Shown piece by piece: positions 1 to 32,893 of a stretch of DNA of 32,893 bases. The first letter of the stretch is position 1, and every line of letters starts with the position of its first letter. Location: assembly GCA_009886125.1 (NCBI GenBank), contig VFJK01000125.1, forward strand, positions 1 through 32,893, in the 5' to 3' direction. The notes under the pieces were generated by a model. The model was not told the origin of the DNA. It worked only from the letters and a program-made list of their open reading frames with translations, and did not search any database. A program made the translations under genes and the position numbers. The stretch is from Geobacter sp. (GTDB taxonomy: Bacteria; Desulfobacterota; Desulfuromonadia; Geobacterales; DSM-12255).

Positions 1-59
1 CCATAAGCTTTGCCGTCTGGATAGCGGCTGCTCTGCTGCATCAGCTGCTGCTGAAATAG
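1..59 (+). CDS. C-terminal end of an upstream gene (probable membrane protein)
   Basis: A frame open from the left edge ends with TAG at 57-59 and encodes about 18 residues, mostly Ala, Leu, Val and Ile, ending LLLK. This composition fits the last transmembrane helix of a membrane protein, but the piece is too short to assign a family. Its stop overlaps the AGAGG ribosome-binding site of the NlpC/P60 gene that starts 8 nt later, so the two genes are probably co-transcribed. The assignment rests only on the open frame, hydrophobicity and tight spacing. Confidence 0.45.
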   Translation, partial: ISFAVWIAAALLHQLLLK

Positions 60-67
60 AGGTTCTC

Positions 68-955
68 ATGACCCGTTTTCTCCTCCTCCTGATTCTCGCC
101 TTCTTATGGGCAGACAGCGCCATGGCAGCTGAAGGCGTTTTTGCCGTAGCATCGACCTATACACCTGTACTGGGCACCCCTGATTTCCGGTCCGTCTTTG
201 GGGGTAAAGACGGCATGACGCTCAAGAAGGACAGTTGCGGACAGCTCCGTGCTCTGGAATTCGTGGCGCTGCCAGGGACTGTTTTCAGGATTGAAAAGGA
301 GTTGGAAATCAACCGTCAGAAAATATTCCGCGTCACAACCGATGAGTACCTCTACCCGACACAAAGCGGTTATTTCATCGATGCCAGGTCCGTAACGGTG
401 ACGACCGCAAAACCAGCAAAGAGACGAAAGGTTCTCCCGTCAAGGGTCGCGATACTCGCCTCTTTGAAGAGCAGAGCAGGAACCGGGTATGTATGGGGCG
501 GGAATGTCGCTGCAGGGTTAGCAGAGATGACCTCATGGTATCCACCTTCCCGGACTGCATCTTTGAGCAGTCCGGCCAGGGCTCTCTGGCAGCTTGCAGG
601 GGTCGACTGTTCCGGGCTGCTTTACGAAGCGACCGGAGGCTACACACCGCGCAATACCAGCGCTCTGGTGACCTTCGGCACGGGGGTGAGTGTTGCAGGA
701 AAGGAGCTGAAAGCATTGACCGCATCCCTCGAACCTCTCGACCTGATCGTCTGGTCGGGTCACGTACTGATTGTGATCGACGGAGGCAAGGTCATCGAGA
801 GCCGCCTTGTCTGCAACGAGCCGGATCAAGGTGTCCGTATCCGGACGATCGACGATGCGTTACGCGAGGTCATGAAGAAAAGGAAGCCGGTCGATGTTTT
901 CAGGAATGGTGGGAAAGAGTTCGTGGTCAGAAGGTGGTACGGGATTCCTGAATAA
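68..955 (+). CDS. Exported NlpC/P60-family cysteine peptidase
   Basis: This is a 295-residue protein with a signal peptide (MTRF, then a Leu-rich core and cleavage near AMA-AEG). Residues about 25-110 may form an SH3-like wall-binding region, although no clear motif is visible. The C-terminal half carries the NlpC/P60 triad: Cys181 in the VDCSGL motif, His232 in WSGHVLIV, and a possible third residue at Glu244. NlpC/P60 enzymes usually cut gamma-D-Glu-diaminopimelate or related peptidoglycan stem bonds, so this is probably a periplasmic cell-wall hydrolase. The ATG has an AGAGG Shine-Dalgarno sequence overlapping the stop of the preceding gene. Substrate and exact specificity cannot be read from the sequence. 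Confidence 0.8.
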   Translation: MTRFLLLLILAFLWADSAMAAEGVFAVASTYTPVLGTPDFRSVFGGKDGMTLKKDSCGQLRALEFVALPGTVFRIEKELEINRQKIFRVTTDEYLYPTQSGYFIDARSVTVTTAKPAKRRKVLPSRVAILASLKSRAGTGYVWGGNVAAGLAEMTSWYPPSRTASLSSPARALWQLAGVDCSGLLYEATGGYTPRNTSALVTFGTGVSVAGKELKALTASLEPLDLIVWSGHVLIVIDGGKVIESRLVCNEPDQGVRIRTIDDALREVMKKRKPVDVFRNGGKEFVVRRWYGIPE

Positions 956-964
956 ACCTGAAAA

Positions 965-1146
965 CGGCAGTTGGCGGTGTCCTGAAGAAGCGACTTGCCC
1001 GCAATTCGTCGTAATGCTTAGCGAAATGTAACGTCCGCAGTAGATATTGTCTGAACCCGCAGGGTGAGTTTATCTGCTGCAGTGAAATGAGCTTAGCATT
1101 ACAGAATTCGGGCAGTTGGAGCGCCGAAGGGCACCGCCAACTGCCG
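965..1146. repeat. Long imperfect palindrome with 15-bp terminal inverted repeats
   Basis: The ends are perfect inverted repeats: CGGCAGTTGGCGGTG at 965-979 and its reverse complement at 1132-1146. Nested inside are GTAATGCTTAGC (1011-1022) against GCTTAGCATTAC (1091-1102, 11 of 12 paired), GCAGTAGATA (1037-1046) against TATCTGCTGC (1071-1080, 9 of 10 paired), and an apex CCC-GCA-GGG at 1056-1064. All pairs centre near 1056-1060, so one strand could fold into a single extended hairpin. The right arm also has a local alternative hairpin pairing GCAGTTGG near 1112 with CCAACTGC near 1137. It fills most of the gap between two convergent genes and contains no credible ORF. It could be a MITE-like element, a structured RNA or a bidirectional terminator. 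No target-site duplication is obvious. Confidence 0.75.
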
Positions 1147-1163
1147 AATCTAGGATAAAACGG

Positions 1164-1931
1164 TCAACGGCCCTTGAGTCTTTCCTCGACAGCTTTTTTC
1201 TGGGCAGGGGTAAGCCGGTTGGACGTAACGAGCCGCTTTATATTGGGAAGCTTCATCCCCGGAAGCCAGAGTGTGAACCAGATGAGCGGAGTTTTCGGAT
1301 TGGTGAGGATAGCTTCCCTGAGCGTCGACCGGTTCTGCCAGCGGGGATTGCGTGCAATCATGGATAGAGTCTCTGCTGTAGCTGATCCGCTGCGCACAAA
1401 CTGAAACAGGGTCCCCTCTTTCAGTCTCGGGTTTGCAGTACAGATTTCGACAAGACGCGGGTCACCCTCTTTGATGAGGGCTTCAAGCAGGGCCGATGTT
1501 GCCCGCCGTGCAAGTGTCAGCCTGTTCCCGAGCGGGATCAGAGGGAGACGCTGGATGATCACCCGCTCTGCTGCGACTTTCTGATCCGGAGTTATGTCCG
1601 GGAGCAGACAGACATTAAACAGCTCAAACAGATGAAGATGCGGCAGGATGGCGAGCAGCTGCGGCGCGGGAGTATTCGGATGTCTGGCTATCGCAACCTT
1701 CAGGTTGTGGTTTGCCTCGGTTAATGATAGTTTGCAGATACTTTTTATCAGATCTTCACCAAGGTCCTGTCGTTTCAGAAGGGCAGTGAGATGGTTTTCA
1801 GCAAGAGCCGGGTTCCGTAAAGCCGCCTTGAGTATCTCAGCGGACGCCTGCTGCAGTATGAGCAGGAGCTCTTCCCCGGATGAGGTCAGCGCCTTGTGAA
1901 GAAGTTTTGCGATTACTGAATCGATCGTCAT
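1164..1931 (-). CDS. HEAT/ARM-like helical-repeat protein, function unknown
   Basis: This 255-residue protein is almost entirely alpha-helical and Leu/Ala-rich, without signal peptide or membrane segment. Repeating units of roughly 25-30 residues contain motifs such as RNPALAENHLTALL, RHPNTPAPQLLAIL, EGDPRLVEICTANP and ARNPRWQNRSTLREAIL. Each is a short loop with Asn-Pro followed by a helix, as in HEAT-like leucine-rich-variant repeats and DUF2336-type proteins. A scaffolding or protein-binding role is likely but the partner is unknown. The ATG at 1931 has no Shine-Dalgarno sequence and lies only 20 bp from the GTG start of the divergent Crp/Fnr gene, so the pair probably shares control. I do not recognise a named family with certainty. 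Confidence 0.65.
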   Translation of the reverse strand: MTIDSVIAKLLHKALTSSGEELLLILQQASAEILKAALRNPALAENHLTALLKRQDLGEDLIKSICKLSLTEANHNLKVAIARHPNTPAPQLLAILPHLHLFELFNVCLLPDITPDQKVAAERVIIQRLPLIPLGNRLTLARRATSALLEALIKEGDPRLVEICTANPRLKEGTLFQFVRSGSATAETLSMIARNPRWQNRSTLREAILTNPKTPLIWFTLWLPGMKLPNIKRLVTSNRLTPAQKKAVEERLKGR

Positions 1932-1951
1932 GGAGAAAGGATAGCATTACC

Positions 1952-2647
1952 GTGGAAAACCTGCAAATTCTCAAAAAATCTCTTCTCTACGCCGGACTTG
2001 ACGAAGAGTACCTGTGTGAAGTAGCGGCAATTGCCCATAAAAGAAATTTCGCCAAAGGTGAGACACTTTTCGCCGAAGGTGAGCCGGCAACCGGTTTCTA
2101 CCTGCTTTCCAAGGGGAGTATAAAGCTGTGCAAGATATCTCCGGATGGAAGAGAGAAGGTCCTTCACTTCGTCCATCCGGGTGAGACTTTTGCCGAAGCC
2201 GCTTTTTTCGGTGACGGGAAGTATCCTGCAGAAGCACGGGGGGTAGAGAGCGGGGAACTGCTTCACTTCCCGAAAGAAGGCTTCATGGGCCTTCTTGAGC
2301 GCAACCCCCGCTTCTCGCTGAACCTCATCATCTCCCTCTCTCTTCTGCTGCGCAGATTTGCGCGGCAGATCGAAGAACTCTCATTTGCCGAGGTCCCCAA
2401 CAGACTTGCCGCGTATCTTATCGAACTTTCAGAACGCAAATCGACATCCTTTCAGGGCCTCTGCTATGTAGATCTTGACATGAAAAAGGGAGAACTGGCA
2501 TCACGTCTCGGCACTGTCAGTGAAACACTCTCGCGCGCCTTCAGAAAGCTTAAGGAAGAAAACCTTCTCGAGGTAGACGGAAGCAGGGTGGTCATACTTG
2601 ACATGCCGGCACTTAAAAAGCTCTCGACGTCGACATCAAAAGGTTGA
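1952..2647 (+). CDS. Crp/Fnr-family transcriptional regulator
   Basis: This is a 231-residue regulator. Residues about 15-120 form the cyclic-nucleotide-binding beta-roll (FAKGETLFAEGEPATGFYLLSKGSIKL is typical), followed by a long dimerisation helix and a C-terminal winged helix with the recognition segment LGTVSETLSRAFRKL. There is no N-terminal Cys cluster, so it is not an Fnr-type iron-sulfur sensor. The effector could be a nucleotide, haem or another ligand. The frame extends upstream to 1880, but GTG at 1952 is preferred because GGAGAAAGGA lies 10 nt before it and the upstream extension overlaps the divergent gene. The kinase-receiver pair starts 60 bp downstream, so co-expression with them is possible. 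Confidence 0.85.
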   Translation: MENLQILKKSLLYAGLDEEYLCEVAAIAHKRNFAKGETLFAEGEPATGFYLLSKGSIKLCKISPDGREKVLHFVHPGETFAEAAFFGDGKYPAEARGVESGELLHFPKEGFMGLLERNPRFSLNLIISLSLLLRRFARQIEELSFAEVPNRLAAYLIELSERKSTSFQGLCYVDLDMKKGELASRLGTVSETLSRAFRKLKEENLLEVDGSRVVILDMPALKKLSTSTSKG

Positions 2648-2707
2648 CTGGACTTTCCGTGCGGGTTTTGTTAATTTAATCCAATTTCAGATTCGCAGGA
2701 TTTCATA

Positions 2708-4255
2708 ATGCCGCCAATCATAAAATATTTCGGTTCCGGCTTTACTGAAAAGCTTAAAACAAGCTTCAGGGTACGTCTTTTTGCCGGGATCACTGCACTC
2801 ATCCTCATAGTCTCTTCAGGCTTTGCATTCCTCCTCTTTTATCAGCAGTACCAGACACAACTCGACAAACGGAAGACGGAAGGGAGCCTGATGGCCAAGC
2901 TTCTTGCCCGGGATGTCCGGCTTGCGGTCTTTTCCGGAAACAGGGATGAGATACTGCAGTCTGCGCGCGGGATAATGTCGCTTCCCGATGTTCAGTCAGT
3001 AGAGATATTCAACCGCGAAGGTCTGCTGATCGGCAGGCTTGCCAACCCGTACAGGCAGGATATCAGTTATTCGGTTTTCAGTGAATTGATCCCCGGCCTG
3101 CTGAACAGACAGCTGGAAGAACATCTCATAGTCGGAAGGCACTGGGGTGGAGATCCGGAGGCCGCTATCGGCTCAGTCAAGGTAACTGTCGATGAATCCC
3201 GGGCTGAAGCACGGCTTAACAAAACTATTTTTATGGCACTACTGGCAACAATGCTGTTCCTTGCATTCGGGATACTTGCCGCCTTCAAACTGGCAAAAAG
3301 CATGAGCAGGCCGATAGCACAACTCTCTGCCTGCGCCACAGCGCTTAAAAACGGAGATGACAGTGTCAGGGCAAGCATTGAGACTTCTGACGAACTGGGA
3401 GATCTTGCCCAATCCTTCAACAGCATGATCGAAGCGATCAGGATGCGGACCAAGGATCTCGAAGAGGCTCTTGAAGAGCTTTATCAACTGAATGTCGCTC
3501 TTGAGGACAAGGTCCAGAAAAGGACTGATCAGCTTGAAGGTGCCAACCGGGAGCTTGAATCGTTCAATTACTCTGCATCTCATGATCTGCGTGCACCGCT
3601 TACCCGGCTGGCAGGTTTCTGCGATGCGCTCCGGGAAGAATACGCTGAAAAACTCGATGCGCAGGGGATCCACTATATCGACAGGATCTCGGCAACAGGG
3701 GAGCAGATGAGCAGGGTTCTTGCCGCGCTGCTGACCCTGTATCAGGTACAGCAGCGGGAGATGACCCCGCGGAGTCTTGACCTGAGCGAACTTGTCAGCG
3801 CAGTGGCCGCATCGCTCAGACAGAGGGAACCTGAAAGAGATGTCAGCTTCATCATTCAGGAGAGTGTCATGATATACGGTGACATGAAGTTGATATGGCT
3901 TGCGCTTGAGAATCTTCTCGGGAATGCCTGGAAGTTCACCAAGGGGAGAAGTGACGCCAGGATCGAATTCGGGAAGATGGAAAAAAACGGCGACACGGTC
4001 TGCTACATCAGGGATAATGGCGCAGGATTCGACATGGCCTACTACGAAAAACTCTTTCAGCCATTCCAGCGGCTGCACAATAATGATGAATTCCAGGGTA
4101 CCGGCGTCGGGCTTGCAATCGTTCAGCGGATTATATCACGGCATGGCGGGAGGATCTGGCTGGAAAGCAGTGAGGGGGTCGGCACAACCTGTTACCTTAC
4201 GCTCCCGAAAGGTCCGGAAGAGCATGGAGCCGGCCTTAAAGGTGCTGGCCGATGA
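2708..4255 (+). CDS. Membrane sensor histidine kinase (HAMP, phytochrome-like kinase core)
   Basis: This 515-residue kinase has one membrane helix at about residues 20-42 and a second at about 175-195. Between them is a periplasmic segment of roughly 130 residues resembling CHASE8-type sensors (LLARDVRLAVFSGNRDE, then PDVQSVEIFNREG). A HAMP domain follows, then a coiled coil, a HisKA domain with His292 in SASHDLRAP, and a HATPase with the N box, DNGAGFD and GTGVGLAIVQR. The kinase core resembles bacteriophytochrome-type kinases that partner with small Rcp1-like receivers, which matches the next gene: its ATG overlaps this stop codon as ATGA. An AGGA motif precedes the ATG. The stimulus is unknown. 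Confidence 0.88.
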   Translation: MPPIIKYFGSGFTEKLKTSFRVRLFAGITALILIVSSGFAFLLFYQQYQTQLDKRKTEGSLMAKLLARDVRLAVFSGNRDEILQSARGIMSLPDVQSVEIFNREGLLIGRLANPYRQDISYSVFSELIPGLLNRQLEEHLIVGRHWGGDPEAAIGSVKVTVDESRAEARLNKTIFMALLATMLFLAFGILAAFKLAKSMSRPIAQLSACATALKNGDDSVRASIETSDELGDLAQSFNSMIEAIRMRTKDLEEALEELYQLNVALEDKVQKRTDQLEGANRELESFNYSASHDLRAPLTRLAGFCDALREEYAEKLDAQGIHYIDRISATGEQMSRVLAALLTLYQVQQREMTPRSLDLSELVSAVAASLRQREPERDVSFIIQESVMIYGDMKLIWLALENLLGNAWKFTKGRSDARIEFGKMEKNGDTVCYIRDNGAGFDMAYYEKLFQPFQRLHNNDEFQGTGVGLAIVQRIISRHGGRIWLESSEGVGTTCYLTLPKGPEEHGAGLKGAGR

Positions 4256-4638
4256 GAGAGTTCCGCATTCTGCTCGTAGAGGACAACGATGACGACCGCT
4301 TCCTGACCATGAGGATCATTAAAAAGCTCCCTTTTGACCTGAGCGTCGAGACATCAAAAAACGGAGAAGAGGCGCTGAATACGATCCTTAAAGAGCTTGC
4401 CGCCCCGCCATCGCTTGTACTGCTGGACCTGCAACTCCCCAAGATCAGCGGTATCAGCCTGCTCGCAAACATTCGCAAGAAATACAGCCTGTCAGAACTG
4501 CCGGTGATCGTCCTGAGTTCATCCGACAACCCGGGTGACATAAAACTCTGCAACGAGATGGGGATAAGCGGCTATCTTTCAAAACCTCTCGACCCGGCAG
4601 AGCTGCAAGGATATCTTGAAACCCTCATTCGACCGTAA
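4252..4638 (+). CDS. Single-domain (Rcp1-like) response regulator
   Basis: This 128-residue protein is a receiver domain only. It has the acidic pocket in [10 protein letters not shown], the phosphoacceptor Asp59 in LVLLDLQLP, a switch Ser/Thr in [10 protein letters not shown] and Lys111 in YLSKPLDP. There is no output domain, so it probably relays phosphate or binds a target protein directly. Translation is coupled to the upstream kinase through a 4-nt ATGA overlap, making that kinase its likely partner. Its last 14 bp overlap the 3' end of glmS on the other strand, leaving no room for a terminator between them. Confidence 0.9.
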
Positions 4639-6460
4639 CGCTTTTTGCCAGATTCCTCGGCTGATCGACATCGGTCCCCTTGAGGACCGCAATATGATAC
4701 GCAAGCATCTGTAGAGGTACAGAGAGCAGTAGCGGCGTCATCTCTTCCGGTGCTTCCGGGATCTCGATTACCACCTCGGCTTTTTCCCTTATTGCAGCAT
4801 CGCCGGCAGAACAGATCGCAATAACCCTTCCGCCCCGGGCGATGACCTCCTCCATATTGGAGACGACCTTTTCGTAGTTGCTGTTTTTCGGGACCAGGAC
4901 CACAACCGGCATATTTTCATCGATAAGTGCGATCGGGCCGTGCTTCATCTCTCCGGCCGGATACCCCTCCGCATGGATATATGAGATCTCCTTCAGCTTG
5001 AGCGCACCCTCGAGGGCTATCGGATAACTCATCCCCCTGCCGAGATAGAGGAAATCGCGGGCATTCATGAAACGGCGGGCAACTTTCTCAACCTGAGAAT
5101 CAAGTTTCAGCGTCTCCTCTATGAGTGCCGATACGTGAAGAAGCCCTGAGATCAGCTCCCTGCCTCTCTTTCTGTCCACCCGCTTGACAGCGCGTCCGAA
5201 GCGGATAGAAACCAGATAGAGTGCTATCAGCTGGGTGATAAAGGCTTTTGTCGAAGCAACCCCGATTTCCGGCCCTGCATGGGTATAGAGAACCGCATCT
5301 GCCTCCCGGGCGATCGAAGAGTCGACCACATTACAGATTGCCAGTGCCCGCGCCCCCCTCGATCGTGCCTCACGCATCGCAGCAAGTGTGTCTGCAGTCT
5401 CACCAGACTGCGATATCAGGATCACCAGGGTTTTGTCGTTGACCACCGGATTACGGTAACGGAATTCTGATGCGATATCGACCTCGACCGGTATCCGGCA
5501 AAGCTCCTCCAACAGAAATTTGCCGACCAGGCCGGAGTGCCATGAGGTGCCGCAGGCAACGATGCATACCCGTTCAATTGCAGAAAAATCCTCATCAGAG
5601 AGCTGGAAATCCTCAAGGAACACATCCCCCTCTTCCTCGTTCAATCTGCCCGCGATAGTGTCCCGCACTGCACGAGGCTGCTCGTAGATCTCCTTCAGCA
5701 TGAAATGCTTGTACCCGCCCTTTTCAGCCATGAGCGGCGACCAGTCGATATGCCTCGACTGCTTCTCGATCCTGATACCGGCAACTGTGGAAAACTCCGG
5801 TTCAGTCGCCGACGCTCTGAAAAGGGCAAACTCACCATCCTCCATGAAGATCATAGTCCTGGTATAGGAGAGGATCGCCGGGATGTCAGAGGCAACGAAG
5901 AACTCGGACTCACCAATTCCGACGACCATAGGCGAGCCCAGCTTGGCAGCTATCAGAACTCCGGGTTCATCCTCACAGAGAACACAGATCGCATAGGCTC
6001 CACGAACTTCCTGCAACGCCTTGCGTACAGCCGGCTCGAAACTGTCGCCCCCCTTCAGTTTCTCTTCGATGAGATGAGAGATCACCTCGGTGTCAGTCTC
6101 GCTTTTGAAAACGTGCCCGATCTTTTTGAGCCGATCTTTCAATTCAAGGTAGTTCTCGATGATGCCGTTATGAACGACTATCACCGGCCCGGCTTTGTGG
6201 GGATGAGCGTTTCTCACCGAAGGCCTGCCATGAGTCGCCCAGCGGGTATGACCTATGCCGATCGAGCCGGGAAGCGGGTTCGCTGCGAGGAGGTTTTCGA
6301 GGTTGATCAGCTTCCCTTCGCTTCTGGCGACAACGGCAACGCCATTCACTATCGTACAGATCCCGGCCGAGTCATACCCCCGGTACTCAAGCCGTTTGAG
6401 CCCGTCGAGGATAACCGGGGTGGCCTGTTTATTTCCTATATAACCGACAATGCCGCACAT
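4625..6460 (-). CDS. glmS: Glutamine-fructose-6-phosphate aminotransferase (isomerising)
   Basis: GlmS makes glucosamine-6-phosphate from fructose-6-phosphate and glutamine, the first committed step towards UDP-GlcNAc for peptidoglycan and lipopolysaccharide. The protein is 611 residues, the normal family length. It has an N-terminal class II glutaminase domain starting at catalytic Cys2 (MCGIVGYIG), GHTRWATHG and HNGIIENY, then two SIS sugar-isomerase domains ([56 protein letters not shown]) and the C-terminal [13 protein letters not shown]. The ATG at 6460 is chosen because the mature protein must begin with Cys; a start five codons upstream is possible in the frame. A GGAG motif precedes it. 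It lies 87 nt downstream of glmU in the same direction, separated by an octamer repeat. Confidence 0.97.
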
Positions 6461-6493
6461 GAACGCTCCGTTCAAAATTCAAAGTTAACTCAC

Positions 6494-6541
6494 CACTCAA
6501 CCACTCAACCACTCAACCACTCAACCACTCAACCACTCAAC
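6494..6541. repeat. Six perfect tandem copies of an 8-bp unit between glmU and glmS
   Basis: The plus strand reads CACTCAAC six times without error (GTTGAGTG in the glmU-glmS sense direction). The array starts 6 nt after the glmU stop and ends 33 nt before the glmS ATG. A degenerate seventh copy (GTGAGTTAAC in sense) adjoins it on the glmS side. Because 8 is not a multiple of 3 and the array is intercistronic, copy-number change would alter spacing or RNA structure rather than protein. Such perfect short tandems are prone to strand slippage. Confidence 0.95.
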
Positions 6542-6547
6542 AATCTT

Positions 6548-7921
6548 CTATTTCTTCTTCAGCACCCACCCCTCTTTATTGATCTGAGGAGAGCGGGCTA
6601 TTGCCAGCGAATCAGGAGGGACATCCATGGTGACTGTCGTCCCGGCAGCTATCAGGGAGTTGCTGCCGATCGTGACCGGCGCCACGAACTGGACATCACT
6701 TCCGACAAAGACCTTGTCACCTATCGTGGTCTTGTGTTTTCTGACACCGTCATAATTGCAGGTTATGGTGCCGCAGCCGATATTGACGTCGCTCCCGATC
6801 TCCGCATCGCCGAGATAAGTCAGATGAGAAGCCTTGGATCCGTAACCCATGACGATCTTCTTGGTCTCGACAAAATTCCCTATCTTGACATGGGCACCGA
6901 GATTCGATCCGGGCCTCAGATGAGCCATCGGTCCGATAGTGGCATCGGCCCCGACCTCAGACTCTGAAAGCACTGAACCGCTCTTTATGGTCACCCCGTC
7001 GCCGATACGACAGTCACGGATAACAACACCCGGCTCGACCGTACACCCTTTACCCAACCTGCTTCTGCCGCTTATATGGACATTCGGACAGAGTACCGTA
7101 TCCGGGCCGATCTCTACCCCGGCCTCAATATATGCAGTAGCAGGGTCTATCATGGTAACCCCGCCAATCATCAGCTCGTTGTTTATCCTGGCGCGAAGAA
7201 TAGCGCCGGCAGTAGCAAGCTGCACCCTGTCGTTCACCCCCATGACCTCATTGGACTCTTCGGTGAGAAAGGCGAAACAGAGAAGTCTTTTTTCTGCTGC
7301 CGTCTTGACGATATCGGTCAGGTAATATTCCTCTTGAGCATTATCATTCTTCAACCCGGAGACCGCTTCAAAAAGGAACCCGGAATTAACGCAGAAAATC
7401 CCTGAATTCACCTCTGCGAGCTCCCGTTCCTCCGGGGTTGCATCCTTTTCCTCGACTATCCGGCTGATCCGGTTACCCTCTCTTCGTACGATCCTCCCGT
7501 AGCCGAAAGGGTTCTTCAGGTGAGTAGTCAGGACGGTGATCGTAGCACCCTTGCTGTCATGTGCAGCCAGCATCGACATGAGGGTTTCCTGGCGCAGCAG
7601 CGGCACATCGCCGCAAAGGATGAGAACGTTCCCCTGGAACCCCTCAAGCGCTTCACGGGCAGCTGCCACGGCATCACCTGTACCACGCTGTTCACTCTGG
7701 AGAGCAAAACTGATCGAGTCATCTGCAGAAAAGAACTCACGTACCCTCTCTGCCTGGTGACCTATGACAACAGCAATTCGTGTTGCACCGACAGCTTTTG
7801 CAGCTTGCACAGGCCAGGAGATCATAGGCCTCTCCCCGACAGAATGCATGACTTTTACAAGATCCGACTTCATGCGTGTTCCCTTGCCGGCGGCAAGGAT
7901 TATCGCTGCTATTTCACTCAT
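6548..7921 (-). CDS. glmU: Bifunctional GlcN-1-P acetyltransferase / GlcNAc-1-P uridylyltransferase
   Basis: GlmU acetylates glucosamine-1-phosphate and couples it to UTP, giving UDP-GlcNAc in the cytoplasm. The protein has 457 residues, as expected. Residues 1 to about 230 are the pyrophosphorylase domain with LAAGKGTRMKS and LCGDVPLL. The rest is a left-handed beta-helix of hexapeptide repeats (IGPDTVLCPNV, IGDGVTIKSGS, VEPGVVIRDCR) with acetyltransferase motifs around RPGSNLGAHVKIGNFVETKK and GCGTITCNYDG. The ATG is preceded by GGGAG. It is the first gene of a glmU-glmS unit, which places both ends of the UDP-GlcNAc route under one promoter; glmM is not in the window. Confidence 0.97.
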   Translation of the reverse strand: MSEIAAIILAAGKGTRMKSDLVKVMHSVGERPMISWPVQAAKAVGATRIAVVIGHQAERVREFFSADDSISFALQSEQRGTGDAVAAAREALEGFQGNVLILCGDVPLLRQETLMSMLAAHDSKGATITVLTTHLKNPFGYGRIVRREGNRISRIVEEKDATPEERELAEVNSGIFCVNSGFLFEAVSGLKNDNAQEEYYLTDIVKTAAEKRLLCFAFLTEESNEVMGVNDRVQLATAGAILRARINNELMIGGVTMIDPATAYIEAGVEIGPDTVLCPNVHISGRSRLGKGCTVEPGVVIRDCRIGDGVTIKSGSVLSESEVGADATIGPMAHLRPGSNLGAHVKIGNFVETKKIVMGYGSKASHLTYLGDAEIGSDVNIGCGTITCNYDGVRKHKTTIGDKVFVGSDVQFVAPVTIGSNSLIAAGTTVTMDVPPDSLAIARSPQINKEGWVLKKK

Positions 7922-7958
7922 GGCGAAACTCCCGGTAGATTGCTCGACATCCGGCAGT

Positions 7959-7988
7959 ACTTTAGCCGATAGAACCTTTGCCGGTCAA
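7959..7988 (-). promoter_or_regulatory. Predicted sigma70-type promoter for glmU
   Basis: On the minus strand TTGACC (7988-7983) is followed after 18 bp by TAAAGT (7964-7959). Initiation near 7952 would give a leader of about 30 nt carrying the GGGAG ribosome-binding site. The call is based on hexamer match only. Confidence 0.5.
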
Positions 7989-8041
7989 GTTATAAAGGCT
8001 CTTTTCAGGCAGGAGAACTGCTGGCAGACCCCTATTTCGAC

Positions 8042-8070
8042 TTTACATTAAAAGCGGTCAAGTTTATAGT
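8042..8070 (+). promoter_or_regulatory. Predicted sigma70-type promoter for the MXAN_5187-like gene
   Basis: TTTACA at 8042-8047 and TATAGT at 8065-8070 are separated by 17 bp, an almost ideal arrangement. The start would be near 8077, just before GGAGAG at 8079-8084. The -10 region overlaps GGTCAAGTTTATA at 8056-8068, a near copy of GGTCAAGTTATA at 7983-7994 in the glmU promoter, so a shared operator is possible. Confidence 0.6.
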
Positions 8071-8087
8071 CTCCTACCGGAGAGAAC

Positions 8088-8654
8088 ATGGGAATACAGG
8101 AAGACATAGCCTTTCTTGAAGGGAGTATCTCGGAACTGATCATCAAGTACGAGCAGTACTTCCTCGGCATAGAGAAACGGGAGCCGCTCAAGCTCTGCGA
8201 GGATATCGAGCGCTTCATCAGGCGCTACAATACGTCCACCATTATCAACACCATGACGAAGTTCAAGTTCAACACCCTGGTCGGCAAATTCAACAGTTAC
8301 AAGCAGTACTGGACGAGGATAATCCGGCTTATCGAAGAGGGGAAATACTCCCGTGACCGCTTCAAGATGGCACGTCACCTTGCCGAAGACGCGCCGCTGC
8401 CACCATCTCAATATCATGAAAGACCGCAGCAGAACGATGCCGAAATAGTCTTCCAGAACTATCTAGAAGCGCGCAAGAAGTGCAACCTCCCGACTGACAA
8501 CATCAGCAGGGATACCATGTTCACGATCATCGAGAAACAGCGGGAGGCACTCAGAAACAAGCATAACTGCTCTGAGGTCGAATTCCGTGTCGTCATCGAA
8601 GACGGTGCGCCGAAATTGAAGGCACGGCCGGCCAAATTCGCTGTCAAACACTGA
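8088..8654 (+). CDS. MXAN_5187 C-terminal-domain-like protein, function unknown
   Basis: This 188-residue soluble protein is charged and largely helical, with no signal peptide. Its central segment KFKFNTLVGKFNSYKQYW followed by RIIRLIEEGKYSRDR matches my memory of the MXAN_5187 C-terminal domain, known mainly from deltaproteobacteria. The C-terminal part (EVEFRVVIEDGAPKLKARP) looks like a small beta hairpin. No catalytic motif is visible. The gene has its own promoter and GGAGAG ribosome-binding site, and the radical SAM gene begins 2 nt after its stop, so the two are almost certainly one operon. The function is unknown; the pairing is the best clue. Family naming is from recall, not a search. 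Confidence 0.7.
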   Translation: MGIQEDIAFLEGSISELIIKYEQYFLGIEKREPLKLCEDIERFIRRYNTSTIINTMTKFKFNTLVGKFNSYKQYWTRIIRLIEEGKYSRDRFKMARHLAEDAPLPPSQYHERPQQNDAEIVFQNYLEARKKCNLPTDNISRDTMFTIIEKQREALRNKHNCSEVEFRVVIEDGAPKLKARPAKFAVKH

Positions 8655-8656
8655 GC

Positions 8657-10537
8657 ATGAGCGCGCCCGGACACAGCAGGATAACGCTCGTCTCAATCCA
8701 TCCGAACAGATCCCCCCAGTCAGTCCCGCTTGCAAACGCTTTTCTTTCCGCATCCCTGAAGGAAGACCCTGATCTCTCCGGACAGCTGCAGATCACCATC
8801 GTCGATCTCTATCAGGAGCAGACTTCTGAAGAGTGCGCTCAAGCCGTCATCGCCACTGATCCGGACATAGTCGGCTTCTCCGTCTACATCTGGAACAGAG
8901 CGCTCACCATCTCGGCAGCAGCAGCCCTGAAAGCTGTCAGGCCTGAACTGGTCCTGTTCTGCGGCGGACCGGAAGCCACATCAGACCAGCGTAAACTCCT
9001 GAATGAAGCCCCCTGGGACTTTCTGATCCATGGCGAGGGAGAAGCGCCTTTCACCGGGGCTCTCCGGCTCCTTGCCCAAGGGGATAGGATCACCGGAATC
9101 CCGGGAACAGCTGTTCTTGAGAACGGGGTCATGAGATCCTGTCCTGCCACGGAGACGACTGATCTGGAAACGATCCCCTCACCATTTCTTTCCGGAGTGA
9201 TCGATCCTGCCGGATACGACGGGATGCTCTGGCAGATCTCGCGCGGCTGCAGCTTTGCCTGCGATTTCTGTTTTGACGCTGCCGGCAGTCGCAAGGTCAG
9301 GCGCTTCCCGCTTGAACGACTCGAAGCCGAGCTTAAGTGGTTCGTCAAAAAGGGTCTCTCCCAGGTCATTGTCCTCGACTCCACCTTCAACAGCGACCGG
9401 GAACGGGCAGTCAGGATCCTGCGCCTCATCAAAAGGATCGCCCCGCACATCCACTTTCATTTCGAAGTCAGGAGCGAATTCATCGACACGGAGCAGGCAG
9501 AGCTTTTTGCCTCGATCACCTGTTCGCTGCAGATCGGTCTTCAGAGCGCCGACAGCAAAGTACTGAAAAATGTCGGCCGGAGCTTCAACAGATCAGACTT
9601 TGTCTCCCGGATAACCCTGCTGAACGAGACCGGCGCGGTCTTCGGCTTTGACCTTATCTACGGACTCCCCGGCGATACGTTCAACGGGTTCATGCAGAGT
9701 CTTGACTTTGCCCTCGGCCTTTATCCGAACCATATCGACATCTTCCCGCTTGCACTGCTTCCCGGCACCAGACTTGCGGAGCGCAGCGCTGAGCTTGGGC
9801 TGAAACATCTCAACGAGCCGCCATATCTTATGACCTCTACTCCGGATTTTCCGGAAGAGGATATGCAAAGAGCCGGAAAACTCGCGGCGGCCTGTGACAC
9901 CTTCTACAGCAGAGGGAAGGCCGTCTCGTGGTTCCTTAGCATCCTCCATCCGCTCAAAATGAAACCGGCCCGCTTTCTTGAGTCTTTTTACGTCTATGCA
10001 GAAAAGAGGGGAACAGCTCTTGAAAAGGCAGATGGATTTGGCGATGAGGAGATTCTGGCGCTTCAGACCGGCTTTGTGAAAGAGCTGTTCACGGAAAAAA
10101 GCCTGAAAAAACTTCTGCCGGTTGCCCTGGATCTGATCACTTACAACTATCATTATGCGACCGCACTCATGGCGGTCCCGCCGGAGATACCGGGTGTGAC
10201 GGGCACTGATCCAGGCTCACTCTGTTTAAGCCTTGCCGGCTCTGCTCGCCTGGCAGAATTCAATTACGACATACTCGAACTGCTGGAAGCCGGCCACGCC
10301 GATCTGAAGGTGCTGGCCGCGTCTCTCTCTCCGGACGCCTCATATGCCGTCATCTACCCGAAGAACAACGAGATCCGGACAGAGTCGATCGATCACGCCA
10401 GCTACCGGCTGCTGGAAAAACTGGACAACAGGAAAACAGCCGGCAAGATCGCGGCAGAGTCAGGCATCAGCCCTGCCGATGCAGCCGGGTTTCTTAAGCT
10501 TGCGCTGGCAGAGGGGATCGTGGTTGAAGCGTCTTGA
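8657..10537 (+). CDS. B12-binding-domain radical SAM protein
   Basis: This is a 626-residue protein. Residues 1 to about 150 form a Rossmann-like cobalamin-binding-type domain (PDIVGFSVYIWN, FCGGPEAT, IHGEGEAPF) without the DxHxxG histidine motif, so any B12 would be bound base-off or not at all. The radical SAM core begins at Cys198, Cys202 and Cys205 (CSFACDFC), the ligands of a 4Fe-4S cluster, and continues through VLDSTFNSDRERA, QIGLQSAD and GFDLIYGLPGD. The long C-terminal part after about residue 400 resembles the DUF4080 extension of this group. Such proteins usually modify RNA, lipids, hopanoids or natural products; the substrate here is unknown. It is directly downstream of the MXAN_5187-like gene and likely cotranscribed. 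Confidence 0.85.
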   Translation: MSAPGHSRITLVSIHPNRSPQSVPLANAFLSASLKEDPDLSGQLQITIVDLYQEQTSEECAQAVIATDPDIVGFSVYIWNRALTISAAAALKAVRPELVLFCGGPEATSDQRKLLNEAPWDFLIHGEGEAPFTGALRLLAQGDRITGIPGTAVLENGVMRSCPATETTDLETIPSPFLSGVIDPAGYDGMLWQISRGCSFACDFCFDAAGSRKVRRFPLERLEAELKWFVKKGLSQVIVLDSTFNSDRERAVRILRLIKRIAPHIHFHFEVRSEFIDTEQAELFASITCSLQIGLQSADSKVLKNVGRSFNRSDFVSRITLLNETGAVFGFDLIYGLPGDTFNGFMQSLDFALGLYPNHIDIFPLALLPGTRLAERSAELGLKHLNEPPYLMTSTPDFPEEDMQRAGKLAAACDTFYSRGKAVSWFLSILHPLKMKPARFLESFYVYAEKRGTALEKADGFGDEEILALQTGFVKELFTEKSLKKLLPVALDLITYNYHYATALMAVPPEIPGVTGTDPGSLCLSLAGSARLAEFNYDILELLEAGHADLKVLAASLSPDASYAVIYPKNNEIRTESIDHASYRLLEKLDNRKTAGKIAAESGISPADAAGFLKLALAEGIVVEAS

Positions 10538-10582
10538 GACTGAGATCTGGGAATTCGAACACGAAGCAAGTGGGGTGTCGAG

Positions 10583-11122
10583 TTGGAAAAACTAGATGGG
10601 CTTAACCAAATTAATGCGAAGGAAGCTCTAAGGAAGAAATCACTAGGCGAACTCGGTGAGCTTTTTGCGATAAAGGCACTAGTTGACGGTGAATTTGATA
10701 AAATACGAAACCTAAATGATGAACAGATGAATGAGGCCTTCGCAGACATTCTTTGTGAAAAAGACGCCAAGAGATATGTCATCAGCGTAAAAGCTAGAAA
10801 CAAGTATCAGCTAGATGGTCGATTGAATACTCGCTACAATCTTGGTACAAATGCCCATGAGAAAGCAAAGATGTCCGAAATGAAGTACAACGCGGTTGCC
10901 TACTGGATGGCCATACAGTTTGATCTTCATGAGTACTCAGTATTCTTTGGTTCCTTGGACAGTCTAGGTGGTGCGAGGGCGATCTCTGTTGATAAGTGTG
11001 AAAGTGGCCAAATTGGCGTCAAAATAGTTGATAGGAAACGACACTACTTTGATTTCAGTTTCTACAAGAATGTAATGAAGAGGAATCTAACATCTAGAAG
11101 CGGCAACGGGGACGTTGTTTAA
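10583..11122 (+). CDS. Hypothetical protein, possible PD-(D/E)XK nuclease-like fold
   Basis: A 179-residue ORF that begins with TTG at 10583; no ATG is better placed and only a weak GGGGT precedes it. The N-terminal helix LGELGELFAIKAL, then FADILCEKDAKRYVISVKARNKYQ, resembles the layout of restriction-endonuclease-like domains: Glu in the first helix, Asp on a strand, then x-V-K on the next strand. The usual second acid is Ser here (SVK), so activity is doubtful. Codon use is AT-richer than in the flanking genes (many AAA, CTA and GAT), which suggests recent acquisition. It shares the patch with VapBC. It could be an orphan nuclease, a decayed defence gene or an unrelated fold. Confidence 0.55.
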   Translation: MEKLDGLNQINAKEALRKKSLGELGELFAIKALVDGEFDKIRNLNDEQMNEAFADILCEKDAKRYVISVKARNKYQLDGRLNTRYNLGTNAHEKAKMSEMKYNAVAYWMAIQFDLHEYSVFFGSLDSLGGARAISVDKCESGQIGVKIVDRKRHYFDFSFYKNVMKRNLTSRSGNGDVV

Positions 11123-11209
11123 TTGTTTATCAATTTAGGACTGAACACGAGTTAATAGACAAATAAACAACCTCCCCGGATGATCCCCTGGACGTTAAAC
11201 AAACGATCC

Positions 11210-11238
11210 TTTACATTATACACACTCCTTGGTAGTAT
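11210..11238 (+). promoter_or_regulatory. vapBC promoter
   Basis: TTTACA at 11210-11215 and TAGTAT at 11233-11238 are spaced by exactly 17 bp, close to the sigma70 consensus. The -10 lies inside the palindrome at 11231-11252, so a repressor bound there would block initiation. Transcription would start near 11245. Confidence 0.7.
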
Positions 11239-11252
11239 GTTTATGTACTACC
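11231..11252. promoter_or_regulatory. Palindromic operator upstream of vapB
   Basis: Seven-base arms GGTAGTA (11231-11237) and TACTACC (11246-11252) flank an 8-bp spacer that is itself nearly symmetrical. The palindrome covers the -10 element and start region and ends just before the AAGGAGG ribosome-binding site at 11256-11262. Ribbon-helix-helix antitoxins typically bind such palindromes to repress their own operon, so this is probably the VapB or VapBC binding site. Confidence 0.65.
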
Positions 11253-11266
11253 AATAAGGAGGATAT

Positions 11267-11506
11267 ATGAACCTCGTGAAAACTTCAATTACCCTACCCG
11301 ACGATCTCCTTCAGGAAGCAAAAACGATGTCAAAAAACGTAAGCAGCTTCATCACTGAGGCCCTGCGGGAGCACATCCGCCAGCGAAAAGTGCAGAAGGC
11401 GATGGAATCCTTTGGCAGTTGGAAAGGTAGAGAAGACACAAGCGTAGACATTGTGAACTCCTTAAGAAAAGAGGGGGATCGCGACTATGCCGGGCGTTCT
11501 CATTGA
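11267..11506 (+). CDS. vapB: VapB-type ribbon-helix-helix antitoxin
   Basis: This 79-residue protein has an N-terminal ribbon-helix-helix DNA-binding fold: the strand VKTSITLP, helix DDLLQEAKTMSKN, and helix SSFITEALREHIRQRKVQ. A charged, probably disordered C-terminal tail follows, which in this family wraps the toxin active site. The ATG follows a very strong AAGGAGG. The gene overlaps the downstream PIN toxin by 20 nt, the standard antitoxin-first layout. It should neutralise the toxin and repress the operon through the palindrome just upstream. Confidence 0.88.
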   Translation: MNLVKTSITLPDDLLQEAKTMSKNVSSFITEALREHIRQRKVQKAMESFGSWKGREDTSVDIVNSLRKEGDRDYAGRSH

Positions 11507-11864
11507 TACTGATATTGCCATTGACTTTCTGCGGGGAGCTGCCTACACACAACCCCTGATGGGCGGTTTGTGGAGCGATGGCAAAGCGATGATAAGTGTG
11601 TTGACTCTGTATGAGTTAACAGCTGGTATGCATGATGCTGAAAAGGTTGTGACGCATAATTTTATAGAGGCCTGCGGTGTTGAGCCAATTACTCCAGAGA
11701 TTGCATTTAAGGGTGGGGAATTGTATCTAAAGTATCGCGCCAAGGGAGTTACGCTTACTTCGCTTGACTGCCTGATCGCAGCAACGGCACTTGTTAAGGG
11801 ATATAAAGTAGCTACCAGAAACGTGAAACATTATCCGGAAAAGGGATTATTGTTTTCCATTTAG
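11487..11864 (+). CDS. vapC: VapC-type PIN-domain ribonuclease toxin
   Basis: This 125-residue protein is a single PIN domain of normal VapC length. Metal-binding acids are in place: Asp7 (LIDTDIAIDFL), Glu43 (LTLYEL) and Asp94 (SLDCLIAATA). Asn112 sits in TRNVKHYP, where VapC proteins have a polar fourth position. VapC toxins cleave specific tRNAs or rRNA and arrest translation when the antitoxin is degraded. The start lies within the 3' end of vapB, so translation is probably coupled. The target RNA cannot be predicted. The pair sits in an AT-richer patch and is probably a recent acquisition. Confidence 0.9.
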   Translation: MPGVLIDTDIAIDFLRGAAYTQPLMGGLWSDGKAMISVLTLYELTAGMHDAEKVVTHNFIEACGVEPITPEIAFKGGELYLKYRAKGVTLTSLDCLIAATALVKGYKVATRNVKHYPEKGLLFSI

Positions 11865-12002
11865 CTTTAGCCCCGGAGTCGTCAGCCCCAGACAAGAGAC
11901 AAAAACACAAGTGCGTGGGTCCAACCAGGCAGAAGCAGCGGCCTCAAACCGCCGCCATTCTTCCGAACCCGTTTCCCCCATATTTCTCTAGCGAGGTGAT
12001 TC

Positions 12003-12629
12003 ATGCAACCTGACAAAACGATCTTTTCCATCAATGAGACACTGAAGACCATAAAGGAGCGGCGGAGCATCAGGTCCTTTGCCAGGGAGGAGATCTCCGA
12101 TCAACAGATACAGATACTTCTTCAAGCGGCAAACGAGGCCCCTTCCGCCCACAATCAGCAGTCATGGCGGTTTATCGTCCTCACAGGTCAGAAGAAACAT
12201 GAGCTTGCCGAACTGGTGGTCGAGGGCGCTCACCGCTTCTCAAGGCCGGCGCAGGCGCTCCTGCGAATGTCGGCACGAAGCATCGCCAGTGCACCGGTCG
12301 TTATCGCCGTTGCGAACAGCGGCGATCTGATTGATCACGGCACGGAACTCTTCGGAGGGGAAAAGGCGACGGCCCACGACTTCTTCCGGACCATGGAGAT
12401 CCAGAGTTCTGCGGCGGCAGTTCAGAATATGCTGCTTGCGGCGACATCCCTGGGGCTTGCGACAGTATGGCTCGGCATCATGTTCCTGATGAAGGACGAG
12501 GTGCTGGCATTCCTCGGGGAGCCTGAAGGGGAGTTCATGGCGGTCGTCCCCGTGGGACATGCTTCCAGGGAGAGCGGCAGCGGACCCGTGAAAGAACCGT
12601 TCGAAATGAAGGTAAAATACCTGGACTGA
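12003..12629 (+). CDS. Nitroreductase-family FMN oxidoreductase
   Basis: This 208-residue protein has the nitroreductase fold. The FMN-phosphate motif ERRSIRSF at about residues 19-26 is followed by APSAHNQQSWRF, a central dimer-forming region, AVQNMLLAATSLGLATVW and the C-terminal PVGHAS strand. Members use NAD(P)H and FMN to reduce nitro groups, quinones or enones, or act in cofactor metabolism; the substrate is not evident. GAGGTG precedes the ATG. It stands alone between vapBC and a convergent lipoprotein gene. The 138-bp gap upstream holds only a short GC-rich hairpin and no promoter I would defend. Confidence 0.85.
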   Translation: MQPDKTIFSINETLKTIKERRSIRSFAREEISDQQIQILLQAANEAPSAHNQQSWRFIVLTGQKKHELAELVVEGAHRFSRPAQALLRMSARSIASAPVVIAVANSGDLIDHGTELFGGEKATAHDFFRTMEIQSSAAAVQNMLLAATSLGLATVWLGIMFLMKDEVLAFLGEPEGEFMAVVPVGHASRESGSGPVKEPFEMKVKYLD

Positions 12630-12683
12630 GCGGAAATATGATAGGTCCGTGTTCAGAAAGAGTAAGGATGCGAAGTTGATAGA

Positions 12684-12717
12684 CTCAGTGAGTGGGCCCA
12701 CCGGTCCACTCACTGAG
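12684..12717. terminator. Strong hairpin between convergent genes, probable bidirectional terminator
   Basis: CTCAGTGAGTGG (12684-12695) pairs perfectly with CCACTCACTGAG (12706-12717). The stem extends inward through one G-T and two C-G pairs to a 4-nt loop, giving about 15 pairs. It lies between the nitroreductase and the convergent lipoprotein gene. Neither side has a clear T-tract, so termination may need Rho or the hairpin may protect 3' ends. Confidence 0.6.
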
Positions 12718-12730
12718 AGCTCGAAAAGAA

Positions 12731-13834
12731 CTACTGATACTGGATGTAGACCGGTTTCGGGTTGAGCTTGAGCAGGTCCTGCGGAGTCATCAGCGGATCG
12801 CCTTTTTTCGTGTCGTTGTGATAGAAGAGTTTGAACCCGGTGTACTGCACCGGTTCCGCCACGATGTAGTCCTTGTAAGAGTCCCGCTTCAGCCAGGGGG
12901 CACCCCACCCGTCCATATGCATGACGATCTGCACTTCCGGTCGGAGCGTTATGCTCTTCGAGTTCGTGACCCCGTTCCGGGTGAACCTGTGCACGATAAA
13001 GACCTTCGGCGGCAGATTGTACCTCTTCACCAGTCCCTGCAGATATCCCGCAGCAAAGTTGATGTCCGCGGCATCATAGGTTCCGATCTTCGTCCCCGGC
13101 TTTTTTCCGCTGCTGATAAGGTTGAACTCGGGATCTATGCCGAGATGGACATCCGGATTTTTCAGGATCCACTCGAATCGGGGAAGGATGGTACGGATAT
13201 CATCATGTCCGGTCTGGATATCGATGAACATGATCGCACCGGCCTCTTTCGCCCAGCCGTAGACCTCGTTGATGATCTTGTCCGGCATGAGCATCCGGTA
13301 CTTGCCTGCCTTACCGGGAGCCCCCTGGGCAACGACCGCTATGAGATGCAGCGCCGGCTGCACCGGAAGCGACGGGTCAGCAGCCTGCCACCGGGCAGAT
13401 TCTCCTTTCAGACGGCGAAGCATATCATCCTTCTGGTATTCGCCCAGAGCTCCCATCTTTTTCGAGAGCGGATTGCCGTAATAGGCGACGATCCTTTTTG
13501 CAGGGAGGATGGAGCCGGGGAGCAGGGCAGGGACATTTGCCGGCCACCCTTTCAGCCGGGCGTATTCAGGATCTTCGCCCGCATTGTACTTGATCTTCGG
13601 AGCGGAAATTTCAGGGACACCCTTGCGAAGACTGGCGGTCCTGTTGGCCATTTTCGCGGCCCTGGCAGCTGAACTTCCGCTTTTGAACCGCAACGACGAC
13701 GCGGCGGAAAATTTTGCGCTATTTGCTGACGAAAGATCTGTGGGCTTATCTTTTGAACAACCGGTAGCAACGAATGAACTCAGCAGGAGCAGGACAGCCC
13801 CCGCACGGGCAGTAACAGATTTTACAGTTTCCAG
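12731..13834 (-). CDS. Predicted lipoprotein of unknown function (TIM-barrel-like)
   Basis: The N-terminus is a lipoprotein signal: basic residues, AGAVLLLLSSF and lipobox VATGC, with the Cys as lipid anchor. A Ser/Ala/Lys-rich linker follows, then a domain of about 290 residues starting PAKRIVAYYGNP. Alternating strands and helices with acidic strand ends (MFIDIQTGHDD, HLGIDPEFN, VHRF, VQIVMHMDGW) suggest a TIM-barrel-like fold related to glycosidases, but I cannot name the family. The frame is open to a TTG at 13915, but that stretch overlaps a palindromic repeat. AAGGAG at 13841-13846 lies 6 nt before an in-frame CTG at 13834, which gives a normal signal peptide, so I prefer that rare start. 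Confidence 0.6.
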   Translation of the reverse strand: METVKSVTARAGAVLLLLSSFVATGCSKDKPTDLSSANSAKFSAASSLRFKSGSSAARAAKMANRTASLRKGVPEISAPKIKYNAGEDPEYARLKGWPANVPALLPGSILPAKRIVAYYGNPLSKKMGALGEYQKDDMLRRLKGESARWQAADPSLPVQPALHLIAVVAQGAPGKAGKYRMLMPDKIINEVYGWAKEAGAIMFIDIQTGHDDIRTILPRFEWILKNPDVHLGIDPEFNLISSGKKPGTKIGTYDAADINFAAGYLQGLVKRYNLPPKVFIVHRFTRNGVTNSKSITLRPEVQIVMHMDGWGAPWLKRDSYKDYIVAEPVQYTGFKLFYHNDTKKGDPLMTPQDLLKLNPKPVYIQYQ

Positions 13835-13882
13835 AAAAAACTCCTTATTCCAAGTTGTATTCAAGTTGTCAGTTTCAAACTT

Positions 13883-13903
13883 CCGAGGTTTTTGAAACCT
13901 CGG
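13883..13903. repeat. Short palindromic repeat upstream of the lipoprotein gene
   Basis: CCGAGGTTT (13883-13891) and AAACCTCGG (13895-13903) pair perfectly around a 3-nt loop. A further partial copy, AACCTCGGAGGTTTT, overlaps its right side. It sits between plsY and the lipoprotein gene and resembles dispersed REP-like palindromes found in many genomes; that resemblance is from memory. It may stabilise or terminate the plsY transcript. Confidence 0.7.
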
Positions 13904-13952
13904 AGGTTTTGCCAAGAATAACTGTCATATTGATTGCAAAAACAAATTAATA

Positions 13953-14537
13953 CTATGCCTTGAATTTGTTTTCAGTACCTTCACGTAACCTGTTTATATT
14001 CTCTTTATGTTTCCAGATGACAAAAGCGGAGACGATGACCGTCATGATGACGATCACCGGCCGGTGATCGGTAACTGCGACAAAACCCGGCATCGCAGCT
14101 GCAGCAGCTATCGAGCCTAGAGAAATATACCGCCACCTCCAGACAACTGCCACAAAAATGACAAGTACTGCGCCAACCGAGAGCGGGGATACTCCGAGAA
14201 AAACCCCCAGCGCGGTCGCCACACCTTTGCCACCCTTGAATCCGAGAAAAACATTATAGACATGCCCCAGAAATGCCGCCAGACCGATTGCAGCGATCCA
14301 TAGTTCTGCCATGCCGTAATACCTGGCGATAAGAACAGGGACAAGTCCTTTCAGGCAATCGCCGACCAGAGTCAGCACACCGACTCCCCGTCCAAGGGTA
14401 CGATAGACGTTGGTCGCGCCGATATTTCCGCTGCCGCTGCTCCTGATATCTACTCCGGCAGCTTTTGCCAACAGTAGTCCGGTCGGTATTGAGCCAATAA
14501 AATAGGCAGCAATTGTCAGGATGATCTCTGTCTTCAA
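13953..14537 (-). CDS. plsY: Acyl-phosphate:glycerol-3-phosphate acyltransferase
   Basis: PlsY transfers an acyl group from acyl-phosphate to glycerol-3-phosphate, the first membrane step of phospholipid synthesis. The 194-residue protein is an integral membrane protein with about five helices. It carries the conserved motifs FIGSIPTGLLLAK, SGSGNIGATNVYRTLG, DCLKG and GFKGGKGVATALGVFLG, which form the active site. The start is TTG at 14537 with a good GAGGAG upstream; TTGA overlaps the stop of rmuC, so the two are translationally coupled. The combination looks like operon economy rather than a shared pathway. Confidence 0.96.
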   Translation of the reverse strand: MKTEIILTIAAYFIGSIPTGLLLAKAAGVDIRSSGSGNIGATNVYRTLGRGVGVLTLVGDCLKGLVPVLIARYYGMAELWIAAIGLAAFLGHVYNVFLGFKGGKGVATALGVFLGVSPLSVGAVLVIFVAVVWRWRYISLGSIAAAAAMPGFVAVTDHRPVIVIMTVIVSAFVIWKHKENINRLREGTENKFKA

Positions 14538-15856
14538 GGTATCTCCTCTTCGATCAGTTCGTCTGATTCAGCATGCGGCAGCTCAGCAACGTCCCGCAGC
14601 TTCCGCTCTATCGCTCTGGTCCTCACGGTGGCAGTGTCGATGCTGTTGCTCGCCTCATCCAGCTTCTTTTTTGTCTTCTCAAGAATATCACCGAACTTGC
14701 CGAACTCGCTCTTGACCGCCCCGAGCAGCTTCCAGACCTCGCTGGAGCGTTTTTCAATCGCCAGCGTCCGGAAGCCGAGTTGCAGGCTGTTCAGGAGTGC
14801 TGCGAGAGTTGTCGGCCCGGCAACGATGACCCGGCAGTCACGCTGCAGTGCCTCGCAGAGCCCCGGACGACGGATGACTTCCGCGTAGAGTCCTTCAGTC
14901 GGGAGGAACATTATCCCGAAATCCGTTGTATAGGGTGCTTCTATGTATTTGTCGCGGATCATCGCGGCCATGAGTTTTATCTGGCGTTCCAGCTGCCTGC
15001 CGGCATCGATAACCCCTTCAGGGTTCCCCTGTTCCTGAGCATCGACAAGCCTGAGATAATCTTCCTGCGGGAATTTAGCATCCAGAGGAAGCCAGACTGC
15101 CGATGAATCCGACACTTCCCGCCCGGGCAGCCGTATGGCGAATTCGACCCGTTCACTGCTCCCCGGCCGTGTCGCCACATTGGCAGCGTACTGTTCGGGG
15201 GCCAGCACCTGCTCAAGGAGGCTCCCCAGCTGTATTTCACCGAACGTACCGCGCGTCTTGACATTCGTAAGAACCCTCTTCAGGTCGCCCACTCCGGCAG
15301 CCAGGCCCTGCATCTCCCCAAGCCCCTTATGGACAAGCTCCAGACGCTCACTTACCAGCTTGAACGAGTCGCCGAGCCTCTGTTCGAGAGTGGCATGGAG
15401 CTTCTCATCCACCGTAGCCCTCATCTGCTCCAGCTTCGCCCCGTTCTCTTCCTGAAGGCTTTTGAGGCGTGCTTCGACTGTCTCCCGCAATTTGTCGAAG
15501 CCCCCTTCGTTCATCTGGGTCAACATCTTCAACTGATCAGCAAAAGTGTCGAGCTGCCCCTTCTGCAGCGATGCAATCTCCGTCATACGCCTCATCAGCG
15601 AATCGCCGAACCCGCGCAAGGAGGCTGTCTGTTCCTCTCGACTTTCGCGAAGCTGCCGGGAAGACTCATCCCTCAGGCGGGCCAGCTCTTCCCTGAAAAT
15701 CCGCTCACTCCGCTCGACCGAACGGTCGAGTGTTTCAAGGCGGTCTATGGTCTGCTGCAGTGAACTGTCGCCGATCGAGCGCCGGTAAAGGATAAACAGC
15801 AGCACAAAACCGGCAGCAGCCAGGATCACCAGTATGGATAGCAGAATTTCTGTCAC
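14534..15856 (-). CDS. rmuC: RmuC-family DNA recombination protein
   Basis: This 440-residue protein has one N-terminal membrane helix (ILLSILVILAAAGFVLLFIL), then a long coiled coil of about 150 residues (RSERIFREELARLRDESSRQLRE and onwards), then the RmuC domain with TRGTFGEIQLGSLLEQVL, LDAKFPQEDY and YTTDFGIMFLPTEGLYAEV. The domain is related to endonuclease folds and limits inversions at short inverted repeats; its biochemical role is poorly known. Translation begins at GTG 15856 with GGAGC upstream, 57 nt after the AI-2E gene. It is the fourth gene of a minus-strand run that ends with plsY. Confidence 0.93.
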   Translation of the reverse strand: MTEILLSILVILAAAGFVLLFILYRRSIGDSSLQQTIDRLETLDRSVERSERIFREELARLRDESSRQLRESREEQTASLRGFGDSLMRRMTEIASLQKGQLDTFADQLKMLTQMNEGGFDKLRETVEARLKSLQEENGAKLEQMRATVDEKLHATLEQRLGDSFKLVSERLELVHKGLGEMQGLAAGVGDLKRVLTNVKTRGTFGEIQLGSLLEQVLAPEQYAANVATRPGSSERVEFAIRLPGREVSDSSAVWLPLDAKFPQEDYLRLVDAQEQGNPEGVIDAGRQLERQIKLMAAMIRDKYIEAPYTTDFGIMFLPTEGLYAEVIRRPGLCEALQRDCRVIVAGPTTLAALLNSLQLGFRTLAIEKRSSEVWKLLGAVKSEFGKFGDILEKTKKKLDEASNSIDTATVRTRAIERKLRDVAELPHAESDELIEEEIP

Positions 15857-15913
15857 AGGTCAGCTCCGGCCCTTGATATGAAGCAACAGATGCCCGTCAT
15901 GGCTCGCCGCAGG

Positions 15914-16972
15914 TCATGGTTCATGATGTTTCGTATCGAGGAGTATCTCACGCATCTCTGCTGTGCATATCTTTACTACAGCAGCAGTCGGAAGTGCAAG
16001 GATAAGCCCCCAGAACCCGAGAAGTTCACCCATCGCCATCAACGCAAAGATAACGCCCAGCGGATTGAGGCGCATGGTCCTGTTCATGACAAGCGGTTTG
16101 ATGATATTCCCTTCGATGATGACATTGATAATGAAATAGGCAGCCGCAACCTTCGGAATAAGCCAGATGTCCCCGGTCTGGACATAGCCGATAAGTGCGG
16201 GCGGGATCATCGCGATGAAAACTCCGAGGAACGGGACGATCGAGGCAAAGCCGGTGAAAAGACCGTTGAGAAGAGGGAACTCCACCCCCAGGAGCGAAAG
16301 AGCCCCAGCAGTAAGGAGACCTACCAGGAAGCAGTCACACAGCATCCCGAGAAGGAAGCCTTCCAGAGAGCGGTTTATTTCGCGCCCGAGATCAATGAGG
16401 TGCTGACGTTCCCGATGGTGGAACATCCTTTTTATAAAATCCTTGACGTGCTGTTTGTAGAGCAGCATGAAAAAGACGAGTATCGGCGAAAGCACGAGAT
16501 TGAAAACGGCAAAAAAGAGTTTTTTCAGCTGCAGATAACCGATGTTCGAGAGTTTCGACGTTGCGTCGGCAATCGAAGCTTCAATCCTGTCGAGAAGCCA
16601 GACACCCTCATCACCACCATAGTAACCGGCCAGTTCGACCTTCCAGCTTTCGAGCCACCCCTGCAGGGTATTCAGGTAGACGGGCAGCGCTCCTGAAAAA
16701 GCTTCTAACTGATGGCCGAAATACGGGACCAGAATAAAAGAGGCAAAGAGCGCCAATACCAGGCCTATGCCATACAGAAGTCCTAAAGCGGTAAGCCGGT
16801 CGAACCCCCGGCGTTCGAGATATTTAAGCATCGGGTTGAGAATATAGGCAAGTACAAGCGAGGTGAGCAGGGCTGAAAATGTGTGCGTAAGAAAGTAACC
16901 TGCAGCTACCAGCGCAGCCAATGTAGCAAAGAGTGCAATGATTATCCGGTTTTTCTCGACAGTACCGGACAT
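15914..16972 (-). CDS. AI-2E family membrane exporter (copy 2)
   Basis: This 352-residue membrane protein belongs to the AI-2E/PerM/YdiK family, with about seven or eight helices. Family hallmarks include LAYILNPMLKYLE, LSPILVFFMLLYK, GFLLGMLCDCFLVGLLTAGAL, NGLFTGFASIVPFLGVFIAMIPPALIGY and GVIFALMAMGELLGFWGLILALPTAA. Members have been linked to autoinducer-2 export or sodium-proton exchange; neither is proven here. It starts 3 nt after the stop of a second family member, with GAGGTG inside that gene's end, so the two are coupled. The equal lengths and aligned motifs indicate a tandem duplication. Confidence 0.9.
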   Translation of the reverse strand: MSGTVEKNRIIIALFATLAALVAAGYFLTHTFSALLTSLVLAYILNPMLKYLERRGFDRLTALGLLYGIGLVLALFASFILVPYFGHQLEAFSGALPVYLNTLQGWLESWKVELAGYYGGDEGVWLLDRIEASIADATSKLSNIGYLQLKKLFFAVFNLVLSPILVFFMLLYKQHVKDFIKRMFHHRERQHLIDLGREINRSLEGFLLGMLCDCFLVGLLTAGALSLLGVEFPLLNGLFTGFASIVPFLGVFIAMIPPALIGYVQTGDIWLIPKVAAAYFIINVIIEGNIIKPLVMNRTMRLNPLGVIFALMAMGELLGFWGLILALPTAAVVKICTAEMREILLDTKHHEP

Positions 16973-16975
16973 CTG

Positions 16976-18028
16976 TTACACCTCGCTCGTGAAATCGCCG
17001 CGCCGCCAGTGAGTAGAGAGTATCTTCAGTGCCGCAGCAATAGGTATTGCCAGGATTATCCCCCAGAATCCCATCAACTCACCCAGAGCCATGACGACGA
17101 CTATCGTCATCAAGGGATTGAGGTTCATTGCCTCCTTGAACACCAACGGTTTTACGAGGTAGCCTTCCAAAAAGTAGATCAATGAAAATGCACCTATCAC
17201 TTTCAGAAGGATCAATCCGTTCTGAAATTTGACATAGGCAAAGAACAGCGGAGGGATTGTAGCCAGGATGACGCCGATAAACGGGAGGGTTGAAGCCAGC
17301 CCGGCGAAAAGGCCGTTGAGGAGGGCATAATCCACATCGAGGAGATAGAGCGCAATTGCTGAGAATACTGCGACAATGACCGAGACGATCAGTTGGCCTC
17401 GTATATATCCCCCTATGCTTGCGTTCACTTCGCGCCCCACTTCAAGAAGATGCTCTTTCTGTCGTGCGGGGAGCCAGACCTTGATCGAGGCGATGATCAC
17501 CTCTTTGTAAAGAAGCATGAAGAAGACAAGGATAGGCGACAGGATCAGGTTGAATAAATTGAACGCCATACTTGAGGCTGTATTAAAGACACCAGTCCCG
17601 GCACTGGAGGTGATCGTCTCCAGCTTTGACGCCAGGCTGTCAATGATCCAGCTCCAATCTTGTGCTCTTTCGGCAGAGTAGATACTGGTTTTCATGCTGA
17701 CGACTATTTCCCGTGCCTTCTGGAAATAATCCGGCAGATGCCTGACAAATGAGTCCCATCTCATGGTTATTAATGGAAGCAGATAGATCACACAAAAAAA
17801 GGTGACCAGCGCGAGAACCAGATAGAGGATCAGTATCCCGTAAATCCTCTTTATGGTACGTTGTTCAAGGAAGACCAGGGCAGGATCCAGGAGATAGGCG
17901 ATGATAAACGACGAGAGAAAACAGGAGACCGTATGCCGGATCGCATACCCTCCCGAAATGAGCAATCCCAGTACGGCCAGCACCACGAAAACTCTGGTAA
18001 ATGTTGAATGACTCTGATGATGTGTCAT
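16976..18028 (-). CDS. AI-2E family membrane exporter (copy 1)
   Basis: This 350-residue paralogue of the following gene has the same helix layout and matching motifs: IAYLLDPALVFLEQR, LSPILVFFMLLYKEV, GGYIRGQLIVSVIVAVF, NGLFAGLASTLPFIGVILATIPPLFFAY and VVVMALGELMGFWGIILAIPIAA. The two differ most in the extracytoplasmic region at about residues 90-150. GAGGT precedes the ATG, which lies 7 nt after the UPF0158 stop. Tandem paralogues could form a hetero-oligomer or have separate substrates; the sequence does not decide. Confidence 0.9.
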   Translation of the reverse strand: MTHHQSHSTFTRVFVVLAVLGLLISGGYAIRHTVSCFLSSFIIAYLLDPALVFLEQRTIKRIYGILILYLVLALVTFFCVIYLLPLITMRWDSFVRHLPDYFQKAREIVVSMKTSIYSAERAQDWSWIIDSLASKLETITSSAGTGVFNTASSMAFNLFNLILSPILVFFMLLYKEVIIASIKVWLPARQKEHLLEVGREVNASIGGYIRGQLIVSVIVAVFSAIALYLLDVDYALLNGLFAGLASTLPFIGVILATIPPLFFAYVKFQNGLILLKVIGAFSLIYFLEGYLVKPLVFKEAMNLNPLMTIVVVMALGELMGFWGIILAIPIAAALKILSTHWRRGDFTSEV

Positions 18029-18035
18029 CTTGACC

Positions 18036-18473
18036 TCAAAAACCTGCTGACGGCGGATAGATGTCGTGCTCTTCGAGCCACGACCGGATCCTGTTATGCA
18101 GCATCTCGTCCTTCAATGCAAAATAAGCTTCAAGCTCATCAGAGTAGAATGAAAGTATCTCTTCTACCTTGCCATAAGAACTTTTGCCGGCGAAAGTGCG
18201 TTCAAGAAGAGACCTTAAAGAGCCGGCAGGGAGGCTTTTTATGAATTCATGGAGTAAAACGCGCTCCTGTTCGTAATCATCCCCGGGGATCTGGATGTAG
18301 TTTCCGCTTGCGGCCTCTATCTCCTGCCAAAACGCCTTGTCATCGTAATCATCAGGGACGGAAAAGATCTCCCCCGTGGCTCTATCCAGAAAGAATATCA
18401 GTTCCGGATCGTCATTCAAAAATGCATCGATCAGTTCATCCCAGATTATCTCGACTTCGCGAGCTACACCCAT
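18036..18473 (-). CDS. UPF0158-family protein
   Basis: This 145-residue acidic cytoplasmic protein matches the UPF0158 pattern: an N-terminal segment IIWDELIDAFLNDDPELIFFLDRATGEIFSV, then an IQIP motif, a helical middle (LLHEFIKSLP) and a C-terminal RIRSWLEEHDIYPP. The function of the family is unknown. The frame opens at 18560, overlapping lpxH on the other strand, but family members begin close to the IIWDELI segment, and GAGG lies 5 nt before the ATG at 18473, so that start is chosen. It leads a minus-strand run with the AI-2E pair, rmuC and plsY. Confidence 0.8.
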   Translation of the reverse strand: MGVAREVEIIWDELIDAFLNDDPELIFFLDRATGEIFSVPDDYDDKAFWQEIEAASGNYIQIPGDDYEQERVLLHEFIKSLPAGSLRSLLERTFAGKSSYGKVEEILSFYSDELEAYFALKDEMLHNRIRSWLEEHDIYPPSAGF

Positions 18474-18518
18474 CACTACCTCATTAACTGCCTGCTGGAC
18501 CTCTTGCACTTTTTCGAC

Positions 18519-18524
18519 TATATT
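18519..18524 (+). promoter_or_regulatory. -10 element of lpxH, possible leaderless start
   Basis: TATATT ends 6 nt before the lpxH ATG and no Shine-Dalgarno sequence precedes that ATG. TGGACC, 17 bp upstream, is a weak -35. Initiation 7 nt after the -10 would fall on the A of ATG, giving a leaderless mRNA. Confidence 0.4.
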
Positions 18525-18530
18525 CTCTAA

Positions 18531-19259
18531 ATGCACGCAATATTCATAGCCGATGCCCACCTCAGAAACCCTGAAGACACCAACTACCGGACCATGCTCC
18601 GCTTTCTGGAAGAGCTCCCCGGAAAGACAGAGATGCTGGTAATAGCCGGAGATTTCTTTGAGTTCTGGATCGGAGACTCTCCGCTACCGTTCCCTCACTA
18701 CAAAAAAGTGCTTGATACGCTCGAAACCCTCACCCGCAGCGGCATAAAACTGGTCTTCATAGAAGGGAATCACGACTTCCATCTCAAGAAGTACTTTCGC
18801 AGAGCCTTTAACGCTGATGTTTTCCCTGTGTCTACCGCTCTTGATCTTGATGGGAAGCGCATCTACATTTGTCACGGCGACATGATAAACAGAGCTGACT
18901 ACAGCTACAGAGCATTGCGACTTCTCTTCCGGAACCCCTTAACCCGACTGATCGCATGTATCATCCCTGCATCGATCCCGGCCCTGGTCGCTGTGAAGCT
19001 CGGCAACCACTCGAAAGGAAATCACTGTACGACAGCAACAAAATGGGACAGACAACAGCTGGCAAGAGATTTTGCGGCATGCCGCTTCTCGGAAGGCTTC
19101 GATGTTGTAGTCACGGCACACTATCACTTACCATTCATGGAGCAGCACGGAGAAAAGATTCTGCTTGCACTCGGTGACTGGATCACCCAGTTCTCCTACG
19201 GTGAATGGATCGACGGAGAACTCACGCTAAAGACCTATCAACCGGATTCCTCCGGCTAA
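18531..19259 (+). CDS. lpxH: UDP-2,3-diacylglucosamine diphosphatase (LpxH-type)
   Basis: LpxH cleaves UDP-2,3-diacylglucosamine to lipid X and UMP at the inner membrane surface, the fourth step of lipid A synthesis. The 242-residue length is normal. The calcineurin-type metallophosphatase motifs are all present: IADAHL (DxH), GDFFEFWIGD, EGNHDFHL, CHGD and TAHYH, which bind two manganese ions. The central insertion with several Arg and Leu residues (YRALRLLFRNPLTRL) fits the lid that contacts acyl chains. It diverges from UPF0158 with 57 bp between starts and is followed by a possible terminator. UDP-GlcNAc from GlmU, encoded elsewhere in the window, feeds the same pathway. Confidence 0.88.
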   Translation: MHAIFIADAHLRNPEDTNYRTMLRFLEELPGKTEMLVIAGDFFEFWIGDSPLPFPHYKKVLDTLETLTRSGIKLVFIEGNHDFHLKKYFRRAFNADVFPVSTALDLDGKRIYICHGDMINRADYSYRALRLLFRNPLTRLIACIIPASIPALVAVKLGNHSKGNHCTTATKWDRQQLARDFAACRFSEGFDVVVTAHYHLPFMEQHGEKILLALGDWITQFSYGEWIDGELTLKTYQPDSSG

Positions 19260-19261
19260 GC

Positions 19262-19282
19262 TCGACTGACCGTCGATTTTTT
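19262..19282 (+). terminator. Possible intrinsic terminator of lpxH
   Basis: TCGAC (19262-19266) and GTCGA (19272-19276) form a short stem with a 5-nt loop, followed directly by six T residues (19277-19282). It starts 2 nt after the lpxH stop. The stem is short, so strength is uncertain. Confidence 0.5.
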
Positions 19283-19385
19283 GCTCTGGCAAGGCTGTCG
19301 AGGGGGTGCGCGGAAGCGTAGTACCCACTGGGCATAAACAGCGCTACGCTGAGCAAGCAGCCCTGCTGACTTACGCCGCCAGAGC
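19283..19385. repeat. Structured 103-bp spacer bounded by inverted repeats
   Basis: GCTCTGGC at 19283-19290 is matched by GCCAGAGC at 19378-19385. Inside, AGCGTAG (19315-19321) pairs with CTACGCT (19344-19350), and CAGC-CCT-GCTG forms a small hairpin near 19360. It lies between the convergent lpxH and penicillin-binding-protein genes. Short frames cross it but none has a start context. It may be a dispersed repeat unit or a structured RNA. Confidence 0.5.
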
Positions 19386-19403
19386 TGAAAAGCAGCGGTC
19401 ATT

Positions 19404-20756
19404 CTATCGGAAGAAGGCTTCGAGTGCCTTCTCCCCCACATTCGACGCCTTCACATTCCATTTCCCCTGATTAACCACCAGCGCGACAAGCGCAATCTGC
19501 GGGTCTTCCATAGGAGCATAGGCGGCAAACCAGCTGTATTGCCCATCAGGGTCCTTGCCGTCAATGGAGCCGGTCTTTGCTGCTATATTGAGCTTTGCAA
19601 GAAGCGCCCTACCCTTGCGGTCATGGAATGCACGACGGGACGTCCCTTTGTTCACCGTAGTCGAGAGCATTTTCGAGAGCTTTGAAGAGGTCTCTTCCGA
19701 GAAAAGCCTCCGTAACTCAAGGGGTGAAGCCGAGAACAGGACCTCTCCTGTGCCGCTGGTAACCCGTTCTGCAAGCAGAGGTGTCATCATCACCCCTTTG
19801 TTAGCCATCGCGCCGATCATCGAAACAGCATGGATCGGCGATATCTTGACTTCGCGTCCGAGCCCGGCCCCCATCAGCTTGAGTGCGGCATCACTCTGTG
19901 GGTTTTCGACCGTACTCTGAACAATCGTCGTCCCTGGAAAGAGCGGTTGGTTGAACCCATAGCGGGCCGCCTCCAGAAGGAGTTGCTCCTTGCCGACCAC
20001 GCTGCTGGCAAGTCTCCCGAAAACAGGGTTCACTGATTTTCCCATAGCATCTGTCAGTGTCATCTCCGGGCTGCGACGGCTCCTCGGATCCCAATAACGC
20101 GGGTTGACAGAGGTCTTTTTCCCGTTGAATGCAATAACAGTATCAGGAGAGACCTTCTTCTGTTCAAGCGCCGCCGAGGCAGTGATTATCTTGAACAGGG
20201 ACGCCATCGGATAAATCTGATAGTACGCTTTTTTTGACCATTGAGGATCAACCGTAGAGTGGCTCACCATACCGATGACCTTGCCTGTCTTGGGTTCCAG
20301 GGCAATAAAGACTGCATACGGGACGCGTCTCTCGGAAAGAAAGCGGGAGACCTTTTCCTGAAGTTCTGAATCGAGGTTGTATACGATCGAGCCGCCATCG
20401 CTGAGAAGCGATTCGAATCTGCTGTTCACAACTCTTGCGGAGGTGAGAAGATCGGTTGAGACTTGCAAAGATTGGAACCTGTCAAGCGGAGGGAGCTTCT
20501 GTACCTCCTTCACCGATGCTTTTGCATCAGCTCTTCCGGGCAAAGAGAGCGGCAGCCGCAATGGACCCAAAAGTGAATAAAGAGGCCAGATAGCCAGAAC
20601 GAGAGCGATCGCAGGCAGCAGGATACGCAGACGCATTTTTTTGCGCGGAGGTTCTGCAAGTCTTTTTCTGAGATTTGCGTTCCGGCTTCCCTGTTTTGCA
20701 AAAAGTCGCTTCAGAAAGCCTTGTCTGTCTTTTGTCAGGTGTTTGATATCCAGCAT
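19404..20756 (-). CDS. Penicillin-binding transpeptidase-domain protein
   Basis: This 450-residue protein has a basic cytoplasmic N-terminus, one membrane helix at about residues 40-62 (ILLPAIALVLAIWPLYSLL) and a periplasmic transpeptidase domain. Active-site motifs are Ser186-x-x-Lys189 (MASLFK), Ser241-Val-Asn243 (GKSVNPVF) and Lys394-Thr-Gly396 (AAKTGS). There is no glycosyltransferase domain, so it is a monofunctional class B-like enzyme, shorter than PBP2 or FtsI because the usual dimerisation domain is missing or reduced. It should cross-link peptidoglycan stem peptides. The ATG at 20756 is chosen; an in-frame TTG at 20771 is the alternative. Neither has a clear ribosome-binding site. 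Confidence 0.85.
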   Translation of the reverse strand: MLDIKHLTKDRQGFLKRLFAKQGSRNANLRKRLAEPPRKKMRLRILLPAIALVLAIWPLYSLLGPLRLPLSLPGRADAKASVKEVQKLPPLDRFQSLQVSTDLLTSARVVNSRFESLLSDGGSIVYNLDSELQEKVSRFLSERRVPYAVFIALEPKTGKVIGMVSHSTVDPQWSKKAYYQIYPMASLFKIITASAALEQKKVSPDTVIAFNGKKTSVNPRYWDPRSRRSPEMTLTDAMGKSVNPVFGRLASSVVGKEQLLLEAARYGFNQPLFPGTTIVQSTVENPQSDAALKLMGAGLGREVKISPIHAVSMIGAMANKGVMMTPLLAERVTSGTGEVLFSASPLELRRLFSEETSSKLSKMLSTTVNKGTSRRAFHDRKGRALLAKLNIAAKTGSIDGKDPDGQYSWFAAYAPMEDPQIALVALVVNQGKWNVKASNVGEKALEAFFR

Positions 20757-20824
20757 AGTAGTTGGGCGCAACTATAGGTGAAAGTACACGGCTTGTCAAT
20801 TAGCGGGGCAACAGCATCCTGTCA

Positions 20825-22141
20825 TCAGACTTCGGCCAGATCTCTCAGGGTCATACCGGCTAAAGCACCGGCAGCAGCGGCATCGACCTCAGCAATGATT
20901 TTCTGGAGCCGTTCTTCGCCACCGGTAAGCCGCAGCGGCTGCCAACTGCCGCCATAATCCCTGAGAATATCCAGAACATCTGACAGCATTATCTGGTCCG
21001 GCTCCCGGGCAGGCTGATACGAAGGGATATCCCCGGCCGTAGCCACCAACAGTCCGCCTGCTACCAGTTCATCAAGCAGCTCGCGCAGGACCCTCTCTGG
21101 CAGTTCCAGCTCGTCTTCGAGTCCCTTTGCAGTCCAACATTGTGTTCCGGTCACAAAGGCCGTCACGACATCCTGAAGGATTGCCAGAGCCAGAAGTTCC
21201 CGCAAACGGAAATTTATGACCGGAGCGCGGATCTCTCGCCTGAATTTCTGAATGTTCTGTTGAGCATGGACTATCTCGGCGCCGAACAGAACGATCAACC
21301 AGCTTGTATAGATCCAGACCATGAATATCGGGAGGACTGCCATGGTCCCGTAAATAGCATTATAGTTTGCCACTCCGACCTGAAAGTAGATGTAGCCCCA
21401 CTGTGCCAGCTGCCAGCAGGTACCGGCAATCACACCTCCCATAATGGCCGGGTAGATCCTGACAACAGTATTCGGTATGAATACATATAGAAAGACGAGC
21501 GCGACCCAGGTGATCATGTAAGGGACAAGATGCAGCAGATAGAGGAGGAAGTCTCCTACATAGGAATTTTCAACCAGCCACTTGACCAGCGACTGGCTCT
21601 GAAGGAAACTTGTCATGCTCACTGCAGTAAAGATCAGGATCGGACCGACTATCACTACACTCAAGTAGTCGCTGAACTTGCGTTGCAGGCTCCGCGTCTC
21701 ATCCACACACCAGATAGCGTTTAATGCTTCTTCGATATTTCCGAGAAGGGTAATAACCGTAATCAGGAGGGCAACGAGACCAAAGACTCCCAACGAGCCC
21801 ATATTTGTATTGTTGATATAGTCGATGATCCGGGTTGCCACCTCCTGTGACCCCCCTGAAAACTGCGCCATAACAAACGGCTCGACCCTGTTCTGGACTC
21901 CGAAACCCTTCAGTACGGCAAAAGTCAGTGCAAGGAAGGGCACCAGAGACAGTATAGTGGTGAAGGCCAGGGCTGAAGCACGAAGCATACATTGATCGTT
22001 CCAGAAATTCCGTGCCGCCAGCAGGAAGATCTGAACAGACTTGTAGAGATATCGACGCACACCTCTGTACTCATCCGCATCCAGATTCCTGAGCCATCTT
22101 TCAATTATCTGAACCAATCCGCTGCTTTCAGCTTCGACCAT
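20825..22141 (-). CDS. YihY/BrkB-family membrane protein with C-terminal winged-helix-like domain
   Basis: This 438-residue protein has the YihY/BrkB membrane domain of about six helices at residues 50-300, with family motifs LRASALAFTTILSLVPFLALTFAV, VIAGTCWQLAQWGYIYFQVG, YNAIYGTMAVLPIFMVWIYTSWLIVLFGAEI. Residues about 320-400 (LELPERVLRELLDELVAGGLLV) look like a winged helix, a common extension in this family. The function is unsettled; the old RNase BN label is wrong. GGAGGTGG gives a strong ribosome-binding site. The upstream terminator ends only 20 bp before the start codon, leaving little room for a separate promoter. Confidence 0.88.
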   Translation of the reverse strand: MVEAESSGLVQIIERWLRNLDADEYRGVRRYLYKSVQIFLLAARNFWNDQCMLRASALAFTTILSLVPFLALTFAVLKGFGVQNRVEPFVMAQFSGGSQEVATRIIDYINNTNMGSLGVFGLVALLITVITLLGNIEEALNAIWCVDETRSLQRKFSDYLSVVIVGPILIFTAVSMTSFLQSQSLVKWLVENSYVGDFLLYLLHLVPYMITWVALVFLYVFIPNTVVRIYPAIMGGVIAGTCWQLAQWGYIYFQVGVANYNAIYGTMAVLPIFMVWIYTSWLIVLFGAEIVHAQQNIQKFRREIRAPVINFRLRELLALAILQDVVTAFVTGTQCWTAKGLEDELELPERVLRELLDELVAGGLLVATAGDIPSYQPAREPDQIMLSDVLDILRDYGGSWQPLRLTGGEERLQKIIAEVDAAAAGALAGMTLRDLAEV

Positions 22142-22161
22142 TTTGAACCACCTCCACCGGC

Positions 22162-22200
22162 CATAAAAAAAGGGCGCACGAAGTGCACCCTTTTTTTATG
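22162..22200. terminator. Bidirectional intrinsic terminator after the YtxH gene
   Basis: An 18-bp inverted repeat (22162-22179 and 22183-22200) with a 3-nt loop and one mismatch forms GGGTGCAC/GTGCGCCC flanked by seven A and seven T residues. It works on either strand; on the minus strand it lies 12 nt after the YtxH stop. Confidence 0.9.
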
Positions 22201-22212
22201 GCGACAAAAAGG

Positions 22213-22527
22213 CTATGCACCTTTCAGCCGCTCCTTCTCACGTTCCATAGCCTCTTTACCTGCCTCTATTGCAGAATTAAGGATGCTTTTCTTCTCACTC
22301 AGAACACCTTTACCCTCTTCAATAGTAGACTTTATCTTCTCCTGAGCCTCAGAGGTGTACTCCTTGATCTTGTCGACAGCATCTTCAGCAAGGTTTTTAA
22401 TCTTGCCACGCAGTTCCTCGCCTGTCTTTGGGGCAATCAGAAGTGCAGCGCCCGCACCGACTGCAGCCCCGGCAAGAAATGAAAGAAGGACAGCTCCCAC
22501 ACCAGCACCGTTATCGTTATCAGCCAT
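22213..22527 (-). CDS. YtxH-domain small membrane protein
   Basis: This 104-residue protein has a Gly/Ala-rich membrane segment (GAVLLSFLAGAAVGAGAALLIAP) followed by KTGEELRGKIKNLAEDA, the YtxH signature, and an amphipathic helical tail rich in Glu and Lys resembling late-embryogenesis-like or phasin-like coils. YtxH proteins are associated with general stress in other bacteria; the role here is unknown. The frame opens at 22599, but the ATG at 22527 has AGGAGG 9 nt upstream and starts just 5 nt after the DUF948 stop, so the two genes are one operon ending at a strong terminator. Confidence 0.85.
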   Translation of the reverse strand: MADNDNGAGVGAVLLSFLAGAAVGAGAALLIAPKTGEELRGKIKNLAEDAVDKIKEYTSEAQEKIKSTIEEGKGVLSEKKSILNSAIEAGKEAMEREKERLKGA

Positions 22528-22532
22528 ACCAT

Positions 22533-22922
22533 CTACCTCCTTTTTTTGGTCAGTTTTTCCATCAGAAATGAACCGGCAACCTTTGCACCGGTTAACCATA
22601 ATGTGGACTTGGAAAAAACTCCAGCAGCACCACCTACCACAGATACGATCGTACGAAGGCCTTTGTTGGCTTCATCTACTGTAGAGACGAATGTCCTGAC
22701 CGTACCTATGCTCTCCGCAGCACCTTCGGCAATCACGCTAACGTCTGCAAGGACTCCGTTAAGCTCCCTGATAGTAGGCTGGATATCGTTCTCAAGCCTG
22801 CAGGCGATCTCCCGAAAACTGATGGCAGCTGCTTTCAGCTCCCTGATCAAGGGGATGAGGAAAAAAACAAGCACTACAACTGCAGCTGCAACAACCAGTG
22901 CCGCAATATTAACAAAAACCAT
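22533..22922 (-). CDS. DUF948-family membrane-anchored protein
   Basis: This 129-residue protein has one N-terminal membrane helix (ALVVAAAVVVLVFFLIPLI) and then a helical region (LKAAAISFREIACRLENDIQPTIRELN) typical of DUF948, which often neighbours YtxH. GGAGG precedes the ATG. It is the first gene of a two-gene unit with the YtxH protein. DUF948 has no assigned activity; a coiled membrane-proximal scaffold is the usual guess. Confidence 0.85.
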   Translation of the reverse strand: MVFVNIAALVVAAAVVVLVFFLIPLIRELKAAAISFREIACRLENDIQPTIRELNGVLADVSVIAEGAAESIGTVRTFVSTVDEANKGLRTIVSVVGGAAGVFSKSTLWLTGAKVAGSFLMEKLTKKRR

Positions 22923-22995
22923 GGTAAATGCCTCCGATCAGTTGAAGGAGAATCCCTTCAAGAAAGATTATATCCCTACCGTTCACTAATGCAAC

Positions 22996-23184
22996 TTATG
23001 CCTTTTTTTCATCATCCGGCTTTCCCGGCTTGATCTCTATCTCATCTTTGCCGTCGGAAGCACGCTTGAAATTCTTGATACTTTTACCCAGAGCCCCCCC
23101 GATCTCAGGAAGTTTCCCGGCCCCGAATACAACCAGTACAATAACAAGAATTATTATCAGCTCCGGCATCCCGAATCCGAACAT
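22996..23184 (-). CDS. tatA: Sec-independent protein translocase subunit TatA/E
   Basis: This 62-residue protein has the TatA layout: short N-terminus MFGFGMPEL, one membrane helix ([19 protein letters not shown]) with the FGxxKLPE hinge, then an amphipathic helix ([17 protein letters not shown]) and an acidic/basic tail. TatA oligomers form the passage for folded proteins with twin-arginine signals. The ATG at 23184 has GGGGGT upstream and gives the usual N-terminus; an in-frame ATG at 23196 is the alternative. tatB and tatC are not adjacent, as is common in deltaproteobacteria. Confidence 0.93.
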
Positions 23185-23222
23185 GCTTACCCCCATTTAC
23201 ACCTTTTATGTAAAGCTAGCAA

Positions 23223-23250
23223 ATAATACACTCCGGCAGGAAAAAATCAA
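23223..23250 (-). promoter_or_regulatory. Predicted tatA promoter
   Basis: On the minus strand TTGATT (23250-23245) and TATTAT (23228-23223) are 16 bp apart, a good sigma70-type match. Initiation near 23216 gives a leader of 20-30 nt with a ribosome-binding site. Confidence 0.55.
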
Positions 23251-23261
23251 GCTGACTTCGC

Positions 23262-23290
23262 ATGACTTATCCATTTCAACCTGTTATAAG
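23262..23290 (+). promoter_or_regulatory. Predicted uvrB promoter, possibly leaderless
   Basis: ATGACT (23262-23267) and TATAAG (23285-23290) are separated by 17 bp. The uvrB ATG lies only 8 nt after the -10 and no Shine-Dalgarno sequence is present, so the mRNA may begin at or next to the start codon. No LexA-type palindrome is apparent. Confidence 0.4.
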
Positions 23291-23298
23291 CTAAATGT

Positions 23299-25293
23299 AT
23301 GGGAAACTTCAGGATCATCTCGGAATTCACCCCGCGTGGTGACCAGCCAAAAGCGATTGAAGAGCTGACAGAAGGTATCCGGCGCGGTGACCAGCACCAG
23401 GTTCTCCTTGGGGTCACCGGATCCGGCAAGACCTTCACTATGGCGAACGTCATCGAACGCTGCGGACTGCCCGCTCTTGTTCTGGCACCGAACAAGACCC
23501 TTGCTGCACAGCTCTATGGTGAGTTCAAGGAGCTCTTCCCGGAAAATGCCGTTGAATACTTTGTCTCCTACTATGACTACTACCAACCGGAAGCCTACAT
23601 TCCGACAACTGATACTTTCATCGAAAAAGACTCCTCGATCAATGATGAAATAGACAAGCTGCGGCACTCGGCAACCAGAAGTCTGCTTACGCGTCAGGAT
23701 GTCATCATCGTAGCCTCGGTATCGTGTATTTACGGGATAGGATCTCCTTCAGAATACGAAGCAATGCATATCTTTTTCTGCCAGGGTGACCTTTTCGGAC
23801 GGGACACTCTGCTCCGCAAACTCGTGGATATACAGTATGAAAGGAATGATATCGATTTCCACCGGGGGACCTTCCGGGTCAGAGGAGATAATGTCGAAAT
23901 ATTTCCTGCCCACGACGATGAAAAAGCTCTTCGAATAGAGTTCTTCGGGGATATGGTCGAGTCGATCGCCGAAATCGATCCGCTTCGCGGCAAAGTCCTG
24001 GGCCGGCTGCAGCAATGCGCCATATATCCTGCCTCACACTACGTTGCTACAAAAGAGACTCTTGATCGGGCGGTCGAAATGATCCGTACAGATCTTTGCG
24101 AAAGGCTCCAGTGGTTTCGGTCGAATAATTTGCTGGTTGAAGCACAAAGACTGGAGCAGCGGGTCATGTTCGACCTCGAAATGATGGAAGAGATGGGGTT
24201 CTGTCAGGGGATTGAGAACTACTCGCGCTATTTCGATAACCGGCAGGTGGGTGAAGCACCGTTCACACTGATTGATTATTTCCCGAAGGATTTTCTCCTT
24301 TTTGTCGATGAGTCGCACGTTACGATCCCCCAGGTCGGGGCTATGTATCGGGGTGACCGGAGCCGGAAGGAGACCCTTGTCAATTACGGTTTCCGGCTTC
24401 CGGCCGCTTTGGATAACAGACCCCTCAATTTCCAGGAATTTGAAGCAAAGATAAACCGGGCGGTCCATGTCTCTGCGACACCTTCAGCATACGAACTGAT
24501 GCGAGCAGGAGGCGTCGTAGTCGAGCAGGTTATCAGGCCGACCGGGCTTATTGATCCGCTCATAGAAGTAAAACCTGCAGTCCATCAGGTTGACGATCTC
24601 CTGGCGGAAGCCAAAAAAACCATTGATAAAGGTGAAAGGGTACTCGTAACAACACTTACCAAAAGGATGGCGGAAGAGCTGACTGAATACTACCGTAATG
24701 TCGGGATGAGAGTCAGATACCTCCATTCCGATATTGTCACAATCGAAAGGATGGAGATCCTCAGAGGCCTTCGGCTGGGAGAATTCGATATCCTGGTAGG
24801 GATAAACCTCCTCAGGGAAGGGCTTGATCTCCCGGAAGTGTCACTTGTGGCAATCATGGATGCCGACAAAGAGGGCTTTCTGCGGTCCGAACGCTCGCTG
24901 ATACAGACCTGCGGACGGGCGGCACGGAACATCAATGGCAGAGTGATCATGTATGCCGACAGAGTAACCCGCTCCATGCAGGCATGCATAGACGAAACGA
25001 CACGACGGCGGAAGATCCAGGAAGAGCACAATGTGGCAAACGGGATTACACCTGAGACTGTCAGGAAGAGCCTGAGAAGCATCCTCGAATCGATCGAGGA
25101 GAAGGATTATTACGATCTACCCCTTGCGGCAGAAGAACAGGAAGAGTATCTGCCGCCAAAAGAGCTTGCAAAGCTTGTCAAAACCCTTCGCAAGGAGATG
25201 CTTGCAGCTGCACAGGAACTTGATTTCGAAAAAGCGGCAGCGCTGCGCGACAGGATCAGAAAACTGGAAACAATGGAACTGAAATTGAGATAA
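23299..25293 (+). CDS. uvrB: Excinuclease ABC subunit B
   Basis: UvrB is the damage-verifying helicase of nucleotide excision repair, loaded by UvrA and then recruiting UvrC. The 664-residue length is typical. It has Walker A GVTGSGKT near residue 38, the beta-hairpin region [15 protein letters not shown], helicase motifs including [31 protein letters not shown] and the QTCGRAARN motif, and a C-terminal UVR coiled coil ([21 protein letters not shown]) that binds UvrC. The ATG has no Shine-Dalgarno sequence. The ComF-type gene follows after 19 nt, suggesting co-transcription. Confidence 0.98.
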
Positions 25294-25312
25294 ACTTTTA
25301 GCAGGGATTCAT

Positions 25313-26038
25313 ATGCTCTTCAATCTCTTGAAATCGCTTCAGTCTCTCCTTTTCCCGCCGATATGCCATCTCTGCAAGGAATTCATCTTTGACTCAGGTG
25401 AAGTTAAACTCTGCGCCGGTTGTCTGGCAATGGCACCACCTCTCATCTCACCTTTCTGCACCTGCTGCGGACAGCCGTTTGCCGGAGCAGGCACCGACCA
25501 TCTCTGCAGTCACTGCATCATAGAACCACCACCCTTCTCTGCTGCCCGTTCAGCGCTTTTATTCGAAAGCAGTACAAAAGAGATGATCCATCAGTTCAAA
25601 TACAGCAAGAAGGTCATTCTTCGCAGACCGTTGGGACTTCTTGCTGCATCACACCTTGCAGATTTCTCTGAAAGGTTCAAAGCAGACCTGATCCTGCCGG
25701 TCCCTCTTCATGTAAAGCGGCTCAGGGAGAGAGGATTCAATCAGGCAGTCCTTATCGGAGAGATCTTGTCGAAGAAATGGGGGATCACGCTGTCGAGAAA
25801 CAACCTGAGACGCACCAGGTGGACAGAACCACAGGTGAATCTGGGTGCAGCAGAGAGGGCAGCCAATGTCAAAGGGGCTTTTGCCGTTTCTTCCGGGGAG
25901 GAAATATCCGGAAAGAGAATATTTCTTGTCGATGATGTTTACACAACCGGAAGCACGGCTAAAGAGTGCAGCCGCATCCTCATGAAAGCCGGAGCAGCAG
26001 AAGTGGCGGTGCTGACGGTTGCCAGAGGGCTTGGCTGA
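25313..26038 (+). CDS. ComF-family phosphoribosyltransferase-like protein
   Basis: This 241-residue protein has an N-terminal zinc-ribbon-like region with CxxC pairs (CHLC, CAGC, CTCC and CSHC) and a C-terminal type I phosphoribosyltransferase domain with the PRPP-binding motif IFLVDDVYTTGST. In naturally competent bacteria ComF acts in DNA uptake; GntX-type relatives function in carbon-source use. Its position right after uvrB fits a DNA-related role but does not prove one. No other competence gene is adjacent, although a PilB/GspE-like ATPase lies convergently 57 bp downstream. Confidence 0.9.
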   Translation: MLFNLLKSLQSLLFPPICHLCKEFIFDSGEVKLCAGCLAMAPPLISPFCTCCGQPFAGAGTDHLCSHCIIEPPPFSAARSALLFESSTKEMIHQFKYSKKVILRRPLGLLAASHLADFSERFKADLILPVPLHVKRLRERGFNQAVLIGEILSKKWGITLSRNNLRRTRWTEPQVNLGAAERAANVKGAFAVSSGEEISGKRIFLVDDVYTTGSTAKECSRILMKAGAAEVAVLTVARGLG

Positions 26039-26095
26039 TGTAATTCAGCCTCAGATTAATCCTTATCAAAATCAAGTAACGTCGGGATACAGCGC

Positions 26096-28033
26096 TTACT
26101 TGATGCAGACTCTCCTGATCTCATGGATGTCAGTCAACCCCTGCATCACTTTCATGATCCCATCCTGCTTCAGAGTCGTCATCCCCTCCTCAATAGCCAG
26201 TTCACGTATGATATCTGTCGATGCTCGTACCTTGATGGAGTTTTTTAAAGAATCGCTGATCGACTGGAGTTCATGAATACCGAGCCTGCCTCTGTAGCCG
26301 CTTGAATTACAGTATTCACATCCTTTAGCCCTTGCCAGTACAACGCTGTCGCGTTTTATCCCTAAGAGGACAAACTCCTTGGCGCCATACTCATTAACAA
26401 GTGCATTCCACTCATCGTCATCAGGCGTGTACTTTTCCTTGCATTTATCGCAGAGCCTTCGAGTAAGCCGCTGAGCCAGGATACAGAGGAGCGAATCGGA
26501 AAATCCGAAAGGATCGATCCCCATCTCCAGAAGCCGGGTCAGAGTCTCCGGAGCAGAGTTCGTGTGAAGTGTTGAAAACACGAGATGACCCGTGAGAGAT
26601 GCCTCAACCGCAATGGCAGCGGTCTCTTCGTCTCTCATTTCGCCGACCATTATGACATCGGGATCAAGACGCAAAAAAGAGCGGAGAGTGGTCGCGAAGG
26701 TAAGACCTATCCTGTTATTCACCTGCACCTGACGCAGCCCGGGCTGGGTGATCTCCACGGGGTCCTCTACGGTCCATATTTTGACTTTCGGACTGTTTAT
26801 CGTCGCGATGGCAGAGTGAAGTGTCGTCGTCTTTCCGGAACCTGTGGGCCCGACAACAAGAATAAGCCCGTATGGCTGGTGGATGGCTTTGTCGAACTCT
26901 CTCAGGTTTCTCTCGGTCAAGCCGAGATTCTTGTACTCTACCGGATCAGAATTGTTAAGGATCCTCAGGACGACATCCTCCATCCCTCCGACTGTTGGCA
27001 TGGTCGCCAGGCGCAGTTCGATATCTGCAGGGCCGAATTTCTTGAAGACTATCTTCCCATCCTGAGGCTTGCGCTTCTCGGATATATCAAGATCAGCCAT
27101 GATCTTGAGTCGTGACGGTATCGAATATTTGTACCGGTACGGGAGTTTTTCGTAGACCTCACAGCAGCCATCGATCCTCATCCGTACGGTAATATCCTCT
27201 TTACCCATCGCCGGCTCGATATGAATATCCGAGGCCCGTTTTGTCCAGGCATCATAGATAATCTTGTTGACGAGCTTCGCAAGAAGACTGTCTATTTCTT
27301 GTACAAAATGGCTCTCCTGCTCAAATTCAGGAGCTTCTATCTCTCCTGCCACGATCTTCTGTATGGAATCCCGGATGGTTGTCTTACTGGCCCTGGCAGC
27401 AACCTGAGTCGGTTCCGGCGCGGCTGTCACTGAAAAAAACAGCTGCGTCTTGATGATCTCGTCTTCCGGAGCAATTACCGTTTCGACCTTCAGATTCAGA
27501 TGGTCTTCAAGACGGAGAAGTTCCTTCTGCTCCAGAGGCCTGGACATGGCGATGGTAATTATTCGCCCCTCGATCGTAACAGGTACCATCTTACGTTCAC
27601 CGACCCCTAAAGCTATTATCGATTTTGCCAGGCCGGTCTTTATGTCAGGCATCTTGCCGCTTAAGTGGATAAAAGGGAGTCCGGAATGTATAGAGATCGC
27701 CTTTGCAAGCGACTCGAAGTTCAGAAAATCAAGATTGAGGAGTACCCTGAAGATCGAAATATGCTCGTCCAGACTCATCTCATAGGCAAGGTCCAGCTCC
27801 TCTTCAGTGACAAGCTTGTAGTTGATAAGGATCTCAGCGAACTTCTGCCTTTTCTCATACTGATCGAACGCTCTTTGAAGCTCCGGTTCTTTCAGGTAGC
27901 CCAGGCTGAGGAGAACGGCGCCGAGCTTAAACTCTCCCCCGGAGCCTTTCTGTTTTGCGAGTGCCTCATCCAGCTGCGCTTCAGTTATCATCCTGTATTC
28001 GAGCAGTATCTCGCCCAGCAACTTTTCTTTCAT
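26096..28033 (-). CDS. GspE/PilB-family secretion ATPase with MshEN-like N-terminus
   Basis: This 645-residue ATPase has all GspE/PilB core motifs: Walker A GPTGSGKTTT, Asp box, Walker B DPDVIMVGEMRD, His box TGHLVFSTLHTN, and a tetracysteine zinc site (CDKC, CEYC). The N-terminal ~150 residues hold four MshEN-like units, for example LLGEILLEYRMITEAQLDEAL (5-25) and KLGAVLLSLGYLKEPELQ (36-53). MshEN domains bind cyclic di-GMP, but the usual first Arg is Leu or Lys here, so binding is uncertain. No pilin, GspF or outer-membrane gene is nearby. It is the last gene of a partner-switching operon, 41 nt after the STAS gene. Confidence 0.92.
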   Translation of the reverse strand: MKEKLLGEILLEYRMITEAQLDEALAKQKGSGGEFKLGAVLLSLGYLKEPELQRAFDQYEKRQKFAEILINYKLVTEEELDLAYEMSLDEHISIFRVLLNLDFLNFESLAKAISIHSGLPFIHLSGKMPDIKTGLAKSIIALGVGERKMVPVTIEGRIITIAMSRPLEQKELLRLEDHLNLKVETVIAPEDEIIKTQLFFSVTAAPEPTQVAARASKTTIRDSIQKIVAGEIEAPEFEQESHFVQEIDSLLAKLVNKIIYDAWTKRASDIHIEPAMGKEDITVRMRIDGCCEVYEKLPYRYKYSIPSRLKIMADLDISEKRKPQDGKIVFKKFGPADIELRLATMPTVGGMEDVVLRILNNSDPVEYKNLGLTERNLREFDKAIHQPYGLILVVGPTGSGKTTTLHSAIATINSPKVKIWTVEDPVEITQPGLRQVQVNNRIGLTFATTLRSFLRLDPDVIMVGEMRDEETAAIAVEASLTGHLVFSTLHTNSAPETLTRLLEMGIDPFGFSDSLLCILAQRLTRRLCDKCKEKYTPDDDEWNALVNEYGAKEFVLLGIKRDSVVLARAKGCEYCNSSGYRGRLGIHELQSISDSLKNSIKVRASTDIIRELAIEEGMTTLKQDGIMKVMQGLTDIHEIRRVCIK

Positions 28034-28074
28034 TATAAGCCCCGATAAAGGAAGGGAATTTAACTGCCCGGTAA

Positions 28075-28455
28075 TTATCCCGGTATAACAGACACACCGT
28101 GCGGATCATCATTCAGCCTTGCCAGCATGTACTCAAAAGCGTTCATACGCGATGCCATCACCACGATCTTCTGGTCGGCCCGGGTCATTTTAAAAAGCTT
28201 CTGCACGTTTTCATTCAGCCCGTAACAGACCAGTTTCCCCGAGATACCCGCAAGGTCCCTGGCAGTCGAGATGCATAGCCCAAGCCCCGAACTGTCGACA
28301 AATTCCACTCGACTCATATCAAAAACGATATTGACATATTTCTTATCAACGAGCTTCTGAATCTGACTCTTTAACTGCTCAAGAGTGCTTGCGACAAGAC
28401 TTCCATTGAGTTTAAGAAAAATTATATCGCTATCGAGCTCAACTTTTATTTCCAT
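28075..28455 (-). CDS. STAS-domain anti-sigma-factor antagonist
   Basis: This 126-residue STAS protein carries the phosphorylatable Ser55 in the VEFVDSSGLG loop, with the usual strand-helix pattern on both sides (IIFLKLNGSLVAST before, KLVCYGLNENVQKLF after). In partner-switch systems the unphosphorylated form binds the anti-sigma kinase and frees its target. A GGGGGG run precedes the ATG. It follows the ATPase-kinase gene by 8 nt, so the kinase that phosphorylates it is probably the immediately upstream protein and the phosphatase that reactivates it the one before that. Confidence 0.93.
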   Translation of the reverse strand: MEIKVELDSDIIFLKLNGSLVASTLEQLKSQIQKLVDKKYVNIVFDMSRVEFVDSSGLGLCISTARDLAGISGKLVCYGLNENVQKLFKMTRADQKIVVMASRMNAFEYMLARLNDDPHGVSVIPG

Positions 28456-28463
28456 ATCCCCCC

Positions 28464-28886
28464 CTAGACTCTTTTTACGAACAGCTTTGCAACAGATATT
28501 ATATTTTTCCCCTCGTGATGACGATACGTGAACTCATCCGAAAGCTGGTTGATGATCGCAAGCCCATACCCCCCTTCCGGCAGGTTGTTTTTCTCATCAA
28601 AATCCGGCATCTCTGCCTTCCTGTCTGTCGGATCGAAGGCTGTTCCATCTGTAGTCAAGGTGAATGACGCCTTGTCTCCTTCTGCCCTGAATTCACCTGC
28701 GATAAACGTGCAGCGCCCATGCTCTACAGCGTTATTTACGAGCTCGCTGACGATCTGGCAGAAGTCATCGACCCTTGAGTCAGCGGCCTGACCAAGCCAT
28801 TCGATCAGAGAAGCCTTCACCCCTCTGCGGACGATCTCAGAACTGCTGAACTCAGGCTTTATCGAGAAGACCCACTCCCCTTTCAT
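28464..28886 (-). CDS. Anti-sigma-type serine kinase / HATPase domain protein
   Basis: This 140-residue protein is a GHKL ATPase of the RsbW/SpoIIAB type, with the N box ELVNNAVEHG and a G box EGGYGLAIINQLSDEF. Proteins of this size bind a sigma factor or other partner and phosphorylate a STAS antagonist. Its ATG overlaps the stop of the phosphatase gene by 4 nt and the STAS gene follows, completing a partner-switch module. No sigma factor gene lies in the window, so the released partner is unknown. Confidence 0.88.
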   Translation of the reverse strand: MKGEWVFSIKPEFSSSEIVRRGVKASLIEWLGQAADSRVDDFCQIVSELVNNAVEHGRCTFIAGEFRAEGDKASFTLTTDGTAFDPTDRKAEMPDFDEKNNLPEGGYGLAIINQLSDEFTYRHHEGKNIISVAKLFVKRV

Positions 28887-30049
28887 ACGACTACACCGAC
28901 ATCCTGCTGATCCGTATCAAGTGAAATAGCAAAGATCGTCAGATCATCCTCAAATGCACCGTTGCAGTATGTATCGGCAGCTTCAAACACCTTGGTCAGC
29001 ATCTCGTGAACCGTCAAGGTAGAGTCAACCATGGAAAAGATATCTTCGTTAAAGTACTCTCCTTCAGCGTTTCTGGTCTCTATCAATCCATCCGTGTAAA
29101 GAAGTATTTTATCACCCTTTGAAAGCCGGTATTCAGAGGCAGTCCAGCTGTCATCAAGGTCCCAGCCTATTGGCGGACCGGTAGCCTCTATCGAGACAGT
29201 TCCAGAAGAGCTGTAAAGATATGCCGGGTTATGGCCGGCTGAAGCGACCTTCAGAATCCGGCTCTTTCTGTCGCAGACCAGATACATCATGGTCAGGTAC
29301 ATCCCGCTTTCCGAAAGCATACTGACAAGTGTCTGGTTCGCAACAGTGATAATTTCGGCCGGATCGCTCTTCCCTTTGCCAATGGTCATGAAAAGACCTT
29401 TGCATACAGCCATGAAAAGAGCTGCAGAAATACTGTGCCCTGAAATATCGCCGATGAGAAAGTGTGCTGTATCTTCATCTATCCACCCATCAAAAAAATC
29501 CCCGCCGATCTCGTCTGAAGGTCTGAAAAATACTGCTGTACTGAATCCGGGGATATCCAGACGTTCAGGTAAAATCTTTTCCAGTAGACGGTGCGCCAAT
29601 ACCCTCTCTTTTTCCAGGGTCGCATTCTTTGCTGCCAGTTCCCTCCCCACCTGCGCCAGCATGTCCCGGCCATGCTTCAATTCAAGATGGTTCTTTACTC
29701 TGGCTTTTACAATCGAGGGACTGATCGGCTTTGTTATGTAATCAATCGCACCGATTTCCAGCCCTTTTGTCTCATCATCTTCTGCACCCATAGCTGTCAC
29801 AAAGATCACCGGCATTGACTCTGTAGCAGGATCTGACTTCAGTATCGAACAGGTCTCATACCCGTCCATTTCCGGCATCATGATATCAAGCAGAATGATG
29901 TCAGGAAGTTCCCTTCGAGCCACTTCCACCCCTGTCGCTCCGGATGTCGCGAAAAATATTTCATACTCCTGATGAAAAATCTCATTCAGTATCTGAATAT
30001 TCGCCACCGTGTCGTCTATGATAAGGACTTTCTGCATGGTTTCTTTCAT
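28883..30049 (-). CDS. Response-regulator PP2C phosphatase (RsbU/SpoIIE-like)
   Basis: This 388-residue protein joins an N-terminal receiver (pocket IIDDT, phosphoacceptor Asp55 in [11 protein letters not shown], Lys in YITKPI) to a coiled linker and a C-terminal PP2C-type SpoIIE phosphatase domain with [31 protein letters not shown] and DDLTIFAI metal-binding motifs. Phosphorylation of the receiver should activate dephosphorylation of the STAS protein encoded downstream. The ATG at 30049 overlaps the hybrid kinase stop as ATGA; Met5 is an alternative start. The pairing with the kinase next door is strongly implied by position. Confidence 0.93.
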
Positions 30050-32893
30050 GGGCCGGATTCCTGATCAAGTTTTATGTTCAGAATCTCCGCGATACTGCCA
30101 AGGAGATCCTTCGCCCCCTTGAAGTCGAGGTTCTCGACACATCTCTCCAGCTTTTCGAGATGGTTATTCAGTGCATCAGAAGCCAGCAGGCATTTCAGTT
30201 TTCTGAAAACAGTACAGGCCTCAAGGTTGTTCTTCTCCAGATTCAGCGATAGCTCTCGAACCATTGCTGCAATGATCCCCGGATCAGCTGAATCTTCTGA
30301 ACTCTCATTGTTGAGCGTAAGGAAATCATCCGGAGAGATGTCATCGATAAACTCCAGGGTTCGCTTAAGAACTGCAAGTTTTATAGAGAGTTCCTCAATT
30401 AGCGGGTAGAGTTCTTCATCACTGCTCTCCTTTGCCAAAGCATCCTCAATATTTGCAGCTGCTGTGCCTGCATCCTCGGCGCCGACTGTCCGTGCAAGTC
30501 CTTTCAGGGTATGAGCAACCCTTTTGGCGATAAGATTTGAACCCTTTTCAATCGCCTCTCTGATCATCCGGTCGTCTTCAGAGTGAAGACGCCTGAACTC
30601 TTTAAGGACCGTAACAAGTATCTGCTGACTCCCCAGCCTCTTTATTGCCTTGTCAAGATCAATACCAGGGGTATCTTCAGGAAAACAGATACCTGCCTTG
30701 CCAATGAAAGCAGCTTCAGTAATACTGCTGTCAGGGATTTCGCTTCCCGGCCTGAACCAGTGATGAAGGACAGCAAAGAGTTCCGCTACATCAATGGGCT
30801 TTGCAACATGGTCATTCATGCCAGCCTCGAAACATCTATCCCGGTCATCTGCCATAGCACTCGCGGTCATTGCAATAATCGGCAGATCCTTATACGTGCC
30901 GGTAGAGCGTATCAGCCTCGTTGCTTCAAATCCATCCATCACCGGCATCTGTAAATCCATCAGCAATGCATCATACCGGGCTCCTGCGGCAGAAAGCATC
31001 TGCACCGCAACAGCACCATTTGAAGCAATGTCGAGATCTACTCCCCATCGCTCAAGAATCCCCCGCGCTACCTCCTGATTGATCTGATTATCCTCGGCAA
31101 GAAGTATTTTCATCCCCTTGAAATAGCCTTCAAACTCTATCGACGCAGCCTCTTCAACTTCCCGCTTCTCTCCGACTCCAGCTGCTTCCATGATCGAATA
31201 GAGAAGATTCGTCGGTACAGCTGGCTTAATAACTATTGAAGTGATAGGAGTGCATGAATTGTCGACTCCCGCCAGTTTCCTGTCATTTGTGATCAGAACC
31301 GCAGGTATTCCCTGTAGAGGTTTTATGCAGCTTGTTCTGAAAATATCTTCGACGCTCATCTCATCATTTATCGACACATCAAAGAGCAAAAGATCATAAT
31401 CTGCCTCTTGGATAGAGTAAGCTTCTTCCGGATTCATCGAACTGACTTGCATCCCGAAGGAAGAGAGCATGCCCGCAGTGTAGAGAGCCCCCTTGCCTTT
31501 GCCGCACAGATGAAGGATTCGCAAGCCTTTCAGCCCCTTGAAACTCTCTGAAAGCGGCTCACTATGGCCATCTTCAAGCGAGAAATTGGCAGAAAAGGTG
31601 AATACGCTCCCGACACCTGGCTCTGACTCGACTGAAATCTCTCCCCCCATCAACTCTACAAGCTGCTTACTGATCGAGAGCCCGAGCCCTGTCCCCCCGA
31701 AACGTCTTGTTGTGGATGAATCAGCCTGACTGAATGCTCCGAAGAGATGCTCCTTCTGCTCCGGCGTCATACCGATGCCAGAGTCCACCACACTGAACCT
31801 GAGACGCACTTTTTCATCGGTCTTCGAATCAACCGTGATAGAAAGGACAATCTCACCAATCTCGGTAAACTTGACGGCATTGCTGACAAGATTGAGCAGA
31901 ATCTGGCCGAGCCTCAGCGGATCACCGATAAGAAAATCCGGTGCCTCGGAGGATGCAGAGATAAGAAGCTCCACCTTCTTTGCACCGATTGCGACCGGGG
32001 CAATATCGGTCAGCTTGGTAAGCACTTCACTTAACCGGAAGGGAATAGTCTCCATCTGCAGGCGTCCTGCCTCTATTTTAGAAAAATCCAGTATGTCGTT
32101 GATGATTTTGAGAAGGGATTTGGCTGCTCCTTCTGCTTTCAAAGCATACCCCTTCTGATTGACGGAAAGTTCAGTCTGTTGAAGAAGGTAGAGCATCCCT
32201 ATAACAGCATTCATGGGAGTTCTGATCTCATGGCTCATGTTTGCAAGGAACGAGCTTTTGGCGATTGTTGCCGCCTCTGCCTCTGCCTTGGCGCGCTGTA
32301 GCTCATCAAAAACTTTCTTCTGATCGGTAATATCCTCCTTGACTGCTATGAAATGAGTGCTCTCTCCATCACTGTTCCTGACAGGAGAGATTGAAGCTGA
32401 CTCCCAGTAAAGCTCACCGTTTTTCTTTTTATTACAGAACTCTCCATGCCATTCAAACCCGCCGGTTATAAGATCCCAGAGTGTCTTGTAGAATTCAGGG
32501 GGATGGAAACCTGACTTGAGAACTCTGGGATTGTTTCCGATTGATTCCTCGGGTGTGTAACCAGTTATCCTTGTAAAGCAGGGATTTACATATTCGACAA
32601 TCCCCTTGGCATCAGTTATGACAATCGATACAGGAGACTGTTCGACAGCCTGAGAGAGTTTTTTGACAAGCTCCTCAGCAGCCCTGTGCTCATCCTTCAG
32701 CCTGATGGAGACGACTGTGTAAGCCAGGTTCTCCGTAAGCTCAGTCAGCAGACTCACCTCTTCCTTATCAAATGCGTCCCTGCTGGTGCTGACAATCTCC
32801 AAAGCACCGATAATCCTCCCTTCCCCCCATAACGGAATGGCAAGCGAGGAGGTATCATCTCCACCTCCACTTTCAGTAAGCCCTTCCATCGAG
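30046..32893 (-). CDS. Hybrid sensor histidine kinase (GAF-PAS-HisKA-HATPase-REC-REC-HPt), 5' end outside window
   Basis: The frame is open to the right edge, so the N-terminus is missing. The visible 948 codons begin inside a GAF-like domain ([17 protein letters not shown]). Using the first visible Met as residue 1, a PAS domain follows at about 75-190, then HisKA with His220 (NMSHEIRTP), HATPase with [13 protein letters not shown], a degenerate receiver at about 455-570, a complete receiver with Asp645 ([12 protein letters not shown]), and an HPt domain with His793 (AHTLKG). The first receiver keeps an Asp (LLLFDVS) but lacks the acidic pair and ends with IKP. It should feed the receiver-phosphatase encoded next through the HPt. 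Confidence 0.92.

Follow-up and report, generated by a model that had tools for sequence, protein, structure and literature searches.

A probable IS1380-type miniature transposable element with a conserved, modular hairpin core in Geobacter relatives

Introduction

Bacterial miniature inverted-repeat transposable elements (MITEs) are usually seen as decayed insertion sequences that have no content of their own. The IS1380 family of insertion sequences, which includes ISEcp1, has CCT ends and makes 5-bp duplications. The repeat of ISEcp1 is, we presume, CCTAGATTCTACGT, a string that co-occurs with ISEcp1 in excerpts of the literature.

Several small repeated elements have been described from Geobacter and from more distant hosts. 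Chunjie, a MITE of Geobacter uraniireducens, is described in the relevant passages as 178-235 bp long, bounded by terminal and direct repeats, and present in 38 copies, only one of which is not intergenic (PMC10969869). The Coxiella burnetii elements QMITE1 and QMITE2 are MITEs that yield small RNAs; QMITE2 measures 150-190 bp, is located for the most part between genes or in 3′ untranslated regions, and is reported to have inverted once between strains (PMC5896051). Sections of the Geobacter genome papers mention multicopy intergenic families, some of them palindromic and some suggested to be sources of short RNAs (PMC2700814, PMC2996986), and multicopy sequences were likewise noted in P. carbinolicus (PMC3543383).

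Here we describe an element from a Geobacter sp. draft genome (assembly GCA_009886125.1), located in a 32,893-nucleotide stretch of contig VFJK01000125.1, which we refer to in its entirety as the window. Like IS1380-family elements and MITEs in general, it has CCT ends and 5-bp duplications, and its right end, CCTAGATTC, is identical to the first nine bases of the presumed ISEcp1 repeat. Unlike IS1380 elements, it is a MITE with no transposase gene, and it has an RNA-like core that is common to two end types and does not come from the insertion sequence loci that we searched. It resembles Chunjie, by published description only, in occurring in a Geobacter relative, in its size class and in its repeats. 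The likeness to QMITE2 is also by description only, and QMITE2 differs in its host and in its duplications of 7-11 nt; the passages of the QMITE report that we consulted contain no cross-genus covariation or strand test (PMC5896051). Our search of the literature and Rfam found no earlier description of the RNA core, although some copies may have been catalogued, without a mechanism, in alignments that supplement the genome papers on Geobacter and Pelobacter, or in other papers. We consider it quite probable that the element is an IS1380-type MITE that carries a selected, modular structured RNA.

Results and Discussion

The hairpin and the borders of the mobile unit

The original prediction had singled out positions 965-1146 as a 182-bp nested palindrome with perfect 15-bp ends that folds as a single long hairpin, and both parts of that description were borne out. 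When re-read, the arms (965-983 and 1128-1146) are each 19 nt long and 95% complementary, the outer 15 nt being perfect. Folding of the 182 nt gave one long hairpin with an energy of -93.7 kcal/mol (z = -9.8), which was equalled by none of 200 shuffled sequences and was lower than that of any of 354 further plus-strand segments of 182 nt taken at 91-nt steps along the window (runner-up, -76.4); the antisense strand folds more weakly (-82.4 kcal/mol). Based on the complementarity of the arms and the rank of the folding energy, we concluded that the hairpin is real and not a product of chance.

The 965-1146 segment is the hairpin body, and the mobile unit is slightly larger. In the alignment of copies, a constant CCTNAAAA precedes position 965 and AATCYAGG follows position 1146; since this constant sequence lies outside the borders first assigned, we place the window element at 957-1154 of the plus strand (198 bp, CCTGAAAACGGCAGTTGG ... 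rc(CCTAGATTCGGCAGTTGG)). It therefore includes an extra CCTGAAAA on the left and an extra AATCTAGG on the right, with ATAAA repeats outside. Comparison of ends gave a left terminal inverted repeat, CCTGAAAACGGCAGTTGG, at 957-974 on the plus strand and a right one, CCTAGATTCGGCAGTTGG, at 1137-1154 on the minus strand, and the target-site duplications, read directly in the sequence, occupy 952-956 and 1155-1159. There are no open reading frames of at least 60 aa within the element, and scans of positions 850-1250 found neither an intrinsic terminator (a GC stem followed by a T run) nor a promoter-like site.

Copies within and beyond the genome

BLAST of the segment against its own draft genome returned 25 matches including itself, four of the others being full-length at 94-98% identity. 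A covariance model, R1, was built from 25 own-genome copies. It scored the window copy at 184.7 bits, with nothing else in the window matching at E ≤ 10, and gave 41 matches in the genome (150 of the 932 first-look candidates were scored). Of these, 29 are full-length sense copies, one is a partial match of 61 nt (C111), and the other 11 are antisense echoes of these palindromes. R1 also found matches in 11 of the 13 genomes of the family.

A second covariance model, R2, covers the core only, and matched in 29 of the 141 genomes of the order, spanning 13 of its 29 genera; one of these genomes, G050, has only two core matches. Across the class, 34 of 277 genomes matched, but the five outside the order (5/136) are weak and were not counted as members because they share the apical module only. 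A pattern scan of named genomes located 27 stretches, all of them titled Geobacter or Geobacteraceae. Searches of plasmids with the element and of viral contigs with an exact pattern gave no match. (A different repeat, used as a plasmid query, matched 25 records, and the ten that are listed cover only its first ~49 nt.) Judged by these comparisons, the element has spread through the genomes of Geobacter relatives.

Insertion and target-site duplications

Eight loci in relatives were examined for the window site, and six of them were informative (G001, G002, G003, G004, G009, and G010). All six have both neighbouring genes, with their aligned ends 14-81 bp apart, and the site is empty, which identifies the window copy as a recent insertion. 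The upstream neighbour was not found in G005 or G006. The window copy sits at the stop codon of one gene (TAA at 953-955, within the left ATAAA) and faces a convergent gene, and both reading frames are intact.

Among 12 copies chosen for recognisable class-A (window-type) ends, seven have a perfect 5-bp duplication, compared with a mean of 0.75 and a maximum of 5 in 2000 permutations. A second end type, CCTCAATCCGTGAC...GTCACGGATTCAC, is present in G005 to G008, where 7 of the 29 rows tested have perfect duplications (1000 permutations gave 0.48 on average and 3 at most); 14 of the 29 rows have no scorable anchor pair, some carry the first end type, and two of the seven perfect duplications represent one orthologous site. 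The copy at C111 is a 77-bp internal-deletion derivative that has kept both ends and is flanked by ATGAA duplications, with most of the core gone, and a 50-bp remnant is present at C54. In one copy (L009:2170-2259), the right arm has been multiplied in tandem with a 29-bp period (3.1 copies, 98% matches).

The element is thus shorter than 500 bp, multicopy, dispersed and non-coding, with terminal repeats and insertion polymorphism, as is characteristic of MITEs. The original prediction had put forward a MITE as one of two readings of the palindrome, and that reading is strengthened by the copy number, the terminal repeats with their 5-bp duplications, the empty site, and the occurrence of insertion sequences with the same ends in the order.

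IS1380-type ends

At E ≤ 1e-20, an IS1380-family transposase (NF033539) was found in 18 of the order's 141 genomes, in 11 of them above the curated cut-off, and the flanks of 23 IS1380 loci were inspected for ends. Two loci have the end type of the window element, CCTAAAAACGGC..TTG. The first, L264 (G109), has CCTAAAAACGGCAGTTG at both ends; the second, L257 (G110), has the ends CCTAAAAACGGCTATTG and CCTAAAAACGGCGGTTG and a TTTAA duplication; the ends of both match those of the window element, whose left terminal repeat matches the ends of L264. Three other loci carry CCTGAATCCGTGA-type ends, CCTGA[AC]TCCGTGA, which match the sister subfamily with the second end type. They are L211 (G008; the same element as L182), with the ends CCTGACTCCGTGAT and CCTGAATCCGTGAC and an ATATA duplication; L250 (G133), with a GTGAA duplication; and L246 (G066), with a duplication matching at 4/5 positions. 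The ends of the G008 element were recovered with a short-seed scan and missed with a longer seed. The remaining loci have other ends, or none that were found in the flank scan.

Our element has the two marks of one mobilised by IS1380, namely CCT ends and a 5-bp duplication, and is probably a MITE mobilised in trans by IS1380-type transposases. Such a transposase was sought in its own genome (PF13701, NF033539) and in the three remaining genomes of the genus, and none was found. We therefore infer IS1380 mobilisation from the ends rather than from observation. There is no R2 core match in G109 or G110, the hosts of the insertion sequences with matching ends, and none inside the 23 IS1380 loci, where the best match has E = 2.2. 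The end pattern CCTNRAWTCGGCAG, used as a probe for autonomous copies, occurred at 29 places in 9 of 13 genomes (reversed control, 0). Ten of these loci were inspected, in addition to C111, C67, and the known core copies; two are core copies, and the remaining eight lack the core and have a single strict end apiece, with three of the eight showing an extra loose end match that is not partner-like.

A structured core with two loop modules

A core of ~97 nt (1008-1104 in the window, sense strand plus) is common to copies that have unrelated arms and two end types. In the 25 own-genome copies, 29 of the 46 predicted pairs had changed on both sides with pairing kept. We then took 63 of the 103 distinct cores, drawn from ten genomes of the family and from both end types, and found compensatory changes at 21 of 23 pairs. 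The fraction of paired cells was 97.6%, versus 78.9% in shuffled controls and at most 39.1% in slid ones; doubly changed cells numbered 257, versus 64.5 shuffled; and the covariation score was 0.546, versus 0.199 shuffled and at most 0.107 slid. The interior therefore shows extensive compensatory change in excess of both controls, as anticipated by the other reading in the original prediction, that of a structured RNA. The sequence is multicopy, conserved and compensated, and not the solitary, unconserved stretch lacking compensatory changes that would have refuted that prediction.

The invariant and near-invariant positions are mostly in loops, namely GAAATGRAGC opposite GCGNAATGAGC, and YTGTCTGA opposite GAGTT. 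The latter pair corresponds to the apical module of the window copy (1048-1071), in which TGTCTGA, a small stem-loop, and GTGAGTTT form an 8x5-nt internal loop. The modules are separable: the first is retained with a plain tip by copies from G051 and G019, and the second occurs by itself, within a different stem, in hairpin repeats from three further families of the class. The YTGTCTGA..GAGTT module was seen in L266-L270, L272, L273, L275, L276, and L278-L281, several of which adjoin a GCAAA-rich hairpin. A subgroup consisting of L065, L067, and L074 (and L181, by length) is 15 nt longer, with an extra AACRTACACAGRACC on the 3′ side of the apical region.

Rfam gave no match in the window, nor any near gathering score in six and nine further loci. 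A match of MIR1437 on L243 (39.8 bits, against a gathering score of 168) was dismissed as a hairpin look-alike. A kink-turn was considered for the apical loop on account of its tandem G-A steps and was set aside, as the flanking pairs misfit by hand inspection.

We considered the possibility that this is an ordinary MITE in which template switching or cruciform repair matches the arms and sometimes flips the interior, the palindrome being kept at the DNA level with no RNA function. Arm perfection by template switching could yield part of the covariation. Doubly changed pairs are indeed not confined to long branches, since terminal branches shorter than 0.06 hold 21 of them, and one occurs in the young copy L005. 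However, such repair should erase mismatched internal loops, yet it is the loops that hold the most conserved positions.

Strand bias

A preference for G-T over A-C mismatches is expected of an RNA, whereas a DNA palindrome has no reason for one. Changes from Watson-Crick pairs were counted by parsimony in 101 copies, which is approximate on short sequences and uses an alignment fitted to the model, and those to G-U numbered 184 versus 19 to A-C. The same copies contain 327 doubly changed pairs and 114 other pair-breaking changes, 93 of them on terminal branches. In smaller sets, single-step changes gave G-U:A-C ratios of 48:7 and 31:6. This excess on one strand points to selection on the element's own sense strand. 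As repair at the DNA level provides no cause for a one-strand preference of this kind, we think it unlikely that the element is a MITE without RNA function.

By class of neighbour orientation, the terminal-branch G-U:A-C ratios are 38:6, 48:1, 23:4, and 24:6, the first two being for copies sense and antisense, respectively, to both neighbours (with crude gene calls). Since the bias is as strong in the antisense copies, read-through from host genes does not seem to mediate the selection. Constraint on any single copy is not tight, however, as five private substitutions that break stems were counted among the five youngest copies.

The strand bias is as expected if selection acts on an RNA, and would equally fit selection on one DNA strand. 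Hairpin DNA is used by other element families, such as IS200/IS605 and attC, and a single-stranded hairpin of one strand, formed as an intermediate of transposition or replication, could be what is selected, with the same strand-specific tolerance of G-U(T). In contrast, the IS1380-type ends and regular 5-bp duplications indicate the double-stranded cut-and-join to which such features point in DDE transposases. The 77-bp derivative at G000:C111, which has its duplications without most of the core, also argues against selection on such a hairpin, and counts only if the deletion preceded the insertion. On balance, selection on single-stranded DNA strikes us as quite improbable.

Genomic context and candidate inversions in place

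The context of 102 of the 103 distinct copies was analysed; L127 was dropped for its short flank, and two truncated duplicate rows were excluded. Neighbours were called as crude greedy open reading frames, and negative distances reflect over-long frames. Both neighbours are sense to the element in 30 copies and antisense in 30, with 23 copies in divergent and 19 in convergent settings, so there is no orientation preference. A called gene 3′ end lies within 30 nt in 55 of the 102 copies.

Proximity to gene ends in a structured, multicopy element is what might be seen if the core were a host cis-regulatory RNA that had been copied to numerous genes, where it served as a riboswitch, as a terminator or to stabilise mRNA. 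Conservation at some matched sites is also in keeping with this idea: the L235 and L236 elements share 94.6% identity, with one stretch of 127 nt free of any difference, versus 81-84% in the flanks, and the L174 and L128 cores are 96.9% identical, versus 85-87%. At other matched sites, however, the element is less conserved than its flanks (e.g., L136/L138, L174/L140, and L166/L155). The even orientation counts, the equal strand bias in copies antisense to both neighbours, the empty window site in relatives, and the lack of a terminator-like site at the window copy all speak against it as well. A role in host cis-regulation or termination, rejected on the orientation counts and the terminator scan, is in our estimation very unlikely. 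L235, L236, and the reversed copy L233 lie between the same two flanking genes in three genomes; by eye, these appear ABC-transporter-like.

There are 17 pairs of copies in which both neighbours match. Thirteen were compared, the four around L118 and L138 being excluded as ambiguous, with two adjacent elements, and two additional pairs brought the orientation comparisons to 15. Ten pairs keep their orientation (three of them representing one locus), and five are reversed relative to the flanks. The flanks are 95-97% identical in L166/L155 and L168/L158, 88-91% in L233/L235, and 91-95% in L136/L138:3565, where the element is only 64% identical; in L123/L105, the flanks are 62-67% identical and the copies may be independent insertions. 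As the genomes with reversed copies are mostly draft assemblies, single inversions are candidates. Probably, the long arms let the interior invert in place. Reversal between conserved flanks, as in L166/L155 and L168/L158, is also what DNA-level template switching or cruciform repair would produce.

A model for the element

Our preferred reading remains that of an IS1380-type MITE with a selected RNA. Under this model, an IS1380-type transposase from elsewhere would cut and join the ends, giving the 5-bp target duplications. Between the ends would lie a structured RNA, folded as a long hairpin in which two internal-loop modules are conserved, and kept by one-strand selection across two end types, many versions of the arms, and several genera. 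The element itself, or else active source copies, would be transcribed into this RNA, which might be bound by a protein and aid the element's persistence or spread.

A bolder version is that this is an undescribed family of mobile structured RNAs with two separable loop modules, at least two IS1380 end types, free swapping of arms, and inversion in place, selected at the RNA level because its transcript promotes spread or acts in trans in the host. We advance this version tentatively, as a possibility that falls short of our main proposal.

In this MITE, the content is the most conserved part and outlasts the arms as well as the end type. It thus becomes possible to test whether a bacterial transposon that is not autonomous can be a mobile non-coding RNA, and to ask which protein would read the two loop modules. 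The element also provides a defined RNA family, to which our Rfam searches gave no match, and natural candidates for in-place inversion.

Other repeats in the window

Two other repeats were observed in the window. At 6488-6541, ACTCAACC is repeated in tandem some seven times (97% matches), just upstream of a minus-strand gene that looks glmS-like by eye. At 13873-13910, an 18-bp unit, TTTCAAACCTCCGAGGTT, is present in two tandem copies with 85% matches.
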